In this document: piece by piece, positions 1 through 64,000 of the stretch
How the letters are laid out: each line of letters starts with the position of its first letter
Numbering within the stretch: position 1 is the first letter of the stretch
Assembly (NCBI GenBank): GCA_013393415.1
Contig: JABXHI010000033.1
Coordinates: 1 to 64,000 of the forward strand
From: Micrococcaceae bacterium
GTDB lineage: Bacteria > Actinomycetota > Actinomycetes > Actinomycetales > Micrococcaceae
Length of the DNA: 64,000 nucleotides
Reading direction: 5' to 3'
Translations under genes and position numbers: made by a program
Notes under the pieces: generated by a model
Told to the model about the DNA's origin: nothing
What the model saw: only the letters and a program-made list of their open reading frames with translations
Database searches by the model: none

Positions 1-1
1 C

Positions 2-124
2 AACGGCAGAATCGAACACCTGCGCGGCACAGCCTTAGGCTTCCGTAATCTCATGCATTACATCACCAGAGCACTGCTCGACACCGGCGGATTCAGACAC
101 CAACTACACTCATTTTTACGATGA
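2..124 (+). mobile_element. ISL3-family transposase, 3' end only
   Basis: The frame is open from the left edge and encodes the last 40 residues of a transposase, ending FLR-stop. The segment with GRIEHLRGTALGFRN followed by a Y-x-x-R-A-L-L helix resembles the C-terminus of ISL3-type DDE transposases of actinobacteria. The bases after the stop (GCCCGTTAAATTTGTTG) resemble the end sequence that commonly follows this gene in the family, so the right end of the IS probably lies near position 140-150. The rest of the element is outside the window, so whether it is intact cannot be told. Confidence 0.65.
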
Positions 125-133
125 GCCCGTTAA

Positions 134-367
134 ATTTGTTGCGCTGATAACAGAACCGGCGTTATTGTCGCCACAAAACGCAATGCCGTTGCCCTAAACC
201 TTTGCTTGCAGACGTGGTGGGACTCCATGAAGCCCTATGCGATTCTTGCGCAGTTCCGCGATATTGCAGGGCACGTTTCTCTGATGGATCCTACGTATGC
301 TGTGCTGCTTAGGCAGGAAACGCCGGCTAAAAGATCGAAGGACATTCAGAAACATAACGGTGATTAA
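134..367 (+). pseudogene. unrecognised ORF remnant next to the IS end
   Basis: After the transposase stop and one further in-frame stop, the frame stays open for 77 codons to TAA at 365-367. The only ATG is at 227 and would give 46 residues (MKPYAILAQFRD...). No strong ribosome-binding site precedes it. I do not recognise the protein. Its 5' part abuts the presumed IS end, so it may be the tail of a gene cut by the insertion, or an accidental ORF. Confidence 0.25.
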
Positions 368-535
368 CGCAATGTTCTTTCTCAGGGTAGCGATGGATAA
401 ACCAAACTACATCCTATGAAACTTAACTTAAGTGTGAGAAGCTGCGTTATTGGATTGTCACAAGACTGTGCAGACGCCCACTTTCACTATGTACAGTTAA
501 GCAGGTGACCGTCCCCTAGAACTGCGGAGGCAACC
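368..535. other. leader of the mrp operon
   Basis: No gene is seen here. The stretch is AT-richer than its surroundings and should hold the promoter for mrpA. I could not assign convincing -35 and -10 boxes. A GGAGG ribosome-binding site lies just upstream of the GTG start at 536. Confidence 0.4.
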
Positions 536-3500
536 GTGCTAATTGTGCTGCTTGCACTATTCTTGGTTGCACTCGTCGCCCCAGTAATTATTGAAAGAAC
601 CGGACGGTCCGGTTTCTTGATTCTTGCGGCAGTTCCGGCCGCTGGTTTCGTGTGGTTAGCTGCTCAACTACCGAAGGTTCTTGCCTCGGAAGAGCTCTTA
701 GCTTCGGGAGCCGCTGGGGACCGTCAAGATTCTGTTTTGGTACAAACCTGGGACTGGATTCCCCGGCTCGGCGTACAACTATCATTCCGACTCGACACAC
801 TCAGTGCATTTATGGGGCTGATCGTGTTGGGCGTCGGGGCCGCTGTGCTCGTCTATTGCGCCCGCTATTTCTTGGCCGATGAACGTCGCCTCGGGACATT
901 CGGTGCCCAGTTCCTTGCCTTTGCCGGTGCCATGTTTGGTCTGGTGGTCACCGATGATTTGATGGTGCTCTTCGTTTTCTGGGAGATCACCACGATCCTG
1001 TCGTTTTTGATGATCGGCTATCAGGCGCACCGTGTCTATGCCCGTCGGTCGGCTACAACAGCATTGATTGTGACCACGTTCGGTGGGTTGGCCATGCTGA
1101 TCGGGCTGGTGATGCTCGGGCATGCAGCGGGTACTTATCGGCTGTCTGAAATTATTGCGCAGGGCAGCGAGCTACTCACTGGAGAATTCGCCGGGTCCTA
1201 TATGACCTGGGCAATCGGACTTGTCCTACTGGGCGCCATCACGAAATCAGCGCAAGTGCCCTTCCACTTCTGGTTGCCAGCAGCCATGGCTGCGCCGACT
1301 CCAGTTTCGGCCTACTTGCACGCCGCTGCGATGGTCAAAGCCGGCGTCTACTTGGTCGCGCGCTTTGCGCCAGCATTCGCTGGGGAAACGATTTGGCACA
1401 TCATGGTGTTGGGCGTTGGTATGTGGACCATGCTGGTGGGCGGCTGGCGTGCACTGCGACAGACCGACATCAAACTCATACTCGCCTACGGCACGGTGTC
1501 GCAGCTTGGTTTCTTGATGATTGCCAACGGGCTGGGTACGGTCAACGGTGCCATCGCCGGACTGGCCATGCTGTTGGCACACTCCCTGTTCAAAGCGCCG
1601 CTGTTTATGGTGGTCGGTGCAATCGACAAAATCACCGGCACCCGCGATCTCAACAAACTCTCCGGACTGCGAAAATCACACGCCGCATTATTCTGGATTG
1701 CGGCGATTTCATCACTCTCGATGGCCGGTGTCCCGCCGCTGTTCGGTTTTGTTGCGAAAGAAACCGTGTTGCAGGCTTCGCTGGATTGGGCCACTTGGCG
1801 CAGCGAAGGCCACATCACCGGTGCTCTTGTCGAACAACCGACGTTCTGGGGAGCTGTATGGAGCTGGGCGCCACTGGTGGTCGTCGTCCTCGGGTCCATC
1901 CTGACGGTGGCCTACACTGCGCGGTTTATGTGGGCCTCCTTTGCAGAAAAGAAGCGTCAGACCGACGACGGCCTCGTCACGATGCCGCAAACTCGTGCCC
2001 TGCGCGGTTTCGGACGCGTCGGCATGATGCCAGCTGCCCTGTTGGCTGCGGCAGGCGTAATCGCTGCACTGGTGCCGGGCTGGGTCGGAGAACTCCCGTT
2101 TGCCTTCGGACAAACTTTCACGCCTGTTGGCGGTGAAGAAGCGGCTCCACTTGCCCTATGGCACGGTTTCAGCCTTGTACTCGGTCTGTCCATGGTGATC
2201 ATCGTGGGTGGTCTGTTGCTGTTTGCTGCCAAAGCCCGCATTAGTCAAGCTCAGCAGAATGTTCCACATTGGATCGATGCGGCGAAAATCTATCGGTCGG
2301 CCATGGCGAAACTCGATGACTTTGCGGTTTGGGTCACGGGTCGTACCCAGCGCGGTGACTTGTCATTCTACCTCTACATCATCTTGGCCATGACGGTCCT
2401 CGCACCGATTTCGGTGCTGTTGTTCCCCACCAACGCCGATGAGTCGACGATTTCGCTACCCAATGCCGCCTTCTTTGGCGACTGGATGCTGAGCGGACAT
2501 CCCGTGTTCTTACTGCTTGCCGTGGTCATGATCCTGGCAGCTATCGGAGCAATCCGGGCCAAACGGCGCTTCTGGGCCGTCCTATTAGTCTCAACTACCG
2601 GTTATGGTCTCGCCACGATCTTCGCATTTCAAGGCTCCCCGGATCTTGCGCTGACGCAGGTCCTCGTGGAATCAGTGTTGACCGTAGCTATGGTGCTGGG
2701 TCTTCGTGTCTTGCCGCCCAACATTCCAAGAATGCAAAAGAAGACCGACAACCAGTGGGCGCGTGCGCTCCTGGCTATTGGTTTCGGTCTGACGATGATG
2801 TGGGTTGCAGCCACAGTCATGGCGTCCAGGATGGCCGAACCCATCTCGATAGATATGCCCGATCTGTCCTATAACGAAGGTGGCGGTACCAATATCGTCA
2901 ACGTCACCCTGGTCGATATGCGTGCCTGGGACACCTTCGGCGAGATCACGGTGTTGGCAGCCGTGGCAACCGGTATTGCATCGTTGGTCTTCATCGCAGA
3001 ACGCGATCGTGGACGCAGACCGATCTCGGATATTGCCTCGGGGACCGTTGGACGTTATCACGTCGCTGAATCTGCAATGAATGCCTCTGAAGTCAAGAGC
3101 TTTGCGAACTTCTTCAAAGCAGACCGTCAACCGTGGATCGTTGCCGGTGCAACCATGGCACCGGAACGCCGTTCCATTATTTTTGAAGTGATTACTCGAC
3201 TGATCTTCCATGCCATTATCCTGGTGTCGTTGTACCTGCTCATTGCAGGTCACAACCTGCCAGGTGGCGGTTTTGCGGGTGGCCTGTTGGCTGGGATCGC
3301 CTTTGCTATTCGGTACCTCACCGGTGGTCGCTACGAATTGGAACAGTCGGTCAAAGTGCCCGCCGGGATCGTCTTGGGTTCTGGCTTGGCCATTGCCGCG
3401 ATTGCAGGGGTAGTCCCGCTGTTTTTTGGCGGGCAGGTATTCCAGGCCTACGACGTGGAAGTCCTCTTGCCACTGTTTGGCCACGTGCACTTCGCCTCTG

Positions 3501-3685
3501 CGATGGTGTTCGACGTCGGCGTCTATCTGGTCGTCATTGGCCTGGTCTTGGACGTCTTGCGTTCGCTGGGCTCCGAGGTTGATAGCCGTCACGAAATCGA
3601 AACGCGTAATCGGGTCGAAGCAGAACAGCGCATGACTGCCGCTCGGGCAAGTGCTCAAACCCCGGGAGGTCACAGTGACGATTGA
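536..3685 (+). CDS. mrpA: Mrp Na+/H+ antiporter subunit A (A+B fusion)
   Basis: Large subunit of the multi-subunit cation/proton antiporter, homologous to the proton-pumping NuoL subunit of complex I. The 1049-residue protein has many membrane spans: an N-terminal and proton-antiporter core (about residues 1-480, with the KSAQVPFHFWLPAAMAAPTPVSA region typical of NuoL/MrpA), a MrpA C-terminal/MbhE-like part (about 600-800), and a final domain (about 880-1030, with LPGGGFAGGLLAG) that is MrpB. This explains why no separate mrpB is present. The GTG start is supported by GGAGG a few bases upstream. First gene of mrpACDEFG; mrpC starts inside its last codons, which implies translational coupling. 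Expected role: Na+ extrusion and pH homeostasis in salty or alkaline conditions. Confidence 0.95.
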   Translation: MLIVLLALFLVALVAPVIIERTGRSGFLILAAVPAAGFVWLAAQLPKVLASEELLASGAAGDRQDSVLVQTWDWIPRLGVQLSFRLDTLSAFMGLIVLGVGAAVLVYCARYFLADERRLGTFGAQFLAFAGAMFGLVVTDDLMVLFVFWEITTILSFLMIGYQAHRVYARRSATTALIVTTFGGLAMLIGLVMLGHAAGTYRLSEIIAQGSELLTGEFAGSYMTWAIGLVLLGAITKSAQVPFHFWLPAAMAAPTPVSAYLHAAAMVKAGVYLVARFAPAFAGETIWHIMVLGVGMWTMLVGGWRALRQTDIKLILAYGTVSQLGFLMIANGLGTVNGAIAGLAMLLAHSLFKAPLFMVVGAIDKITGTRDLNKLSGLRKSHAALFWIAAISSLSMAGVPPLFGFVAKETVLQASLDWATWRSEGHITGALVEQPTFWGAVWSWAPLVVVVLGSILTVAYTARFMWASFAEKKRQTDDGLVTMPQTRALRGFGRVGMMPAALLAAAGVIAALVPGWVGELPFAFGQTFTPVGGEEAAPLALWHGFSLVLGLSMVIIVGGLLLFAAKARISQAQQNVPHWIDAAKIYRSAMAKLDDFAVWVTGRTQRGDLSFYLYIILAMTVLAPISVLLFPTNADESTISLPNAAFFGDWMLSGHPVFLLLAVVMILAAIGAIRAKRRFWAVLLVSTTGYGLATIFAFQGSPDLALTQVLVESVLTVAMVLGLRVLPPNIPRMQKKTDNQWARALLAIGFGLTMMWVAATVMASRMAEPISIDMPDLSYNEGGGTNIVNVTLVDMRAWDTFGEITVLAAVATGIASLVFIAERDRGRRPISDIASGTVGRYHVAESAMNASEVKSFANFFKADRQPWIVAGATMAPERRSIIFEVITRLIFHAIILVSLYLLIAGHNLPGGGFAGGLLAGIAFAIRYLTGGRYELEQSVKVPAGIVLGSGLAIAAIAGVVPLFFGGQVFQAYDVEVLLPLFGHVHFASAMVFDVGVYLVVIGLVLDVLRSLGSEVDSRHEIETRNRVEAEQRMTAARASAQTPGGHSDD

Positions 3686-4181
3686 TGCAGTGCTCTTAGT
3701 CATCATGGGCGCGATGTTCGCTGTGGCCGTCTATTTGCTGATGGACCGTACGCTCACGCGGATCATGTTTGGGCTCATGCTGTTTACCAACGGGGCGAAC
3801 CTGTTGCTGATCATCATGGCCGGTCCGGCTGGGCTGCCACCCATTGTGCGTGATGGGGTAGCCGATGACGAATACTTCGACCCATTGCCCCAAGCGTTGA
3901 CCCTGACGTCGATCGTGATCAGCTTCGCCGTCACCGCATTCCTACTGGCCCTGATCTATCGATCCTGGGTGCTGGCACGCCGTGATGAAGTGCAAGTCGA
4001 TATTGAAGATATCCAGGTTGCAGAACAGCCTGCCTACGACGCCGAAGATGACGCGGAGCTCGCGGAAGAAGAATCCGAGTTCCTCGAAGACCACGAAGAC
4101 CCCAATATCGACTATGAACTAACGACCCAAGACGATCCCACGGTCCGCCCACAAGATCCGAAAGAAGGTGACCGTCGGTGA
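3675..4181 (+). CDS. mrpC: Mrp antiporter subunit C
   Basis: NuoK-like subunit of the Mrp antiporter. I chose GTG at 3675 because GGGAGGT lies directly before it and because a longer frame from 3651 would overlap mrpA by 35 bp. The result is 168 residues, with three membrane spans in the first 110 (the middle part has FGLMLFTNGANLLLI, typical of MrpC/NuoK). An acidic cytoplasmic tail of about 55 residues, rich in Asp and Glu, follows; it is longer than in Bacillus MrpC and makes no recognised domain. It overlaps mrpA by 11 bp and mrpD by 4 bp (GTGA). Confidence 0.93.
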   Translation: MTIDAVLLVIMGAMFAVAVYLLMDRTLTRIMFGLMLFTNGANLLLIIMAGPAGLPPIVRDGVADDEYFDPLPQALTLTSIVISFAVTAFLLALIYRSWVLARRDEVQVDIEDIQVAEQPAYDAEDDAELAEEESEFLEDHEDPNIDYELTTQDDPTVRPQDPKEGDRR

Positions 4182-5848
4182 ATGATATCTCAGCCGTGAC
4201 GCTGGCCCCACTGTCGGTGCTGCTACCCATTCTGGGTGCGGCTATCGCCTTCACCCTCGTGCGTCGCCCCGTGAGTCAGGTCGCCGTGACCTTGACCACG
4301 CTGGTAGCCACGATGGCGCTGGAAATTTGGTTGCTGGTCGACGTCTGGATCAACGGGGGAGCCGAGGCCGTCTTACTCGGCGGCTGGGAAGCACCCATTG
4401 CCATCACCTTGGTGGTCGACCGATTCTCAGCCATCATGCTGGTGGTCTCATCGGCGGTCGTCTTATCGGTGATGCTCTACGCATCCGCCCAAGGCATCGG
4501 TGACGACGAATCACCGCAACAACCGGTTTCCATTTTTCACCCGACCTTCCTGATCTTGACCGCGGGAGTCTCCAACGCGTTCTTGGCCGGCGACCTGTTC
4601 AACCTCTACGTTGGATTCGAAATCTTATTGACGGCCTCCTACGTGCTGCTCACCATCGGTGGCACCGGCCCCCGAGTGCGCGCCGGGGTGACCTATGTGG
4701 TGGTCTCGGTTGTCTCATCGGTTATCTTCCTGGTGGCCATCGCCATGATTTACGGGGCCACGGGTACCGTCAACATGGCGGATCTCGCGATGAAATTAGG
4801 CGATCTTGATCCAGATCTGCAACAACTGTTGCACCTGATGCTGTTGGTCGGTTTCGGTATTAAAGCAGCGGTGTTCCCGCTGTCATTCTGGCTGCCGGAC
4901 TCCTATCCGACGGCACCCGCGCCTGTAACTGCGGTCTTTGCTGGCTTGCTCACGAAGGTTGGTGTATACGCCATCGTGCGTACCGAGACCCTGCTGTTCC
5001 CGGGGGATCGCGTCAACACGCTGTTACTGGTCGTTGCTGGGCTGACGATGATCGTGGGCATACTCGGCGCCCTGGTGCAGTTCGACATTAAACGTGTGCT
5101 GTCGTTTACGCTGGTTTCCCACATCGGCTACATGATCTTTGGTGCCAGCGTGGCCAACCAGATTGGTCTGACCGCCACCGTTTTCTATATCGTCCACCAC
5201 ATCACCATCCAAACTGCGCTGTTCTTGGTGACGGGACTCATCGAATATCGAACCGGTTCGGCCAATATTGAGCGACTGGGTTCGATGGCGAAAATTTCCC
5301 CGCTGGTGGCGGTGCTGTTCATCATCCCTGCGCTGAACCTCGGGGGTATCCCACCGTTTTCTGGTTTCCTCGGCAAAGTCGGGCTCATCGAGGGCGGCGT
5401 CATCAAAGGCACACCGCTGGCGTGGGTGTTGGTGGCTGCCTCGATCATCACGTCATTATTGACGCTGTTGGTTATGATTCGTATTTGGACTCGCGTATTC
5501 TGGCGGCCAATTGAGGATGCCGAAGATCCGGCGATGCGCGGTACCGAAGAAGCCGAGCGGGTTGAGGCCGGCAGAAAACCGCTACGCACCGATTCCCCCG
5601 GTTTGGTCATGCCGACAATTGCACTGCTCACCGTGGGCGTCGCGCTCACTGTGGTGGCCGGACCGCTGTATGATTTCGCAGACAAAGCAGCCAACGATAT
5701 GATTCACCGCACCCCGTACATCGAGGCTGTCCTCGGCGAAGAAGCCGCCCAGGAAGCTCAGCGTGAAGCAGATGTACTCGAGGACTGGGGTATTTCGGGT
5801 TCCGATGGAGCCGGAACGAATCAGAGCTCGGAAGGAGGTTCGGGGTGA
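4178..5848 (+). CDS. mrpD: Mrp antiporter subunit D
   Basis: Second proton-antiporter subunit, related to NuoM/NuoN. The 556-residue membrane protein has the proton-antiporter domain at about residues 125-430, with the conserved GIKAAVFPLSFWLPDSYPTAPAPV segment (the Lys and the Pro-rich loop of the family) and a K-R at the DIKRVLSFTLVSHIG segment. Start is GTG at 4178, sharing GTGA with the mrpC stop. A soluble C-terminal tail of about 50 residues, rich in Glu and Gly, follows the last span. With MrpA it carries the predicted ion path. Confidence 0.95.
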   Translation: MNDISAVTLAPLSVLLPILGAAIAFTLVRRPVSQVAVTLTTLVATMALEIWLLVDVWINGGAEAVLLGGWEAPIAITLVVDRFSAIMLVVSSAVVLSVMLYASAQGIGDDESPQQPVSIFHPTFLILTAGVSNAFLAGDLFNLYVGFEILLTASYVLLTIGGTGPRVRAGVTYVVVSVVSSVIFLVAIAMIYGATGTVNMADLAMKLGDLDPDLQQLLHLMLLVGFGIKAAVFPLSFWLPDSYPTAPAPVTAVFAGLLTKVGVYAIVRTETLLFPGDRVNTLLLVVAGLTMIVGILGALVQFDIKRVLSFTLVSHIGYMIFGASVANQIGLTATVFYIVHHITIQTALFLVTGLIEYRTGSANIERLGSMAKISPLVAVLFIIPALNLGGIPPFSGFLGKVGLIEGGVIKGTPLAWVLVAASIITSLLTLLVMIRIWTRVFWRPIEDAEDPAMRGTEEAERVEAGRKPLRTDSPGLVMPTIALLTVGVALTVVAGPLYDFADKAANDMIHRTPYIEAVLGEEAAQEAQREADVLEDWGISGSDGAGTNQSSEGGSG

Positions 5849-6513
5849 GTAACGAACCGCAACAACCGCGTCGAGAATCCGACCATCGTCCGTCGGCCAT
5901 TGAAGACAAGCGTTCCCGTCTTTCGCAGTGGCCGATGATTCTCATGCTCACATTTGTGTGGGTCGCCTTATGGCAAGACCTGACATTAGGCACCATCGTA
6001 CTGGGCGTAATTTTTAGTACCCTGGTGATGCTGTTGCTCCCGCTACCACCGGTACCCTTCACGGGCCGTGTCAATATTCTGCACAGTTTTACCTTCGTGT
6101 TGTTCTTCCTGTGGAAGATCACTGCTGCCACCTGGGATGTGGCCAAAAAGGCGGCTGTCCCGGGGCCGAAAGTCATCAACTCGGTGGTCGCAGTCAAATT
6201 GCGAACTCAAGACGACCTGTTGCTGACACTGGTTGGTCACGTGTATGCGCTGATCCCGGGATCGCTTGTGATTGATGTGGACCGGCCGTCATCGACGTTA
6301 TTTCTCCATGTCATCGACAGACCGGATGAAGCATCGGCCGAGGCATTTCGTGCCGAATCGTTGGATATTGAAGCACGCATGATCCGCGCGTTTGGTTCAG
6401 CACGAGACTACGAGCTGGTCAGGGCAGAAGATCAGGCCCAGGATGGCGTGGTCCGTCGCCACTCGGAGATCGCACGACTCGAAGACGATGAGCAGCGGGA
6501 GATAGGTTCATGA
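5845..6513 (+). CDS. mrpE: Mrp antiporter subunit E
   Basis: Small membrane subunit needed for a stable Mrp complex. The 222-residue protein has a hydrophilic N-terminus, two or three spans at about residues 28-95 and a cytoplasmic domain matching the MrpE family (TPGS-like turn seen here as ALIPGSLVIDVD). It is somewhat longer than usual because of both end extensions. GTG start overlaps the mrpD stop by 4 bp, and its own stop overlaps the mrpF ATG by 4 bp. Confidence 0.92.
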   Translation: MSNEPQQPRRESDHRPSAIEDKRSRLSQWPMILMLTFVWVALWQDLTLGTIVLGVIFSTLVMLLLPLPPVPFTGRVNILHSFTFVLFFLWKITAATWDVAKKAAVPGPKVINSVVAVKLRTQDDLLLTLVGHVYALIPGSLVIDVDRPSSTLFLHVIDRPDEASAEAFRAESLDIEARMIRAFGSARDYELVRAEDQAQDGVVRRHSEIARLEDDEQREIGS

Positions 6514-6830
6514 GTGTACTGGAGCTTGCCGGCTGGATCAGCCTATTCTTTGTCGCCGTGGGCGTGCTGGGTGCACTGTACCGGATTGTGCGCGGCCCAG
6601 CCCTGCTTGACCGTGCGATTGCGGTGGACGTCGTACTCATCGCGTTGTCGTCAGGTCTCACCGTGTGGATGGCACTTGCGGGACAACCCGACTACATCAT
6701 GATCGTAGTCGTGGCATCGCTCATCGGGTTTATCTCCTCGGCGACGCTGGCACGGTTCACCGTTGAAGGCGCACAAGCCAACCAGTCAGAACCCGAACCA
6801 AAGCAAGGCCCCGGCGGTGAACGCTCATGA
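6510..6830 (+). CDS. mrpF: Mrp antiporter subunit F
   Basis: The 106-residue protein has three membrane spans and the YRIVRGPALLDRAIAVDV motif diagnostic of MrpF/PhaF/MnhF. The hydrophilic tail ends in a short Gln/Glu/Pro-rich stretch. ATGA overlaps at both ends place it inside the same transcript as its neighbours. Confidence 0.94.
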   Translation: MSVLELAGWISLFFVAVGVLGALYRIVRGPALLDRAIAVDVVLIALSSGLTVWMALAGQPDYIMIVVVASLIGFISSATLARFTVEGAQANQSEPEPKQGPGGERS

Positions 6831-7228
6831 CCATCACATTTGACTCCTGGACCGAAATCGTTGCGGCCATCCTGTTGGTACTGGGCACCTCGCTGACGGC
6901 AGTGGCCGGCTTTGGTCTGCTGCGTTACCCGGACGTATTATCCCGCATGCACGCAGCCACCAAACCCCAGGTGTTAGGGCTGCTTTTGGCATTAGCCGGA
7001 CTCGGCGTGGCTCTAGAAACCTGGACGGTGATCCCGGTGCTGATCGTTGCGTGGTTGATGCAACTGATGACAGCACCGGTCTCGGCGCACCTCGTGGGGC
7101 GGGCGACGTATCGTTCGCATCACCTCGCGCCCGAAACAATCGCGGTGGACGATTTGGCGAAGGCCATTGAAGTTCAAGACCGGCTGGATGCCGAGCAAGA
7201 ATACAACGACAACCCACGCCCGAAATAA
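6827..7228 (+). CDS. mrpG: Mrp antiporter subunit G
   Basis: The 133-residue protein has three spans and the GFGLLRYPDVLSRMHAATKPQ motif of MrpG/MnhG. It is the last gene of the antiporter operon. The next gene begins only 17 bp downstream of its stop, so read-through into that gene is possible. Confidence 0.94.
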   Translation: MTITFDSWTEIVAAILLVLGTSLTAVAGFGLLRYPDVLSRMHAATKPQVLGLLLALAGLGVALETWTVIPVLIVAWLMQLMTAPVSAHLVGRATYRSHHLAPETIAVDDLAKAIEVQDRLDAEQEYNDNPRPK

Positions 7229-7245
7229 GGCTGTAGGCTACTCCC

Positions 7246-7653
7246 ATGGCCTGGACTCAAGCTCGACAAACATTCATCGATGCCAGACTGCGCAACCCTC
7301 AGAGCCTCCCGGCGCCCGTGAGCCTTCCCGAGCGCGTCGTTGGATCCGACGAAACCGTCTACGAATACTTGATCTGCACCGAGAAAGCCAGTTATTTCCC
7401 GGTGCTGGTGGTGACCAACCGAGGCATCGTCTACACCGAATACAAGACGATTCGCGGCTGGCGAGTAGCCGAACACGTGCCGGCCCAAGCAGTTGCCGGA
7501 GCCGCGTACGAGAAACGCTGGATCACCGGCAGGATCCATGTCTATCAGCACGACGGTGGCGGTTTCAGCGTGAAGACACGGCTCGGCGAGGAGAACGTTG
7601 AGTGGGCAATGCACCTCGTCGACCTGATGAACCGATTATCTACAGCGCGGTGA
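7246..7653 (+). CDS. hypothetical protein, possibly PH-like
   Basis: A 135-residue soluble protein without signal peptide or membrane span. Alternating hydrophobic strands at about residues 40-120 (VLVVTNRGIVYTEY, then RIHVYQHDGGGFSV) and a final amphipathic helix (NVEWAMHLVDLMNRL) suggest a bacterial pleckstrin-homology-type fold, but this is inference from pattern only. It follows mrpG by 17 bp and may be cotranscribed. No function can be assigned. Confidence 0.7.
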   Translation: MAWTQARQTFIDARLRNPQSLPAPVSLPERVVGSDETVYEYLICTEKASYFPVLVVTNRGIVYTEYKTIRGWRVAEHVPAQAVAGAAYEKRWITGRIHVYQHDGGGFSVKTRLGEENVEWAMHLVDLMNRLSTAR

Positions 7654-7698
7654 CTGCAGCCCTTGCACTCTGCCTGGTCACGGGTGCAGGGTTGACGT

Positions 7699-8241
7699 AT
7701 GGATGCTATAGATATTTTGGAAGACCTGGTACAACGCCCGATGCAAGCGCTCGACTATTTTTGGGATGAGCTGGATCCGAGCCAACTCAATAGTCATCCG
7801 GGTGGACACCCGAACTCGATTGCGTGGCTGCTGTGGCACACCGCCCGTGAAACGGATGCACAGATCGCACCGCTGGCAGGACATGACCAACTGTGGACAG
7901 CGGAGAACTTCGACTCCCGTTTCGGGCTGTCGGAGGTTGACCTGGGTATGGCCGATGTCGGTCTTGGACAGTCACCAGACGATGCGCGCGGCGTGACCGT
8001 TGAAGAGACTCAGCAAGGCAAAGACTTGTTGCGGGACTACCTTGAAGCCGTCTATGCGAAGACGGCCAGTTGGATTGCAATGCTGAGCGATGATGACCTT
8101 GACCGGGTCATCGACAATGATTGGGATCCACCGGTCACCGTTGGCGTACGCATCATCAGTGTGATCGATGACGCCGCACAACATATCGGTCAGGCGGCCT
8201 ATGTGGCGGGAACCGTCGAGCTCCACGACCTGACATCCTAA
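7699..8241 (+). CDS. DinB-family putative metal-dependent enzyme
   Basis: The 180-residue protein fits the DinB/YfiT superfamily (DUF664-like), four-helix bundles that bind a divalent metal and, in actinobacteria, often use mycothiol or another thiol cofactor. Candidate metal ligands are the His in WLLWHTARE (about residue 53) and the His in DDAAQHIGQAAYVAGT near the C-terminus (about residue 160), in the expected family positions. Substrate is unknown. It stands alone, followed by a convergent SDR gene 13 bp away. Confidence 0.8.
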   Translation: MDAIDILEDLVQRPMQALDYFWDELDPSQLNSHPGGHPNSIAWLLWHTARETDAQIAPLAGHDQLWTAENFDSRFGLSEVDLGMADVGLGQSPDDARGVTVEETQQGKDLLRDYLEAVYAKTASWIAMLSDDDLDRVIDNDWDPPVTVGVRIISVIDDAAQHIGQAAYVAGTVELHDLTS

Positions 8242-8254
8242 CCGATTACCGGTT

Positions 8255-9073
8255 TCAGAGCTGCACGCCGGTCAGCTCCTCAGTCAGCTTCCACAAACGT
8301 TGCTGAACGTCAGGGTCATAGGCTTGCGGATGGGCCTCGGCACGCTGTTGACCGGAAAAATACTGACCGGTTACTGATTCCAGGGCTTCAGACTCGATCA
8401 GATGCAGGACGGCATCGACCCCGGTCGCAAGGTCATCGACGGTGTGCCCGTAGCCCTCTTCAACCATCCGGGTCGGCATCAGCGTCGCGGGGTGCAGACT
8501 GTTGACGGTCACGACCTCGGCCGGCAGCTTATTGGCCAGGAAGAATCCCGTGGCGATCATGACAAATTTACTCTGTCCGTACGCGCGATCACCGGTGTAG
8601 TTGTGCTCAACCTGGGGGTCTTCAAAATCCAGGGGCTGTTGGGCACCGGAGGCGACATTGACGATGCGACTCGGTGCGCCCGTTTCAAGCAGCGGGAGGA
8701 GCCGCAGCGACAGGACGAAGGGTGCCAGATGGTTGACGGCGGTGCGCAGTTCGAAACCATCCGCTGATTCCTGGCGGGTGTCGGTGGCACCCTTGCCGAT
8801 GCCGGCGTTGTTCACTAGCACGTCGAGATGATCGGTGAGTTCAAAGACCTTGTCGACCAGGTCATGGACTTGGGAGAGCTCATCCAATTCGGCGGTCACC
8901 AGCTCGATGCTGGCCTTCGCTGAGGACAACTCGGTGGCAAGCTCGTTGAGGCGCTCGGCGTCGCGCCCGTGCAGGATGAGCCTACCGGGCCGCTGGGCTA
9001 CAGACTCTGCAACAGCGCGGCCGAGGCCACTGGTGGCTCCGGTGATCAGCACGGTACGGTCAGTGGTCTCCAT
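8255..9073 (-). CDS. short-chain dehydrogenase/reductase
   Basis: The 272-residue classical-type SDR has the Rossmann motif TGATSGLGRAV near the N-terminus, the NNAG motif, a Ser in the strand INVAS equivalent (IVNVASGAQQ) and the catalytic YGQSK (YxxxK). The ATG at 9073 is preceded by AAGGAG at good distance; an upstream extension to 9160 would overlap mug and lacks family similarity. It most resembles the retinol-dehydrogenase-like SDRs. Substrate unknown. It starts 4 bp after the mug stop, so the two form a pair. Confidence 0.88.
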   Translation of the reverse strand: METTDRTVLITGATSGLGRAVAESVAQRPGRLILHGRDAERLNELATELSSAKASIELVTAELDELSQVHDLVDKVFELTDHLDVLVNNAGIGKGATDTRQESADGFELRTAVNHLAPFVLSLRLLPLLETGAPSRIVNVASGAQQPLDFEDPQVEHNYTGDRAYGQSKFVMIATGFFLANKLPAEVVTVNSLHPATLMPTRMVEEGYGHTVDDLATGVDAVLHLIESEALESVTGQYFSGQQRAEAHPQAYDPDVQQRLWKLTEELTGVQL

Positions 9074-9077
9074 GGGT

Positions 9078-9782
9078 TCACTCCTTGGTTGTTCGTGGAT
9101 CGTTGCGGGTCTGCTGGCCGGTGGCACTCGAGGACCAGACGGCTTGCCATTTTTCGGCAAGTGAGCTGACCGATTCGTGGGCGTTCAGCCCGCTGGGATC
9201 TGGCACGACCCACAGTTGGGTATCTTCGGGCCACCCGGCTATGTCGTGGGTATCTTGGACGCCGAGTTTGGCTTTGGGCTGCTCGAACGCGGTGCGAAAC
9301 GCGGTGATTCCGGTAAAGGCGGCCGCGTGTGGACGCAGCATCCGAACCCGGGTGATGAGGTGGGAACGCCCGGCGCGCAATTCATCGCGGCTGAGCTCAT
9401 CGGCGCGCGAGGAGGGTCGAGAGACGATATTGGTAATGCCGACGCCTCGTGTCGCGAGCATGTACTCATCGGCCCGGCTGAGGCCATTGGAATCGTTCAC
9501 CAGCCCATCGGTGATTCCGGCCTCGTACAGTGACTTCCAGAATCGGTTGCCGGGGCGCGCGAAGGGTGCTTGCACGGCTGCCGCCCACGGGCTGGGGTTT
9601 GTGCCGACGATGAGCAGCCGCAAAAAGTGGGCGTTTTCTTCATCGGTGGGGTAGGGCAGGACATCATCGAGCTGCAGTCCTGTGGCCGCGGCTTCTGCCA
9701 GGTCGGTTTTGGTCGGACGGGCCTCGCCTAACGGGGAACTTCGCCGCCAGGGTTGCCAGTCGGGTGGAAGGTGGATCGACAT
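9078..9782 (-). CDS. mug: G/U(T) mismatch-specific uracil-DNA glycosylase (Mug)
   Basis: DNA repair enzyme that removes U or T mispaired with G. The 234-residue protein has the Mug/TDG motif VGTNPSPWAAA (GxNPS, about residue 59) and the second motif PDPSGLNAH near the C-terminus, as in the NPSGLN of E. coli Mug. Length is above the usual 170 because of a 30-50 residue N-terminal extension. The downstream SDR follows by 4 bp. Confidence 0.88.
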   Translation of the reverse strand: MSIHLPPDWQPWRRSSPLGEARPTKTDLAEAAATGLQLDDVLPYPTDEENAHFLRLLIVGTNPSPWAAAVQAPFARPGNRFWKSLYEAGITDGLVNDSNGLSRADEYMLATRGVGITNIVSRPSSRADELSRDELRAGRSHLITRVRMLRPHAAAFTGITAFRTAFEQPKAKLGVQDTHDIAGWPEDTQLWVVPDPSGLNAHESVSSLAEKWQAVWSSSATGQQTRNDPRTTKE

Positions 9783-9833
9783 ATCTCCACCCTAGAATAT
9801 TCAGTGCTGCAGGTGGTGACTAGAGTTGAGGTC

Positions 9834-10571
9834 GTGAGTGAGCACCCTGAAAAAATGACTGATACAACTGCCCGCGCGACGGTGTCCCATCCGGATCATC
9901 CAGATCATGCGGATCCGTGGGCGATGCAATTGGTGATACGTCGCAATAAGCAGGACCCGGCGAGCCATATTGCGGTGCTTGAGGCTGCCGGGGCATCTGT
10001 GGTGAGGCTACTCGATGATCAACGAGTCACAGCCCATGACGGGCAGTGGGCGCAGGCTGTTGCGCATTGGCGTGCCGGCTGGATTCGTAAGGTTGCTCGG
10101 CGGGCGGAGAATAAACGCTGGGATGACGTACAGGCTCTGCCCGGTGTCAACGCTGGTTCCGAAAATGCGGAGGTCCGGGCTTTTGTCCCGGGCCCGTTGG
10201 CCCCCTTGCCACCCGAACTCAAAAAATTACAGGTTGGTGGCACAGAGTTCCCGCGCTTGCAGGAATCAGCACACCACGACGCGGTGGTCACCGTTGAGGT
10301 CACGCCTGAGGTGGAGCTTTCCACCGGCAAGGCTGCTGCCCAAGTGGGCCATGCGGCACAGCTGGCCTACGAACAGCTTATCCAGCGCGTCGCGGACAGG
10401 GACGCCACCGCGTTACAAGTCCTGACGTCGTGGCGTCATGACGACTTCCGCATTCGGGTGGCGGCCCCATCACTGACAGCATGGCGCGAAACAGATCGAC
10501 CGGTGCGTGTCGTGGACGCGGGACTCACCGAAGTGGCCGGTGCCACCGAAACGTCACGAGCCTACTGGTGA
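9834..10571 (+). CDS. PTH2-type peptidyl-tRNA hydrolase
   Basis: The 245-residue protein carries a C-terminal PTH2-like domain: the stretch with STGKAAAQVGHAAQLAYE matches the K-x3-Q-x-x-HA motif of PTH2, an archaeal/eukaryotic-type hydrolase of peptidyl-tRNA. The N-terminal half (PWAMQLVIRRNKQDP, then RKVARRAE) appears to be a duplicated or divergent copy seen in related actinobacterial proteins. I chose GTG at 9834 (VSEHPEKM) with GAGG upstream; the open frame from 9753 overlaps the start of the divergent mug gene. Confidence 0.75.
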   Translation: MSEHPEKMTDTTARATVSHPDHPDHADPWAMQLVIRRNKQDPASHIAVLEAAGASVVRLLDDQRVTAHDGQWAQAVAHWRAGWIRKVARRAENKRWDDVQALPGVNAGSENAEVRAFVPGPLAPLPPELKKLQVGGTEFPRLQESAHHDAVVTVEVTPEVELSTGKAAAQVGHAAQLAYEQLIQRVADRDATALQVLTSWRHDDFRIRVAAPSLTAWRETDRPVRVVDAGLTEVAGATETSRAYW

Positions 10572-10582
10572 TCGTGGCGGGC

Positions 10583-10861
10583 TTAGACCTCGGCCTTGCC
10601 AAGTTGCTGAGCGTTCTTGTTTCCGGTCTTCTTCATGGCTTTGGAAACCGCGCGCTGGGAACCGATTTCTAGCAGTGCGGTCACGCCCGCTGAAATGGTC
10701 GTGAAGGCGACGAACTGCAGCATGGTGGCGTCATCGTCTTCGGCGTTTGGCGCATATTTGCCGGTGGTGCCTTCCCACACTTTTTCGACGACCTTGGCCC
10801 CGAGGTAGCCGGCCCCCATGGAGACACCGGTACGGAGCAACTTCTGGATGATGTTATTCAT
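10583..10861 (-). CDS. DUF4235 membrane-associated protein
   Basis: The 92-residue protein matches DUF4235, common in actinobacteria: a hydrophobic N-terminal segment (GVSMGAGYLGAKVVEKVWEGTTG) and a second hydrophobic segment (LQFVAFTTISAGVTALLEIGSQRAVSKAMKK). Function is unknown. It is convergent with the PTH2-like gene and lies downstream of the MMPL exporter in the same direction. Confidence 0.8.
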   Translation of the reverse strand: MNNIIQKLLRTGVSMGAGYLGAKVVEKVWEGTTGKYAPNAEDDDATMLQFVAFTTISAGVTALLEIGSQRAVSKAMKKTGNKNAQQLGKAEV

Positions 10862-10894
10862 AGTTCTGCCTTTCTCGACTGTGCTGATTCAAGC

Positions 10895-13495
10895 TTAGAC
10901 GTTCTGGTTGGTTGTTGTAACGGACGAATCGGTGGAAGTCTTGATTCGTGTTTCATCGGGCGCGTCCAACTCGGCAAGCTTGGCGCCTTCCACGTCCACA
11001 TCGGGCAGGATCCGATCCAACCACTTTGGCATATACCAGGCATGACGCCCCAGCAGGTGCATGAGCGCGGGCACCATGAGCATACGCACGAGGAAGGCGT
11101 CGAAGAGCACACCGATGGCAAGGCCAAAGCCAATGGGTCGGATGTAGGGGTCATCTGCGTAGATGAACCCGCCGAACACCGAGACCATGATGATGGCTGC
11201 CGCAGCGACGACGGCACGGCCCTGAACGAATCCTTGCTGTACGGCCAAGCGAGCCTCCGTGCCGTGGGCATAGGCCTCGCGCATACCCGAGGAGATGAAG
11301 AGCTGGTAGTCCATGGCCAGTCCAAAGAGCACGCCGATCATGATGGTGGGCAGAAACGAGAGCACCGGTGCTGGATTGTGGACCATGAAGGCTTCGCCAA
11401 GCCAACCCCACTGGTAGATAGCGACGACGGCGCCCATGGCAGCGTCCACGGACAGGACAAATCCTCCCGAGGCAATCACTGGCACCACCAGCGAGCGGAA
11501 CACCAACACCATGATCAGTAAGGACAGACCAACGACGACCGCCAGATACAGTGGCAGCACATCGGCGAGTGCACTGGAGACGTCGATGGTGCCGGTCGCG
11601 TGTCCGGCCAGGGCCAAGTTGGTGACCTCGCCGGCGGGATCAAGCCCCCGGAGATCATGCACCAGGTTGACGGTGGATTCGTGGTTGGCGTCCTCGATCG
11701 GAATGACCTGGAACATGGTGATGTCGCCGGCTTCGTTTTCGCCCACGGGCACCACATGGTCCACATTGTCCAGGGCAGCTAATTGCTCGGCTTGTTGAAC
11801 GGTGGTCTCCAGGAGCGCTTCTTCGGAGAGGTCTGCTGGAATGTCGGCCACCGCGACGATCGGGGCGTTGGTGCCGGGGCCAAAGTGTTCAGCTTGAGCG
11901 GCGTGTGCCTGATATTCGGTGGTGTCCGGGGCTTGAGCTGACCCGTCGGGGATGCCAAGGCGCATTGAGAACACCGGAATGGCAATGATCGCCAACACAG
12001 CAATCGAGGCGATCGCCGTGAGCACCGCGCGGGTGCTGGACATGGCTTTGACCTGGCGTTTCGGCTGTGTCCGCAGCTGACGGTCGGCCAGTGTGAGGCG
12101 TTCGCGTTTGGCCAGCGCACGGCGTCCCAACAGTGACAGCATGGCCGGGGTCAAGGTGATGGCGACCAGTACAGCAACCACGACGACGAACCCGCCGACG
12201 GTTCCCATGAGGCCCAAGAATGGGATACCTGTGAGATTCAAAGCCAGCAGTGCGATGACGACGGTTGACCCCGCAAACACCACGGCGTTGCCCGATGTCC
12301 CGTTTGCCATGGCGATGGAGTGGTGCAGGGGTATGCCCGCTTTGAGTTGGGTTCGGTGTCGGTGGACGATGAACAGGGCATAGTCGATCCCGACGGCCAG
12401 TCCTAGCATGACGCCTAATACTGGGGTCACCGAGTTCATTTCGACCACCGAGGAGAAGGCCAGGGCGACCAGGGCGCCCACCCCAACGCCGACCAGCGCA
12501 TTGATGAGCGGCAACCCGGCGGTAATCAGTGTGCCAAGCATGATGACCAGGACGATCGCCGCGACAACAAGGCCCACGACTTCGGCCCAGCCGAGCACTT
12601 CGGGTACTGCCATCGAGAGCTCTTGTGAAGGCAGTACTTCGACACCCTCGATGCTGCGGTCGGTCAGTTCGGAAACCACGGCTTCGCGGACGGTAGTGTC
12701 GACGGCCATGGCTTGGTCTTCAAACTGCACAGTTCCCACGGCAGCAGAACCATCATCTGAGACGACCGAGTAGTCATTGGTGGTTTCCAGTAAGCGGTCA
12801 CCGAGGTCCAACAGGGTTTGGCCCTCTTCGATTTCGGCTGCGCCTGCTTCAGCGTCGGCCTGTTCTGTTTCCAGCTCTTCGCGGCCCTGGGCGAGCTCTT
12901 CACGTGCGGCGTCGAGTTGGTTTTGTTGGGCAGCGAACTGTTCTTCAGCTGCCGCTTGTGGCATACCTGAAGCCACAGCTTGTTCAATCCCTGCGTCAAG
13001 TTGTGCTTGGGCAGCGTCCAGTTCTTGCTCGGCGCTGTCGAGCTCTGCTTCGGCGGACTCAAATTGCTCGGGTGCGGCCTCGAGCTGTTCACGAGCATCG
13101 CTGAGTTCTTGGCGGCCGTCGGTGAGCTGTTCTTGCTGATCGACCATTTCGGCATCGGCCGCGAAGGGATCGACGGCGTCGGCGACGCCGTCAACATTTT
13201 GGGTCGATTCAAGCACGTCGACGATGGCGTCGCGTTGCTCACCGGTGAACTCAGATCCGTCTTCGGTCTGGAAGACCACATTGCCGGTGCCACGGGCAGC
13301 ATCGGGGAACTCTTCTTCGAGACGGTCAGTCGTTTGGGCTGTGGGCGTGCCGGGGATCTCCACGGTGGAGACGAGTGTCCCGCCAAACGTGAGGAAGGAC
13401 CCCGCGGCGATAGCCAGCAGGACAAGCCATGTAAACAACACTGCGAAAGGTCGTTTGGCGGAACGCAGCCCGAGTCGATAAAGAAGCTTTGCCAT
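10895..13495 (-). CDS. MMPL/RND-family exporter
   Basis: The 866-residue transporter has two six-span RND halves: spans at about residues 15-35 and 300-500, then 510-530 and 655-830, each half with a large external loop. The first loop holds a striking coiled coil rich in Gln, Glu and Ala (about residues 110-225) before the porter domain resumes. MMPL proteins export lipids or hydrophobic compounds powered by the proton gradient; the substrate here is unknown. I chose ATG 13495 because AAGG lies 6 bases upstream; the frame could extend to 13558. Confidence 0.88.
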   Translation of the reverse strand: MAKLLYRLGLRSAKRPFAVLFTWLVLLAIAAGSFLTFGGTLVSTVEIPGTPTAQTTDRLEEEFPDAARGTGNVVFQTEDGSEFTGEQRDAIVDVLESTQNVDGVADAVDPFAADAEMVDQQEQLTDGRQELSDAREQLEAAPEQFESAEAELDSAEQELDAAQAQLDAGIEQAVASGMPQAAAEEQFAAQQNQLDAAREELAQGREELETEQADAEAGAAEIEEGQTLLDLGDRLLETTNDYSVVSDDGSAAVGTVQFEDQAMAVDTTVREAVVSELTDRSIEGVEVLPSQELSMAVPEVLGWAEVVGLVVAAIVLVIMLGTLITAGLPLINALVGVGVGALVALAFSSVVEMNSVTPVLGVMLGLAVGIDYALFIVHRHRTQLKAGIPLHHSIAMANGTSGNAVVFAGSTVVIALLALNLTGIPFLGLMGTVGGFVVVVAVLVAITLTPAMLSLLGRRALAKRERLTLADRQLRTQPKRQVKAMSSTRAVLTAIASIAVLAIIAIPVFSMRLGIPDGSAQAPDTTEYQAHAAQAEHFGPGTNAPIVAVADIPADLSEEALLETTVQQAEQLAALDNVDHVVPVGENEAGDITMFQVIPIEDANHESTVNLVHDLRGLDPAGEVTNLALAGHATGTIDVSSALADVLPLYLAVVVGLSLLIMVLVFRSLVVPVIASGGFVLSVDAAMGAVVAIYQWGWLGEAFMVHNPAPVLSFLPTIMIGVLFGLAMDYQLFISSGMREAYAHGTEARLAVQQGFVQGRAVVAAAAIIMVSVFGGFIYADDPYIRPIGFGLAIGVLFDAFLVRMLMVPALMHLLGRHAWYMPKWLDRILPDVDVEGAKLAELDAPDETRIKTSTDSSVTTTNQNV

Positions 13496-13637
13496 GATCA
13501 TCCTTGAAAATGAACGGTCCTCTCGGGCCAACGCTGACCCAATGTAACTGTAGTTCACGGAGGCTCAGACCGTAAATTTTTGTTTGAAGTTTGTGATGCT
13601 GCCAGCGGCTCTGTCGCGGTGCTCTAGACTGTGGAAC

Positions 13638-15137
13638 ATGGTTTGGACGGTGGCTGATTTCGCGGATTTTCCGTTTTGGGCGAGGGTGCTCTTTATTACC
13701 GCTGATATGGCGATTCGGATTGCGCTGTTGGGCATCGTTCCTGGGAACCGGCGTCCGGCGGTCGCGATGGCGTGGCTGCTGATCATTTTCTTCCTGCCGA
13801 TCCCCGGACTGTTGCTCTTCTTGTTACTCGGGTCGTTCCGGTTGGGCGGGCAGCGGCGTTCGCGCCAGGTCGCGGTGAATTCGGAGCTGCGACGCGCCAC
13901 CGCGCACTTGGATCTGCCCGACCAGGTTGGTGCGGCACCGGATTACGTCGGTGCCAATACCAGGTTGACCCGTCGACTGACCGGTTTTCCTATTCTGGAC
14001 GGCAACACATTCGAGTATCTGACGGATTATCGGCTGACGTTTCACAAGATGGCAGACGATATTGACCGCGCACAGCATTACGTCAACGTGATGTTTTACA
14101 TCATCGGCACCGATCCGAAGGGCCGGCAGGGCTACGCCGATCTCGTCTTGGACGCGATGGCGCGGGCCGTGAAGCGTGGCGTCACCGTCCGACTGATTTT
14201 TGACCATATCGGCACGGCTCGGGTAAATGGCTATCGCGAGCTGCTGCGGCGTTTGGAAGCAGACGGTATCGAGTATTACCGTTCGCTGCCGGTGCGTCCG
14301 TGGCGCGGTCAGTACCAGCGGCCAGATCTGCGCAACCACCGCAAAATGGTGATTATTGACGGTCTGGTGGGCTACAGCGGTTCGATTAATTTAATTGAGC
14401 CGGGCTATAAGCGTTCCTCGGCGCACCGTTTGGCGCGCAACTGGCAGGATATGATGGCGCGCATGGCGGGACCGTCGGTGGCTTCCTTGGACGTGGTGTT
14501 TGCAACCGATTGGTTTTCCGAAACCGGGCGGCAGTTGCAACAAGAGTTGCGCGGCGTGACGGAATCCGAAATTGACAACCACGAGGGCCCCGCGGCGCAA
14601 ATTATTCCGTCGGGCCCGGGCTTTTCGCAGGAGAATAACCTGCGCGCATTTAACCACCTGTTTTATTCGGCAATGGAGACGATTCGGGTTGTCACGCCGT
14701 ATTTGGTGCCCGACGATACAATGCTCTATGCGCTTACGAGTGCGGCTCAGCGCGGGGTGCGCGTCGAAGTCTTGGTGGTGCGCCGTGCCGATCAGGTCGC
14801 GGTGCAGCACGCCCAGCAGTCTTATTATGAGGCCCTTTTGCGTGCTGGGGTACACATTTATCGGTACCCGGATCCAGATGTTTTACACGCCAAGTTGTTT
14901 ACTATCGACGACGATGTTGGTGTGTTCGGCTCATCGAATATGGACATGCGGTCGTTTTCGCTCAACTTGGAAGTGTCGGTGATGGTCGTGGGTTCCGAAG
15001 AAGTCGCCAAACTCGATGGCATCATCGATATGTACCAGAGTCAATGCGAGCATCTGATGCTCAGAGACTGGTTGGCCAGGCCGCGGCACAAGCGGTGGTT
15101 GGATAACGTCTTCCGGTTGACCTCGGCGTTGCAGTAA
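13638..15137 (+). CDS. cls: cardiolipin synthase
   Basis: Phospholipase-D superfamily enzyme forming cardiolipin from phosphatidylglycerol. The 499-residue protein has two N-terminal spans (about residues 10-60, with IPGNRRPAVAMAW between them), then two HKD motifs: HRKMVIIDGLVGYSGSIN and HAKLFTIDDDVGVFGSSN. The ATG at 13638 is chosen because the MVWTVADFADFPFW start aligns with related proteins; upstream codons lie in the divergent promoter region. Confidence 0.92.
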   Translation: MVWTVADFADFPFWARVLFITADMAIRIALLGIVPGNRRPAVAMAWLLIIFFLPIPGLLLFLLLGSFRLGGQRRSRQVAVNSELRRATAHLDLPDQVGAAPDYVGANTRLTRRLTGFPILDGNTFEYLTDYRLTFHKMADDIDRAQHYVNVMFYIIGTDPKGRQGYADLVLDAMARAVKRGVTVRLIFDHIGTARVNGYRELLRRLEADGIEYYRSLPVRPWRGQYQRPDLRNHRKMVIIDGLVGYSGSINLIEPGYKRSSAHRLARNWQDMMARMAGPSVASLDVVFATDWFSETGRQLQQELRGVTESEIDNHEGPAAQIIPSGPGFSQENNLRAFNHLFYSAMETIRVVTPYLVPDDTMLYALTSAAQRGVRVEVLVVRRADQVAVQHAQQSYYEALLRAGVHIYRYPDPDVLHAKLFTIDDDVGVFGSSNMDMRSFSLNLEVSVMVVGSEEVAKLDGIIDMYQSQCEHLMLRDWLARPRHKRWLDNVFRLTSALQ

Positions 15138-15159
15138 CTCCCGCGTGCCATGGTCTGGG

Positions 15160-15795
15160 TTACGGCTCCAATGGACCGCGTTGTGGGCCGTCATCAAGGG
15201 TTTTGCCAGAGTTCAGCATCGCTGTCACAACCGCCAGAGCCGACGTATGGTGGCGCTCGTCTGGTTCATTGGCGACGAGTACGAGGTCGGCCGCATCGTA
15301 AATTTGATCGGTGTCGAGCATTTGGCGTTCTTGGGCTGCCCAATTGTCCCACTGCTCGATGTAGTCGTCGCCGTCGCGCCCCATGGCTCGGTCATAACGC
15401 ACCTCGTCTGGGACGCGCAGCCAGATCAGCACGTCCAACAGCTTCCGATTTGCTCGGACTCCCGCGCCGACACCTTCACAGAGGATGACCTCGGTCGGTT
15501 CGGTGGACACGGTTGCGCCCGGTGCTCCGTCGTTGCCGTGAGTGGAATGCCAGTCCCACGTTTGGTAGGTGGCCGTTTCGCCTGCCGCTAACTTTGGTAG
15601 CACCTCGTGACTGAAGAGTTCGATGCCTGCCTGTAGACCATTCCAGCCTCGGTAGAGATCCTCGAGTCGCAGGACAGTGACGTCATGGTGTTCGGAGAGG
15701 CTTTCGGCGAGCACGGTTGATAGGACGGTTTTGCCGGAGCCAGACCGGCCGTCGATGCCAATGATCAGTGGGTGTGCGGAGGAGTAACGTGACAT
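15160..15795 (-). CDS. P-loop nucleoside-kinase-like protein
   Basis: The 211-residue protein has an N-terminal Walker A motif GIDGRSGSGKT (about residues 13-23) and the overall look of the uridine-kinase/phosphoribulokinase family (LRLEDLYRGWNGL, then VILCEGVGAG and LIWLRVPDEVRYDRA). Actinobacterial members are usually annotated as AAA or uridine-kinase-family proteins and their substrate is not established. It is convergent with cls, 22 bp apart. Confidence 0.75.
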   Translation of the reverse strand: MSRYSSAHPLIIGIDGRSGSGKTVLSTVLAESLSEHHDVTVLRLEDLYRGWNGLQAGIELFSHEVLPKLAAGETATYQTWDWHSTHGNDGAPGATVSTEPTEVILCEGVGAGVRANRKLLDVLIWLRVPDEVRYDRAMGRDGDDYIEQWDNWAAQERQMLDTDQIYDAADLVLVANEPDERHHTSALAVVTAMLNSGKTLDDGPQRGPLEP

Positions 15796-15924
15796 GACTC
15801 AATGCTAGCGACAAACGCTTCCACGCGGGGCGAGATGGTGTTTTGTGTAGTCAGCATCACAATCTGGTCGCCTCGAAGTCGGAATAAATATCCGAGTCGC
15901 AGCGCTGTACTAGACAGAAGAAAA

Positions 15925-15945
15925 GTTGAGTCAGCATCGCTCATG
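15925..15945. promoter_or_regulatory. HAIR-like HspR site, distal (dnaK)
   Basis: GTTGAGT-N7-GCTCATG matches the HspR inverted repeat CTTGAGT-N7-ACTCAAG at 11 of 14 positions with exact 7-base spacing. It lies 53 bp upstream of the proximal site, about five helical turns centre to centre. Weaker than the proximal site; probably cooperative. Confidence 0.55.
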
Positions 15946-15977
15946 TTTATTTGACAGCGGCTCAACATATATGGCAC

Positions 15978-15998
15978 CTTGAGTGTAGATAGCTCAAG
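15978..15998. promoter_or_regulatory. HAIR site, proximal (dnaK)
   Basis: CTTGAGT-N7-GCTCAAG matches the HspR operator consensus CTTGAGT-N7-ACTCAAG at 13 of 14 positions. It ends 37 bp before the dnaK ATG, where bound HspR would block the promoter. A TTGACA hexamer at 15951-15956 could be a -35 box, but I see no good -10 at 16-18 bp. Confidence 0.85.
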
Positions 15999-16035
15999 GA
16001 GCTAACAAGAGAAGTTTTAGCGAAAGGATTTACGT

Positions 16036-17889
16036 ATGTCACGTGCTGTAGGTATTGACTTGGGCACCACCAACTCGGTTGTTGCCGTTCTGGAAGGTGG
16101 CGACCCAACGGTTATCGCCAACGCCGAAGGTGCACGCACCACGCCATCGGTCGTTGCATTCGCCAAAGGTGAGGACGGCGAAGTCCTGACCGGTGATATT
16201 GCTAAGCGTCAGGCCGTCAATAACCCAGAGCGCACCATCTCCTCGGTGAAGCGCCATATGGGTACCGACTGGAAAATAGAAGTTGACGAGAAGTCATACA
16301 CCGCCCAGGAAATTTCCGCTCGCATCTTGATGAAACTCAAGCACGATGCTGAAGAATACCTCGGCGAAGACGTCACCGATGCAGTGATCACGGTACCGGC
16401 TTACTTCAATGACGCTGAGCGTCAGGCCACCAAAGAGGCCGGCGAAATCGCGGGACTGAATGTTTCCCGCATTATCAACGAACCAACCTCGGCCGCCCTG
16501 GCTTATGGTCTGGAACGCGGTAAAGAAGACGAAACGATTCTCGTCTTCGACCTCGGTGGCGGTACCTTCGACGTTTCGCTGCTGGAAGTTGGTAAGGACG
16601 ACGACGATTTCTCGACCATTCAGGTGCGCTCCACGGCCGGTGACAACCGTCTGGGTGGCGACGACTGGGATCAGGCTATCGTCAATTGGCTGCTGGAACA
16701 GGCCAAGGCTTCCGGTGCCGACCTTTCCAAGGACAAAATTGCGCTGAAGCGTCTGCACGAAGCCGCTGAGCAGGCCAAGAAGGAACTGTCTTCGGCAACC
16801 TCAACCAATATTTCCCTGCAGTACCTGTCCGTCACCGAAGATGGTCCGGTGCACTTGGATGAGCACCTGTCGCGCGCCAAGTTTGAGGACATGACCTCGG
16901 ATCTGCTGGATCGCACCCGTCGTCCATTCGAAGACGTCATTAAAGAAGCTGGTGTTTCGGTTTCTGACATTGACCACGTTGTGCTCGTGGGCGGTTCGAC
17001 TCGTATGCCTGCCGTGTCCGAACTGGTCGAAAAAATGGCCGGCGGTAAAGAGCCTAATAAGGGTGTCAACCCGGACGAGGTTGTCTCCGTGGGCGCTGCC
17101 ATTCAGGCCGGCGTGTTGGCCGGTGAGCGCAAGGACGTGCTGCTGATTGACGTCACCCCGTTGTCCTTGGGTATCGAAACCAAGGGCGGTGTCATGGCCA
17201 AGCTGATTGAGCGCAACACGGCTATCCCAACCAAGCGTTCCGAAACCTTTACCACCGCCGATGACAACCAGCCATCCGTGGATATCCAGGTATTCCAAGG
17301 GGAGCGCGAATTCACCGCGGATAACAAGCCACTGGGGAACTTCCAGTTGACCGGTATTGCGCCTGCGCCTCGCGGTATGCCACAGATTGAAGTCACCTTC
17401 GACATTGACGCCAACGGTATCGTCCACGTTTCTGCAAAGGACGGCTCGACCGGTACTGAACACTCACGGACCAGCACCGACTGTACCTCGCTATCAGGTG
17501 AGGACATCGACCGCATGGTCAAGGATGCCGAAGCGCACGCTGAAGAAGACAAGAAGCGTCGTGAAGCCGCAGAGGCCCGCAACGCCGCTGAAACTACTGC
17601 CTTCTCGGTAGACAAACTCCTCAAAGAGAACGACGAGAAACTGCCAGAGGACGTCAAAACTGAGGTCCAGGCAGATGTCGATGCACTCAAGGAAGCCCTT
17701 GAGAAGCAGGACAACGACGAGGAAGTCCAGGCCGCATTCGACAAACTGCAGCAGTCCCAAACCAAGATCGGTGAAGCCCTCTACGCACAGTCCGAACAGG
17801 ACGGCGCAGCAGCTGATGCCGCGCAAGAGGACGAAGACATCGTTGATGCTGAAGTCATTGACGAAGACGAAGAAGACGCCAAGAAATAG
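16036..17889 (+). CDS. dnaK: chaperone DnaK (Hsp70)
   Basis: ATP-dependent folding chaperone. The 617-residue protein has the Hsp70 signature [17 protein letters not shown] at the N-terminus, [12 protein letters not shown]-type phosphate loop ([16 protein letters not shown]), [13 protein letters not shown], a substrate-binding domain from about residue 385 and the acidic tail ending [14 protein letters not shown] precedes the ATG. First gene of dnaK-grpE-dnaJ-hspR. Odd point: residues 476-483 read HSRTSTDC where related proteins have a Q-S-M-T-I-T-G-G-like strand (see findings). Confidence 0.98.
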
Positions 17890-17917
17890 CCTTCACGTCC
17901 ACTTCAATAGTTCACTA

Positions 17918-17948
17918 CCGAGGCCGGCCGGTTTCCGGCCGGCCTCGG
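17918..17948 (+). terminator. hairpin between dnaK and grpE
   Basis: A perfect 14-bp inverted repeat (CCGAGGCCGGCCGG, loop TTT, CCGGCCGGCCTCGG) is followed by TGTTTTCTTG. It has the form of an intrinsic terminator or a strong RNA-processing/stabilising hairpin, and probably lowers expression of grpE-dnaJ-hspR relative to dnaK. Confidence 0.8.
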
Positions 17949-17972
17949 TGTTTTCTTGACAGGAGTTATACA

Positions 17973-18641
17973 TTGACCGATCAGCCGAATCATGAAGAAC
18001 ACGAAGACCCGATCCGTTTCACCGATAAACGTCGCATCGACCCAGAAACCGGAGAACTCCGCGACCAGGACCAGCAGGTAGCCGACGAAGCCGAGGCACC
18101 TGAGGATGCTGCGGACGCCTCGGACCACGCAGACCCACTGTCCCAGGTTGAAGACATTCTCAATTCTGCACCCACAGACGCCGACGAAGAGCCCGAGACC
18201 GAAGCCGCATCAGCCGGTGATGAAGCCGCGGCGCTGCGCGAAGATCTGCAACGCCTGCAGGCCGAGTTCGTGAACTATCGTCGTCGTGTTGAACGCGACC
18301 GTCACGTGGCCAAAGATAACGCGAACTTTTCGATGCTCGATTCGATGCTCCCGGTGCTTGACGACATCGATGCCGCCGATAAAGCAGGCGATCTCGATGG
18401 TCCGTTCGCTGCCATCGCACGGAAGCTCATCGAAACGCTCGAGGGCATTGGGCTCGTCAAGCATGATGGTGCCGCCCTGGTTGGCGAACCATTTGATCCG
18501 ACCCACCACGAAGCTATGCTGCGTCAGCCATCGACCGAGATTGCCGAAGAGCACATTGTGCAAGTGTTCCGTAATGGCTACCTGTACAACGACCGGGTCT
18601 TGCGCGCTGCACAGGTGATGGTTTCTGCCGGTGACGAGTAA
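17973..18641 (+). CDS. grpE: nucleotide exchange factor GrpE
   Basis: Releases ADP from DnaK. The 222-residue protein starts at TTG 17973, with AGGAG 7 bases upstream. An acidic disordered N-terminus of about 80 residues precedes a coiled coil (AALREDLQRLQAEFVNYRRRVERD) and the C-terminal beta domain with ALVGEPFDPTHHEAMLRQPS and GYLYNDRVLRAAQVMVS, the GrpE signature. It follows the dnaK hairpin and is 15 bp from dnaJ. Confidence 0.95.
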   Translation: MTDQPNHEEHEDPIRFTDKRRIDPETGELRDQDQQVADEAEAPEDAADASDHADPLSQVEDILNSAPTDADEEPETEAASAGDEAAALREDLQRLQAEFVNYRRRVERDRHVAKDNANFSMLDSMLPVLDDIDAADKAGDLDGPFAAIARKLIETLEGIGLVKHDGAALVGEPFDPTHHEAMLRQPSTEIAEEHIVQVFRNGYLYNDRVLRAAQVMVSAGDE

Positions 18642-18656
18642 GAGAGAGGAGGTTCC

Positions 18657-19604
18657 ATGGCCTCACAAGATTGGCTAGAAAAAGATTTCTACGCCACGTT
18701 AGGCGTCAGCAAGGATGCCAGTGCCGAAGAGATCAAAAAGGCATACCGAAAACTCGCTCGTACGTATCACCCCGACGCAAACCCGAACGACGAAGCTGCC
18801 GAACAACGTTTCAAAGAGATTACAGAAGCTAATACTGTCCTGTCCGACCCTGAGCAGCGACAAGAATACGATCAGTTGCGTGCCATGGGGTCCGGGGCGC
18901 GATTCACTGGTGCCGGCCCGGGTCGACAGCAAGGCGGTTTCGAAGATATCTTTTCGGGTCTCTTCGGCCAGGCCGGTGGTGGTCGACAAGGCGGGTTCGG
19001 CGATATGTTCGGAGGCTTCGGTGGGGGCCAAGGCTTCGGTGGTGGTTTCCAACAGCCGCCGACCAAAGGTGCGAACATCAAGGGGGCCGTCACCATCAGT
19101 TTTGCTGACTCGATTCGTGGCACGACCACGCACGTCAGTACAAGCTATGGTGCGGTCAACGAGGTGCGTATCCCGGCAGGTGTGAGAGACGGCCAAACCG
19201 TGCGCGCGAAAGGCAAAGGCCAACAGGGCACCGGTGGACGAGGCGACCTGATGGTCAAAGTTTCGGTCACCAAACATCCGCTGTTCGAACGCGATGGTGA
19301 CAATATTCGCGTTGCGGTGCCTGTATCTTTCGACGAGGCGGTACTCGGTACTACGATCGAAGTACCAACACTAGAGAGCTCCGTGAAGATCGGTGTTCCC
19401 GCCGGGTCATCGTCAGGCCGTGTTTTACGGTTGCGCGGCCGAGGTGTGAAAGCTTCGAAGCGTGCCGGTGACCTGCTCGTGGAACTTGTCATTGAGGTGC
19501 CCGAAGAGCTTACCGATGAGGCGAAAGCTGCGGTCGAGGCGTATCAGGCGGCAACCGAAGGCTTCGATCCGCGGGCCGAACTGGCACAGAAAGCTAGGTT
19601 GTAA
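18657..19604 (+). CDS. dnaJ: DnaJ-type co-chaperone without zinc finger
   Basis: J-domain co-chaperone stimulating DnaK ATPase. The 315-residue protein has a J domain (residues 9-75; HPD within [11 protein letters not shown]), a long Gly/Phe-rich linker (about 85-140) and the two beta-barrel substrate-binding domains ending near residue 300. There is no CxxCxGxG zinc-finger repeat, so it is a class B (CbpA-like) architecture. AGAGAGGAGG precedes the ATG. The hspR ATG overlaps its stop. Confidence 0.93.
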
Positions 19605-20140
19605 TGGTCCACCGTCACCAACACGATCCCATCTACGTCATTTCGGTGGCGGCCCAGCTCGCCGATATGCACCCCCAAACCCTGCGGCAATATGACCGCA
19701 TGGGGCTGGTGGTGCCGACGCGGCAAGCCGGAGGCCAACGCCGGTATTCAGCCGAAGACGTTCGACTACTGCGTCGGATTCAGGGATTGTCGCGGGACGG
19801 TGTATCGCTCGAGGGCATCCGTCGTATCGTGGAATTGGAAGTCGAAGTCGACCAACTCCGCGATACGGTGGGTGAGCTCGTCGACCAGATTGCGGTGATG
19901 CGCTCTCACGTCTCATTCTCGAGAACCTTTACTGCCGGATCCACGGGCGTCACCACAAACATTCACGGACCCAGCGCATCCGACCCGTCTGACGATTTCG
20001 AAGCGCACGGGCTGCATCGCGAACAGCGACGCCGTCAACGATTCGACCGCCGACGTGTCGAAGAAGCCGTCATGTTCGCACTCGAGCAGTCAAAACCGCG
20101 CTACGCGCTGAATCAACCGAGGTTCGCCCTGCCCCGATAA
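19604..20140 (+). CDS. hspR: heat-shock repressor HspR
   Basis: MerR-family repressor that binds HAIR sites, with DnaK as corepressor in studied actinobacteria. The 178-residue protein has the winged HTH at about residues 7-75 (YVISVAAQLADMHPQTLRQYDRMGL, then RRYSAEDVRLLRRIQ) and a coiled coil (RIVELEVEVDQLRDTV). It is longer than the usual 125-150 residues because of a basic C-terminal extension. TAATG overlap with dnaJ. Closes an autoregulated operon. Confidence 0.94.
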   Translation: MVHRHQHDPIYVISVAAQLADMHPQTLRQYDRMGLVVPTRQAGGQRRYSAEDVRLLRRIQGLSRDGVSLEGIRRIVELEVEVDQLRDTVGELVDQIAVMRSHVSFSRTFTAGSTGVTTNIHGPSASDPSDDFEAHGLHREQRRRQRFDRRRVEEAVMFALEQSKPRYALNQPRFALPR

Positions 20141-20238
20141 CGAGACACACAGGCCCCTGCTGCAGACGTACTGTTCACTGGCGGCGATCGTGCTTATGAT
20201 GGACGTCGTATACGTTCTCAGCGATTCGGAGGCATGCC

Positions 20239-21621
20239 GTGGGCGGTCTTGGATTACTCATAACCTTTTTCATCGCCATCGTGGTGATGATTTTGATGAT
20301 TTCAAAGTGGCGGGTCCACCCGTTCTTGGCAATTTTGTCCATTGCGTTGGCAATGGGACTTATCGGAGGTATTCCGCTCACCGACCAGGGCGAGGAAACA
20401 CCCGGCATCGCCACCGTCATCGGAGACGGCTTTTCCGGCATCTTTACGTCCATCGGTATCGTCATCATCTTGGGCGCGCTCATCGGGCTCATTTTGGAAA
20501 AGACCGGTGGCGGCTTTCAAATGGCCGATGCGTTGGTCAACACCGTTGGCAAACGCTTCCCGGTCCTGGCCACCCAGCTGATGGGTTTCGTTGTCTCGAT
20601 TGCGGTGTTCTGTGACTCAGGGTTCGTCGTGTTAAACCCTATTCGTCGTGCACTGGTGCGCCGAACGGCGACGGCGTCGGCATCGATGACCGTAGCGCTG
20701 GCGTCGGGACTGTACATTTCACACGTCTTTGTTCCACCAACCCCCGGACCGATTGCAGCAGCCACCACATTGGGGTTGGAAGACAACCTCATTTTGGTCA
20801 TCGGGATGGGGCTGCTGGTGTCTATTCCGGCGCTGATCGTCGCGTATTTCATGTCGTCGTGGTTGGGTAAACGGGTCACCACCCCGGAAGACCAAGAGAT
20901 GACCTCCGACGATGTGGAAGCCGAATACGAAGCCTTACGGGCCTCCTACGGTCGGTTACCGGGCAAGTTGTTGTCGTTTTTGCCGATCCTGGTGCCGATT
21001 CTAGCAATGGCGATCGGCTCGGTCGTCACGATGGCCGGCTGGCAGGGCTTTAGCGCTGAACTCTTCGAATTCTTCGGCATCCCGGTCATCGCGTTGACGC
21101 TGGGCCTGCTCATGGCACTGATCTTATTGGGTCTACAGCGTCGCATGTCCGAACTGCTCGACGTCACAGAAGATACGCTGCGTGTGACCGGCCCGATCTT
21201 GTTCATCACGGGTGCGGGGAGTGCCCTGGGCACGGTCATTGCTGCAACTCCGCTCATTGACTACATCACCGAGATTGCGCCTGGTTTCGCCTCGATCGGT
21301 CTATTCTTCCCGTTCATCGTCTCGGCGATTCTCAAAACCGCACAGGGTTCGTCGACCGTCGCCCTGGTAACCACGGCCGGTATCGTGGCACCGTTGCTGA
21401 GCACGCTGGGATTGGAAAGCGACATCGAAGTAGCCCTGGCGGTCATGGCGATCGCCGCTGGTGCCATGACGGTTTCTCACGCGAACGACTCCTATTTCTG
21501 GGTGGTGACGCGCTTCGGTAACCTCACCGTACAAGAGGGGTATCGCACCCACACACTGACGACGGGTGTCATGGGCGTGACCTCCATCATTTGCATCTGG
21601 GTTCTGGGGCTCTTTGTATGA
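20239..21621 (+). CDS. GntP-family permease, probably for glycerate
   Basis: Proton-coupled sugar-acid symporter of the inner membrane, 460 residues with about 12-14 spans. Family features include FCDSGFVVLNPIRRALVRR and SHVFVPPTPGPIAAA, plus SHANDSYFWVVTRFG near the end. GGAGG lies 6 bases before the GTG. The glycerate kinase gene overlaps its stop by 4 bp (ATGA), so the substrate is inferred to be glycerate rather than gluconate. The 98-bp gap to hspR shows no clear terminator. Confidence 0.9.
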   Translation: MGGLGLLITFFIAIVVMILMISKWRVHPFLAILSIALAMGLIGGIPLTDQGEETPGIATVIGDGFSGIFTSIGIVIILGALIGLILEKTGGGFQMADALVNTVGKRFPVLATQLMGFVVSIAVFCDSGFVVLNPIRRALVRRTATASASMTVALASGLYISHVFVPPTPGPIAAATTLGLEDNLILVIGMGLLVSIPALIVAYFMSSWLGKRVTTPEDQEMTSDDVEAEYEALRASYGRLPGKLLSFLPILVPILAMAIGSVVTMAGWQGFSAELFEFFGIPVIALTLGLLMALILLGLQRRMSELLDVTEDTLRVTGPILFITGAGSALGTVIAATPLIDYITEIAPGFASIGLFFPFIVSAILKTAQGSSTVALVTTAGIVAPLLSTLGLESDIEVALAVMAIAAGAMTVSHANDSYFWVVTRFGNLTVQEGYRTHTLTTGVMGVTSIICIWVLGLFV

Positions 21622-22730
21622 CCGCACGTGATTTGAATATCGTCTTGGTGCCGGACTCTTTCAAGGGGTCGCTGAATTCCGTGCAAGTGGCTGAGGCTTT
21701 GAGCAAGGGACTGCGGCGTGCTGCACCCGATGCCGAAATTTGTGCGATCCCGATGGCAGATGGCGGCGAAGGTACCGTGGACGCGCTGATTGCAGCTGCC
21801 AATGGCAGTCACCATACCCTCGAGGTGACGGGCCCAGAACACAAGCCGGTGACCGCCGCGTACGGCCTCATTGAGGACGGTGCGGTAGTTGAAATGGCTG
21901 CTGCCGCGGGGCTGCCGTTGACCGAGCACCCGAACCCTGAAACCACAACCACCTATGGGGTTGGGGAGCTCATCGCCGCCCTGGCTGATCGGCGGCTCAC
22001 GATTGGCGCCGGCGGATCGGCGACCAACGATCTGGGGTGTGGGGCAGCCGCTGCGTGCGGCGTGACATTCTTGGACGATGCCGGTACGAGTTTTATCCCG
22101 ACCGGGGCGACCCTGGGCCGCATCGCTCGGATCGACACTTCTGCGATGCTGGGGCCCATCGATATCACCGTGATGACCGATATCGACAACCCGTTATTGG
22201 GCGACGCAGGGGCCGCAGCGGTTTTCGCACCCCAAAAGGGTGCCGATACGCCAATGGTACACCGGCTCGAAGCCGGTGCGGCGCATGCTGCCGACATCAT
22301 CGCCCGTGACGTAGGTGTCGACGTCACCGAGCTTGTGGGAGGGGGAGCCGCGGGTGGTTTTGCCGCGGGCATGCACGCCTTCTTTGGTGCCACGTTGCAA
22401 CCTGGTATCGATGCGATCCTTGACGCTGTGGATTTTGATGCGCGGGCGCGATCCGCCGATCTCATTGTCACCGGCGAAGGGCAACTGGATGGACAGTCGC
22501 TCGCTGGCAAGGTGCCCGTCGGGGTAGCCCGTCGTACGGACAAACCAGTGATCGCAATTGTTGGTTCCATTGGTGACGGCGCCCAGGCTTGTTACGACCA
22601 CGGAATTACCGCGATCTATGGGATCACGCCGAGACCACAGGACTTAGCATCCGCGCTCGCAAATACCGCACAGAACCTGGCAGACACCGCAGAAAACGTG
22701 TTGCGCACGTGGTTGGCAGCGGCTGGCTAG
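21618..22730 (+). CDS. glxK: glycerate kinase
   Basis: Phosphorylates glycerate (type I glycerate 2-kinase family) using ATP. The 370-residue protein has the N-terminal VLVPDSFKGSLNSVQVAEAL motif, MADGGEGTVDAL, and a C-terminal VTGEGQLDGQS motif. ATG at 21618 overlaps the permease stop (ATGA); the open frame upstream lies inside gntP. Its stop overlaps the stop of the convergent trmB gene by 4 bp. Confidence 0.94.
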   Translation: MTARDLNIVLVPDSFKGSLNSVQVAEALSKGLRRAAPDAEICAIPMADGGEGTVDALIAAANGSHHTLEVTGPEHKPVTAAYGLIEDGAVVEMAAAAGLPLTEHPNPETTTTYGVGELIAALADRRLTIGAGGSATNDLGCGAAAACGVTFLDDAGTSFIPTGATLGRIARIDTSAMLGPIDITVMTDIDNPLLGDAGAAAVFAPQKGADTPMVHRLEAGAAHAADIIARDVGVDVTELVGGGAAGGFAAGMHAFFGATLQPGIDAILDAVDFDARARSADLIVTGEGQLDGQSLAGKVPVGVARRTDKPVIAIVGSIGDGAQACYDHGITAIYGITPRPQDLASALANTAQNLADTAENVLRTWLAAAG

Positions 22731-23671
22731 TCTGTGCGCTGGTAGGTCAGGTCGAAAATGTATCGTCCGGCGCGCTGGGCTTTGGCCTCAAAACTGGTGA
22801 CCGGCCGGGTTTCGAAGCGCGGCGCCCACCCACCGATCGCATCGAGTGCTTCAGCTTCGGACAGGGGCGTTCCGTTATCGGTGCCGTGCAAGCGCGCCAG
22901 CGTCAACGGTGACGTCTTACCGGCCAGTCGAGAAGGGTGCAGATTTTTGAATGCTGGATGAGCGTCCAAAGTGTCACGCATTTGCATCGCGTAATGTGAC
23001 CAGTCAGTGGCCAGCCGGATGAGCCCGCCGATTTGCAGCACCCGGGCCACGCGGTCTAAGAATTTTGGCTGGATGAGGCGACGCTTGTGGTATCGGGTCT
23101 TGGGCCAGGGGTCGGAGAAGAAAACCCAGACTTCCGCGGCGGCATGTTCTGGCACCATATGGTCCAGCACCTCGGGGGCGTTGGCCTCCACCATGCGAAT
23201 GTTGGTGACGTTTTCGGAATCTACGCGATCCAAGAGTTTGGCCAGCCCAGGGCGATACACTTCGACGGCCAAAAAGTTCTTGTCGGGGTGGGCTGTTGCG
23301 CCGGCGAATGTCGACTCGCCGTGCCCCACGCCAATATCGATGATGAGCGGGGCGTCGTGGCCCCAGGTTTCAGCAATATTCAGTTGCGATTGTGGTGCCA
23401 CCGATGTTTGGCCGAACAACCGCGACACCGGCAATATGGTGGTGCCGGTGTGGTATTGCCACAGGCGCTGCCGGTTCGCCGACATCGCCAGTTCGCGCCG
23501 TACGAACGAAACCGGAGCATCACGGACAATCTTGACGCCATCGCGGGTCTCGACTTTTTGATATCCCGCTGGCACCGGTTGCGTAGCCGACGGTTGACCG
23601 GTCGGGTCGTCACCGCTCGGTGGCTGTGTGCTCGAGTGCTCGGGCGCGTCGTGGTGGTTGTGTGCAGGCAT
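22727..23671 (-). CDS. trmB: tRNA (guanine-N7-)-methyltransferase
   Basis: Makes m7G46 in tRNA with SAM. The 314-residue protein has the SAM motif DIGVGHGES, the family signature VFFSDPWPKTRYHKRRLIQPKF and LATDWSHYAMQM. The N-terminal 90 residues before the domain are low-complexity and His/Pro rich. The frame is open to 23815; ATG at 23671 is my choice because homology begins well after it, but no strong ribosome-binding site marks any candidate. Confidence 0.9.
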   Translation of the reverse strand: MPAHNHHDAPEHSSTQPPSGDDPTGQPSATQPVPAGYQKVETRDGVKIVRDAPVSFVRRELAMSANRQRLWQYHTGTTILPVSRLFGQTSVAPQSQLNIAETWGHDAPLIIDIGVGHGESTFAGATAHPDKNFLAVEVYRPGLAKLLDRVDSENVTNIRMVEANAPEVLDHMVPEHAAAEVWVFFSDPWPKTRYHKRRLIQPKFLDRVARVLQIGGLIRLATDWSHYAMQMRDTLDAHPAFKNLHPSRLAGKTSPLTLARLHGTDNGTPLSEAEALDAIGGWAPRFETRPVTSFEAKAQRAGRYIFDLTYQRTD

Positions 23672-23914
23672 AAAATCAGAAACGTTTCGGGGTCGGACGG
23701 CGTGGTCACCCGTCGGCAGGAGGCCACAACGGGCGTGGTGGTGCACCGCCATCGTAATCCACTGGCGCTCAGCGCCACGAATTCCGTGTCGGTTTCGGAA
23801 GGTTACCCGCGGCAATTCTTGGTGTGGAGTTTTGTAGCGCTCCTCGAACGTATTGGAATTGGCGTTGAAAGTATTACAGTTAAGGACGACGAGTCCCGAA
23901 TGGAAGGAAGACTT

Positions 23915-24520
23915 ATGAGCTTGGCTCAGTTGCCGATACGTTTGACCACCGGTGCGTTCGTGCTGAACTCCGGTATCTCAAAGCTTAGTCTCTCGGAAGA
24001 AGAGGCTGAAGGACTGCAGCAGATGGCGTCGAATGGCGTGCCGATGCTTGCTGACATGTCGCCCGCAGCATTCCGCCGGTTCATTGCCTTCACCGAAATT
24101 GGTGTCGGCGCTGCACAGCTGATCCCAAAAGTTCCGGGCTGGTTGTCTGGTTCGGCACTGACTGCGTTTTCTGCCGGGATGCTCAACATGTACTTGAACA
24201 CCCCGGGCATGACCCAAGAAGGCGGCGTGCGTCCCACGCAGGATGGCACCGCGGTTGCCAAAGACGTGTGGATGCTCGGCGCTGGTGCGTCCATGATCGT
24301 GGATTCACTGCTCAACACCACATCGCGCCGCAAGAAGTCTGCGAAGCGTCGTGTGGAAAAGATTCACGAGGCAAAAGACCAGAAGGTCGAAGCAATTCAC
24401 GATGCACGGGACGAACAGCACAAAGCTCTCGAAACCGCGCGTGAAGCTGCGAAAGAAGAACGGAAAGCTGCGCGCAAGGCTGCCCGTACCGCACGCAAAG
24501 AGGCCAATAAAGCCGCCTAG
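23915..24520 (+). CDS. DoxX-like membrane protein with basic C-terminal helix
   Basis: A 201-residue protein. The first 140 residues have about four hydrophobic helices in DoxX-family order (TGAFVLNSGISKL, IAFTEIGVGAAQLIPKVPGW, AFSAGMLNMYL, DVWMLGAGASMIVDSLL). The last 60 form a very long Lys/Arg/Glu/Ala-rich amphipathic helix, likely cytosolic coiled coil. GGAAGGAAG lies before the ATG. A longer open frame from 23087 is a shadow of trmB. Function unknown. Confidence 0.82.
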   Translation: MSLAQLPIRLTTGAFVLNSGISKLSLSEEEAEGLQQMASNGVPMLADMSPAAFRRFIAFTEIGVGAAQLIPKVPGWLSGSALTAFSAGMLNMYLNTPGMTQEGGVRPTQDGTAVAKDVWMLGAGASMIVDSLLNTTSRRKKSAKRRVEKIHEAKDQKVEAIHDARDEQHKALETAREAAKEERKAARKAARTARKEANKAA

Positions 24521-24574
24521 GTTTGCGGCGGTTTACAGTCCAATATTTTCATATGTTCAGACCCGACTACCGCG

Positions 24575-25894
24575 TTAATCGGGCTCGTATTCTCCGCGAT
24601 ATGCCGCGTCGTCGGCGGTGTCATACCGTACCGATGATGGCGGTGCGACCGCGTGGAAAGGGGCACCGGTTGATGGTGGGTAGTCGGGTTCTCGTATTGC
24701 CCACAACGATTCGGCTTCGGTCAACTGAGGGGTTTTGGGTGTTGTGACCGGTTGGTCGTCGTGATAGTTGTCCACAATGATGCCCGAGATGCGGCGCCGA
24801 TTTTCAGTTTCGGCATCCAGCAGGCGCAGTACCCAGGTGTGCTCGGTGGCCAGCTGCAATTCGTCCCCGGCCGCATACCCCGACGCGAGCTGTTTGGCGC
24901 GCAAGATTTCGGCGTCCCAGGCGGCTGCCGCCAACATCACGATGAAGGCAACCCAGATCAGCAGGATGACATAGAGGATGCCGTTGACCGTGAAGAACGC
25001 CTGTTCAAACATGGCCACGTGATCGAGTAACCAACCGGTAAAAGCAATTGCGGCAAACAGAATGATGACGGTGACGGCCGCGCCCGAGGAGATGATCCGG
25101 TACCGGGGCCGGCGCACATTGGGGCCGCGATAAAACGCTTGCGATACCAGGAAAATGAGCACTAACAGAATCAGCGGCCATTTGAGGATGTTCCAGGTGG
25201 CGATCGCTTCTTGGGTCAGTCCGAGCACTTCACCCAGGCGGACCGAGAAGTCGCCGCCCAGGATGATCAGTAATAGCAAGAGTAGGGACGCAACCATGAG
25301 CACCAAGGTTTCGACGAATACGACAAACCGAAAGTAAATGAAGGGGCGCCCTTCGCGGGTATCGTAAATGCGGTTCATCGCCCGATGAAAAGCCGCCACG
25401 ACGTTGGATGCTGAATACAGCGACCCGATCAGGCCCAGCACGAGTGGGGTGATGCCACCGGGTGTATCGATGAGTCGAAAGAGTGTGTTGGCTACGGTGG
25501 AGGCCTCGAGTGCCGGTACGAGGTCGTTGACCAGCCCGGCGATCGTCCAAATGGTTTCCTCTGTGAAGTCCACTAGTGCCACGATGGATCCCAGCGCGAT
25601 GAGTCCGGGCAGTAGTGAGAGCATCAAGTAGAACGTCATGGTGGCCGCCACATCCCACACTTGCATGGCGATGGCGCGTCCCCAGGTGCGACGAATGACG
25701 AACCACCAGGTGGGACGCGGACGCTGATAGGTTCTTGGCGGGCGCTGCCGCGTGAGCTTGGTGATGGCTGTTGTGGCCGCACGCTTGGCCGTCGAACGTC
25801 GTCGTCTGGTGTCCGAGTCCGCCGTTGGGTTTGGCTGCGCGGCGGCATCCGACGTCGGGGGCGTGCGCGGTGGGTCAGCGGCGGAGTGAGACAT
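24575..25894 (-). CDS. YihY/BrkB-family inner membrane protein
   Basis: A 439-residue membrane protein with six predicted spans between about residues 65 and 330 and the family motifs TMTFYLMLSLLPGLIALGS, IGSLYSASNVVAAFHRAMNRIYD and EGRPFIYFR. The N-terminus (60 residues) and C-terminus (80 residues) are hydrophilic. YihY proteins were once called RNase BN but are not nucleases; role unknown. Start is uncertain: GGAGG is only 1 base from ATG 25894 and the frame is open to 25990. Confidence 0.85.
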   Translation of the reverse strand: MSHSAADPPRTPPTSDAAAQPNPTADSDTRRRRSTAKRAATTAITKLTRQRPPRTYQRPRPTWWFVIRRTWGRAIAMQVWDVAATMTFYLMLSLLPGLIALGSIVALVDFTEETIWTIAGLVNDLVPALEASTVANTLFRLIDTPGGITPLVLGLIGSLYSASNVVAAFHRAMNRIYDTREGRPFIYFRFVVFVETLVLMVASLLLLLLIILGGDFSVRLGEVLGLTQEAIATWNILKWPLILLVLIFLVSQAFYRGPNVRRPRYRIISSGAAVTVIILFAAIAFTGWLLDHVAMFEQAFFTVNGILYVILLIWVAFIVMLAAAAWDAEILRAKQLASGYAAGDELQLATEHTWVLRLLDAETENRRRISGIIVDNYHDDQPVTTPKTPQLTEAESLWAIREPDYPPSTGAPFHAVAPPSSVRYDTADDAAYRGEYEPD

Positions 25895-26020
25895 GCCTCC
25901 GAGCTTAGCTGCTCGTACACCAGGTTTGAGGGTAGCTGGATGCTTCGCGGTGACTCTGGCGGCCCTGCACGGTGCAAATGTTGCATTCAAGATGAGAACT
26001 CACGGTATCGTAGAGGTGTG

Positions 26021-26851
26021 ATGGTAGTGAAACGAAAAGCTATACGGTTTGCGGCACTGGTTGCTGCCGGTGGGATGCTGCTGGCAGGCTGCACGGACCA
26101 GGGCGCTGAGCAACCGGAAGCTTCACCGAGCGAGGAAGCTGCGACGTCGGCGTCTCCTTCCGCGCCCGAGGTGGATTTAGAACAGTATGCGGCTGCCTTG
26201 GTGTCGGACGTCGAGCTGATGGGTGTTGCAGGTGACCCGCCGGTTGAGGGGTTCGTGGATGACCCAGTTTCGATGTACTTGACGCTCAGTGATTTTTCCC
26301 CGTCGGGCACCTGTGAAGAGCTCCTCGATGAGTTGAATTCCTACACGGCCCCGGCGGTTGCTGGCGTGTCGGCGCACTTCGTCAAGGAAGTGCCCTCTGA
26401 CGCTGCTACGGATGGCGCTGCCACGGATGGTCAGTCTCCTGAGGCATCCGAAGCGAACACGCAGACCATGATCTTCGAGACGCGGACCTCTGAAGAACCC
26501 ATGTCGATCTATCGCGAAATCCCGAATGCTTGCGAAACGTTGAGTTCGGACGAGGTTGAAGGCGCAGAAGCAGAATTCACCAAAGTTCCGGGTCTCGATG
26601 CCATCCACCTAGAAATTTCTGACGGGGACGGCTCCGAATCGATGGCGGTCGGGGGGTCTTCGGTTAACGGTCGGTACCACATGTACATGACGGCCGAGCA
26701 GGTTTCGATTGAAGAGGCCGAAGAAATGTTTGGCGCCCAGGCCGAGAAGCTGCAGGAAACCTTCGAGGACGAAGCTTCTGCCGAGCCAAGTGAGACCACA
26801 AGCGAGAGTCCGACCGAAGCGACTTCTGCTGCCGAACCGTCCGGCAGTTAA
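26021..26851 (+). CDS. secreted lipoprotein, unknown function
   Basis: A 276-residue protein with a lipoprotein signal: basic N-terminus KRKAIRF, hydrophobic core and lipobox LLAGC (Cys at residue 24). A Ser/Pro/Glu/Ala-rich linker follows, then a globular domain with two Cys (TCEELLDEL and NACETLSS) that may form a disulfide, and an acidic Ser/Thr/Glu tail. ATG at 26021 has AGAGG upstream. No family recognised; fixed to the outer face of the membrane by inference. Confidence 0.8.
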   Translation: MVVKRKAIRFAALVAAGGMLLAGCTDQGAEQPEASPSEEAATSASPSAPEVDLEQYAAALVSDVELMGVAGDPPVEGFVDDPVSMYLTLSDFSPSGTCEELLDELNSYTAPAVAGVSAHFVKEVPSDAATDGAATDGQSPEASEANTQTMIFETRTSEEPMSIYREIPNACETLSSDEVEGAEAEFTKVPGLDAIHLEISDGDGSESMAVGGSSVNGRYHMYMTAEQVSIEEAEEMFGAQAEKLQETFEDEASAEPSETTSESPTEATSAAEPSGS

Positions 26852-26876
26852 TCTTTTCCACAGCGTTGCTGAATGT

Positions 26877-26903
26877 GGGAATATTTCCTATCCAAACGGG
26901 GTT
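26877..26903 (+). promoter_or_regulatory. SigR/SigH-type promoter for clpB
   Basis: GGGAAT at 26877-26882, an 18-base spacer and GTT at 26901-26903 match the GGGAAT-N18-GTT consensus recognised by the thiol-oxidative-stress sigma factors SigR/SigH. It sits about 65-90 bp upstream of the clpB ATG, and its -10 end runs into the HAIR site. Confidence 0.65.
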
Positions 26904-26921
26904 GACTTAACTAGACTCAAG
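26901..26921. promoter_or_regulatory. HAIR-like HspR site (clpB)
   Basis: GTTGACT-N7-ACTCAAG: the right half-site is perfect and the left matches CTTGAGT at 5 of 7 positions, with the correct 7-base spacing. It overlaps the -10 region of the putative SigR/SigH promoter and ends 45 bp before the clpB start, a position expected for repression. Confidence 0.75.
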
Positions 26922-26965
26922 TTTAGGTTTTGGATTCCCGGGAACCCCGGGAGTAAGGAGTATTG

Positions 26966-29626
26966 ATGAATTCGCAATTCACTACCAAGTCGCAAGAGGC
27001 GCTATCTGCCGCGGCGATGAATGCCTCCACGGCGGGTAACCCGCAGATCGAGCCCGCACATGTGCTCAAAGCCCTGATGGACCAGCGCGAATCAGTTGCC
27101 GTGGCCGTATTGAAGGCCGCCGATGTCGCCCCCGATACCGTCTCGACACAAGCCTCGAGCCAGATAGCAGCCCTACCGAAAGTCTCGGGCTCCTCGGTGG
27201 CTGAAGCACAGCTTTCGCGCGCAGGGTTGGCTGTGATCTCGGCTGCCCAAACCCGAGCACAAGAACACCAGGATCAGTTTGTTTCGACCGAGCACCTCCT
27301 GCTCGGTTTGGCCGCCGATAGCGGTGACACCGGGCGCAGCCTGCGTGAAGCCGGGGCGACGGTCGATGCGCTGAACGTGGCAATGCAATCGGTGCGGGGT
27401 GATGCGAAAGTGACGTCGCCGGACCCAGAAGGCACCTTCCAATCGTTGGAACAGTATGGCACCGATCTGACCGAAGTTGCGGCATCCGGCAAACTTGACC
27501 CAGTGATCGGACGTGATGCCGAAGTCCGTCGCGTCATCCAGGTGCTGTCGCGTCGAACGAAAAACAACCCCGTGCTCATCGGTGAACCGGGCGTCGGCAA
27601 GACGGCCGTCGTCGAAGGGTTGGCGCAACGCATTGTGGCCGGTGACGTGCCCGAGTCGCTGCGTGGCAAACGGCTCATCTCGCTGGATCTTGGCGCGATG
27701 GTTGCGGGTGCGAAGTATCGTGGCGAATTCGAGGAGCGTCTCAAAGCAGTCCTGGAAGAAATCGCTGCGGCCGAGGGTGAAGTTGTCACATTTATCGATG
27801 AACTGCACACCGTGGTGGGCGCAGGTGCTGCCGAGGGTTCCATGGATGCGGGTAACATGCTCAAACCGATGCTGGCGCGTGGCGAGCTCCGGTTAATCGG
27901 GGCAACGACCCTGGACGAGTTCCGTGAGAATATTGAAAAGGATCCTGCTCTGGAGCGTCGTTTCCAGCAGGTTTTCGTCGGTGAACCGTCCGTGGACGAC
28001 AGCATCGCTATTCTGCGTGGGCTAAAAGAACGTTACGAGGCCCATCACAAGGTTGCGATTGCTGATGCGGCCTTAGTTGCGGCTGCGAATTTATCGAATC
28101 GGTATATTCCTGGCCGACGGTTACCTGATATGGCCATCGATTTGATGGACGAAGCGGCATCCCGGTTGCGGATGGAAATTGATTCTGCGCCGGAGGCGGT
28201 GGATAAACTACGACGTGCCGCTGACCGGTTGACGATGGAAGAGCTCGCGCTGCAAGGCGAAACCGATGCTGCTTCGGTGGAACGTTTGGCCGCCCTGCGT
28301 GCCGAACTTGCCGACACCAAAGAGGAACTTGCCGGCATGACCGCAAAGTGGGAAGCCGAGAAGGCGTCCCTGAATAAAGCCGGAGACTTGAGGGTGGCGT
28401 TAGACGAATTGCGTTCGAGTGCCGAGAGGGCACAACGCGATGGCGATCTGGCCGAAGCTTCACGGATTCTCTACGGTGAGATCCCAGAAGTCGAAAAGGA
28501 TCTGGCCGCGGCGGAGGCAGCTGATCAAACCGTCACGAGTGACGAAATGCCGATGGTGTCCGAGCAGGTTTCCGCTCAGGATATTGCTGAAGTCATCGAA
28601 GCCTGGACTGGTATCCCTGCCGGCCGCATGCTGTCGAGTGAACAAGAAAAGCTGTTGTACATGGAAGACGAGATCGGTGCCCGACTGATCGGCCAACGCC
28701 CAGCGGTTGAAGCCGTCTCCGATGCAGTGCGCCGATCGCGGGCAGGCATTGCTGATCCGGATCGTCCGATCGGATCGTTCCTGTTCCTAGGCCCAACCGG
28801 CGTGGGTAAAACTGAGTTGGCGAAATCGCTGGCTGAGTTCCTATTTGACGATGACCGGGCGATGGTTCGTCTCGACATGTCCGAGTATTCGGAGAAACAT
28901 TCGGTGGCACGACTTGTCGGGTCGCCTCCCGGATATGTTGGATATGACGAGGGTGGCCAGTTGACCGAAGCAGTGCGCCGTCGCCCGTATTCGGTTATCT
29001 TGCTCGACGAGGTCGAAAAGGCTCACCCGGAAATCTTCGACATCCTGCTCCAAGTGCTTGATGATGGCCGATTGACTGATGGACAAGGCCACACCGTGGA
29101 TTTCCGCAACACGATTTTGATCCTGACGTCCAACCTTGGCTCAGAGTTCCTCGTAGACCCGGCTCTTGAAGCACAGGACAAACATGCCAGGGTGGACGCC
29201 GCCGTGCGTGCTGCGTTCAAACCAGAGTTCTTGAACCGGTTGGATGACACGATCCAATTTGAGCCGTTGACTACCGAAGATCTCGTCAAGATTGTGGATC
29301 TGCAGATAGAACAGCTGGCCCAGCGTCTTTCTGAACGACGGTTACAGCTTGACGTGGCCCCCGCAGCTGCCGAGTGGTTGGCGAGGGTCGGTTATGATCC
29401 GGCATATGGCGCCCGTCCGCTACGCCGCTTAGTGCAGCGTGAGATTGGCGATACGTTGGCCAAGGAGATCTTGGCCCAGCGCGTCAAAGATGGGGACACG
29501 GTAACCGTCGATGCTGATGGCGACGGCATCCGTTTGGGAACCCAGCATGCTGATGGTTCGCACAATACCGTCGGCTCTGCTCAAGCCTCCGGCAGTGCTG
29601 ATGGCGCTGTGATTTCCGATTCGTAA
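26966..29626 (+). CDS. clpB: disaggregase ClpB (Hsp100)
   Basis: AAA+ unfoldase that works with DnaK to dissolve protein aggregates. The 886-residue protein has an N domain (residues 1-150), first AAA+ module with Walker A GEPGVGKT near residue 206, a coiled-coil middle domain (about 405-530), second Walker A GPTGVGKT near 609 and the Walker [15 protein letters not shown] 26966 has AAGGAG 5 bases before it; a TTG one codon earlier is less likely. The last 30 residues are a Gly/Ser/Ala-rich extension. Confidence 0.97.
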
Positions 29627-29701
29627 ACTATCAACCTAGGGTGCTCGTACCTCAGCACTCGAGAGTCCGCAGCACTTCAGGGCTGCTATCAGCTGTGGAA
29701 G

Positions 29702-30487
29702 TTATGACGCGTCGTCGGTGGTTTCCTCATCGGCGGCGGTCTCTTCCGCGGTTGCGTCGTCTGTGGTGTCTTGAGTGTCTTCCGGGGCAGCCTCGACGGC
29801 TTCATCAGCGGTTTGGATTGGATCTTCGGACTGTTCTTGTTCGGAACGCTGATCGTCGACGGCTGGTTCCTCAACCAAAGATTCTGTGAAGTTCGTTTCA
29901 TCATTAGTGGAAACGACGCAGTCGATGCGACGATCCGCATCATTTTCCCAGGTGTACTGGGAAGGGCGTGAGGTGTTGATTGAGTATGTGGTCTGCGTGT
30001 TCTCCAACAGTGGGATATCCGCACAGAAGGCCTCTGAAGATTCAAGAAGTTCGTCTTCGCCTGGGTAGGACATATCTGTCGAGTACACCTGACGTCCTAC
30101 GAGCTGCGCGTTGTGGGGCGTGGAACACTCGACAATGTCGGCTGGTTCGCCCGCATCGGTGTAATCGGCGAGACAATCGCCCGGCAAAAAGTTCTCGGGG
30201 GACACGTTCGCGGCGATGATGCCATCCAAGCCAGGGGAGGGGTTACGGGTTGTTGTTTCTTCGGGGCTCTCTGCGTTCTGCTCCGAGTCGGAAGAGCTGA
30301 AGCTGTAGACAAAGAACATGACGATCGCCAGCACCACGACGAGCACGGATAAGAAAATTATCCATGAATTCCGTCGTGAACGGCGCTCTTGGCGTTGCCG
30401 TAGTTGGCGACGCGTCGGCGCCGAGCGTTCTTCAGCTGACAGCGGAGGCTCGGACTCCGTGTTTGGCTGGTCGTCGGCTGGTGTCAT
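29702..30487 (-). CDS. membrane-anchored septum-formation-domain protein
   Basis: The 261-residue protein has a basic N-terminus (RRQLRQRQERRSRRN), one span at about residues 43-65 (WIIFLSVLVVVLAIVMFFVYSF), an external domain with GDCLADYTD, VECSTPHNAQLVGRQVY and later Cys pairs (AFCADI, RIDCVV), and an acidic Thr/Glu/Ala tail of about 60 residues. The external part fits the Septum_form (PF13845-like) domain of actinobacterial envelope proteins. Role unknown. Convergent with clpB. Confidence 0.75.
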   Translation of the reverse strand: MTPADDQPNTESEPPLSAEERSAPTRRQLRQRQERRSRRNSWIIFLSVLVVVLAIVMFFVYSFSSSDSEQNAESPEETTTRNPSPGLDGIIAANVSPENFLPGDCLADYTDAGEPADIVECSTPHNAQLVGRQVYSTDMSYPGEDELLESSEAFCADIPLLENTQTTYSINTSRPSQYTWENDADRRIDCVVSTNDETNFTESLVEEPAVDDQRSEQEQSEDPIQTADEAVEAAPEDTQDTTDDATAEETAADEETTDDAS

Positions 30488-30756
30488 GCCGGTCCATCAT
30501 CCTTCCTGGCAGCAGTCAGTATCGATTGCGTCCCCACTCGCTGAGAGCACCGCGCCCGAGTTCCTGCTAGTTATTAGCTGATCCTAGAGCGTAAGCCCCG
30601 GTTATACCAGACATATTTTAGCCGCAAAGGGGCGAACTCTACTCAAACATGTTAACCTGGTTATCACGAACCATTACGCAAAAGAGACCTCGGCGACAAT
30701 GTGGGCCTTATATTGTCGCTTTTGGGGGCACAGAGACCGCGAAGGGGGTCACGCTC
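30488..30756. other. intergenic region before the DUF3073 gene
   Basis: Divergent promoter region of the septum-formation-type gene and the DUF3073 gene. I see no gene. AAGGGGGTC ahead of ATG 30757 is the ribosome-binding site of the DUF3073 gene. No clear operator or hairpin was found. Confidence 0.4.
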
Positions 30757-30963
30757 ATGGGGCGCGGCCGTCAAAAGGCAAAGGCAACCCGTCAGGCACG
30801 GGACATGAAGTACTTCTCGCCAGCTACCGACTTGGCAGCATTGGAGCGAGAGCTATCCGCCGAGAAACCAGATAGAGCAGCAGACAACGAGTACGCCGAA
30901 CACGCGGACACCTATGACGTCTACGATGACGATGGGTACGACGAGGACTCTTCGTATTCGTAG
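30757..30963 (+). CDS. DUF3073 protein
   Basis: A 68-residue protein beginning MGRGRQKAKATRQARDMKY, the conserved start of the actinobacterial DUF3073 family, followed by an acidic Tyr/Asp-rich C-terminus. The upstream open frame to 30649 lacks homology. The basic head suggests nucleic acid or ribosome contact, but no function is established. Confidence 0.88.
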   Translation: MGRGRQKAKATRQARDMKYFSPATDLAALERELSAEKPDRAADNEYAEHADTYDVYDDDGYDEDSSYS

Positions 30964-31013
30964 GGCTGCTTGTCGCAGGGTTTCCCTAACATTTGAAAGA
31001 TCGGCACGGTGAG

Positions 31014-32018
31014 ATGACAGGATCATCTGACCGGCCGATTTCTTTCGAGACCTCTTCTCTTGCTGAGGATCACCCAACATACGCAACGCACCAGGCGGCA
31101 CTGCGTTCCGTGCAGCGCGTTATCGAGACTCGCGCGCCCTATCAAAACGTTGAAGTCGCGTCGACTGGACTCGGTCAGCTGCTGAAGCTTAACCCTGTCA
31201 TTCTGACTGGTGCTGGTATGTCCACAGATTCCGGGATTCCTGACTATCGGGGTCCGGAAGGTTCGCTGCGCCATTCGCGGCCTATGACATACCAAGAATT
31301 CTTGCACGATGACGCGGCACGACAGCGTTATTGGGCGCGTTCATTTGTCGGTTGGCAGCACCTCAACGACGCGTCCCCGCATACCGGTCATGAAATCATT
31401 GCCCGATGGAATGCAGCCGGTCTCATTGCAGGTGTCGTGACGCAAAATGTTGATGGTCTGCATCAGCGCAGCCAACGTGCAGCTGATTCGGAAGCCGGCT
31501 CCGCGTCGTCCTCGGGACCGGTCATTGCTTTGCACGGTTCGATGGATGAGATCGAATGCTTGGTGTGCGGGGTCAAGGAGCAGCGTGAAGCATTCGGCCA
31601 ACGCCTACAACAAGCGAATCAGGAAGTTGCTGAGCACTGGAACGTGACTCAGGACAACATTAACCCCGACGGTGACGCCCGAATTCCACAGCAGTGGGTT
31701 GATGAATTCACCATGGTTAGGTGTCTGAATTGTGGCTCCACAAAGTTGAAACCTACGGTGGTGTACTTCGGCGAAATCGTTCCACAACAACGCAAACGCG
31801 CCATTCAAGACTTGCTAGAAAACTCCGGTGCATTGATCGTCGTTGGGTCGTCGTTGGCAGTGATGAGTGGTTATCGTATGCTGCTGGAGACTGATCGTGC
31901 GCGGAAACCTATTGGTGTGATCAATCGTGGCCCCACGCGGGGAGAAGAGCGTGCAACGTTCCGCTGGCGTGCCGGGGTCAAAGAAGCTCTCGAATGGCTC
32001 GACGCGGAAACGTTCTAG
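31014..32018 (+). CDS. Sir2-family NAD-dependent deacylase (SIRT4-like)
   Basis: NAD-dependent removal of acyl groups from lysines. The 334-residue protein has the NAD motif GAGMSTDSGIPDYRG, TQNVDGLHQR, catalytic LHGSMDEIEC and two Cys pairs for zinc (CLVC and CLNC) separated by about 50 residues, with NPDGDARIP in between and LKPTVVYFGE after. That long insert with NPDGD is typical of class II (SIRT4-type) sirtuins, some of which are lipoamidases. Start ATG 31014 is chosen; a TTG at 30993 is possible. Convergent with the DUF222 gene, 2 bp apart. Confidence 0.88.
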   Translation: MTGSSDRPISFETSSLAEDHPTYATHQAALRSVQRVIETRAPYQNVEVASTGLGQLLKLNPVILTGAGMSTDSGIPDYRGPEGSLRHSRPMTYQEFLHDDAARQRYWARSFVGWQHLNDASPHTGHEIIARWNAAGLIAGVVTQNVDGLHQRSQRAADSEAGSASSSGPVIALHGSMDEIECLVCGVKEQREAFGQRLQQANQEVAEHWNVTQDNINPDGDARIPQQWVDEFTMVRCLNCGSTKLKPTVVYFGEIVPQQRKRAIQDLLENSGALIVVGSSLAVMSGYRMLLETDRARKPIGVINRGPTRGEERATFRWRAGVKEALEWLDAETF

Positions 32019-32020
32019 CA

Positions 32021-34150
32021 TCATGCGTGCCAATATATGTTGCGGTATCGAGTCTGAGTGGGATCCTGACTCGTCGGGAGACTGCAAGATGGTAGTCCAT
32101 CTTGTTCCATGTGCAGTACGATCAACTCCTGATGTACGGCCTTGTGATGACTCCGACAGACCAAACCAGCATTCGCCAACGACGTGGGTCCGTCCTGACT
32201 CCACGGTTGTAGGTGGTGAGGCTCGCACCATGACGCCGGGCGAGGACAGCCAGGCACGATACAGCCACGATCCCGAACGTGCAAAGCCCTTCTGATGGCA
32301 GGTGGGAAAAGTCGTTGGGCTCTTCCGGCGTCCAATGGCTGCGATGCGGTACCTAAGACCATGGGGACGATCTTCTGTGTACAGGCTTGTTGACGAGCTA
32401 ACCCGAAATCGATCTGAACATTTCCCGGTGACCCGTGGGGCGTCGGCAAGCTGCGCTCTTGGTGTTTGAGACGCTCTGCAATCTTGGCGAGTTCTGACGT
32501 GTAGTCAGTCTCACTTGGATCCCCAGGGTCTGGTAGTGAATCGGGCGATCGACCTATCAGGTCACGCAGAGAGATCTCGACAATGAGCTCAAGATTGGGA
32601 CGTAATAGCTGGTATCCGTCAGGAACATACGCGGCCAAAGGGTCGGATGAATTTTTCGAATGTTGTTGCTCGATATGTTGCAGCTCCGGAGCACTGGGCG
32701 GCTCGTGATCCACACCGAGAATATCTGCCACGACTTCTGAGTGTTCCGCTGCTTTTTGCAACGCTGTGTCGCGCCGTCGTTGTTCCTCATCGGTAGCATG
32801 GTGGTCGTAGGTCTTGTGCAGAATAAGCCCCGAGGACAGGAAATCCATAAGCGTATGGAGCCATCGTTCGGCTCTCGTTTGGCCATCGAATAACTGTCCA
32901 ATACCGTAATCGATATCCTCCGGCGTAATGCGTGAATCACCTGCAACTTCCTCGGTTGACTTTTCATTTCCGTCAGCCGGGTGCTTGCCGGTGCCCTTGG
33001 CCTCCTCGTGGGCTTGTGCCCGCATCGTGGAGGTGACTGAATCGAGTTTCGTGGCAAATTCTCGCATGGCGTTGAGCTGCAACAACTCCGCGTCATCGAC
33101 GATCGCCGTGACCTTGTGCAAACTGTCACCAACCTGACCGTCATAGAACAGGCCCTTTTCGTGTTTCATTTGGTCGTCAGTCAGCGGCTTCTTCGGTCCG
33201 ACCAGAGCATTCGTAACAGCTTCACTGCAGGCTTTGGCATATCGGCTGAACGTATACGGATCATTTCGCTCCGCGTGATACACAAAATTCTTCTCGTGCT
33301 CTTGCACTAAATCATCGGCTGCAGTTTCATCACCACCAGCCCGACGATAGGCCTGCCGGATTTCAGAAAGTTTTTCGTCAGCGGTCGTCGCGGACGCAAA
33401 TGGGATGCGTCCCCTCGCTAAATGTTCGGCTACCCGTGGTGTCTTGAGTTTACGCCGACGGTATTCCATGTCGGGCCACAGTGACGCCGCGGCGGTGATC
33501 CGCTTATCAACAGTACTGAACGTGGCCCGTAAAAGGCTTGCCACGTATGAGGTCGCGGCAGCCAGGGGAGTCTTTTCGCGACTCTGTCCGGGGATCTTCA
33601 CTTCGCCATGTGACCGACGCAGATGCTGCACAAGATCTGCCGTGGCACGAATGTTGACGGTTTCTGCCAGGCGTGCATTTTCTTCGCGAATTTGCGCATA
33701 TTCCGATAGTGACAGTTTCGCCGGTGGCGTGGCGTCCTCGGCCCGAGCATGATCGTTACCAGTCTGCTGCGAGTCCGTGAAGCCGTGTTGTGAAGGGTCT
33801 AAAGGCGCAAACAACTCTGAGTGGTCACTCGTCGTCAGAAGCTCTTGTTGACATAGGGTGACCTGTGTTTGCAGTGCCTCAAGTTCAGCTGGATTCAGGG
33901 ATCTCAGTATAGAGCCAAGCTGCTGGTCCACAGATTCGTGTGCAGCATGCATGACGTTGGAGGTTTGTTGGTGAAAGGGTAATACGTCCTCCCAGGATTT
34001 GAACGCTGGCTTGTGATTGCTCTGATACTCAGGGTCGGTCTTGGTTTCGTCGGCATACACATCGGCGTACAAGGCGCCAGCCAGTAAGTTGGCTGACGCA
34101 CGTGGTGCAGAGCCAATAGCAGATCCGGATGATGGGATTGCAGACGACAT
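32021..34150 (-). CDS. DUF222/13E12-family HNH endonuclease-like protein
   Basis: The 709-residue protein has the DUF222 region (about residues 100-480) and a C-terminal HNH domain with CIVPGCPRPASWCEPHHLQPWSQDG, a conserved Asn (SLANAGL) and CRSHHKAVH, so metal and catalytic residues are intact. Such genes occur in many near-identical copies in mycobacteria and Micrococcales; their role is unknown and they are suspected mobile or repetitive. AAGGAGGTGACC precedes ATG 34150. A 6-bp inverted repeat (AAGTGG/CCACTT, 34167-34183) lies just upstream. Confidence 0.85.
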   Translation of the reverse strand: MSSAIPSSGSAIGSAPRASANLLAGALYADVYADETKTDPEYQSNHKPAFKSWEDVLPFHQQTSNVMHAAHESVDQQLGSILRSLNPAELEALQTQVTLCQQELLTTSDHSELFAPLDPSQHGFTDSQQTGNDHARAEDATPPAKLSLSEYAQIREENARLAETVNIRATADLVQHLRRSHGEVKIPGQSREKTPLAAATSYVASLLRATFSTVDKRITAAASLWPDMEYRRRKLKTPRVAEHLARGRIPFASATTADEKLSEIRQAYRRAGGDETAADDLVQEHEKNFVYHAERNDPYTFSRYAKACSEAVTNALVGPKKPLTDDQMKHEKGLFYDGQVGDSLHKVTAIVDDAELLQLNAMREFATKLDSVTSTMRAQAHEEAKGTGKHPADGNEKSTEEVAGDSRITPEDIDYGIGQLFDGQTRAERWLHTLMDFLSSGLILHKTYDHHATDEEQRRRDTALQKAAEHSEVVADILGVDHEPPSAPELQHIEQQHSKNSSDPLAAYVPDGYQLLRPNLELIVEISLRDLIGRSPDSLPDPGDPSETDYTSELAKIAERLKHQERSLPTPHGSPGNVQIDFGLARQQACTQKIVPMVLGTASQPLDAGRAQRLFPPAIRRALHVRDRGCIVPGCPRPASWCEPHHLQPWSQDGPTSLANAGLVCRSHHKAVHQELIVLHMEQDGLPSCSLPTSQDPTQTRYRNIYWHA

Positions 34151-34434
34151 CGGGTCACCTCCTTCCAAGTGGTCGTTCCACTTTCGCTGAGAGGTCGCCG
34201 CTCATGGACACAGCTAGAGCAAACTGTGGAAAAACCCGGCACATCTACGGCAGTGTGGAAAACCTGCGCTGCCCGTTTGTCGTGCACATAGTATGAGAGC
34301 GCGTCATGCGGTATCGGTGATGCCTTGTGAAGAAGGCAGCGACATTCGGGTGCCCAGGGTTTCGAATTCAGCTGCCCTAGGTAAACTGGGTTCGATCGAA
34401 CTGTGTACCATGACATTCAAAGGAAGGTCGATCC

Positions 34435-36048
34435 GTGACTCCAACTAACGCAACCACGACACCAACGTCGCCGGCCAGCTATGAACCGCTGACTCCGCTG
34501 GCCTTCTTGGGGCGGAGTGCCGCTACGTTCCCAGAGCGTGAAGCCGTCATTTATGGCACGCGACGTTCCACCTATGCACAGTTTGAATCCGAAGTGCAGC
34601 AGCTTGCGCGGGCGCTGTCGAAAAGCATCAAACCCGGACAAGTCGTGAGTTTCGTAGCTCCCAATACTCCAGAAATGCTGGCCGCGCACTACGCGGTTCC
34701 ACTCATTGGTGCGGTACTGAACCCGCTCAATCCTCGTCTGGCAGGCCGAGAGTTCAGCTACATTTTTGAGCACGCAGAGTCTGAAATCGTGTTCGTCGAC
34801 TCAGAAGTCGCTGACATTGTATCCAGCGCCGCTGCTGGAATGAAGAATCCGCCGGCAGTCATCGAACTTGTCGACAATGAATTTGGTGTCCAGCCGACCG
34901 GGGACTTGCCCACATACACAGATTTTATGGCGGCAGCACCCGAGCAGACATCCGAGAACACGTTTACCTATGATGTCGCCGATGAACTCGGTGCTATCAC
35001 GCTGAACTACACTTCGGGGACTACGGGCCCGCCCAAAGGTGTCTTGTACACGCATCGGGGAGCCTACCTGTCAGCACAGGCCAACGCCCAGCATTATCAG
35101 CTTGACGGCTCCTCCAAGTACCTGTGGACGTTGCCAATGTTCCACTGTAATGGCTGGACCATGACGTGGGGCGTCACAGCAACTGCCTCCACACACGTCT
35201 GTCTGCGCGCGGTGCGCCAGGACGCCATCTGGGATGCGTTTGATCACGAAAGCATCACGCATCTGTGCGGCGCTCCAATTGTGGCGGCATCTATCATTGA
35301 AGCTGACCGAGCCCACCCAATGGGGCATCCCGTCCGCCTGATTACAGCCGCCTCCGCCCCGCCACCCTCGGTGATCGAAGGCCTCGAAAAGCTCAGCATT
35401 ACCCCGATCCACGTGTACGGTCTCACGGAAACCTATGGTCCAGCAACCATCAATGAACCTCACGAACATTGGGCATCCCTGTCCGTAACTGAACGCGCTC
35501 GCATGCTGGCCCGCCAGGGCGTGCCGATGTTGCAAAACTCGCAAGCTGCCATTGTGGACCCCGAGGGGAACCAGCTCCCTGCCGACGGTGAAACCCAGGG
35601 CGAAGTGGTCATCCGAGGCAACGGTGTCATGGCTGGCTACTACAAGAACCCTGAAGCTACCGAGGAATCCTTTGCGGGAGGCTGGTTCCACACCGGTGAT
35701 ATCGGTGTACAACACCCAGACGGTTACATCCAGTTGATGGATCGCCTCAAGGACATCATCATTTCGGGCGGCGAGAACATTTCCTCCATTGAAGTTGAAG
35801 GCGTCTTGCACTCGCATCCGGCAGTTTCAGATGTTGCCGTGATCGGTGCCCCAGACGACCGATGGGGCGAACGGCCCGTCGCCTACGTTGTTGTCAACGG
35901 CGACGTCACCTCCGATGCGCTGCGCGAACACTGCCGCGCCGAACTCGCCGGGTTCAAAGTCCCTGACGCGTTTCACCTGATCGAAGAGCTCCCGCGTTCT
36001 TCAACCGGTAAAATCCGGAAAACCGAGCTTCGCGCGATGGCTGACTAG
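34435..36048 (+). CDS. acyl-CoA synthetase (AMP-binding)
   Basis: Activates a fatty or other carboxylic acid to acyl-CoA through an acyl-AMP. The 537-residue protein has the AMP motif YTSGTTGPPKGV (about residue 190), VYGLTETYGPATIN, GWFHTGDIG, and the C-terminal RLKDIIISGGENIS hinge and SSTGKIRKTELR lysine. GTG start at 34435 follows AAAGGAAGG. Chain-length specificity cannot be read. It converges on an enoyl-CoA hydratase gene with a 4-bp overlap of stops, suggesting a shared fatty-acid context. Confidence 0.9.
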   Translation: MTPTNATTTPTSPASYEPLTPLAFLGRSAATFPEREAVIYGTRRSTYAQFESEVQQLARALSKSIKPGQVVSFVAPNTPEMLAAHYAVPLIGAVLNPLNPRLAGREFSYIFEHAESEIVFVDSEVADIVSSAAAGMKNPPAVIELVDNEFGVQPTGDLPTYTDFMAAAPEQTSENTFTYDVADELGAITLNYTSGTTGPPKGVLYTHRGAYLSAQANAQHYQLDGSSKYLWTLPMFHCNGWTMTWGVTATASTHVCLRAVRQDAIWDAFDHESITHLCGAPIVAASIIEADRAHPMGHPVRLITAASAPPPSVIEGLEKLSITPIHVYGLTETYGPATINEPHEHWASLSVTERARMLARQGVPMLQNSQAAIVDPEGNQLPADGETQGEVVIRGNGVMAGYYKNPEATEESFAGGWFHTGDIGVQHPDGYIQLMDRLKDIIISGGENISSIEVEGVLHSHPAVSDVAVIGAPDDRWGERPVAYVVVNGDVTSDALREHCRAELAGFKVPDAFHLIEELPRSSTGKIRKTELRAMAD

Positions 36049-36824
36049 TCCTGGTCGTGCCGCCAGACGGGATCGCGCTTTTCTAAGAATGCGTCGATTC
36101 CTTCTTGGGCATCGTACAGAGAGGCATTGGCTGTCATGACCTCGGACATTTTCTCGTAGGCTTCGACGGTGCCGAGGTCGAGTTGTTCATAGAACGCCTG
36201 CTTGCCGATGGCCACGGTGGCCGCTGATGCGCTCGCAACCTGGTTCGCTAGCGCGACGACCTCGGTGTCCAAGTCCTCGTCGGCAACAACATGGGACACG
36301 AGCCCGTGCGCCAAAGCGGTATCGGCGGAAAGTTGCTCGCCCGTCAATAACATCCGCATGGCCATTTTTCGGCCGACCGCCCGACTCACCGCAACCATGG
36401 GGGTGGAACAGAAGAGGCCGATCCGAACGCCCGGCGTGGCAAACCGGGCGGTTTCAGCTGCTATGGCCAAATCACAAGTCGCAACCAGTTGGCATCCCGC
36501 AGCAGTAGCCAAACCTTGCACTTTGGCAATCACCGGTTGAGGAATGCGCTGGATGGTCAGCATCAACTGGGTACAGACGTCGAACAGTTCACGATGGGTG
36601 CTCTCATCAGCACCATGAATTTCGGCCAGATCATGGCCGGCCGAAAACACCTTCCCCACGGAGGCCAGGATGACGACGTGCACATCGCTACGCTGCCCAA
36701 CCTCATGGAACGTTTCGGTCAACTCGCGCATCGCGGCCAACGATAACGCACCCATCTTGGCCGGGTTATCTAGCGTGACGGTCGCTATAGTGCCGGCAAC
36801 GTCAAGTCTCACGTAAGCTGTCAT
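36045..36824 (-). CDS. enoyl-CoA hydratase/isomerase family protein
   Basis: A 259-residue crotonase-fold protein with the oxyanion-hole motifs (VFSAGHDLAEIHG and AAGCQLVATCDLAIAAE) and the C-terminal KQAFYEQLDL helix. The two catalytic Glu positions of classical hydratases are not clearly both present, so it may be an isomerase or another crotonase type. ATG 36824 has AAGGGG about 7 bases upstream; the open frame to 36920 would overlap purM. Confidence 0.87.
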   Translation of the reverse strand: MTAYVRLDVAGTIATVTLDNPAKMGALSLAAMRELTETFHEVGQRSDVHVVILASVGKVFSAGHDLAEIHGADESTHRELFDVCTQLMLTIQRIPQPVIAKVQGLATAAGCQLVATCDLAIAAETARFATPGVRIGLFCSTPMVAVSRAVGRKMAMRMLLTGEQLSADTALAHGLVSHVVADEDLDTEVVALANQVASASAATVAIGKQAFYEQLDLGTVEAYEKMSEVMTANASLYDAQEGIDAFLEKRDPVWRHDQD

Positions 36825-36846
36825 CGCTGTCCCCTTGGTCCGGAAA

Positions 36847-37986
36847 TTACTGAGCGTAGGCGCCGTGCAGCAGCACTCCACCGCCGTCGACACCCTTTGC
36901 GCCTTGGATAAAGTCGTCACCGGCGGCAGCGGCGTCCTGAGTCAGTGCGCCAACGGTACCGATCTGCCACGATGTCATCGAGTTGGCATTGAGCCACGTG
37001 AGTGCAGAATCGGCGGATTCGGGTGCTACAACAGCGACCATTCCCACGCCCAAGTTCAACGTCCGTTCCAGATCGGCTTGCGGTACCTGGCCGGCCTCGG
37101 CCATCACCGAAAAGACCGGGGGCAGCGCCCAGGTTGAGCGGTCGATGGTGGCCATTGTGCCTTGTGGCAGCACACGGGCAAGGTTCGCCGCCAAACCTCC
37201 GCCGGTGACATGCGAGAAGCCACGTAGTGCAAACTTGCCGTCACCGTTGAGTTCGTCGATAAGGTTCAAGCAGGTTTGGGTATAAATTCGGGTCGGTTCC
37301 AGGAGTTCCTCACCCAGGCTGCGCCCGAATTCCTCGATGTGCTGGTCCCAACTCCAGTCGCGCGACGTAACGATCGACCGGAGCAACGAAAACCCGTTGG
37401 AATGTGCACCCGATGATTCCATGGCAATGACGACGTCACCCTTTCGAACCCGCTCGGGCCCCAGGATCTCATTGCCTTCCACGACGCCTGTGACCGCACC
37501 GGCCACGTCATACTCCTCGGGCGCCAGTAAGCCCGGGTGTTCTGCTGTTTCGCCACCGATCAGGGCGGTGTCGGCGAGTTTGCACCCGTTGGCAATGCCT
37601 CGGACGATATCGGCGACGCGTTCGGCCACCACTTTTCCGGTGGCAATGTAATCGGTCATGAATAAGGGTTTGGCGCCCACGACGACAATGTCATCCACAA
37701 CCATGCCGACCAGATCCTGACCGATGGTGTCGTGAATGTCCATGGCCTGGGCAATCGCAACCTTGGTACCAACCCCGTCCGTTGAGGTGGTCAACACCGG
37801 GCGACGGTAACTCGTCAGCGGGGTCGCGTCCCACATGCCCGCGAATCCACCGAACCCACCGAGTACACGGCCGCTATGCGTTGCCGTAACAGCCGACTTC
37901 ATCAGCTCAACGGCATCGTCACCGGCCTGCACATCGACACCAGCATCAGCGTAGGTGAGTGGTTTGCCCAAGTTGTTGTCAGTCAC
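36847..37986 (-). CDS. purM: phosphoribosylformylglycinamidine cyclo-ligase
   Basis: AIR synthetase, step five of purine synthesis. The 379-residue protein has the PurM features TYADAGVDVQAGDDAVELMK, TSTDGVGTKVAIAQ, MVVDDIVVVGAKPLFMTDYIATGK, GGETAEHPG and FSHVTGGGLAANLARVLP. It starts with GTG 37986, 1 base after the purF stop, with AGGAA upstream, so purF-purM form a coupled pair. Confidence 0.96.
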   Translation of the reverse strand: MTDNNLGKPLTYADAGVDVQAGDDAVELMKSAVTATHSGRVLGGFGGFAGMWDATPLTSYRRPVLTTSTDGVGTKVAIAQAMDIHDTIGQDLVGMVVDDIVVVGAKPLFMTDYIATGKVVAERVADIVRGIANGCKLADTALIGGETAEHPGLLAPEEYDVAGAVTGVVEGNEILGPERVRKGDVVIAMESSGAHSNGFSLLRSIVTSRDWSWDQHIEEFGRSLGEELLEPTRIYTQTCLNLIDELNGDGKFALRGFSHVTGGGLAANLARVLPQGTMATIDRSTWALPPVFSVMAEAGQVPQADLERTLNLGVGMVAVVAPESADSALTWLNANSMTSWQIGTVGALTQDAAAAGDDFIQGAKGVDGGGVLLHGAYAQ

Positions 37987-37987
37987 G

Positions 37988-39409
37988 TTATTTCCTGTCT
38001 GTGGTCAGCTGGGGGACATCGGTGGGGTAGTTACCCGAGAAACATGCGGTGCACAACGTGTCCTCGTCCTGCTGGGTGGCGGCAATCGTCCCCTCCAGCG
38101 ATATATAGGCGAGTGTGTCTGCCCCAATAGAAGAACGTATTTCTTCGATGCCGGCACCCGTGGCAATCAACTCGGCCCGGGTCGCGAAGTCGATACCGTA
38201 AAAACACGGCCATTGCACGGGCGGAGACGAAATTTTCACGTGCACTTCACGTGCGCCGGCGGCCCGCAGCATAGCCACAACCTGACGCTGTGTGTTGCCT
38301 CGCACGATGGAATCATCAACGACGATCACGGATTTGCCGGCGACCACCGAGGGCTGCACGTTGAGTTTTAGCCGGATGCCCAGCTGACGCAAGGTCTGGG
38401 AGGGCTTGATGAACGTGCGGCCCACATAGGAATTCTTCACGAAGCCGTGGCCCAGCGGTATCCCAGATTCCTCGGCGTAACCGATGGCAGCCGGCGTCCC
38501 CGAATCAGGTACGGGCACCACGACGTCGGCCTCGGCGGTGTTTTCCTGGGCCAACTGTCGACCCATTTCCAACCGTGATTCGTAGACGCTGCGCCCGTTA
38601 ATTGATGCATCAGGTCGGGCGACGTAGACGTACTCAAAAATGCAGCGTGCTAATTTCGACGCGGCAAACCGTGTTGAACGCACACCGTCGTCATCAATCG
38701 CAATCATTTCCCCGGGGGCAACCTCGCGAATAAACGTGGCGCCGGTCGTGGCCAGCGCAGCCTGCTCGGAGGCTACGACCCAACCGTTCGCCAACCGACC
38801 TAATACCAGCGGACGGAACCCATGGGGATCACGCAGCGCATAGAGCGTGTTCTCTGACATCATCACGATGGAAAACGCGCCCTCAAGTTTGGCGAAGACT
38901 TCCGGTGCGGTGTCTTCGAGCGAGTTACCGTTTTGGCCGTGCAGCAGTGTGGTAATAAGCGCGGTATCGGTGTCATTGCCCTGGGCGAGTTCACCGGAGT
39001 CAACCTCGCCGTAGCGGTGCGCGATGAGCTCCTTGATCTCCGTGCGGTTTGTCAGTGCACCGTTCATCCCCAGCGCGACCGTAGCGTCGTCGGCGGTGGC
39101 ACCAAGTGTCGGTTGGGCAAAGTTCCAGTTATCGGCACCGACTGCCCCGTATCGGTTGTGGCCAATCGCGATGTGCCCCGTCAGTGAGGACAGCGTGGCT
39201 TCGTCGAACACCTGAGAGACGAGCCCGAGGTCTTTATAGACTGAAATCCGGTGCCCAGCTGATGCGGCAATACCTGCGGCTTCCTGGCCTCGGTGCTGTA
39301 GTGAGAACAAGCCGTAATAGGTAAGTTTGGAGACTTCTTCGCCGGGTGCCCACACGCCGAATACGCCGCAGGCATCTTTGGGTGAGTCGTCCAAAAAGTT
39401 TTTGATCAT
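37988..39409 (-). CDS. purF: amidophosphoribosyltransferase
   Basis: First committed step of purine synthesis: PRPP plus glutamine to phosphoribosylamine. The 473-residue protein begins with a 13-residue propeptide before Cys14 (KDACGVFGVWAPG), the N-terminal nucleophile of the glutaminase domain, as in Bacillus-type PurF. The PRTase motif IVVDDSIVRGNT lies near residue 370. C-terminal CFYGIDFATR and LCTACFSGNYP carry the Cys residues typical of the Fe-S type. Directly followed by purM. Confidence 0.96.
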   Translation of the reverse strand: MIKNFLDDSPKDACGVFGVWAPGEEVSKLTYYGLFSLQHRGQEAAGIAASAGHRISVYKDLGLVSQVFDEATLSSLTGHIAIGHNRYGAVGADNWNFAQPTLGATADDATVALGMNGALTNRTEIKELIAHRYGEVDSGELAQGNDTDTALITTLLHGQNGNSLEDTAPEVFAKLEGAFSIVMMSENTLYALRDPHGFRPLVLGRLANGWVVASEQAALATTGATFIREVAPGEMIAIDDDGVRSTRFAASKLARCIFEYVYVARPDASINGRSVYESRLEMGRQLAQENTAEADVVVPVPDSGTPAAIGYAEESGIPLGHGFVKNSYVGRTFIKPSQTLRQLGIRLKLNVQPSVVAGKSVIVVDDSIVRGNTQRQVVAMLRAAGAREVHVKISSPPVQWPCFYGIDFATRAELIATGAGIEEIRSSIGADTLAYISLEGTIAATQQDEDTLCTACFSGNYPTDVPQLTTDRK

Positions 39410-39412
39410 AAA

Positions 39413-39850
39413 CTATTTCCGTTTGATTCGTTTGTCGGCTTTGGCCCGTGCTTTGGCTTGCGCGAATTGCTCGCGCAGCGCTTGTTCATGGCGTTCGTTC
39501 TGTTGGAACTGTGACCATTCGCTATAGTCGTCTTTGCTCACGGCAACATCAGCGGCATCCGGGTCATCGGTGCGGCGTGTATAGACGGTCGAAACGTTTC
39601 GTTTGGAACGCCGATCCATGATTATCCATACAACCGCGCCGACCGCGAGCCCAGCGATCGCAAAGATTGCCGCGAAGAAAGACAGCGTCTGGACCAGTGT
39701 ATATTCGGGTGCCGCACCACGAATGCCGACCCAAAAGAATGCGACAATGACGCCCAACAGGCCGCCACTGACTAAAAAGGGGGTGACTTTCGGGGCGCTG
39801 CGATACACCATCTGTTGGGGTGCAGGGGCGTTGGGGTTGCTGTCAGCCAT
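39413..39850 (-). CDS. small membrane protein, unknown
   Basis: A 145-residue protein with two spans (about residues 25-42 and 58-77: VSGGLLGVIVAFFWVGIRG and LSFFAAIFAIAGLAVGAVVWIIM) and a cytoplasmic tail that ends in a basic helix (EQFAQAKARAKADKRIKRK). It lies 3 bp upstream of purF on the same strand, so it is probably cotranscribed. Similar proteins occur beside purF in Micrococcaceae; no function is known. Confidence 0.75.
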   Translation of the reverse strand: MADSNPNAPAPQQMVYRSAPKVTPFLVSGGLLGVIVAFFWVGIRGAAPEYTLVQTLSFFAAIFAIAGLAVGAVVWIIMDRRSKRNVSTVYTRRTDDPDAADVAVSKDDYSEWSQFQQNERHEQALREQFAQAKARAKADKRIKRK

Positions 39851-39885
39851 AGTGTCCTCAGTCTAGCGCGTCTATCGGTGCCTGC

Positions 39886-40251
39886 TTACAGTTTCACCAA
39901 CGGTAAGAGTTCAGACAAATCTGTTCGCTGCCCGGAAGCAACGACCTCTCCGGCCGTCACCGCATCGTCCCAGCTAAGCAGGCCGGTGACCAGTGCTAAC
40001 CATGTTGCGGCGTTGGTTTCGACGACGGCCGGGGGAGTGCCCCTGGTATGCGTGGTTCCTTGGATGATTTGGGTGACCCCAAACGGCGGGACCCGCACTT
40101 CCACCGAACGTCCCGGTGCTAGCACAGCTAACTCTTCCAGCGAGTACCGCACCGCCGTCGCCCGAACACTGCGAGACGCTGTGTCGGGGTCAGCAGCCCA
40201 TTCGCGCACCGCGGCCACCCCGTCGGTAACCGATATTTTTCGTCGCGCCAT
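39886..40251 (-). CDS. sterol-carrier-family protein
   Basis: A 121-residue soluble protein matching the actinobacterial 'sterol carrier family protein' group (ARRKISVTDGVAAVREW, VRVPPFGVTQIIQGTTHTRGTPPAVVETNAATWLALVTG). The family is related to the SCP2/MDMPI-type fold and is thought to bind hydrophobic ligands; it may act with mycothiol-dependent enzymes. Located between the purF-side membrane protein and the asparaginase-like gene. Confidence 0.78.
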   Translation of the reverse strand: MARRKISVTDGVAAVREWAADPDTASRSVRATAVRYSLEELAVLAPGRSVEVRVPPFGVTQIIQGTTHTRGTPPAVVETNAATWLALVTGLLSWDDAVTAGEVVASGQRTDLSELLPLVKL

Positions 40252-40304
40252 GCGTTTCCTGCCCCCTTTCGTACTTCCATCGTGCTCCCCATCAGTTGAG
40301 CGGC

Positions 40305-41327
40305 TCAGTTGAGCAACCGTAATATTGCTGGTGCCAGCTTGATGCCCCCAACCCGTTGATTGCCACCGTAGATGGGTGGCACAATGCGTTCGATCACGTC
40401 ACTCATGGCATCCAACTCGAGCGCTTCGGGCGCATATTGGGCCAGCAAGACCAGGGCCACAAGATGGGCAGCCCGGTGGGTGGAATCAATCATGGAGACC
40501 GCGACCGAGGTGCCATCGGGAGCGGCCAGCGCTAGAATCCCATCGGCTCCGGTCTTGGAGATCAGCTCAAGGGATTCCAGTACTACGGTGTCGCTGCGGT
40601 TTTTGCCTTGCACAGCTTCCGGGTAGTCCAACATCGCCCGGGCCACCATCGCGGCGGGTAATTCTGCGTTGCGATCGTGTACCGCGAGACCAAGTTTGCT
40701 AAAACCGCGGGCTAACGCGGCCAGGGACATCACCGGGGTCGGCGCCCCACAGCCGTCGATGCCCCAATGGGTAATCGAGGTTTCACAGTACTGTTCCAAC
40801 ACATCCAGCACCTTGGTTTGCACCGGGGCATCGGGGCTCAGGTACGTGGCGGGGTCAGCTCCTACAGCAACCGTCGCCGCTAAGAAGCCGGCGTGTTTAC
40901 CCGAGCAGTTATGCGCCAGCCGGGTACGTTCCAACGGGAGAGGCGCCATGGCTAATGCGGCATCGGCCACCTGTGATGCCGATGAGGCAAAGACCGCGGC
41001 GCACTGTACATCGTCGGCAGATAATCCCACCTGGGCCAACACGTGTGCTGCCGTTTCTTGGTGCCATGGTGAACCACTATGCGACCCAGCAGCCAGCGCC
41101 AACCCAGCACCAGACAGATCAGCACCGCAGCGTAACGACGCGATCGCCTGCAATGGTTTCAACGCAGACCGGGCATACACCCCGGCGCTTGGGTCACCGG
41201 CTGATCCAAGTATCGCACCCTGTGCATCGACGACAACGGCCGACCCAAAATACCGGTTCTCGACGAATCCGTTACGGGTCGCGGTGGCCAGCTGTTCGAC
41301 GTCACCGGCTCGGATTGGTCCCGACAT
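40305..41327 (-). CDS. asparaginase II-family protein
   Basis: The 340-residue protein matches the L-asparaginase II family (PF06089): RNGFVENRYFGSAVVVDAQG, RSALKPLQA, SHSGSPWHQE, HNCSGKHAGFLA and DGCGAPTPVMSL. This family is distinct from classical L-asparaginases; one characterised member (Rhizobium etli AnsA-type) hydrolyses asparagine. Cytoplasmic by sequence. Gap of 53 bp to the sterol-carrier-family gene. Confidence 0.87.
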   Translation of the reverse strand: MSGPIRAGDVEQLATATRNGFVENRYFGSAVVVDAQGAILGSAGDPSAGVYARSALKPLQAIASLRCGADLSGAGLALAAGSHSGSPWHQETAAHVLAQVGLSADDVQCAAVFASSASQVADAALAMAPLPLERTRLAHNCSGKHAGFLAATVAVGADPATYLSPDAPVQTKVLDVLEQYCETSITHWGIDGCGAPTPVMSLAALARGFSKLGLAVHDRNAELPAAMVARAMLDYPEAVQGKNRSDTVVLESLELISKTGADGILALAAPDGTSVAVSMIDSTHRAAHLVALVLLAQYAPEALELDAMSDVIERIVPPIYGGNQRVGGIKLAPAILRLLN

Positions 41328-41336
41328 TGCTGTCTC

Positions 41337-41579
41337 CTATCGCTTTGACTTTCGCGCATAGATGGCCCAGGTCGTGACGGCTCCGGCAACCGCGCCGATC
41401 CCCAATGAGATCAGTGCCGGGACAAGGTCGCCACGGGTCGCATCGGCGAACGCGCGAAACCCAAGCCAGGCAACAAAGGATGCACCGAGCGAGACCATCA
41501 ACCATAAATATACGACGCGCAGCCACCGCGGCACCGAGGGCCCTTGACCGTAGGGGAGGTGGTTTCGGTTGTATGACAT
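41337..41579 (-). CDS. small two-span membrane protein
   Basis: An 80-residue protein with two predicted spans (VVYLWLMVSLGASFVAWLGF and ALISLGIGAVAGAVTTWAIYA) and a basic end. ATG 41579 is chosen over the frame extension to 41801, because the extension covers the start of the divergent purD. Its stop is 9 bp before the asparaginase-like start. Function unknown. Confidence 0.65.
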   Translation of the reverse strand: MSYNRNHLPYGQGPSVPRWLRVVYLWLMVSLGASFVAWLGFRAFADATRGDLVPALISLGIGAVAGAVTTWAIYARKSKR

Positions 41580-41685
41580 GGTTTCGATTCTACTGGACCT
41601 GCACCACCGCTCCCGGGGTTGGTCTTGTCCACAAAGTTCAGACACACCGACCAACACCGATGCCGAACCGACTACGCTAAGAGAT

Positions 41686-42969
41686 GTGAAAACTTTAGTC
41701 TTGGGCCCCGGTGGCCGTGAACACGCAATAGTGCAAGCCCTCCGCGCCGATCCGCTGGTATCTGAGGTGCGCTGTGCACCAGGAAACGCTGGCATCGCCA
41801 AGGAAGTTCCCGTCTACCCGATCGACGTTTCCTCCCCGCAATTAGTGGTGGAACTGTGCCAGCAACTGCAACCGGATCTCGTGGTGGTTGGTCCAGAGGC
41901 ACTCTTAGCCTCGGGTGTTGCTAATGCGCTCCACGCTGCCGGCTTCTCGGTGTTCGGTCCAACGCATCAGGCGGCCAAACTTGAGTCGTCGAAGGCCTTT
42001 GCCAAAGATGTCATGGGCGCCGCCGGTGTGCCAACCGGTGCTGCGCACACCGCAGTCAATGCGACCCAACTTGCGGCAGCACTCGATGATTTCGGTGCTC
42101 CGTATGTGGTCAAGGACGACGGACTGGCAGCGGGCAAGGGCGTCATCGTCACATCGGATCGGGATGCTGCGATCGCGCACGGTGAGGCCATTTTTGCCGA
42201 CGGCGACCCGGTGTTAGTAGAAGAGTTCTTGGATGGCCCCGAGGTCTCGGTCTTCGTGATTGCCGACGGCAAAGACGGGGTTGCGATGTCGCCGGCGCAA
42301 GACTTCAAACGTGTCTATAACGATGACGAAGGGCCCAACACCGGCGGTATGGGTGCGTACACACCGCTGGAGTGGTTGCCCGAAAACTTTACCGATGATG
42401 TCATGGAACAGGTTGCCCGGCCCGTCCTGCAGGAAATGGCCGACCGCGGTACCCCATTTACCGGGGTGCTCTACTGCGGCCTCGCCGTCACCAAGAAAGG
42501 CATCCAGGTCATCGAATTCAACGCACGCTTCGGCGATCCAGAAACCCAGCCGGTGCTGGCACGGCTGCAGACCCCGCTTGGCCAACTCCTCAAAGCCGCG
42601 GCCGATGGCAAACTGCGCGCCACGTTCCCAACCATCAAGTTCGATCCGCAGGCAGCCGTTGGCGTGGTCATGGCCGCTGCAGGCTACCCCGACGCGCCAC
42701 AGACCGGTGCCCAAATAACAGGTGTTGCCCAAGCCGCCCGGACCAAGGACATCTCCATCCTGCACGCCGGCACCACCGCAGGTACGACGGGTGAGTACAC
42801 GGCATCCGGCGGACGGCTCTTGACCGTCGTGGCCACCGGTGACGACCTGGCAAGCGCACGCGATCACGCCTATGACGCGGTTGAACAGATCTCGATTCCC
42901 GACGGTCATTTCCGCACCGACATTGCCGCCAAAGCCATCGACGGCCAGATCACCATTCCGGAGGCCTAG
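41686..42969 (+). CDS. purD: phosphoribosylamine--glycine ligase
   Basis: GAR synthetase, step two of purine synthesis, an ATP-grasp enzyme. The 427-residue protein begins VKTLVLGPGGREHAIV at GTG 41686; the frame extends upstream but family homology starts here and the length is typical (about 425-430). Further motifs: KDDGLAAGKGVIV, VEEFLDGPEVSVF, GGMGAYTP, IEFNARFGDPETQ. purC follows 4 bp after its stop. Confidence 0.95.
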   Translation: MKTLVLGPGGREHAIVQALRADPLVSEVRCAPGNAGIAKEVPVYPIDVSSPQLVVELCQQLQPDLVVVGPEALLASGVANALHAAGFSVFGPTHQAAKLESSKAFAKDVMGAAGVPTGAAHTAVNATQLAAALDDFGAPYVVKDDGLAAGKGVIVTSDRDAAIAHGEAIFADGDPVLVEEFLDGPEVSVFVIADGKDGVAMSPAQDFKRVYNDDEGPNTGGMGAYTPLEWLPENFTDDVMEQVARPVLQEMADRGTPFTGVLYCGLAVTKKGIQVIEFNARFGDPETQPVLARLQTPLGQLLKAAADGKLRATFPTIKFDPQAAVGVVMAAAGYPDAPQTGAQITGVAQAARTKDISILHAGTTAGTTGEYTASGGRLLTVVATGDDLASARDHAYDAVEQISIPDGHFRTDIAAKAIDGQITIPEA

Positions 42970-42973
42970 CGCC

Positions 42974-43873
42974 ATGACCGACACTGCAGTTCACGTCCCC
43001 GGCTGGCGTCACATCTATTCGGGCAAAGTCCGCAACCTCTATGAGCCCGAGTCCACTGCGCCGGGCGAGTCCGACACGCTGTTAGTGGTCGCCACAGATC
43101 GGATCTCGGCCTTTGACCATATTTTGTCTCCGGGCATCCCCGAAAAAGGCAAGATCCTGACGCAGCTGTCACTGTGGTGGTTTGATCGACTCTCTGATGA
43201 ACTCGACGTCGCCAATCACGTGGTGTCCACGAACGTGCCGGCGGCGGTGGCTCAGCGGGCCATGATCGTCAAACGCTTGGATATGTTCCCCATTGAGGCC
43301 ATCGCACGCGGTTATCTGACCGGATCCGGATTAGCCGAGTATCGTCAAAGCGGCCAGGTGACCGGCATTGACCTCCCCGGCGGGCTCGTTGGCGGTTCCA
43401 AGCTTGAGCCGGCGATCTTTACCCCGTCTGCGAAGGCAGAAGTGGGCGAACATGATGAGAACATTTCGTATGCCGAGATGGTCCATCGGATTGGTCAGTC
43501 GGCCGCTGACGACATCCGCGAGAAAACGCTGCAACTGTATACGACGGCCGAGCGTATCGCTCGTGAAGCGGGCATTATTCTGGCCGACACCAAGGTTGAA
43601 TATGGCGTTGATGAACACGGGACCATCACGCTGGGCGATGAGGTCTTAACCCCGGATTCTTCTCGGTTTTGGGATGCGGCGACGTATCAGCCGGGGCGTG
43701 GACAGGATTCGTTTGATAAACAGTTTGTCCGTGACTGGTTGGCTTCAGACGCCTCGGGCTGGGAGCGGGCGGCAGATACCCCGCCGCCAGAGCTTGCCGA
43801 TGACGTCGTCGAGAAAACCGCTGCACGGTACCGTGAGGCCTATCGTCGTTTGACGGGTCGCGCCTTCAACTAG
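42974..43873 (+). CDS. purC: phosphoribosylaminoimidazole-succinocarboxamide synthase
   Basis: SAICAR synthetase. The 299-residue protein has IYSGKVRNLYE, VVATDRISAFDHIL, GYLTGSGLAEYRQSG, LEPAIFTPSAKAE and DTKVEYG, all PurC motifs, and is of the long (yeast-like) length class. GGAGG lies in the last purD codons ahead of ATG 42974. Its stop overlaps the stop of the convergent metallophosphoesterase gene by 4 bp. Confidence 0.96.
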   Translation: MTDTAVHVPGWRHIYSGKVRNLYEPESTAPGESDTLLVVATDRISAFDHILSPGIPEKGKILTQLSLWWFDRLSDELDVANHVVSTNVPAAVAQRAMIVKRLDMFPIEAIARGYLTGSGLAEYRQSGQVTGIDLPGGLVGGSKLEPAIFTPSAKAEVGEHDENISYAEMVHRIGQSAADDIREKTLQLYTTAERIAREAGIILADTKVEYGVDEHGTITLGDEVLTPDSSRFWDAATYQPGRGQDSFDKQFVRDWLASDASGWERAADTPPPELADDVVEKTAARYREAYRRLTGRAFN

Positions 43874-44811
43874 TTGGCGGCCACCAGATCAACGACCACG
43901 GCTTCGGGCGGACAAAATGTACGCAGTGGAACCGTGGGTGACGTGCCGATGCCGGCGGTGACATTGACCAGACCGGTTCTGCCGCCGGCACGCCAGGGAA
44001 ATAGTGACGAGGCGAGTCCGGTCGGCAGATCACAGTTGGACACGATTGCACCATAGCGTGGCAGGGCGATTTGTCCGCCGTGCGTGTGCCCAGCAAATAC
44101 GCAATCAGCACCATCGGCAATGGCAGCGTCCAGTACACGTCGATACGGAGCATGCGTGACGGCGATATTGAGTTGTGCTGGCGGATCAGTGTGGTCGAAT
44201 CCCGGCCAGGCGTCAGCTTGCATGTGGGCGTCGTGGGTACCGGCAAAATTGATTTTCAGGTCCTCACGGATCTGCAGTGTATGTGTTTGGTTTCCCACGC
44301 GGTGCCAATCGCCGGTCTCCGTGAAGGTGCGAAACATCGTGGCCACGTCGATGGTTTCCCGTAGCTCCTCGGCGCTGTCCATTGCCGAGGGGGCGCGTAA
44401 ATATCGCAGTGGGTTCATCGGGCGTGGACCATAGAAATCATTCGAACCGGGAACGAAAACCCCGGGGAGGTGGAGCAGTGGCTCGAGGGCTTCAAGTACG
44501 GAATCGACGGCGTCGATCCCACCGGGGTTGTCGCCGGTATTGATGACCAGATCGGGTTCAAGTGCTGCGAGGCCGCGGACGAATTCGATTTTCTGACGAT
44601 CATGGGCGACCAAGTGCATATCGCCCAGGTGCACAATGCGAAGCGGGGCGTGTCCGGCAGGAAGCAGCGACATGGTTTCGTATCGGATGCCGAACCGTCG
44701 GGCACTGATGGCTCCGAAAGCAATGGCTGCAGAGCCCGCCAAGATGGTGGTAGTGAAAAGGGTGGCCGCGCCGGATGCGATCCGACGCGGCCACCCTGAG
44801 GTTTCAGACAC
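43870..44811 (-). CDS. membrane-anchored metallophosphoesterase
   Basis: The 313-residue protein has an N-terminal span or signal anchor (about residues 14-35) and the calcineurin-type motifs HLGDMH, NTGDN, GSNDF, THAP and FAGHTHGGQI, so the two-metal site is complete. It resembles the YkuE/YaeI group that acts on the outer face of the membrane; substrate unknown. GTG at 44811 overlaps the PBP stop by one base, so it is coupled to the PBP gene. Confidence 0.88.
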   Translation of the reverse strand: MSETSGWPRRIASGAATLFTTTILAGSAAIAFGAISARRFGIRYETMSLLPAGHAPLRIVHLGDMHLVAHDRQKIEFVRGLAALEPDLVINTGDNPGGIDAVDSVLEALEPLLHLPGVFVPGSNDFYGPRPMNPLRYLRAPSAMDSAEELRETIDVATMFRTFTETGDWHRVGNQTHTLQIREDLKINFAGTHDAHMQADAWPGFDHTDPPAQLNIAVTHAPYRRVLDAAIADGADCVFAGHTHGGQIALPRYGAIVSNCDLPTGLASSLFPWRAGGRTGLVNVTAGIGTSPTVPLRTFCPPEAVVVDLVAAN

Positions 44812-47054
44812 TAGTCATCGTCCCCAGATGAGTCGTCATCCTCGGAGTCCTCGTTGGAATCTGAGTCGTTGGAGTTGGAATCGTCATCGTTGTTATTTGA
44901 CGAGTCGTTTCCACCATTGTTGTTCGATGAGCCCTGGCTGAGGCCCTCTGCGGCGGGATCACCGGTCGGGCCATCGAATGCTGGGAATTCTGCGGTCTCG
45001 TATTGTGGTCCGGCTTCTTGCATATAGTCCACCCACATTGGGCCAGCAATCCGGGCGCCCCACACGTCATTGTAGTAGCGTCCGTTGATGGTGGAGCCCG
45101 CAAGTGAGTCCAGGGAGGAGTACCGCCCTGCCCACGATGCGGTGGTGAGCTCGGAAGTGTATCCAATGAACCAGAGTGATGAAGAGGCGTTATTGGTACC
45201 CGTTTTCCCAGCGATAGGGAAGTCAATGTTGCCTTCGGCGATGCGTTCATCGGCAATGCCGGTCAGCGTATTATTGAGCTCTTTAATGTTCTCTGGGTTG
45301 AGGGCACCGGGATCACATTGCACCGGTGGCACAGTGTATTCTTCGCCTTCTGAATCAACGATGGATTCGAAAGCACGCGGCTCACAGTAGGTGCCGCCGG
45401 AACCAAGTGTCGAGTATCCTGCCGCCATGGTCAGTGGAGAAACTTGCGGCGACCCCAGGACCAGCGCGGGGTGTGCAGGGTTCAGAGGCTCGTTAGCGGC
45501 CGCAGTGGTGATACCTGCTGCCGTGGTGATATCGGTGATTGAACACAGATCGGTTTCGTGGGCAGCGGCGACGGTGGCCGTGTTAATGGACCAGTAGAGA
45601 CCGTAGTCCATCCGCATGGGCTTGAACATATTGTCGAGGGCGTTGCGAGGTGTCCACTCCCCGGCAATGGAAGCTTCACCGCCGTCAAGACAATAAGCTG
45701 GGAACGTTTCGCCCGTGTAGTCCCGGCGGGAAGCATCAACGGTGTCACGCATCGATTTGCCCTCGGCCATCCAGGCCATCGCGACGAACGGTTTGAGCGT
45801 GGAACCTGCCTGGAACCCATTGCCCCCGCCCCATTGGGAGTCCACGCTGAAGTTCATGGCTAAATCGCCCGGTTCTTCTTCACCCACGGCATAGTGCGTG
45901 TTCTGGGCCATGGCCTTGATATTTCCGGTGTCCTGCTGAACGGTCACCAGTGCTGCACCGATACCTTCGTTTTCGTCGGCAGGAACGTGCTCTCTGGCGG
46001 TTTCAACTGCCGCGCGCTGCAGATCGGAATCTAGGGTGGTCGTAATTTCGAGGCCACCGCGATCCAGCATGCGTTGACGGGAGTCGCGATCTGGACCAAA
46101 CGCTGGGTCAGCAAGTATCTGCTGCTGAGTGTAGTCGCAGAAATACTCGAAGCCTTCTTCGGCATTGAGACATCCGGTAGGCTCCGGACTCACATTGAGC
46201 TGGATCTCCGATTCGACGGCTTCGTTGTATTCCTCTTCGGTAATAAAGCCTTGATCGTACATATTGCCCAGTACCAAGTTGCGGCGGTTCGTCGCGCCCT
46301 CAGGGTTGTTTTCTGGGTTCAGTGCGTTTGGTGACTGCACTAGGCCGGCCAACATTGCCGACTCTCCAATATCGAGATCAGCTGCCGTCTTATCAAAGAA
46401 GTAGCCGGCTGCCGCTTCGACTCCGTAGGTACGGCCGGTGAATAAAACAATATTGAGGTAGCCCTCAAGGATTTCGTCTTTCGACATTTCCTTTTCAACG
46501 GCGACCGCAATCTTCATTTCGCGAAGTTTGTCTGGAATCTCTTTGGTGCCCGAAACAGTGGTGCGCAGGCCGTTGAGATTCTGATAGTTGACCAAAACGT
46601 TGTTGACGTACTGCTGAGTCAGCGTTGACGCACCTTGCTGAGTATCGGACGTCACGTTGTGCACCATCGCGCGAGCCAGACCCTCGCCATCGACTCCAGA
46701 GTGATCATAAAAACGCTCATCTTCAATTGCGATGACCGCGTTTTGCATGTGCTCTGAGATGTTCTCGAGCTCTACCGGGGTACGGTTTTCAGCATAGAAC
46801 GTGGCGATCTCATTGCCGTCCTGATCCATGATTTTGGAAGGCGTGGATAGGGGTTCTTCGTTTAATTCTGCCGGCAGCTGATCTAGCATCTCTGTGCCGA
46901 CCTGCGACGCTGCGCCGGTAAGCATACCTGCGGGTAGCATCATGCCCGCCCCGAGGGCGCCCAAGAGAGCGGATATCCCAAAAAAGGCGAGCAGTTTCGA
47001 CAGTAGCGAGTTGCCTTTGAGCACATCAGTACCTGAGGAAGTCGTTTTGGCCAT
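44811..47054 (-). CDS. class A penicillin-binding protein
   Basis: Bifunctional peptidoglycan glycosyltransferase/transpeptidase. The 747-residue protein has an N-terminal span (about 18-45), GT51 domain with catalytic E111 in EDERFYDHSG, and a transpeptidase domain with Ser418 in STLK (418-421), SIN (489-491) and KTG (617-619). The last 50 residues are a Ser/Asn/Asp low-complexity tail. No PASTA domain is present. The downstream metallophosphoesterase gene is coupled. Confidence 0.95.
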   Translation of the reverse strand: MAKTTSSGTDVLKGNSLLSKLLAFFGISALLGALGAGMMLPAGMLTGAASQVGTEMLDQLPAELNEEPLSTPSKIMDQDGNEIATFYAENRTPVELENISEHMQNAVIAIEDERFYDHSGVDGEGLARAMVHNVTSDTQQGASTLTQQYVNNVLVNYQNLNGLRTTVSGTKEIPDKLREMKIAVAVEKEMSKDEILEGYLNIVLFTGRTYGVEAAAGYFFDKTAADLDIGESAMLAGLVQSPNALNPENNPEGATNRRNLVLGNMYDQGFITEEEYNEAVESEIQLNVSPEPTGCLNAEEGFEYFCDYTQQQILADPAFGPDRDSRQRMLDRGGLEITTTLDSDLQRAAVETAREHVPADENEGIGAALVTVQQDTGNIKAMAQNTHYAVGEEEPGDLAMNFSVDSQWGGGNGFQAGSTLKPFVAMAWMAEGKSMRDTVDASRRDYTGETFPAYCLDGGEASIAGEWTPRNALDNMFKPMRMDYGLYWSINTATVAAAHETDLCSITDITTAAGITTAAANEPLNPAHPALVLGSPQVSPLTMAAGYSTLGSGGTYCEPRAFESIVDSEGEEYTVPPVQCDPGALNPENIKELNNTLTGIADERIAEGNIDFPIAGKTGTNNASSSLWFIGYTSELTTASWAGRYSSLDSLAGSTINGRYYNDVWGARIAGPMWVDYMQEAGPQYETAEFPAFDGPTGDPAAEGLSQGSSNNNGGNDSSNNNDDDSNSNDSDSNEDSEDDDSSGDDD

Positions 47055-47125
47055 GCGGGGAGTCTACCGGATATAGCACAACCAGATCTGTTCGAAAGCT
47101 CTCGGCGCAAGATACGGTTAAGCCT

Positions 47126-47290
47126 ATGAGCGATATACAAAAGTGGGAATACGCCACGATTCCATTGTTGATCCATGCGACCAAGCAGATTCTTGACCAG
47201 TGGGGTGACGACGGGTGGGAATTGATCACCGTCATTCCCGGACCGGACGGCAACGCACCGGTTGCTTATCTCAAGCGTCCAAAAGCTTAG
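47126..47290 (+). CDS. DUF4177-type small protein
   Basis: A 54-residue ORF: MSDIQKWEYATIPLL, then ILDQWGDDGWELITVIPG and AYLKRPKA. The W-E-Y start and the DGWEL core are the DUF4177 pattern, a small protein found beside ridA and crp in many Micrococcales. It is 12 bp upstream of ridA and likely in one transcript with it. Function unknown. Confidence 0.8.
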   Translation: MSDIQKWEYATIPLLIHATKQILDQWGDDGWELITVIPGPDGNAPVAYLKRPKA

Positions 47291-47302
47291 CGAAGGAGCA
47301 AC

Positions 47303-47767
47303 ATGTCTGCTATTGAACAACGACTCGAAGAGGCGGGGTATACGCTGCCGGAAGTAGGCAAGCCCCTGGCTGCTTACGTGCCGACCATGCGTGATGGCGA
47401 TAACGTCTATACCTCCGGTCAGCTGCCAGTTATCGAAGGCGCGCTTGCCGGTACCGGAAAAGTGGGCGACGAGGTCAGTGTGGCCGATGCCGCTGGTTAC
47501 GCACGCATCTGTGTTTTGAATGGGCTGGCTGCGATCAAGGCTGAAATTGGTGATCTCGATAAGATCGCCCAAATTACCAAGGTCGTCGGTTTCGTTGCTT
47601 CTGGAACCGACTTTGCCGAGCAGCACCTGGTGGTCAACGGAGCCTCAGAATTCCTCGGCGAAGTGTTTGGTGACAAAGGCATTCATGCGCGCTCCGCTGT
47701 CGGTGTGGCGATGCTGCCAATGAATGCGCCTGTTGAAGTTGAAATGATGGTCAAGGTTCACGACTGA
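47303..47767 (+). CDS. RidA-family enamine/imine deaminase
   Basis: The 154-residue protein is a RidA/YjgF-type protein (VYTSGQLPVIEG, AAIKAEIGDLDKIAQITKVVGFVAS, GIHARSAVGVAMLPMNAPVEVEMMV). RidA hydrolyses reactive 2-aminoacrylate; the diagnostic catalytic Arg of archetypal RidA appears as the R of HARSAVG. This long subgroup (about 150 residues) is less well characterised. AAGGAGC precedes its ATG. Confidence 0.88.
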   Translation: MSAIEQRLEEAGYTLPEVGKPLAAYVPTMRDGDNVYTSGQLPVIEGALAGTGKVGDEVSVADAAGYARICVLNGLAAIKAEIGDLDKIAQITKVVGFVASGTDFAEQHLVVNGASEFLGEVFGDKGIHARSAVGVAMLPMNAPVEVEMMVKVHD

Positions 47768-47797
47768 CCCGCCTACGCATATGTGTAGGGGTTAAAC

Positions 47798-47836
47798 GCA
47801 TCGCGGGCTGAAGAACAATTCTTCAGCCCGCGATGC
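47798..47836. terminator. bidirectional terminator, ridA / crp
   Basis: A perfect 18-bp inverted repeat (GCATCGCGGGCTGAAGAA, loop CAA) is flanked by AAAC on the left and ATTT on the right. It serves both convergent genes. Confidence 0.85.
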
Positions 47837-47855
47837 ATTTCAGTCGTGGATGTGC

Positions 47856-48533
47856 CTAGCGTGCGCGCTGACGCAGACGCTGTAGATCCATTACGATGAC
47901 GGCACGGTTTTCGAGTCGCAACCAGTCGCGTTGGACGAACTCGGCCAGTGCCTTGTTGACCGTTTCACGGGAGGCGCCAACCAGTTGGGCAAGCTCTTCC
48001 TGTGTGAGGTCGTGGGCGACGAGCAGGCCATCGGCGGTTGGACGGCCGAAACGGTCAGCCAGATCCAACAGGGCCTTCGCGACGCGACCTGGCACATCGG
48101 AAAATACAAGGTCAGCAAGCGATTCGTTCGTGCGTGACAGGCGGCGAGCCAAAGCGCCAAGTAGCTGCATCGAGACTTCTGGTGAAGAATAAATGACCTT
48201 GCGGAGGTTCTCGTGGCGCAGGCCGGCCAGGCTGGTAGCTGACACCGCGGTGGCAGAGGCTGAACGGGGTGCTGGGTTGAACAGAGCCATCTCGCCGAAG
48301 ACCTCGCCGGGGCCGAGGATGGCCAGCAAGTTTTCGCGACCGTCTGGGGCTGTGCGGCCAAGCTTTATCTTTCCGGACAAAATGACGTAGAGCTGATCTC
48401 CGTCATCGCCTTCATGGAAAACCGAGGCGCCGCGAGAAAGCTCAACTTCGGTGAGCTCCGCGGTCAGGGCGCTGAACACCTCTTCGTCGAGGTGCGTGAA
48501 GAGCGGTGCATTGCGCAATACGTCTAGATCCAT
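47856..48533 (-). CDS. glxR: Crp/Fnr-family regulator (GlxR-like)
   Basis: cAMP-receptor-type transcription factor. The 225-residue protein has the cyclic nucleotide domain (residues 8-115, with GDDGDQLYVILSGKIKLGR and GEVFGEMALFNPAPRSASATAV, the phosphate-binding cassette), dimer helix and HTH (LTQEELAQLVGASRETVNKALAEF). ATG 48533 (MDLDVLRNAPLF) agrees with actinobacterial GlxR/Crp starts; a TTG at 48575 is possible. A GlxR-like 16-mer lies 155 bp upstream, which suggests autoregulation. Confidence 0.87.
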   Translation of the reverse strand: MDLDVLRNAPLFTHLDEEVFSALTAELTEVELSRGASVFHEGDDGDQLYVILSGKIKLGRTAPDGRENLLAILGPGEVFGEMALFNPAPRSASATAVSATSLAGLRHENLRKVIYSSPEVSMQLLGALARRLSRTNESLADLVFSDVPGRVAKALLDLADRFGRPTADGLLVAHDLTQEELAQLVGASRETVNKALAEFVQRDWLRLENRAVIVMDLQRLRQRAR

Positions 48534-48848
48534 TGTGGTGAAGGTTTCCTTACTGGCCTTGTGGGCCGAACTCAAAGTTTTGCCGGAACTTGGTCACTGG
48601 TTGTGGAGTGCCGATTGATTCAGGCACGTTCATGGTAGTGCGTTTCGACATGGGCTTCCAAGTGATTCTATCGAACGTAGAAGGGAATGTGGAAATCGTC
48701 ACAACCAGCAGCGAAATCTCCCTCTACGATAGACCAAAACCTTGTGAAATTACTACGCTATCGGCACGGTGAATCATCGATCGTAGAAAAACCGGCTACG
48801 CTTGAACGACTGTAGCCACCCCAGGAGTCACGGTGAGGGGGACGGTGG
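48534..48848. other. divergent promoter region crp / marP
   Basis: No gene seen. Two ORF-like stretches here have no support. It holds the Crp/GlxR-like site at 48688-48703, and GAGGGGGACGG just before the marP ATG. Short AT-rich stretches near 48740-48800 could be promoter elements, but none is convincing. Confidence 0.4.
48688..48703. promoter_or_regulatory. Crp/GlxR-like operator, crp-marP
   Basis: TGTGGAAATCGTCACA has arms TGTGG and TCACA around 6 bases, against the GlxR/Crp consensus TGTGANNTANNTCACA; only arm position 5 and the centre differ. It lies between crp and marP, 155 bp before the crp start and 146 bp before marP. Confidence 0.6.
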
Positions 48849-50033
48849 ATGATCATAGGGCTTTCCTTGCTTGATTGGGCCCTGGTGCTCGTACTGATCA
48901 TCGTGATCATTATCGGCTTTCGCCGTGGGTTTTGGATCTCGGTGGGTACTATTGCGGGCGCAATCTTGGGTGCCCTCGGTGGCCTTTTTCTCATGCCGCT
49001 TATTGTTCAACTCGTGGCGGCTGGCGTCATGCGCATCATCACGATGGTTGCGACCACCGCTGTCATGATCTGGTTCGGTATGTGGTTGGGACGGAAAATT
49101 GGCGGCCGCCTCCGTCTCCACATCAGTCACCCAGCCCTGCGTCTCGTTGACCGCTTTCTTGGCGCCATTGGCAACACCGTCATTGCGGGACTACTGATCT
49201 CGTTGATTGCTTTTTCAATTTCCTCGGTGGGTGTGCCCGGTATTACCAGTGCACTGAAGAATTCCAGCGTCGTGTCATTGGCGACCCAATGGACCCCGGA
49301 AGGTGCGCGGACGTGGATTGCGCAGGTGCGGGCGGACGTGTTGGATTCCTCGGAGCTACCCGAGCTGGATCTTGCGGCTGACGAGACGCCTCCTGAAGTT
49401 GAGGATGCACGCGTTGAGCCAACGGCCGCGGTAGAAGATGCCACAGTGTCTTCTGTTCGTATTACTGGCAGCGCTTACGAATGCGGTCAAAGCCAGACGG
49501 GCTCAGGCTTTGCAGTGGCTGGCGATCGGATCATCACCAATGCACACGTGGTGGCCGGGGTCGAATCGCCGCAAGTAGAAAGTCTCGACGGCCAACTGTT
49601 CACTGGCCAAGTGGTGGCATTTGACCCAGATGCCGACATCGCAGTGATAGCGTTACCCGATGCAGAATTGCCGACGGTAGAGTTTGGCGACGGTATGGAA
49701 CCGGGAGAGCCTGCGTTTGTCCTCGGTTATCCATCGGGCGGTCCCCATCAGATCACCACAGCAGAGGTGCAAGCTAAAGGGCCTGCGACCGTTGCCAATA
49801 TCTATGATGAAGCCCCCGAACAACGCGATGTGTATCAGATTTCAGCTGACGTTCGTCAAGGCAACTCGGGCGGGGCGCTCGTGGATGATGAAGGTGCGGT
49901 AGCAGGCGTGATTTTTGCCAGGGCGTCAGGGGCTGAAGTTGGGTACGCACTCACGCTGGATGAGATCTCTGGTGTCGTTGATGACGCCCCGCATTTGTCT
50001 GAGCCAGTATCAACCGGTCAGTGTCTCCGATAA
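48849..50033 (+). CDS. marP: MarP-type periplasmic serine protease
   Basis: CvpA-type membrane domain joined to a trypsin-like protease. The 394-residue protein has four spans in residues 1-125, then the protease with H233 (TNAHVV), D263 (DADIAVI) and S340 (QGNSGGAL); two Cys (212 and 392) may form the redox-sensitive disulfide seen in M. tuberculosis MarP. In that organism MarP confers acid resistance and cleaves RipA. Start ATG 48849 with a GAGG ribosome-binding site. Confidence 0.92.
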   Translation: MIIGLSLLDWALVLVLIIVIIIGFRRGFWISVGTIAGAILGALGGLFLMPLIVQLVAAGVMRIITMVATTAVMIWFGMWLGRKIGGRLRLHISHPALRLVDRFLGAIGNTVIAGLLISLIAFSISSVGVPGITSALKNSSVVSLATQWTPEGARTWIAQVRADVLDSSELPELDLAADETPPEVEDARVEPTAAVEDATVSSVRITGSAYECGQSQTGSGFAVAGDRIITNAHVVAGVESPQVESLDGQLFTGQVVAFDPDADIAVIALPDAELPTVEFGDGMEPGEPAFVLGYPSGGPHQITTAEVQAKGPATVANIYDEAPEQRDVYQISADVRQGNSGGALVDDEGAVAGVIFARASGAEVGYALTLDEISGVVDDAPHLSEPVSTGQCLR

Positions 50034-50158
50034 ATAGTAATTCCAGGTCAATGCTGCCTTCGCCCTGCGAGGTTATTGTTCTACCGCCCCGTAAGGCGTA
50101 ATCTTAGTGTCATAAGTCACGCTGACTTGTATTCACATCACACGTAAAAGGGGTAAAC

Positions 50159-51787
50159 ATGTCCTCTCAAATGACGTCGGCGCCAGCCGCGTCCACGCGT
50201 CGTGAAGCGTTTGGTGGTCGTTGGATTTTCATCCTGGCTGCCATGGGCTCTGCGGTCGGGTTGGGCAACATTTGGCGCTTTCCGTATATCGCCTACGAAA
50301 ACGGCGGTGGAGCATTCATCATCCCGTATCTGGTCGCGTTGTTATCGGCGGGTATTCCGCTGCTGTTCTTCGACTACGCGCTCGGGCACCGCTTCAAAGG
50401 CTCGCCCCCATTAGCGTTTCGGCGGCTCGCCAAATGGACCGAAACCATTGGTTGGTGGAAGGCCATGATCTGTGTGGTCATCGGCCTGTACTACGCGGCC
50501 ATCCTTGGCTGGGCGGCAAGCTATATTTTCTTCTCGGCGACTGAAGCCTGGGGCGACGACCCCGACGCATTCTTCTTCGAAAACTACCTGCAAATGTCTG
50601 AAACACCGGGCGTAGAGTTGACGATTGTCCCAGGAGTGTTTTGGCCAATGCTCGCCATCTGGGTGGCAGTGTTGATCGTGCTTGCACTCGGGGTTCGACG
50701 TGGTATCGGTATGGCCTCAGCCATTGGTATACCAATCCTGGTCCTGATGTTTCTGATCTTAGTCGGTATCGCACTGACGCTACCGGGCGCTATCAGCGGT
50801 CTGGATTCCCTGTTCACACCAAACTGGGCGGCACTGCTGGATCCCGGTGTATGGATCGCCGCCTACGGACAAATCTTCTTCTCCTTGTCCGTTGGCTTCG
50901 GCATCATGATCACCTATTCGTCCTACCTGAAAAAACGCACCAACCTCACCGGCTCCGGCCTGGTGGTTGGTTTCTCCAACTCCGGTTTTGAAATCTTGGC
51001 CGGTATCGGTGTGTTCTCGGCACTGGGCTTCATGGCGCAGGCCGCAGGAGTAGAGATCGCTGAGGTTGTCACATCCGGCATCGGACTCGCCTTCGTGGCC
51101 TTCCCAGAAATTATCTCGCAGGCACCACTGGGGCTGGGTCCGATCATCGGCGTATTGTTCTTTGGTTCGCTCTTGTTCGCTGGCTTTACCTCGATGATCT
51201 CGATCTTGGAAGTCACACTGTCGGCGGTCAAAGACAAAACCGGCTGGTCGCGCACCACCGTAGTATTCACCTTCGGGGTGGCGCTGGCGCTGCTGTCACT
51301 GCTCGGTTTCGGCACCACCTCGGGCCTCCACCTGCTGGATGTCTCCGACTACTTCGTCAACCAATTCGGTATCGTGGCCGCCGCACTGGTTGCAGTTGTC
51401 TGCGTCTCGTGGCTGCTACGTCGCCTCGATCGAATGGTCAAACACCTCAATATGGTGTCCTCCTTCCGACTGGGCAGCATCTACAAGTTCCTGATCGCCG
51501 TAGTGCTACCGATTGTGCTCGTCTACACCCTGGTGGCCGAAATGATCTCAGAACTCGGTGGCGAGGAGGCCTACGGCGGAATGCCAGACTGGTACGTCAA
51601 TACCTTCGGTTGGGGCATGGCTATCAGCCTGATCGTCATCGGCTTCCTGCTATCGCTGATCCCATGGTCGAAAAATTCGGCACTGTACAACGAACGCTCC
51701 GAAAATGAATACGGTCTGGATGCTACCGATCTGGCCGACGGTAAACACGCAGCTGAGCCAGATACAGAACAGGAGGTCAGGTCATGA
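50159..51787 (+). CDS. metP: NSS-family Na+-dependent amino acid transporter
   Basis: A 542-residue, 12-span transporter of the neurotransmitter:sodium symporter family. GSAVGLGNIWRFPYIAYENGGGAFIIPY is the classic motif of span 1, and SVGFGIMITYSSYLKKRTNL the span 6-7 region. The ORF that follows with a 4-bp overlap encodes a MetS-like small subunit, so by comparison with C. glutamicum MetP/MetS it probably imports methionine and alanine. Driven by the sodium gradient, it fits with the Mrp antiporter. Confidence 0.88.
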   Translation: MSSQMTSAPAASTRREAFGGRWIFILAAMGSAVGLGNIWRFPYIAYENGGGAFIIPYLVALLSAGIPLLFFDYALGHRFKGSPPLAFRRLAKWTETIGWWKAMICVVIGLYYAAILGWAASYIFFSATEAWGDDPDAFFFENYLQMSETPGVELTIVPGVFWPMLAIWVAVLIVLALGVRRGIGMASAIGIPILVLMFLILVGIALTLPGAISGLDSLFTPNWAALLDPGVWIAAYGQIFFSLSVGFGIMITYSSYLKKRTNLTGSGLVVGFSNSGFEILAGIGVFSALGFMAQAAGVEIAEVVTSGIGLAFVAFPEIISQAPLGLGPIIGVLFFGSLLFAGFTSMISILEVTLSAVKDKTGWSRTTVVFTFGVALALLSLLGFGTTSGLHLLDVSDYFVNQFGIVAAALVAVVCVSWLLRRLDRMVKHLNMVSSFRLGSIYKFLIAVVLPIVLVYTLVAEMISELGGEEAYGGMPDWYVNTFGWGMAISLIVIGFLLSLIPWSKNSALYNERSENEYGLDATDLADGKHAAEPDTEQEVRS

Positions 51788-51912
51788 CCGGCATCTCCAT
51801 CACCATGATGATCATCGCATTGGTCACCGTCTGGGGCGGCATCATTGTTTCAATGATCCACCTGCAACGGAACCCCGATGAACTTTCCGGCGAACTCGCC
51901 GACGAAGAATAA
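51784..51912 (+). CDS. metS: MetS-like small transporter subunit
   Basis: A 42-residue one-span protein (ISITMMIIALVTVWGGIIVSMIHLQRNPDEL, acidic end) overlapping metP by 4 bp (ATGA). The pattern of a short helix followed by NPDE fits the methionine/alanine importer small-subunit family. It is probably required by the large subunit. Confidence 0.8.
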   Translation: MTGISITMMIIALVTVWGGIIVSMIHLQRNPDELSGELADEE

Positions 51913-51927
51913 CCTGTCTCACGAAAC

Positions 51928-51966
51928 ATGCTGCGACCCCAACCAAAACGGTTGGGGCCGCAGCAT
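51928..51966. terminator. bidirectional terminator, metS / acs
   Basis: A near-perfect 17-bp stem (ATGCTGCGACCCCAACC / GGTTGGGGCCGCAGCAT, one mismatch) with a 5-base loop AAAAC. It sits between the convergent metPS and acs transcripts. Confidence 0.8.
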
Positions 51967-51988
51967 TGAGCAGTAAAACTGCAGCAAG

Positions 51989-53971
51989 CTAGCGCTGCTG
52001 CATGCCAGACAAGATTTCTTCCATCACCGCAGGATCAGCCAAGGTAGCCAGTGCCGTCGGATCGGCCTCCGTCTGACCTTCAGCAGCATCCTTCAACAAG
52101 CGACGCATGATTTTGCCGGAGCGAGTCTTCGGTAGGTCAGTCGTCACCAGAATCCGCTTGGGTTTGGCAATGGGGCCAATGTGCGACCCAACATGAGCGC
52201 GCAAGGCGGCTTCAGCCTCATCTTGGTCGGCGCCTTCGGAATCCTCGGTCAAAATCACGAACGCATAGATGGCTTGTCCCGTCGTGTCATCGGCTGCCCC
52301 GACGACGGCCGCCTCGGCAACCAGCTCATGGGCGACCAGTGCAGACTCGACTTCCGTGGTGGACAGCCGGTGCCCGGACACATTCATCACATCATCGACA
52401 CGCCCCAGCAGCCAGATGTCGCCGTCCTCGTCAAAGCGGGCACCGTCACCGGCAAAATACATGCCATCAAACCGGGACCAGTAGGTATCGACGAAACGCT
52501 CGTCATTGCCCCAAATAGTGCGGGCCATCGCCGGCCAGGGATCCCGGATCACCAGGAAGCCCTGTGAGGTGTCCTGCATCGAATTGCCCTGGTCATCCAC
52601 GACATCGACAGACACGCCGGGAACAGCACGCTGTGCCGAGCCGGGCTTCAGCTCATCGGCACGCAGTGCGGGCAGTGGCGTGAGAATATGGGCGCCGGTT
52701 TCGGTCTGCCACCACGTATCAGCAATCGGTACAAGCTCGGTCTTGCGCGGCCCCGGTGTCACCGTGTCGTCCGCGTTGACCGTGCCTGCTCCGGCGTTTT
52801 GACCGATGACTTCACGGTACCAATCCCACGCTTCAGGGTTGATTGCCTCACCAACCGAACCCAGCAGCCGAAGCGATGACAGATCATATCGGTCGGCGAC
52901 GTCGCGTCCCCATTTCATCGCGCTACGGATCGCAGTCGGTGCCGTGTAGAGAATGGTGACACCGTATTTTTCCACCATTTCCCACCAGCGGCCCCGGTGT
53001 GGGGTATCTGGAGTGCCCTCGTAGAGGACCTGGGTGGCGCCATTGGCCATTGGGCCGTAGACAATATAGGAGTGGCCGGTCACCCAGCCGACGTCAGCTG
53101 TACACCAGAAGACATCGGTTTCGGGCTGCAGATCAAATGTATCGCGCATCGTAGCGGTGACCTGGGTGAGGTAGCCGCCGGTCGTGTGCATAAGACCCTT
53201 GGGCTGACCGGTGGTGCCCGAGGTATACAGAATAAAGAGCGGATGCTCTGCTTCGTGCCACGTGACCTGGTGCGTGGTGGGCTGTTCGTTCACGAGTTCG
53301 TGGAACCAGATGTCGCGATCCTCAACCCAGTGCACGTCTTCTTTATTACGGGCAACCACCAGCACATGTTCGACGGTGTGGCCCGGCTTCGCCAGCGAGT
53401 CATCCACGATGGGCTTGAGCATATTGGGTTTACCGCGGCGGAACGAACCATCCGCGGTGATGACGACCTTGGCTTGCGCGTCATCGATACGCGAGCGCAA
53501 CGCTTCAGCCGAGAACCCACCAAATACTACCGAATGCACGGCGCCAATGCGGGCGCACGCTAAGATCGCGACCACGGATTCCACCAGCATCGGAAGATAA
53601 ATTGCGACGCGGTCGCCCTTCGTGACGCCCAACAATTCCAGTGCGTTAGCGGCCTGGGAGACCCGGACCTGCATATCGGCATAGGTCACAGTATCGGTGT
53701 CGCCTGGCTCGCCCTCGAAATGGATAGCCACGCGGTCGCCATGGCCGGCTTCGACGTGCCGGTCCACCGCGTTATAGCAGGCATTCGTCGTCCCGTCGGC
53801 AAACCACTTGGCAAACGGTGGATTCGACCAGTCCAAGACTTCGGTAAACGGGGTATCCCAGTACAGTTCATTGCGAGCTCGATCAGCCCAGTAGTCCATC
53901 TGACTTTGGGCGGCCTGTTCGTAGAGCTGACCGGCTCGTTGGGTGGTTTGTTGTTCGTGTGTGGTGACCAT
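51989..53971 (-). CDS. acs: acetyl-CoA synthetase
   Basis: Acetate + CoA + ATP to acetyl-CoA. The 660-residue protein has the AMP motif (ILYTSGTTGQPKGLMHTTGGYL), WWQTETGAHI, and the C-terminal TRSGKIMRRLLK that carries the lysine acetylated in characterised Acs proteins. Length is typical. AAGGAG lies 5 bases before ATG 53971. A Crp/GlxR-like site lies 15-30 bp upstream of the start. A sirtuin gene is encoded at 31 kb, but the link is only by family knowledge. Confidence 0.96.
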   Translation of the reverse strand: MVTTHEQQTTQRAGQLYEQAAQSQMDYWADRARNELYWDTPFTEVLDWSNPPFAKWFADGTTNACYNAVDRHVEAGHGDRVAIHFEGEPGDTDTVTYADMQVRVSQAANALELLGVTKGDRVAIYLPMLVESVVAILACARIGAVHSVVFGGFSAEALRSRIDDAQAKVVITADGSFRRGKPNMLKPIVDDSLAKPGHTVEHVLVVARNKEDVHWVEDRDIWFHELVNEQPTTHQVTWHEAEHPLFILYTSGTTGQPKGLMHTTGGYLTQVTATMRDTFDLQPETDVFWCTADVGWVTGHSYIVYGPMANGATQVLYEGTPDTPHRGRWWEMVEKYGVTILYTAPTAIRSAMKWGRDVADRYDLSSLRLLGSVGEAINPEAWDWYREVIGQNAGAGTVNADDTVTPGPRKTELVPIADTWWQTETGAHILTPLPALRADELKPGSAQRAVPGVSVDVVDDQGNSMQDTSQGFLVIRDPWPAMARTIWGNDERFVDTYWSRFDGMYFAGDGARFDEDGDIWLLGRVDDVMNVSGHRLSTTEVESALVAHELVAEAAVVGAADDTTGQAIYAFVILTEDSEGADQDEAEAALRAHVGSHIGPIAKPKRILVTTDLPKTRSGKIMRRLLKDAAEGQTEADPTALATLADPAVMEEILSGMQQR

Positions 53972-53985
53972 GAGGCTCCTTCGTT

Positions 53986-54001
53986 CGTGATCGCTGTCAC
54001 A
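53986..54001. promoter_or_regulatory. Crp/GlxR-like operator at acs
   Basis: On the minus strand: TGTGACAGCGATCACG, arms TGTGA and TCACG around 6 bases, 9 of 10 arm positions of TGTGA-N6-TCACA. It lies 15 bp before the acs ATG, so it would overlap the transcription start or leader. A position like this would give repression unless the true promoter is elsewhere. Confidence 0.6.
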
Positions 54002-54169
54002 TCTAGTGTTATGCTAAGGCGTTTTGGTAGGTCGATCAAACCCGTGATGCGCTGAACGGTTCCATCCAGTACGGTGAACGGTTGTGCCGTCGCGACAGTC
54101 AACGGTGTGAAAACCGCGATGTCGGGGGCCTAGTATGAGTCAGGTAGCCGTGCAACATAGGGGGACACT

Positions 54170-54952
54170 GTGAGTAACGAGACGCCATTGGCCACAAAGC
54201 GCCGGGCGCGCAAAATCTACCGGGTGCTCGGGGAGACCTTCCCATATGCTCATGCAGAACTGGATTTCACCAACCCCTTTGAACTGCTGGTGGCCACCGT
54301 ACTGAGCGCCCAAACCACCGATATCCGCGTCAATTCGGTTACCCCGGCACTGTTTGCTCGGTATCCTGATGCCGCAACGATGGCCGATGCGCAAGAACTG
54401 GAACTGCAGGAGCTCATTCGTCCCACCGGGTTTTACAAAAATAAGACACGCGCGTTGCTGGGCCTATCGCAGGCACTCGTGGACGACCACGACGGCAACG
54501 TGCCCGATACGCTCGAGGATCTGGTGAAACTGCCCGGCGTGGGTCGCAAAACCGCATTCGTGGTGTTAGGTAACGTCTTCGGGGTGCCGGGTATTACGAC
54601 CGATACCCACGTCATCCGGCTGGCGAATCGTCTCGGCTGGACCGATTCCACCAATGCCACCGTGGTCGAACGCGATCTCGCCGCACTGTTTGAGCCCAAA
54701 GACCATACCGACCTGTCACATCGCCTGATTTTTCTCGGACGGCGCATCTGCCATGCCAAACGACCCGCCTGTGGTGCGTGTCCGGTGGCCACATGGTGTC
54801 CGTCGGCTGGCATCGGCGAAATCAACCCGCAGGCCGCCCAAGAGTTGCTGGCCTATGAACTCGCCCCGGGACGGGAACACATTCATCAGGCACTGCTTGC
54901 TGGCGCCACCCGTGCGGAACTTCGTGCCGCCGGTTATCAGTGGGAGGCCTAA
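54170..54952 (+). CDS. nth: endonuclease III
   Basis: Base-excision repair glycosylase/AP lyase for oxidised pyrimidines. The 260-residue protein has the HhH motif LPGVGRKTA with catalytic K127, D145 in TDTH, and the [4Fe-4S] ligands C194-X6-C201-X2-C204-X5-C210. GTG start 54170. It is about 30 residues longer than E. coli Nth through a C-terminal tail. The Nudix gene begins at its stop (TAATG). Confidence 0.95.
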   Translation: MSNETPLATKRRARKIYRVLGETFPYAHAELDFTNPFELLVATVLSAQTTDIRVNSVTPALFARYPDAATMADAQELELQELIRPTGFYKNKTRALLGLSQALVDDHDGNVPDTLEDLVKLPGVGRKTAFVVLGNVFGVPGITTDTHVIRLANRLGWTDSTNATVVERDLAALFEPKDHTDLSHRLIFLGRRICHAKRPACGACPVATWCPSAGIGEINPQAAQELLAYELAPGREHIHQALLAGATRAELRAAGYQWEA

Positions 54953-55758
54953 TGCAGCTCGATGGTGCACTGGCCGATCTTCTGGCGTTAGTCCATACCT
55001 ATGGCGTGGTGGACCCGGACATCGCACACCGGGTGACCGTCTCGCCGGCAGCGGCACTGCCCGAACATGACGAAACATGGCCTTATGATCTAGGCGCCCT
55101 CCAGAATCCGCGGGACGCCTCGGTGCTGTTGTTGTTTGGTTCCATGGATGATCGGCCGGCCACCTTTGACCGAACCATCGTGCCCAAAGAGCTCGACATA
55201 TTGTTGACGCAGCGTTCTCTGGCGCTGCGCAACCATCCCGGCCAGGTCTCATTTCCCGGCGGTGGCCAAGAACCCGCCGACGACGATGCCACCGTATGTG
55301 CGGTCCGTGAAACCCAGGAAGAAACAGGCGTTGATCCCACCGGCATCGTCCCCATCGGCCAATTACCGACGCTCCCGCTGCCGATCTCCAATTTTCGGGT
55401 GACCCCGGTGGTGGGCTGGTGGCAGCACCCCAACGAAATGATCACCACCGAAGAGGCCACCCGCGTGTTTCGGGTCCCGGTGGGCGATCTTGTCGACCCC
55501 AAGCTCCGCGTTACCGCGGTGGCAACCGACCGCAGCCACAAACAACGCTACGGCACCCCGGCCTTTACGGTTGGCGGCACATTGGTGTGGGGTTTTACCG
55601 CCATGATCTTAGACCGCGTCCTCGAGTTGCTCGGCTGGGCAGAACCCTGGGATCCGCGCTACATCATCGATATCACCAACTGGGACGCGACCAAACCCGT
55701 ACCCGCCGCCATCTTCGACCACGAGCACAACGCAAGAGACTTTACCGGCCGCAGATAG
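54952..55758 (+). CDS. CoA pyrophosphatase (Nudix)
   Basis: Hydrolyses CoA or acyl-CoA to adenosine 3',5'-bisphosphate and phosphopantetheine-containing product. The 268-residue protein has the NuCoA motif (LLTQRSLALRNHPGQVSFPGG) and the Nudix box GGGQEP...AVRETQEETGV. ATG 54952 overlaps the nth stop and GGGAGG lies in the last nth codons, so the pair is coupled. Confidence 0.9.
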   Translation: MQLDGALADLLALVHTYGVVDPDIAHRVTVSPAAALPEHDETWPYDLGALQNPRDASVLLLFGSMDDRPATFDRTIVPKELDILLTQRSLALRNHPGQVSFPGGGQEPADDDATVCAVRETQEETGVDPTGIVPIGQLPTLPLPISNFRVTPVVGWWQHPNEMITTEEATRVFRVPVGDLVDPKLRVTAVATDRSHKQRYGTPAFTVGGTLVWGFTAMILDRVLELLGWAEPWDPRYIIDITNWDATKPVPAAIFDHEHNARDFTGRR

Positions 55759-55800
55759 TCTCCGCAGGCATTCGTCCACAACCGCTCCACCCAGTACCGG

Positions 55801-55809
55801 TTATCCACA
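55801..55809 (+). promoter_or_regulatory. consensus DnaA box
   Basis: TTATCCACA is a perfect DnaA box in the 102-bp gap upstream of the Tad locus. No second full match or AT-rich unwinding element is nearby, so it is likely chance or a DnaA-controlled promoter rather than an origin. Confidence 0.3.
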
Positions 55810-55860
55810 ATTGGGTTCTGCCGGTACCCGGCGATGCGGCCGCTGGTTGATGCTTGAGGC

Positions 55861-56730
55861 ATGACAACCACGCAACGCAAACTCACACGGAGTGCAAAAC
55901 CACCACCGGAGACGCACTTCACCGTCCTGGTGGACACTCAAGACGCCACCGAAGACGCCGCCGGATTCGTCTACGCCGTGATCGCAGCCTTGGGCCTGGA
56001 GAGTGTCGAACTCGCAGACGCCGATGACGCACCAAAAGCGGCCAGTATTCAGGTATCGGGCAACACCCTGTTTGCCGGCAACCGACAGTGGCACTACCCG
56101 GACCACCGGGCCACCTTTGAACACTGGCTGGTATCGCAATGTTTCCCACGCACCGAAACCTCCACCGCGTGGGCCGTCGTACAAACGTCAGCGGACGCGT
56201 ATCCCATGCTGTCGGCAGCCATGGCCTATGCTCACGCCGATGACGGGGCGCTGCTGATCGACGCAGATGCTTCCGGAGCGCTGACCGATGCGATACTGCA
56301 GGCCACCGACCACGGTGTCGATGCCCTGGACTTTGACTTCGACTTGCCTTCGCCCCACATCTATCTGCTCAACGCGCCCACGTGGGCCCAGGTGACGATG
56401 ATGTTGCAGGTTAACAGAGCCAACCCGTTAAACTCGGTGCTGCTCGTCGACACCTTGCACGCAGCACAGCACCACTTCTCCCACACCGTCATCAATTGCG
56501 GGGCTGACCTCTTTATGGCGCAGCGCTTAGCAGCCGAAGGTGTGCACGTCATCCACGTGGATGATTTTTCTCGGCCACTCCACGTCAAATTCACACCGTA
56601 TAAAACCCTGGATTACTTTTCTCATCGAATTCCCGAATACGGGACCCGTCGAGACTTCGAATTCATCACCACCAACCGCCGACGTCGCAAGGGGATGCGC
56701 CGATGGATGCAACGAGGTGATGCGACATGA
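55861..56730 (+). CDS. TadZ/CpaE-like protein, degenerate
   Basis: First gene of a Tad (Flp pilus) cluster. The 289-residue protein has the layout of CpaE/Ssd-type proteins: a receiver-like N-terminal part and a P-loop-ATPase-like fold from about residue 105 (GALLIDADASGALTDAIL is the strand normally followed by the D-D-G segment, then YLLNAPTW). I find no Walker A GKGG-S/T, so nucleotide binding is doubtful. A basic tail RRRRKGMRRW overlaps tadA by 4 bp. The start at 55861 lies 1 base after GAGG. Confidence 0.6.
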   Translation: MTTTQRKLTRSAKPPPETHFTVLVDTQDATEDAAGFVYAVIAALGLESVELADADDAPKAASIQVSGNTLFAGNRQWHYPDHRATFEHWLVSQCFPRTETSTAWAVVQTSADAYPMLSAAMAYAHADDGALLIDADASGALTDAILQATDHGVDALDFDFDLPSPHIYLLNAPTWAQVTMMLQVNRANPLNSVLLVDTLHAAQHHFSHTVINCGADLFMAQRLAAEGVHVIHVDDFSRPLHVKFTPYKTLDYFSHRIPEYGTRRDFEFITTNRRRRKGMRRWMQRGDAT

Positions 56731-57929
56731 CACGCGGATGGGTACCCAAACGACCACAGAAAACCGGTGGTCTCGCCGCTGCCAAACAGTGGCTGGCTGC
56801 TCGGCTACACGCCACCGATGAGCCCCACGCAGCCGAACCTGCCGTGGTGGCTCAGGCGGTCGCTCAACACGTGCCGGTCGCCTCCGTAGCTCAGGCGAAG
56901 TCCAGCATGGAGCACCTCGTCGATGATCTTTTGGGACTCGGGCCACTGGCAGCCTTTGCATGCGACCCAGAAACCACCGACATCATCGTTGATGGCCACG
57001 GCAACATCTGGACCGACACCGGTGTGGGACTCACACAGACCACCTCCACCCTGGATGCCGAAACGACCAGGGCGCTCGCAGTCCGGCTGCTTGGACAAGG
57101 CGGCAAGCGTTTGGATGAGGGGATGCCGTTTGGGGACGTGCAAATCGGCAGCGCCCGAATTCACGCGGTGCTGCCACCAATTGCCACCGCTGGCCCACAG
57201 CTGTCAATCCGACTGCCGTCGCGAAGTCAGCCCACGCTCGAGGCGCTGACCGACGACTGGCCGGGTGCGACAAAGTGGTTGGATGTGATCGGCCACCTGA
57301 TGCACAATCGCACCAACATGCTCATCTCGGGTGCAACTGGCTCGGGCAAAACCACGTTGTTAGCTGCGTTGCTGGCAACGGTGGACCCGGCGCAGCGGAT
57401 CCTCACCATTGAGGACACCCCGGAATTAGACATTCAGCATCCCCATGTTGTGGGTCTGGCCACGCGTGACGCCAATACCGAAGGACAGGGCGGAATCGGC
57501 TTACCGGTGCTGATCCGCCAAGCACTGCGCATGCGTCCGGATCGAGTCATCGTTGGTGAATGTCGCGGGGCAGAGGTCGCCGACTTTCTGACCGCTATGA
57601 ACACCGGCCACCGCGGCGCCATCGGCACGGTGCACGCGAACTCTGCTTCCGATGTCCCGGCACGTCTGCATGCCATGGCAGCACTGGCCGGACTGGCCCC
57701 GACGACGGCAGCGCTACAGATCCGATCGGCCATCGACGTCGTCATCCACCTCGAACGCAATGCAGCAGGGCTGCGCTATCCGGCTGAAGTGGCACTGTTA
57801 TCCAAAACCGGTGACGATGCGCAACTGAACCTCACCCCGGTGTTGACCACCGTGGGCAACCAGGTGATGGAGGGGCCGGGGCTGGCACTGTTGGACACCA
57901 TGGCACAGGGAGAGACCAGGGCAGCATGA
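56727..57929 (+). CDS. tadA: TadA/CpaF secretion ATPase
   Basis: Motor ATPase of the Tad/type IVc pilus. The 400-residue protein has a type-II-secretion ATPase domain with Walker A GATGSGKTT (from residue 202), an Asp box RILTIEDTPELDI, and Walker B RVIVGECRGAEV with a His box TGHRGAIGTVHANSA. Overlaps both neighbours by 4 bp (ATGA). It should assemble on the membrane with TadB/TadC. Confidence 0.94.
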   Translation: MTRGWVPKRPQKTGGLAAAKQWLAARLHATDEPHAAEPAVVAQAVAQHVPVASVAQAKSSMEHLVDDLLGLGPLAAFACDPETTDIIVDGHGNIWTDTGVGLTQTTSTLDAETTRALAVRLLGQGGKRLDEGMPFGDVQIGSARIHAVLPPIATAGPQLSIRLPSRSQPTLEALTDDWPGATKWLDVIGHLMHNRTNMLISGATGSGKTTLLAALLATVDPAQRILTIEDTPELDIQHPHVVGLATRDANTEGQGGIGLPVLIRQALRMRPDRVIVGECRGAEVADFLTAMNTGHRGAIGTVHANSASDVPARLHAMAALAGLAPTTAALQIRSAIDVVIHLERNAAGLRYPAEVALLSKTGDDAQLNLTPVLTTVGNQVMEGPGLALLDTMAQGETRAA

Positions 57930-58549
57930 ACCCGATGAAAGCCGTCATCAACCTCGTCACAGCAAAACGGCGTGCGGCACAACAGCACGCCCAGTTCATC
58001 ACGGTCATACGTCAGGCGGCAGCACTGCTATCGGCCGGTCGGCCACTGACCACACTGTGGCCAGAAGTCGCCCAAGCCCATACCCCCTGCACGAATGCGC
58101 CAGCACCAGAAACACCGGATCCACAATGCTGTATGCATCACGTGCTGGCCGCCCAGCAGGCCGCAGGGTTGCTGAACACACCGTATTTCGCCAAGGTCAC
58201 CGCACCGGGCCAAGCGACCTGGTGGCAACAACTGTCGGCCACCCTGACCTTGGCACAACACACCGGTATGTCCCTGTCTCAGATCCTCTACCGATTGGCC
58301 GATGCGCTCGAAGCCGGTGAAGATGCCCAGCAAGCTCGCGAAGCCGCCTCGGCAGGGCCAAAGACAACCGCAAGCCTACTGGCCTGGCTGCCGGTGGCCG
58401 GGCTGGGGCTCGCGCACATGCTGGGAGCTTCTATCCCACAGCTGCTCACCACACTCACCGGTTGGATCTTGTTACTCGCCGGGGTGGCGCTAGCGGTAAT
58501 CGGGCGCAGGTGGACGGCTCGCATGATCAGAACGGCACAACAACCATGA
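57926..58549 (+). CDS. tadB: TadB-like pilus assembly membrane protein
   Basis: A 207-residue protein of the T2SSF/TadB type: a helical region (residues 15-130, with STLWPEVAQAHTP, LAQHTGMSLSQILYRLADALEAGE) and two C-terminal spans (SLLAWLPVAGLGLAHMLGAS and LLTTLTGWILLLAGVALAVIG). It is shorter than Caulobacter TadB, as usual in actinobacteria. ATGA overlaps on both sides keep it in the operon. Confidence 0.85.
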   Translation: MNPMKAVINLVTAKRRAAQQHAQFITVIRQAAALLSAGRPLTTLWPEVAQAHTPCTNAPAPETPDPQCCMHHVLAAQQAAGLLNTPYFAKVTAPGQATWWQQLSATLTLAQHTGMSLSQILYRLADALEAGEDAQQAREAASAGPKTTASLLAWLPVAGLGLAHMLGASIPQLLTTLTGWILLLAGVALAVIGRRWTARMIRTAQQP

Positions 58550-58980
58550 AACCATCCGCACCCTCCACCGACCCCGCCCTGGTGCTCGACGTCATGGCAC
58601 AACTCTTTGCCTCCGGTAGTTCACTTGCCACCGGGCTCGCCGCCGTCGGAAGGCATCTGCCCGGCTGCCAGCAGCTGCAACAGGTCGCGAACTTGCTGCT
58701 GATGGGGATCGACTGGGACACCGCCTGGGAGCACACGCTAGACGACCCACACCTGACCCAACTGGCCCATGAACTGCGATTCGTGCATGCCTCGGCGGTG
58801 CCATCGGCACACATGCTGACCACCGCGGCCACCGCACTGCGCGCCAACCGGAAACGGCTGGCCGAACAACTTGCCGAAGAACTCGCCATCCGCCTGGTGC
58901 TACCCACCGGCATCTGCATGCTGCCCAGTTTCATCCTGCTGGGCATCGTCCCCATGGTGCTCGCCCTTTTGCCCGGCTGA
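58546..58980 (+). CDS. tadC: TadC-like pilus assembly membrane protein
   Basis: A 144-residue protein with a T2SSF-like helical region (VLDVMAQLFASGSSLATGLAAVGRHL, EELAIRLVLPTG) and one C-terminal hydrophobic segment (ICMLPSFILLGIVPMVLALL). ATG 58546 overlaps tadB by 4 bp. It is short for TadC (normally about 200-300) and could be a reduced partner of the TadB-like gene. Confidence 0.75.
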   Translation: MKPSAPSTDPALVLDVMAQLFASGSSLATGLAAVGRHLPGCQQLQQVANLLLMGIDWDTAWEHTLDDPHLTQLAHELRFVHASAVPSAHMLTTAATALRANRKRLAEQLAEELAIRLVLPTGICMLPSFILLGIVPMVLALLPG

Positions 58981-59039
58981 GCCACGCTGACTCATAACTA
59001 AATATCGCCACCCACCCCTGAAACAAATAGGAGCACATT

Positions 59040-59210
59040 ATGAAAGACCATCAACCGTTTCACCTCGAACTCAGCGATGACAGCGGTGCCAACACTGCAG
59101 AGTATTCGGTAGAACAGACACGTGACCAACTGGTCATAGTAAAGCCCCGGCATGACCGCAAATCATCCGGGGCGTGGAACACGGTAAAACGGACCGTGCT
59201 CAGTGTCTAG
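59040..59210 (+). pseudogene. truncated Flp/DUF4244-type prepilin
   Basis: A 56-residue ORF with TAGGAG upstream, next gene after tadC (59 bp). Residues 1-24 (ending LSDDSGANTAEYSV) look like the start of an actinobacterial DUF4244/Flp-type prepilin, in which a hydrophobic pilin helix of about 25 residues should follow. Instead the frame continues with a charged, unrelated sequence (EQTRDQLVIVKPRHDRKSSG...). The break lies near 59110 and coincides with the start of the phage-like element. I infer disruption, not a functional pilin. Confidence 0.5.
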
Positions 59211-59538
59211 TGTATGCCAACACTATAGGTTCTGTCAGGCCCGTTGAGCTTTGTGTTCCGGGCCTTTTTTCATCACCGTTCGGGCCATAACTTAACGGGC
59301 CGGTCATATCCTTTGGGAACTGTTGCGTACCGGGTGACAGGGAACCTGCAGGCCAGCGGGAACTACCACCATACTCTGAGACGCCCTCAAAAATGAGGGG
59401 GTCTAGTTGTGATGGGCGAACGCTCGGAGAGCTAGGACGGGGCCGGCGGGTTTTTTGGGGATGGGGTCTCATAGCCCACAGCCCCCTCCGGGGTCCTTAT
59501 CTAAACCCACGTGACCCTCTACAGAAAGTAACAGCGAT
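59211..59538. other. junction region, no gene
   Basis: No ORF with support. It contains an intrinsic terminator at 59237-59270, a small inverted repeat CCCTC-AAAAAT-GAGGG near 59383 and G-rich stretches around 59440. A copy of TGCCAACACT lies at 59215-59224; another is at 59087-59096 inside the prepilin fragment. Confidence 0.4.
59237..59270 (+). terminator. intrinsic terminator
   Basis: AGGCCCG, a 15-base loop and CGGGCCT followed by a run of five T. It probably ends transcription from the Tad side before the phage-like genes. Confidence 0.65.
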
Positions 59539-59742
59539 ATGAAAACCGTTGACCCTATCGAACTCATGAGAGCTGAAAATTATATACGTCAGGTAGTCAT
59601 GGATAACAGCTTCACAGTGCGGCATGACGTTGAGGCGATTGTGAGAGAGTTCTGGCAGATTTTCGGTCATTTCGACTGGGAAATTATAGGGTGGGACACC
59701 GACCGCTATTGGGCCATTATTGAAAAACACCGGATCTACTAA
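59539..59742 (+). CDS. small protein, phage-like element
   Basis: A 67-residue acidic protein (MKTVDPIELMRAENYIRQVVMD..., ending WAIIEKHRIY) with aromatic residues in the C-terminal half. No recognised domain, no span. First plus-strand gene of the element, 19 bp before the next gene. Function unknown. Confidence 0.6.
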   Translation: MKTVDPIELMRAENYIRQVVMDNSFTVRHDVEAIVREFWQIFGHFDWEIIGWDTDRYWAIIEKHRIY

Positions 59743-59761
59743 TCAACTAAGGAGAGTCAGA

Positions 59762-60082
59762 ATGACCAATACACAACGAACCTATTGGACGCCGTTTATT
59801 GACGACCAGGGCGCGGTACAGGGTCATGAGTGTGCTGTTCAGCGTGACGGGTTTACGGTCACCGGTACTTGGACTGAGCAAGACGGTTACAGGGCCTATA
59901 TCGATCATGACGCTGACGGTCCGTTTACTATGACAGAATTGCATGACCTCTTTATCACGCTTGGAGAGCTAATGCGTGACACTGAGATGAGCGACATAGC
60001 CCCTGTAGGTAAAACTGTAAATATCAGCATGATTGATACACTGAGTAACCACAACATCACCTCAACTAGAGAAGATGAGTGA
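59762..60082 (+). CDS. small protein, phage-like element
   Basis: A 106-residue acidic protein (RTYWTPFIDDQGAVQGHECAVQRDGFTVTGTW, then DADGPFTMTELHDLFITLGELM). AAGGAG lies before ATG 59762. Probably one small beta-rich domain followed by a helix. I do not recognise a family. Same direction as its neighbours, likely one transcript. Confidence 0.65.
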   Translation: MTNTQRTYWTPFIDDQGAVQGHECAVQRDGFTVTGTWTEQDGYRAYIDHDADGPFTMTELHDLFITLGELMRDTEMSDIAPVGKTVNISMIDTLSNHNITSTREDE

Positions 60083-60083
60083 C

Positions 60084-60245
60084 ATGAGCCTAGGTTTTAA
60101 GATAAGTATTGCGGCGGTAATCATAGGAGCCGTGACCGTGTTTGCCCCGTTACCCGCGGGGTTGAGCTTACCCCTAGGAATTGTGGCGCTGGGCCTTGGC
60201 GCGGCGGGACTCATCACGGCCCTACGGCCTAACCCTCAGCCATAG
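60084..60245 (+). CDS. small two-span membrane protein, phage-like element
   Basis: A 53-residue protein with two hydrophobic segments (ISIAAVIIGAVTVFAPL and LPLGIVALGLGAAGLITAL). GAGAAG is 9 bases before ATG 60084; ATG 60075 in the same frame is an alternative that overlaps the previous gene. Small hydrophobic proteins of this type can be holins, superinfection factors or toxins; nothing here decides. Confidence 0.55.
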   Translation: MSLGFKISIAAVIIGAVTVFAPLPAGLSLPLGIVALGLGAAGLITALRPNPQP

Positions 60246-60258
60246 CGAAATAGTTTAG

Positions 60259-60293
60259 AGCGGCCTCGGGTGACTTACCCGGGGCCGCTTTTC
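60259..60293 (+). terminator. intrinsic terminator of the plus-strand trio
   Basis: A 13-bp stem AGCGGCCTCGGGT / ACCCGGGGCCGCT (one G-T pair) with a 5-base loop GACTT, then TTT-C. Ends the 59539-60245 transcript. Confidence 0.8.
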
Positions 60294-60320
60294 GTGTGCT
60301 GAGCGCCGCCCGTCAACGGC

Positions 60321-60662
60321 TTAGAGGCGGCCCTGTGCCTCAGCGTCCTCACAGACCGGCGTATCAGGCTGAGCGTAGCAGGGCGTTATCAATGCTGAGT
60401 CGTCAATCTCAGCGTCATCGGTGTAAGCCATAGCCCCGGGGTGCTCATCTAGCGCGGCTAACCATTCGTCAGCCGTTTCACATGCTGACAGTGTTTCAAT
60501 AATGAGCGGGTCAGCTGCAACCGGGTCTGTTTCCGCCGCCGCTGTTTGCATAGAGTCAAGACAGGCCGCTGAGGCTTCGGCCTCATCGTTGCTACCGCAG
60601 GCAGACAGGGATAAAAGGGCACCGGCAGCCAATGAGGCGCCTAACAATTTGAGAGTACGCAT
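60321..60662 (-). CDS. lipoprotein in the phage-like element
   Basis: A 113-residue protein with a signal peptide and lipobox LSAC (Cys at about residue 22), then an acidic domain with four more Cys (SAACLDS, LSACETA, TPCYAQP, VCEDAE), which could make two disulfides. It lies on the minus strand with its stop facing the terminator of the plus genes. Phage-encoded lipoproteins are often superinfection-exclusion factors; that role here is inference. No ribosome-binding site is obvious. Confidence 0.7.
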   Translation of the reverse strand: MRTLKLLGASLAAGALLSLSACGSNDEAEASAACLDSMQTAAAETDPVAADPLIIETLSACETADEWLAALDEHPGAMAYTDDAEIDDSALITPCYAQPDTPVCEDAEAQGRL

Positions 60663-60732
60663 AGGGCTAGGCTAACAGCGCGCTCCAGGGGTTTATTCAG
60701 GCTATTCACAGATTACGCGGGCGTCGGGCGGG

Positions 60733-60769
60733 TGTCACGGTGTATGTCACGCGTGACATGAGCGTGACA
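60733..60769. promoter_or_regulatory. palindromic TGTCACG array
   Basis: Four half-sites: TGTCACG at 60733-60739 and 60745-60751, then CGTGACA at 60753-60759 region and 60763-60769. The centre is a perfect 16-bp palindrome ATGTCACGCGTGACAT (60744-60759). It is upstream of the lipoprotein gene (minus strand) and looks like an operator or a replication/partition site. Confidence 0.65.
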
Positions 60770-60896
60770 GTGATTTGCCCTGAGCGTGTGGAAAAAAATA
60801 CCGGGGAGAGATTGCGTAAGCCCCCGGGTGCGGAGCCGTTGAGGGGTGGGGGCTGTACCCCCTGGGCTGTTTCTGTTGCGGTTTTGGGCATAAGAA

Positions 60897-60937
60897 AACG
60901 GCCCGCCGGCGTCGGTGTTGACGCTCAGCGGGCCGTT
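60897..60937 (-). terminator. terminator of the capsid gene
   Basis: AACGGCCCGC / GCGGGCCGTT with an inner GCGTC/GACGC pair in the loop. Read on the minus strand the stem is followed by TTTTCTT. Ends the capsid transcript. Confidence 0.75.
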
Positions 60938-60948
60938 GACTCTGCTAC

Positions 60949-61803
60949 TTATTCAGTGCTGTTTGCTGTAACAGTGAACTTGCCGAGGCGCTCAGGCCGG
61001 ACAACGTTCCAACCAATACGCCAGGTAGCGCGTACGGCGACACCGTCAGACGTAAAGTAAACGCTTTCGTCAGTATCTACTCTGACCGGGCCGGCGGCGC
61101 TAATGACCGCGTTGTGATCGACTACTAGCCCGCTGTTGGGCTGCATAGCCGGGGTGACGGTCACGGGCAGGCTGAGCAATAGCCGTTCGGCGTCATTGGT
61201 GCCGGCGCCGATGAGTGTCGTCTGTGAGCCGTCTGAGGTCTTGAGCTTACGCAGCGCGGCCCATGCCAGGGGGTCTAAGATAACCCCGGTGGGGGCTGAG
61301 CCGTTAGCCTCTAGCTGTGCTACGAGATCGACCAGGGGGTCTAGGTTCGCGGTGATTGCCTCATCATTGACCGTGATCCCGTCAATGTTGACGAGGCCGG
61401 CCGGGGGCGCGTTCTTGCCGGCGGCGGGGGCGGACTGAGTCAGAAAAGCCTGGTCGGCCTTTTTGGTGATGGCCCGGGCTGTTGAGGCGGCTAACTGATC
61501 GGCGGTGCCGGCCTGACGGTATTGCTCATTGGTCAGGCGTACTAGCTGAGTGATTTTCCCGGTGTATACGAGTACCTCATTCAGCGCCGGTTCAGACTCA
61601 GGAATTTCGTTACCCTCAGCGGTGAACTGAGCCTCATCGTCTGCAACATAGCCAACACGTAGAGACGGCTGGTCGCCGTCAATGTTTGCTGAGACGGTTG
61701 AGTGATCGAGAATGAGCGCGTTTTGTAGGGTGTCCTCAGGCGCAAACATGTTGAGGTCTGGAGACCAGGCCCGGGCGCTTTTGACGGTTGAAAGTGTAGG
61801 CAT
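60949..61803 (-). CDS. HK97-type major capsid protein
   Basis: A 284-residue protein with the HK97-fold capsid pattern: N-terminal arm (LNMFAPEDTLQNALILDHSTV), an E-loop/spine region (VLVYTGKITQLVRLTNEQYRQ, TARAITKKADQAFLT), a P-domain with GVILDPLAWAALRKLKTSDG and a final VRATWRIGWNVVRPERLGKFTV strand. It has no scaffold domain of its own, consistent with a separate upstream scaffold gene. GGAAAGGG precedes the ATG. Confidence 0.82.
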   Translation of the reverse strand: MPTLSTVKSARAWSPDLNMFAPEDTLQNALILDHSTVSANIDGDQPSLRVGYVADDEAQFTAEGNEIPESEPALNEVLVYTGKITQLVRLTNEQYRQAGTADQLAASTARAITKKADQAFLTQSAPAAGKNAPPAGLVNIDGITVNDEAITANLDPLVDLVAQLEANGSAPTGVILDPLAWAALRKLKTSDGSQTTLIGAGTNDAERLLLSLPVTVTPAMQPNSGLVVDHNAVISAAGPVRVDTDESVYFTSDGVAVRATWRIGWNVVRPERLGKFTVTANSTE

Positions 61804-61942
61804 GATGGTGCCCTTTCCGGTGGCCGTGAGACGTATAAAAATGGAGCCACCTGTAGCGATACGTAAGTGTTTCGCCGGCGGCTCCTGGCCTTACCGGAGT
61901 ATGCCCGTCACGGGCTGTCCGTGTATCTGTAGCGGGGCACCT

Positions 61943-61981
61943 GGCCCCGGTAAACGATACAGTTAGTAGTCTACCGGGGCC
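61943..61981. repeat. inverted repeat upstream of the capsid gene
   Basis: GGCCCCGGTA (61943-61952) and TACCGGGGCC (61972-61981), a perfect 10-bp pair with a 19-base AT-rich loop. It lies between the scaffold-like and capsid genes and may be a terminator, attenuator or processing site. Confidence 0.5.
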
Positions 61982-62002
61982 GGGCGCGGGGGCCAAGTCG
62001 GG

Positions 62003-62728
62003 TTAGCCCTCAGCGGGGCGGAAAGCGCCCTGCCAGCTGTTGTCTTGTGACCCTGTGCGCTCTTGGTGGTTGCCAAAAGCGTGAGACAGTTGCATCGCGC
62101 CCCGGTATTGCGCGTGTTGGGCCTCTGTGCCCTCAAACAGCTCAGGGCGGGCCTCTAGCAACTTTGCTAGCTCTTGGGCGTACCGGGTCTCGTCGAGCTG
62201 ACTGGTGCCCTCATAGGTGAGGTCCTGAGCTGTCAGGCCGGTCATGCGCTCAAAATCCTCAGGGTGTTTCAGTCTGACCTCAGGGTGACCGCGGCTGATA
62301 ATACCGACCGCGCCGTCAATTTTGCCGGCCTGTTCGCGGTCAACGGTCACGGTGGTGTATTTCTCTAGCCGGGTGTTGAATGCCTGTTGTAGCCCGGTCT
62401 CGGCGGCAGCTTTTAGTTGTTCAATTTCAGCCTGTGCCTCACGGAGTTGGTGACGGTAATTCGCGGCCTCACGGTTTGCTTTCTTGACCTTATCGCCGTC
62501 ACTCATGGCCGCGGTGAGGTCATCGTTTTCTGATTCCTGTCCGGCGTCAGGCTCAGTAGCCGGCTCATCGGCCGGGGCCTGTTCCTGAGCGTTTTCGGGC
62601 TGCTCAGTGCCGGCCGGGGCCGGGGTCTCTTCGGTGTGGTCATCATTGCGCGGGGTGATATTTGATTGCTGTTCCATGTTTTCCTTTGCTGTTGTAGTGG
62701 TTGCCTTAGTGACGGATTCGGTGGTCAT
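62003..62728 (-). CDS. scaffold-like phage protein
   Basis: A 241-residue hydrophilic protein: N-terminal low-complexity Glu/Thr/Pro/Ala region (residues 1-75), a coiled coil (KANREAANYRHQLREAQAEIEQLKAAAETG), then a charged globular end. This is the usual layout of phage head scaffold proteins, and the gene lies directly upstream of the capsid gene. Start may be ATG 62728 (GGAG 8 bases before) or ATG 62677, which has AAAGGAAAA before it. Confidence 0.68.
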   Translation of the reverse strand: MTTESVTKATTTTAKENMEQQSNITPRNDDHTEETPAPAGTEQPENAQEQAPADEPATEPDAGQESENDDLTAAMSDGDKVKKANREAANYRHQLREAQAEIEQLKAAAETGLQQAFNTRLEKYTTVTVDREQAGKIDGAVGIISRGHPEVRLKHPEDFERMTGLTAQDLTYEGTSQLDETRYAQELAKLLEARPELFEGTEAQHAQYRGAMQLSHAFGNHQERTGSQDNSWQGAFRPAEG

Positions 62729-62886
62729 TAGTAAATCTCCGGGTCAATAATGTCTAGGATCTTGGACAGTTTTTCAGCGTTATTTTTAGCGCGGTTTTCC
62801 CATAGACGAGACCGCTTTTTCCACAGTTGAATCTCATCGCGTGCCGCCTCTAGTTCAGTTTTCAGTTGCTCAATTTGGGTGGTCAT
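62728..62886 (-). CDS. small coiled-coil protein, phage-like element
   Basis: A 52-residue protein (MTTQIEQLKTELEAARDEIQLWKKRSRLWENRAKN..., ending DIIDPEIY) with heptad-like leucines and charges. Its stop overlaps the scaffold-like ATG (TAATG). AAGGAAAC precedes its ATG. It may help capsid assembly or be regulatory; unknown. Confidence 0.65.
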   Translation of the reverse strand: MTTQIEQLKTELEAARDEIQLWKKRSRLWENRAKNNAEKLSKILDIIDPEIY

Positions 62887-62915
62887 GATGTTTCCTTTCT
62901 TAGCTGTGACGTTAG

Positions 62916-62981
62916 TGACGTGAGGTCCCAGTGATTCCTTATAATCGTTTTCTCACGAGGAATGACTGGGACCAGACGTCA
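62916..62981. repeat. long inverted repeat
   Basis: Arms 62916-62939 and 62958-62981 (24 bases each, 3 mismatches) with an 18-base loop; core GGTCCCAGTGATTCCT / AGGAATGACTGGGACC. It lies between the primase-helicase stop and the small coiled-coil gene. Could be a terminator, RNA control element or a packaging/replication site. Confidence 0.65.
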
Positions 62982-63020
62982 TTAGTGTCATCACCCCTAG
63001 TCAGCGCGGTTTGAGTGGAA

Positions 63021-64000
63021 TCAGTCACAATCATGCTTTAGACCGATTCCGCCTAAACCGCGTGACCCGGCTGTTCTAACGTCATTGATTTCTGGCAGTT
63101 GCCGGACCTGTTTTCCTAGGGCGCGTGACGATAACTGAGCCTCACCATTGACCGCCGCCCACGTGTTATATTCCTGAGTGAGTTTTGCTGTTGTGACGCT
63201 AAACGCCGGACCCATAACGCAGCGGTCATCTATAAACCGGGCTAGCGCGTCATTGTCAGACCTGTAGGCGTTCGTACTAGACCTGACGGCCTCAGGCTCA
63301 TCGAGGCCGGCCTGTTGGTAAGCGCGTAGCCCCTCAACCGCCCAGGTCAATACCCCGGATAATTGAGCCTCTAGCCGCTCTTCTAAGCCGTGATCTTCGC
63401 GGCCCTCAAATGAGACGTTGAACGGTACAACACGTACCCGCGCCCAGGCGGCCTTAGCGTCAGCGTCCATTGCCGGCAAATCATTCGTTTGTAAAAAGAA
63501 TGAGTGTGAGGGCATAAACCTGACAAAATTTTGGCCCATGTGTTTCGCGGTGATTTCGTCACCGCCGGTGAGCGATTTCATCAGGGCCTCGTTCATGCGG
63601 TCGTTTTTGTCTAGCTCAGACATGACCGCAAAACGCGCCCCGCGGAGCTCCATCTGAGCGGCTAGCTCCCCGGCTGTTTTACCGCCGTGACGGCCTGTAA
63701 CTAACAGGTCATTAGTTGCGGTGATTGCGTAGTCACCGAGGGCCTTAGACAGGGTCCTAGCCAATACGCCTTTACCGTTACGGCCGGTGCCTGTTGCTAT
63801 GAGCATGACGTGTTCAATAACCCGGCCGATGAGTGACAGGCCGGCGTAGCGTTGCATAAAGCCCCGGACCGCCGGGTCCGGTAGAGATGAGGTTAGAAAA
63901 TCTGTCCATGACTCTGCCTGAGCGCCGGGGTCATATGAGGCGTTCGTGACCTTAGTTATTCGGTCTGCCGGGTTATGCGGTCTCATCTGTAGGTCATGGA
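63021..64000 (-). CDS. D5/P4-family primase-helicase, C-terminal part
   Basis: The frame is open to the right edge, so only the last 326 residues are seen. They form a SF3-type helicase: Walker A ATGTGRNGKGVLARTL, Walker B-like RFAVMSELDKND, motif C-like SFFLQTNDLP, and a C-terminal D5-like winged domain. The upstream primase half is outside. It would replicate the element. Start not visible. Confidence 0.85.
   Translation of the reverse strand, partial: HDLQMRPHNPADRITKVTNASYDPGAQAESWTDFLTSSLPDPAVRGFMQRYAGLSLIGRVIEHVMLIATGTGRNGKGVLARTLSKALGDYAITATNDLLVTGRHGGKTAGELAAQMELRGARFAVMSELDKNDRMNEALMKSLTGGDEITAKHMGQNFVRFMPSHSFFLQTNDLPAMDADAKAAWARVRVVPFNVSFEGREDHGLEERLEAQLSGVLTWAVEGLRAYQQAGLDEPEAVRSSTNAYRSDNDALARFIDDRCVMGPAFSVTTAKLTQEYNTWAAVNGEAQLSSRALGKQVRQLPEINDVRTAGSRGLGGIGLKHDCD

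Follow-up and report, generated by a model that had tools for sequence, protein, structure and literature searches.

Four clustered TGTCACG half-sites on a candidate capsid-bearing satellite, a putative binding site for a phage-type replication initiator

The stretch of DNA analyzed here (the window) comprises 64,000 nucleotides of a Micrococcaceae contig. An integrated element of 8.1 kb begins at about window position 59100 and ends at contig position 67188, as delimited by comparison with two genomes of the same genus in which the site is empty (G110 and G093), and the gene cluster in which it is inserted resembles, by eye, a Tad pilus locus. Read along the minus strand, the element encodes a large serine integrase, genes of 144, 85 and 106 aa, a D5/SF3 helicase-primase, a 52-aa ORF, a scaffold-like gene (named by its position, with weak matches only) and a major capsid gene, followed by the array that is the subject of this work and by a lipoprotein-like gene; three small ORFs lie on the plus strand at the left end. 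The features are as follows.

59100..59107, no strand: left att-like segment, from the empty sites in G110 and G093, exact letters by eye
60321..60662, minus strand: 113-aa lipoprotein-like gene, signal sequence and lipobox by eye
60710..60738, minus strand: promoter-like hexamers toward the lipoprotein gene, read by eye
60733..60739, plus strand: half-site 1, TGTCACG
60744..60759, no strand: perfect 16-bp palindrome ATGTCACGCGTGACAT, sole exact copy in the genome
60745..60751, plus strand: half-site 2, TGTCACG
60752..60758, minus strand: half-site 3, CGTGACA as read on the plus strand
60763..60769, minus strand: half-site 4, CGTGACA as read on the plus strand
60787..60795, minus strand: DnaA-box-like TTTTCCACA near the array, seen after the fact
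60897..60937, minus strand: hairpin downstream of the capsid gene with 10-nt arms, a 21-nt loop and a T-rich tail
60949..61803, minus strand: major capsid protein (Pfam Phage_capsid, 6.6e-20; PHROG major head protein, 5.6e-22)
62906..62993, no strand: proposed main origin after the helicase-primase gene, aligned with relatives
63021..64000, continuing to contig position 64478, minus strand: D5/SF3 helicase-primase gene (Pfam and PHROG matches)
67181-67188 of the contig, no strand: partner att-like segment, same empty-site comparison, exact letters by eye

The helicase-primase matches its PHROG relatives over their second part only, and its predicted model (mean pLDDT 82) resembles AsfvPrimPol (E 3e-25) and the SaPI5 primase-helicase 7ola (E 5e-17). 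The integrase, the 85-aa protein, the primase, the scaffold-like gene and the capsid gene have homologues, in unchanged order, in a Microbacterium locus (L013). The element also resembles phiRv1 in its gene order, and we know of no TGTCACG-type array in phiRv1-like candidate PICIs. An integrase and a major capsid gene were found together in this one small element; in PMC10654092, a candidate PICI is one that combines integration machinery with a major capsid gene, and phiRv1 and phiRv2 are termed PICI-like. With the phiRv1-like candidates described there, the element shares a serine integrase, a capsid gene, small size and integration without a tRNA site (PMC10654092). Judged from its genes, we regard it as a phiRv1-like, capsid-bearing and probably phage-dependent candidate satellite. 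A non-coding block beside the left att-like segment (59140-59736) is 75-79% identical to stretches that sit elsewhere in two genomes of the same genus (G140, in two places, and G073), and is possibly a conserved end or packaging region.

The array at 60733-60769 contains four inward-pointing TGTCACG half-sites around a perfect 16-bp palindrome, all located as the preliminary description had placed them. Consecutive half-sites start 12, 7 and 11 bp apart; between parallel half-sites the distance is 12 bp in the left pair and 11 bp in the right pair. The density and symmetry had been judged far above chance, which proved correct for the cluster and not for the palindrome. There is a single place in the window where one heptamer occurs four times in 40 bp, and none of 200 order-1 Markov resamplings produced such a cluster, whereas 1.3 perfect palindromes of at least 16 bp are expected per window and two were seen. 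The non-random feature is therefore the four-heptamer cluster; the palindrome alone is ordinary and, with about one expected per window, was rejected as a signal by itself. Enrichment of the heptamer over the whole window was likewise rejected (12 seen, 13.1 expected). No AT-rich stretch was found beside the array.

With respect to its neighbours, the array lies downstream of the capsid gene and precedes the lipoprotein ATG (60662, minus strand) by 70 bp; the gene and hairpin coordinates bear out its earlier placement between the lipoprotein gene and the capsid terminator. The arms of this hairpin (60897-60906 and 60928-60937, with the T-rich tail on the minus strand, by eye) were missed by the terminator scan, which covers loops of 3-8, because the loop is 21 nt long. 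The lipoprotein-like protein gave no Pfam match and weak PHROG matches only.

An operator of the lipoprotein gene, at which a repressor or activator, encoded by the element, by a prophage or by the host, would bind the four half-sites while the -35 overlaps half-site 1, is the main rival to the reading we prefer, and we consider it rather unlikely. Besides the distance to the ATG, it draws on symmetric inverted half-sites, which would suit a dimeric regulator, and on promoter-like hexamers read by eye, GTGACA (60738-60733, inside half-site 1) and, after 17 bp, TAATCT (60715-60710), which agree with the consensus at 8 of 12 letters. However, a promoter scan with a threshold of 9 of 12 letters found no promoter upstream of the lipoprotein gene, and none of 14 lipoprotein relatives has the array upstream. 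The preliminary description had thought of the element's own repressor; no regulator or repressor was recognised by Pfam and PHROG among ten element proteins, several of which are of unknown function.

That description had also tied the motif to its conservation in related elements, and here the outcome was divided. Behind the capsid gene, the array is absent in all six named capsid relatives; L013 has a single half-site 5 bp past its capsid match, and no capsid relatives were confirmed in IMG/VR. The 14-mer TGTCACGCGTGACA occurs in 3 of 295 family genomes, which by estimate is about the chance expectation, and the three-half-site pattern matched the host genome only, both among these 295 genomes and among 394 genomes of the class. 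On the other side, an element of the same genus (L166), whose primase is 74-75% identical, carries the 12-bp core GTCACGCGTGAC at L166:11050-11061. Found in one of roughly ten elements inspected, this core is suggestive only. It does not lie upstream of the lipoprotein-like gene of L166, which argues against the operator. The conservation of the array lies in unrelated phages and not in related elements.

A scan of IMG/VR with the 14-mer TGTCACGCGTGACA gave at least 120 loci. At 52 of the 120 examined, extra half-sites stand no more than about 80 bp away or another 14-mer lies nearby, the half-site background being 0.12 per kb, and 27 of the remaining 68 are copies of one sequence. The pattern TGTCACG-N(2-14)-TGTCACGCGTGACA gave 84 matches in all, and the same pattern with TGACTCG as the half-site, used as a composition control, gave 1. 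Eighty of the 84 matches were examined, and they collapse into 54 distinct contexts. The pattern permitted offsets of 13-17 bp as well; in the 54 contexts all 68 offsets of extra half-sites are 9-12 bp (46) or 18-21 bp (22), and over all 80 loci these two classes take 97 of 98 offsets, the remaining one being 15. Spacings of one or two helical turns would place neighbouring subunits on one face of the DNA. With offsets of 12 and 11 bp and an abutting inverted pair, the array of the window shows the spacing of the phage arrays, and it may thus be a helically phased site for several molecules of one DNA-binding protein.

The genes that hold these arrays point to what such a protein might be. In 59 of the 80 loci the 14-mer lies inside an ORF of 180 aa or more (where several ORFs covered it, the longest was used, and some look spurious). 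Pfam recognised DUF1376 in 17 of these 59 ORFs, Phage_rep_org_N in 2, and DnaT, DnaB_2 and DnaA_N in one each; in PHROG, with 25 of 46 families listed, up to 18 matched primosomal protein, 17 replication protein, up to 9 replication initiation protein and up to 7 DnaD-like loader. As a control, 24 long ORFs over single 14-mers fell into replication families in up to 7 of 24 cases, so the 14-mer by itself marks initiator genes, and the array adds less than the 14-mer alone as a marker of replication genes. Of the two reading frames that the 14-mer leaves open, one is used 43 times and the other 23 times, and therefore the constraint is on the DNA. DnaA boxes do not mark the viral arrays, as they were found within 100 bp at 3 of the 80 loci, near background.

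A basic ERQRRxRxR stretch stands just before the array in 28 of 40 distinct ORFs (alignment A1), and array-bearing initiator ORFs of different N-terminal families often have it in common. It is a candidate reader of TGTCACG, but an initiator with other repeats (L294) has one too, and it stands out in none of the element's twelve proteins.

Further blastn searches connected the array with named phages. The 47-nt window query returned 34 records, and among the 30 listed the closest named matches are two actinophages, Propionibacterium phage G4 (25/25 nt, E 5e-4) and Actinomyces phage LC001 (42 nt, 86% identity, E 1e-4). The match to G4 covers window positions 60734-60758, spacer included. In G4 the array adjoins the 3' end of the replication initiation gene gp62 and is presumed to be the origin of the phage, while the array of the window lies between capsid and lipoprotein genes. 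The match to LC001 spans the four half-site positions, but only two of the four aligned half-sites are exact in LC001, whose record is without annotation; in this phage about 250 bp contain nine exact half-sites, with one more at a greater distance, against four in the window. Three M. abscessus prophages match over 30 nt at 90-93% (E 5e-4 to 2e-2) in a gene annotated as helix-turn-helix protein, and the one inspected has one exact half-site.

Weaker blastn matches (E 0.3 to 3) were obtained with Gordonia phage DumpsterDude, cluster J mycobacteriophages, Trixie and an Escherichia phage tail gene; within this range, the Trixie, Escherichia and Felixounavirus-type matches were taken as chance. 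A 38-nt piece of the L116 array retrieved Gordonia phage BritBrat (E 2). In both DumpsterDude (gp67) and BritBrat (gp87) the array lies within a gene annotated as replication initiation protein. The cluster J Mycobacterium phage Redno2 has five TGTCACG half-sites, four of them parallel at an exact 12-bp period (L288:3001-3050), in a stretch of about 850 bp that adjoins the integrase and has no annotated genes.

When initiators were chosen by protein, the heptamer was rare. Relatives of the Gordonia-type initiator, found in 6 of 99 genomes, have TGTCACG in 0 of 6 genes, and some carry other repeats. Eleven initiator-like (DUF1376) genes of named phages contain one heptamer in all and no TGTCACG array, and two of them carry other repeat arrays; the notion that DUF1376 genes as such imply TGTCACG arrays was rejected on this count. 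Because of these two results, we take TGTCACG to be one initiator specificity among many, and a coincidental operator is possible.

Taken from sequence comparison, the array is a putative binding site for a phage-type replication initiator that a helper phage probably supplies, a reading to which we assign an even chance. Arrays of this type would be the iterons of the replication origin in many tailed phages, and the protein that reads them would be the initiator. Pfam and PHROG recognised no phage-type replication initiator among ten element proteins, and the reader would therefore be supplied by a helper. No resident helper phage was seen in the family (295) and class (394) samples or in the 99-genome initiator search. 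Against the initiator reading stands the position of the array, which is neither within nor adjoining any replication gene of the element: its neighbours are the lipoprotein and capsid genes, and the helicase-primase gene is 2.25 kb away. Origins with iterons inside initiator genes are a known kind, and lambda ori lies inside O. In lambda-type origins, as in many of the TGTCACG phages, the repeats stand inside the coding region of the initiator, whereas the array of the window is non-coding and belongs to an element without a recognised initiator gene.

The element has a better-placed candidate for its own origin. Satellites such as the SaPIs and P4 have SF3-helicase origins in which iteron pairs flank a central stretch. 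This layout would fit the block at 62906-62993 beside the helicase gene and does not fit the TGTCACG array, which lies 2.25 kb beyond the end of that gene. The block has ACGTCA twice at period 9 and, on the opposite side of a core, TGACGT and a weaker TGACAC; the core is common to L166-L170. A primase search gave 31 matches in 28 genomes; 20 of the matches were taken as loci, and these were scanned up to 450 bp past the primase match for two direct and two inverse 7-mers (2+2) with at most 2 mismatches in total and a period of 8-13. Such 2+2 inverted iteron arrays follow the primase in 10 of the 20 loci, exact six-mer versions do so in 7 of 20, and either version was found in 0 of 300 shuffled windows. 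The ten loci are L027, L028, L030-L033, L037, L039, L041 and L042; the iteron unit varies between elements, with AGTGGCG, GGGTACA, AGTGCAG, GCAGTTT and GGTGACA among the examples.

We propose 62906-62993 as the main origin of the element, a weaker block of its relatives' layout, as it has three exact six-mers and one unit with two mismatches and does not pass the automated 2+2 scan. Because this block is present after the primase, the TGTCACG array is probably a second site rather than the main origin. The origin suggested in the preliminary description is thus kept in part: the array has the geometry that phages show in or beside initiator genes, but the main origin appears to be elsewhere.

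An improbable alternative is that the helicase-primase of the element itself reads the array, which would then be a second replication region in addition to the main origin at 62906-62993. Satellite P4 has crr as its second replication region, TGAC plus a purine is common to the half-sites of the two places, and in a phage-like contig (L136) five TGTCACG half-sites directly follow an SF3 helicase gene, whose best named relatives are in Streptomyces phages at about 35% identity. The DnaA-like TTTTCCACA near both places, seen after the fact, would also suit it. The units differ, however (TGACGT versus CGTGACA, in opposite orientation relative to the centre), L166 has the core GTCACGCGTGAC despite GGGCAG units after its primase, and cluster scans of other elements gave no second copy of their origin units. 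Both DnaA-box-like nonamers of the element are TTTTCCACA (60787-60795 near the array and 62817-62825 near the proposed origin), and two were seen, again after the fact, where 1.23 are expected.

Some other mobile-element function, for example partition, recombination or packaging, is very improbable. The half-sites of Redno2 in their unannotated stretch beside the integrase would agree with such a role, but viral arrays are often within replication genes and the att-like segments of the element are located elsewhere. The partition site named in the preliminary description finds no footing, as Pfam and PHROG gave no Par match among ten element proteins (the 52-aa and 56-aa ORFs left out).

If the array is bound by a phage-type initiator, binding could lead to helper-driven copying of the satellite. 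Alternatively, the array might titrate the helper's initiator, or binding might cover the promoter-like region and so couple the lipoprotein gene to helper infection. A more specific and doubtful version gives the satellite a pair of origins: besides its own SF3-helicase origin it would carry one that was captured from a helper phage or mimics that of the helper and is read by the helper's initiator, with the lipoprotein gene under the same site. Were it true, the satellite could detect the helper, have its DNA copied by the helper's machinery or titrate the helper's initiator, and the TGTCACG specificity would be common to the initiators of many unrelated phages.

The origins of many phages and satellites lack annotation, and two DNA signatures emerge here. 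TGTCACG half-sites at 9-12 or 18-21 bp lead to initiator genes in many of the 54 viral contexts, and 2+2 inverted iterons after a primase gene (10 of 20 loci) predict satellite origins. If the array answers to a helper's initiator, it would be a direct link between satellite and helper replication. No description of the TGTCACG motif was found among the literature matches listed, which are a small part of all and come mostly from outside subscription journals, and this is weak evidence of novelty. What would be new is the recurrent TGTCACG spacing rule, and that it holds on a satellite for which a different origin is proposed.

Iterons inside a presumed replication gene were also seen in another capsid-bearing element (L171, G232:C5:1-18000), which is present in two tandem copies 8057 bp apart and has a long array of AAGGTGGC and AAGGTGTC units.
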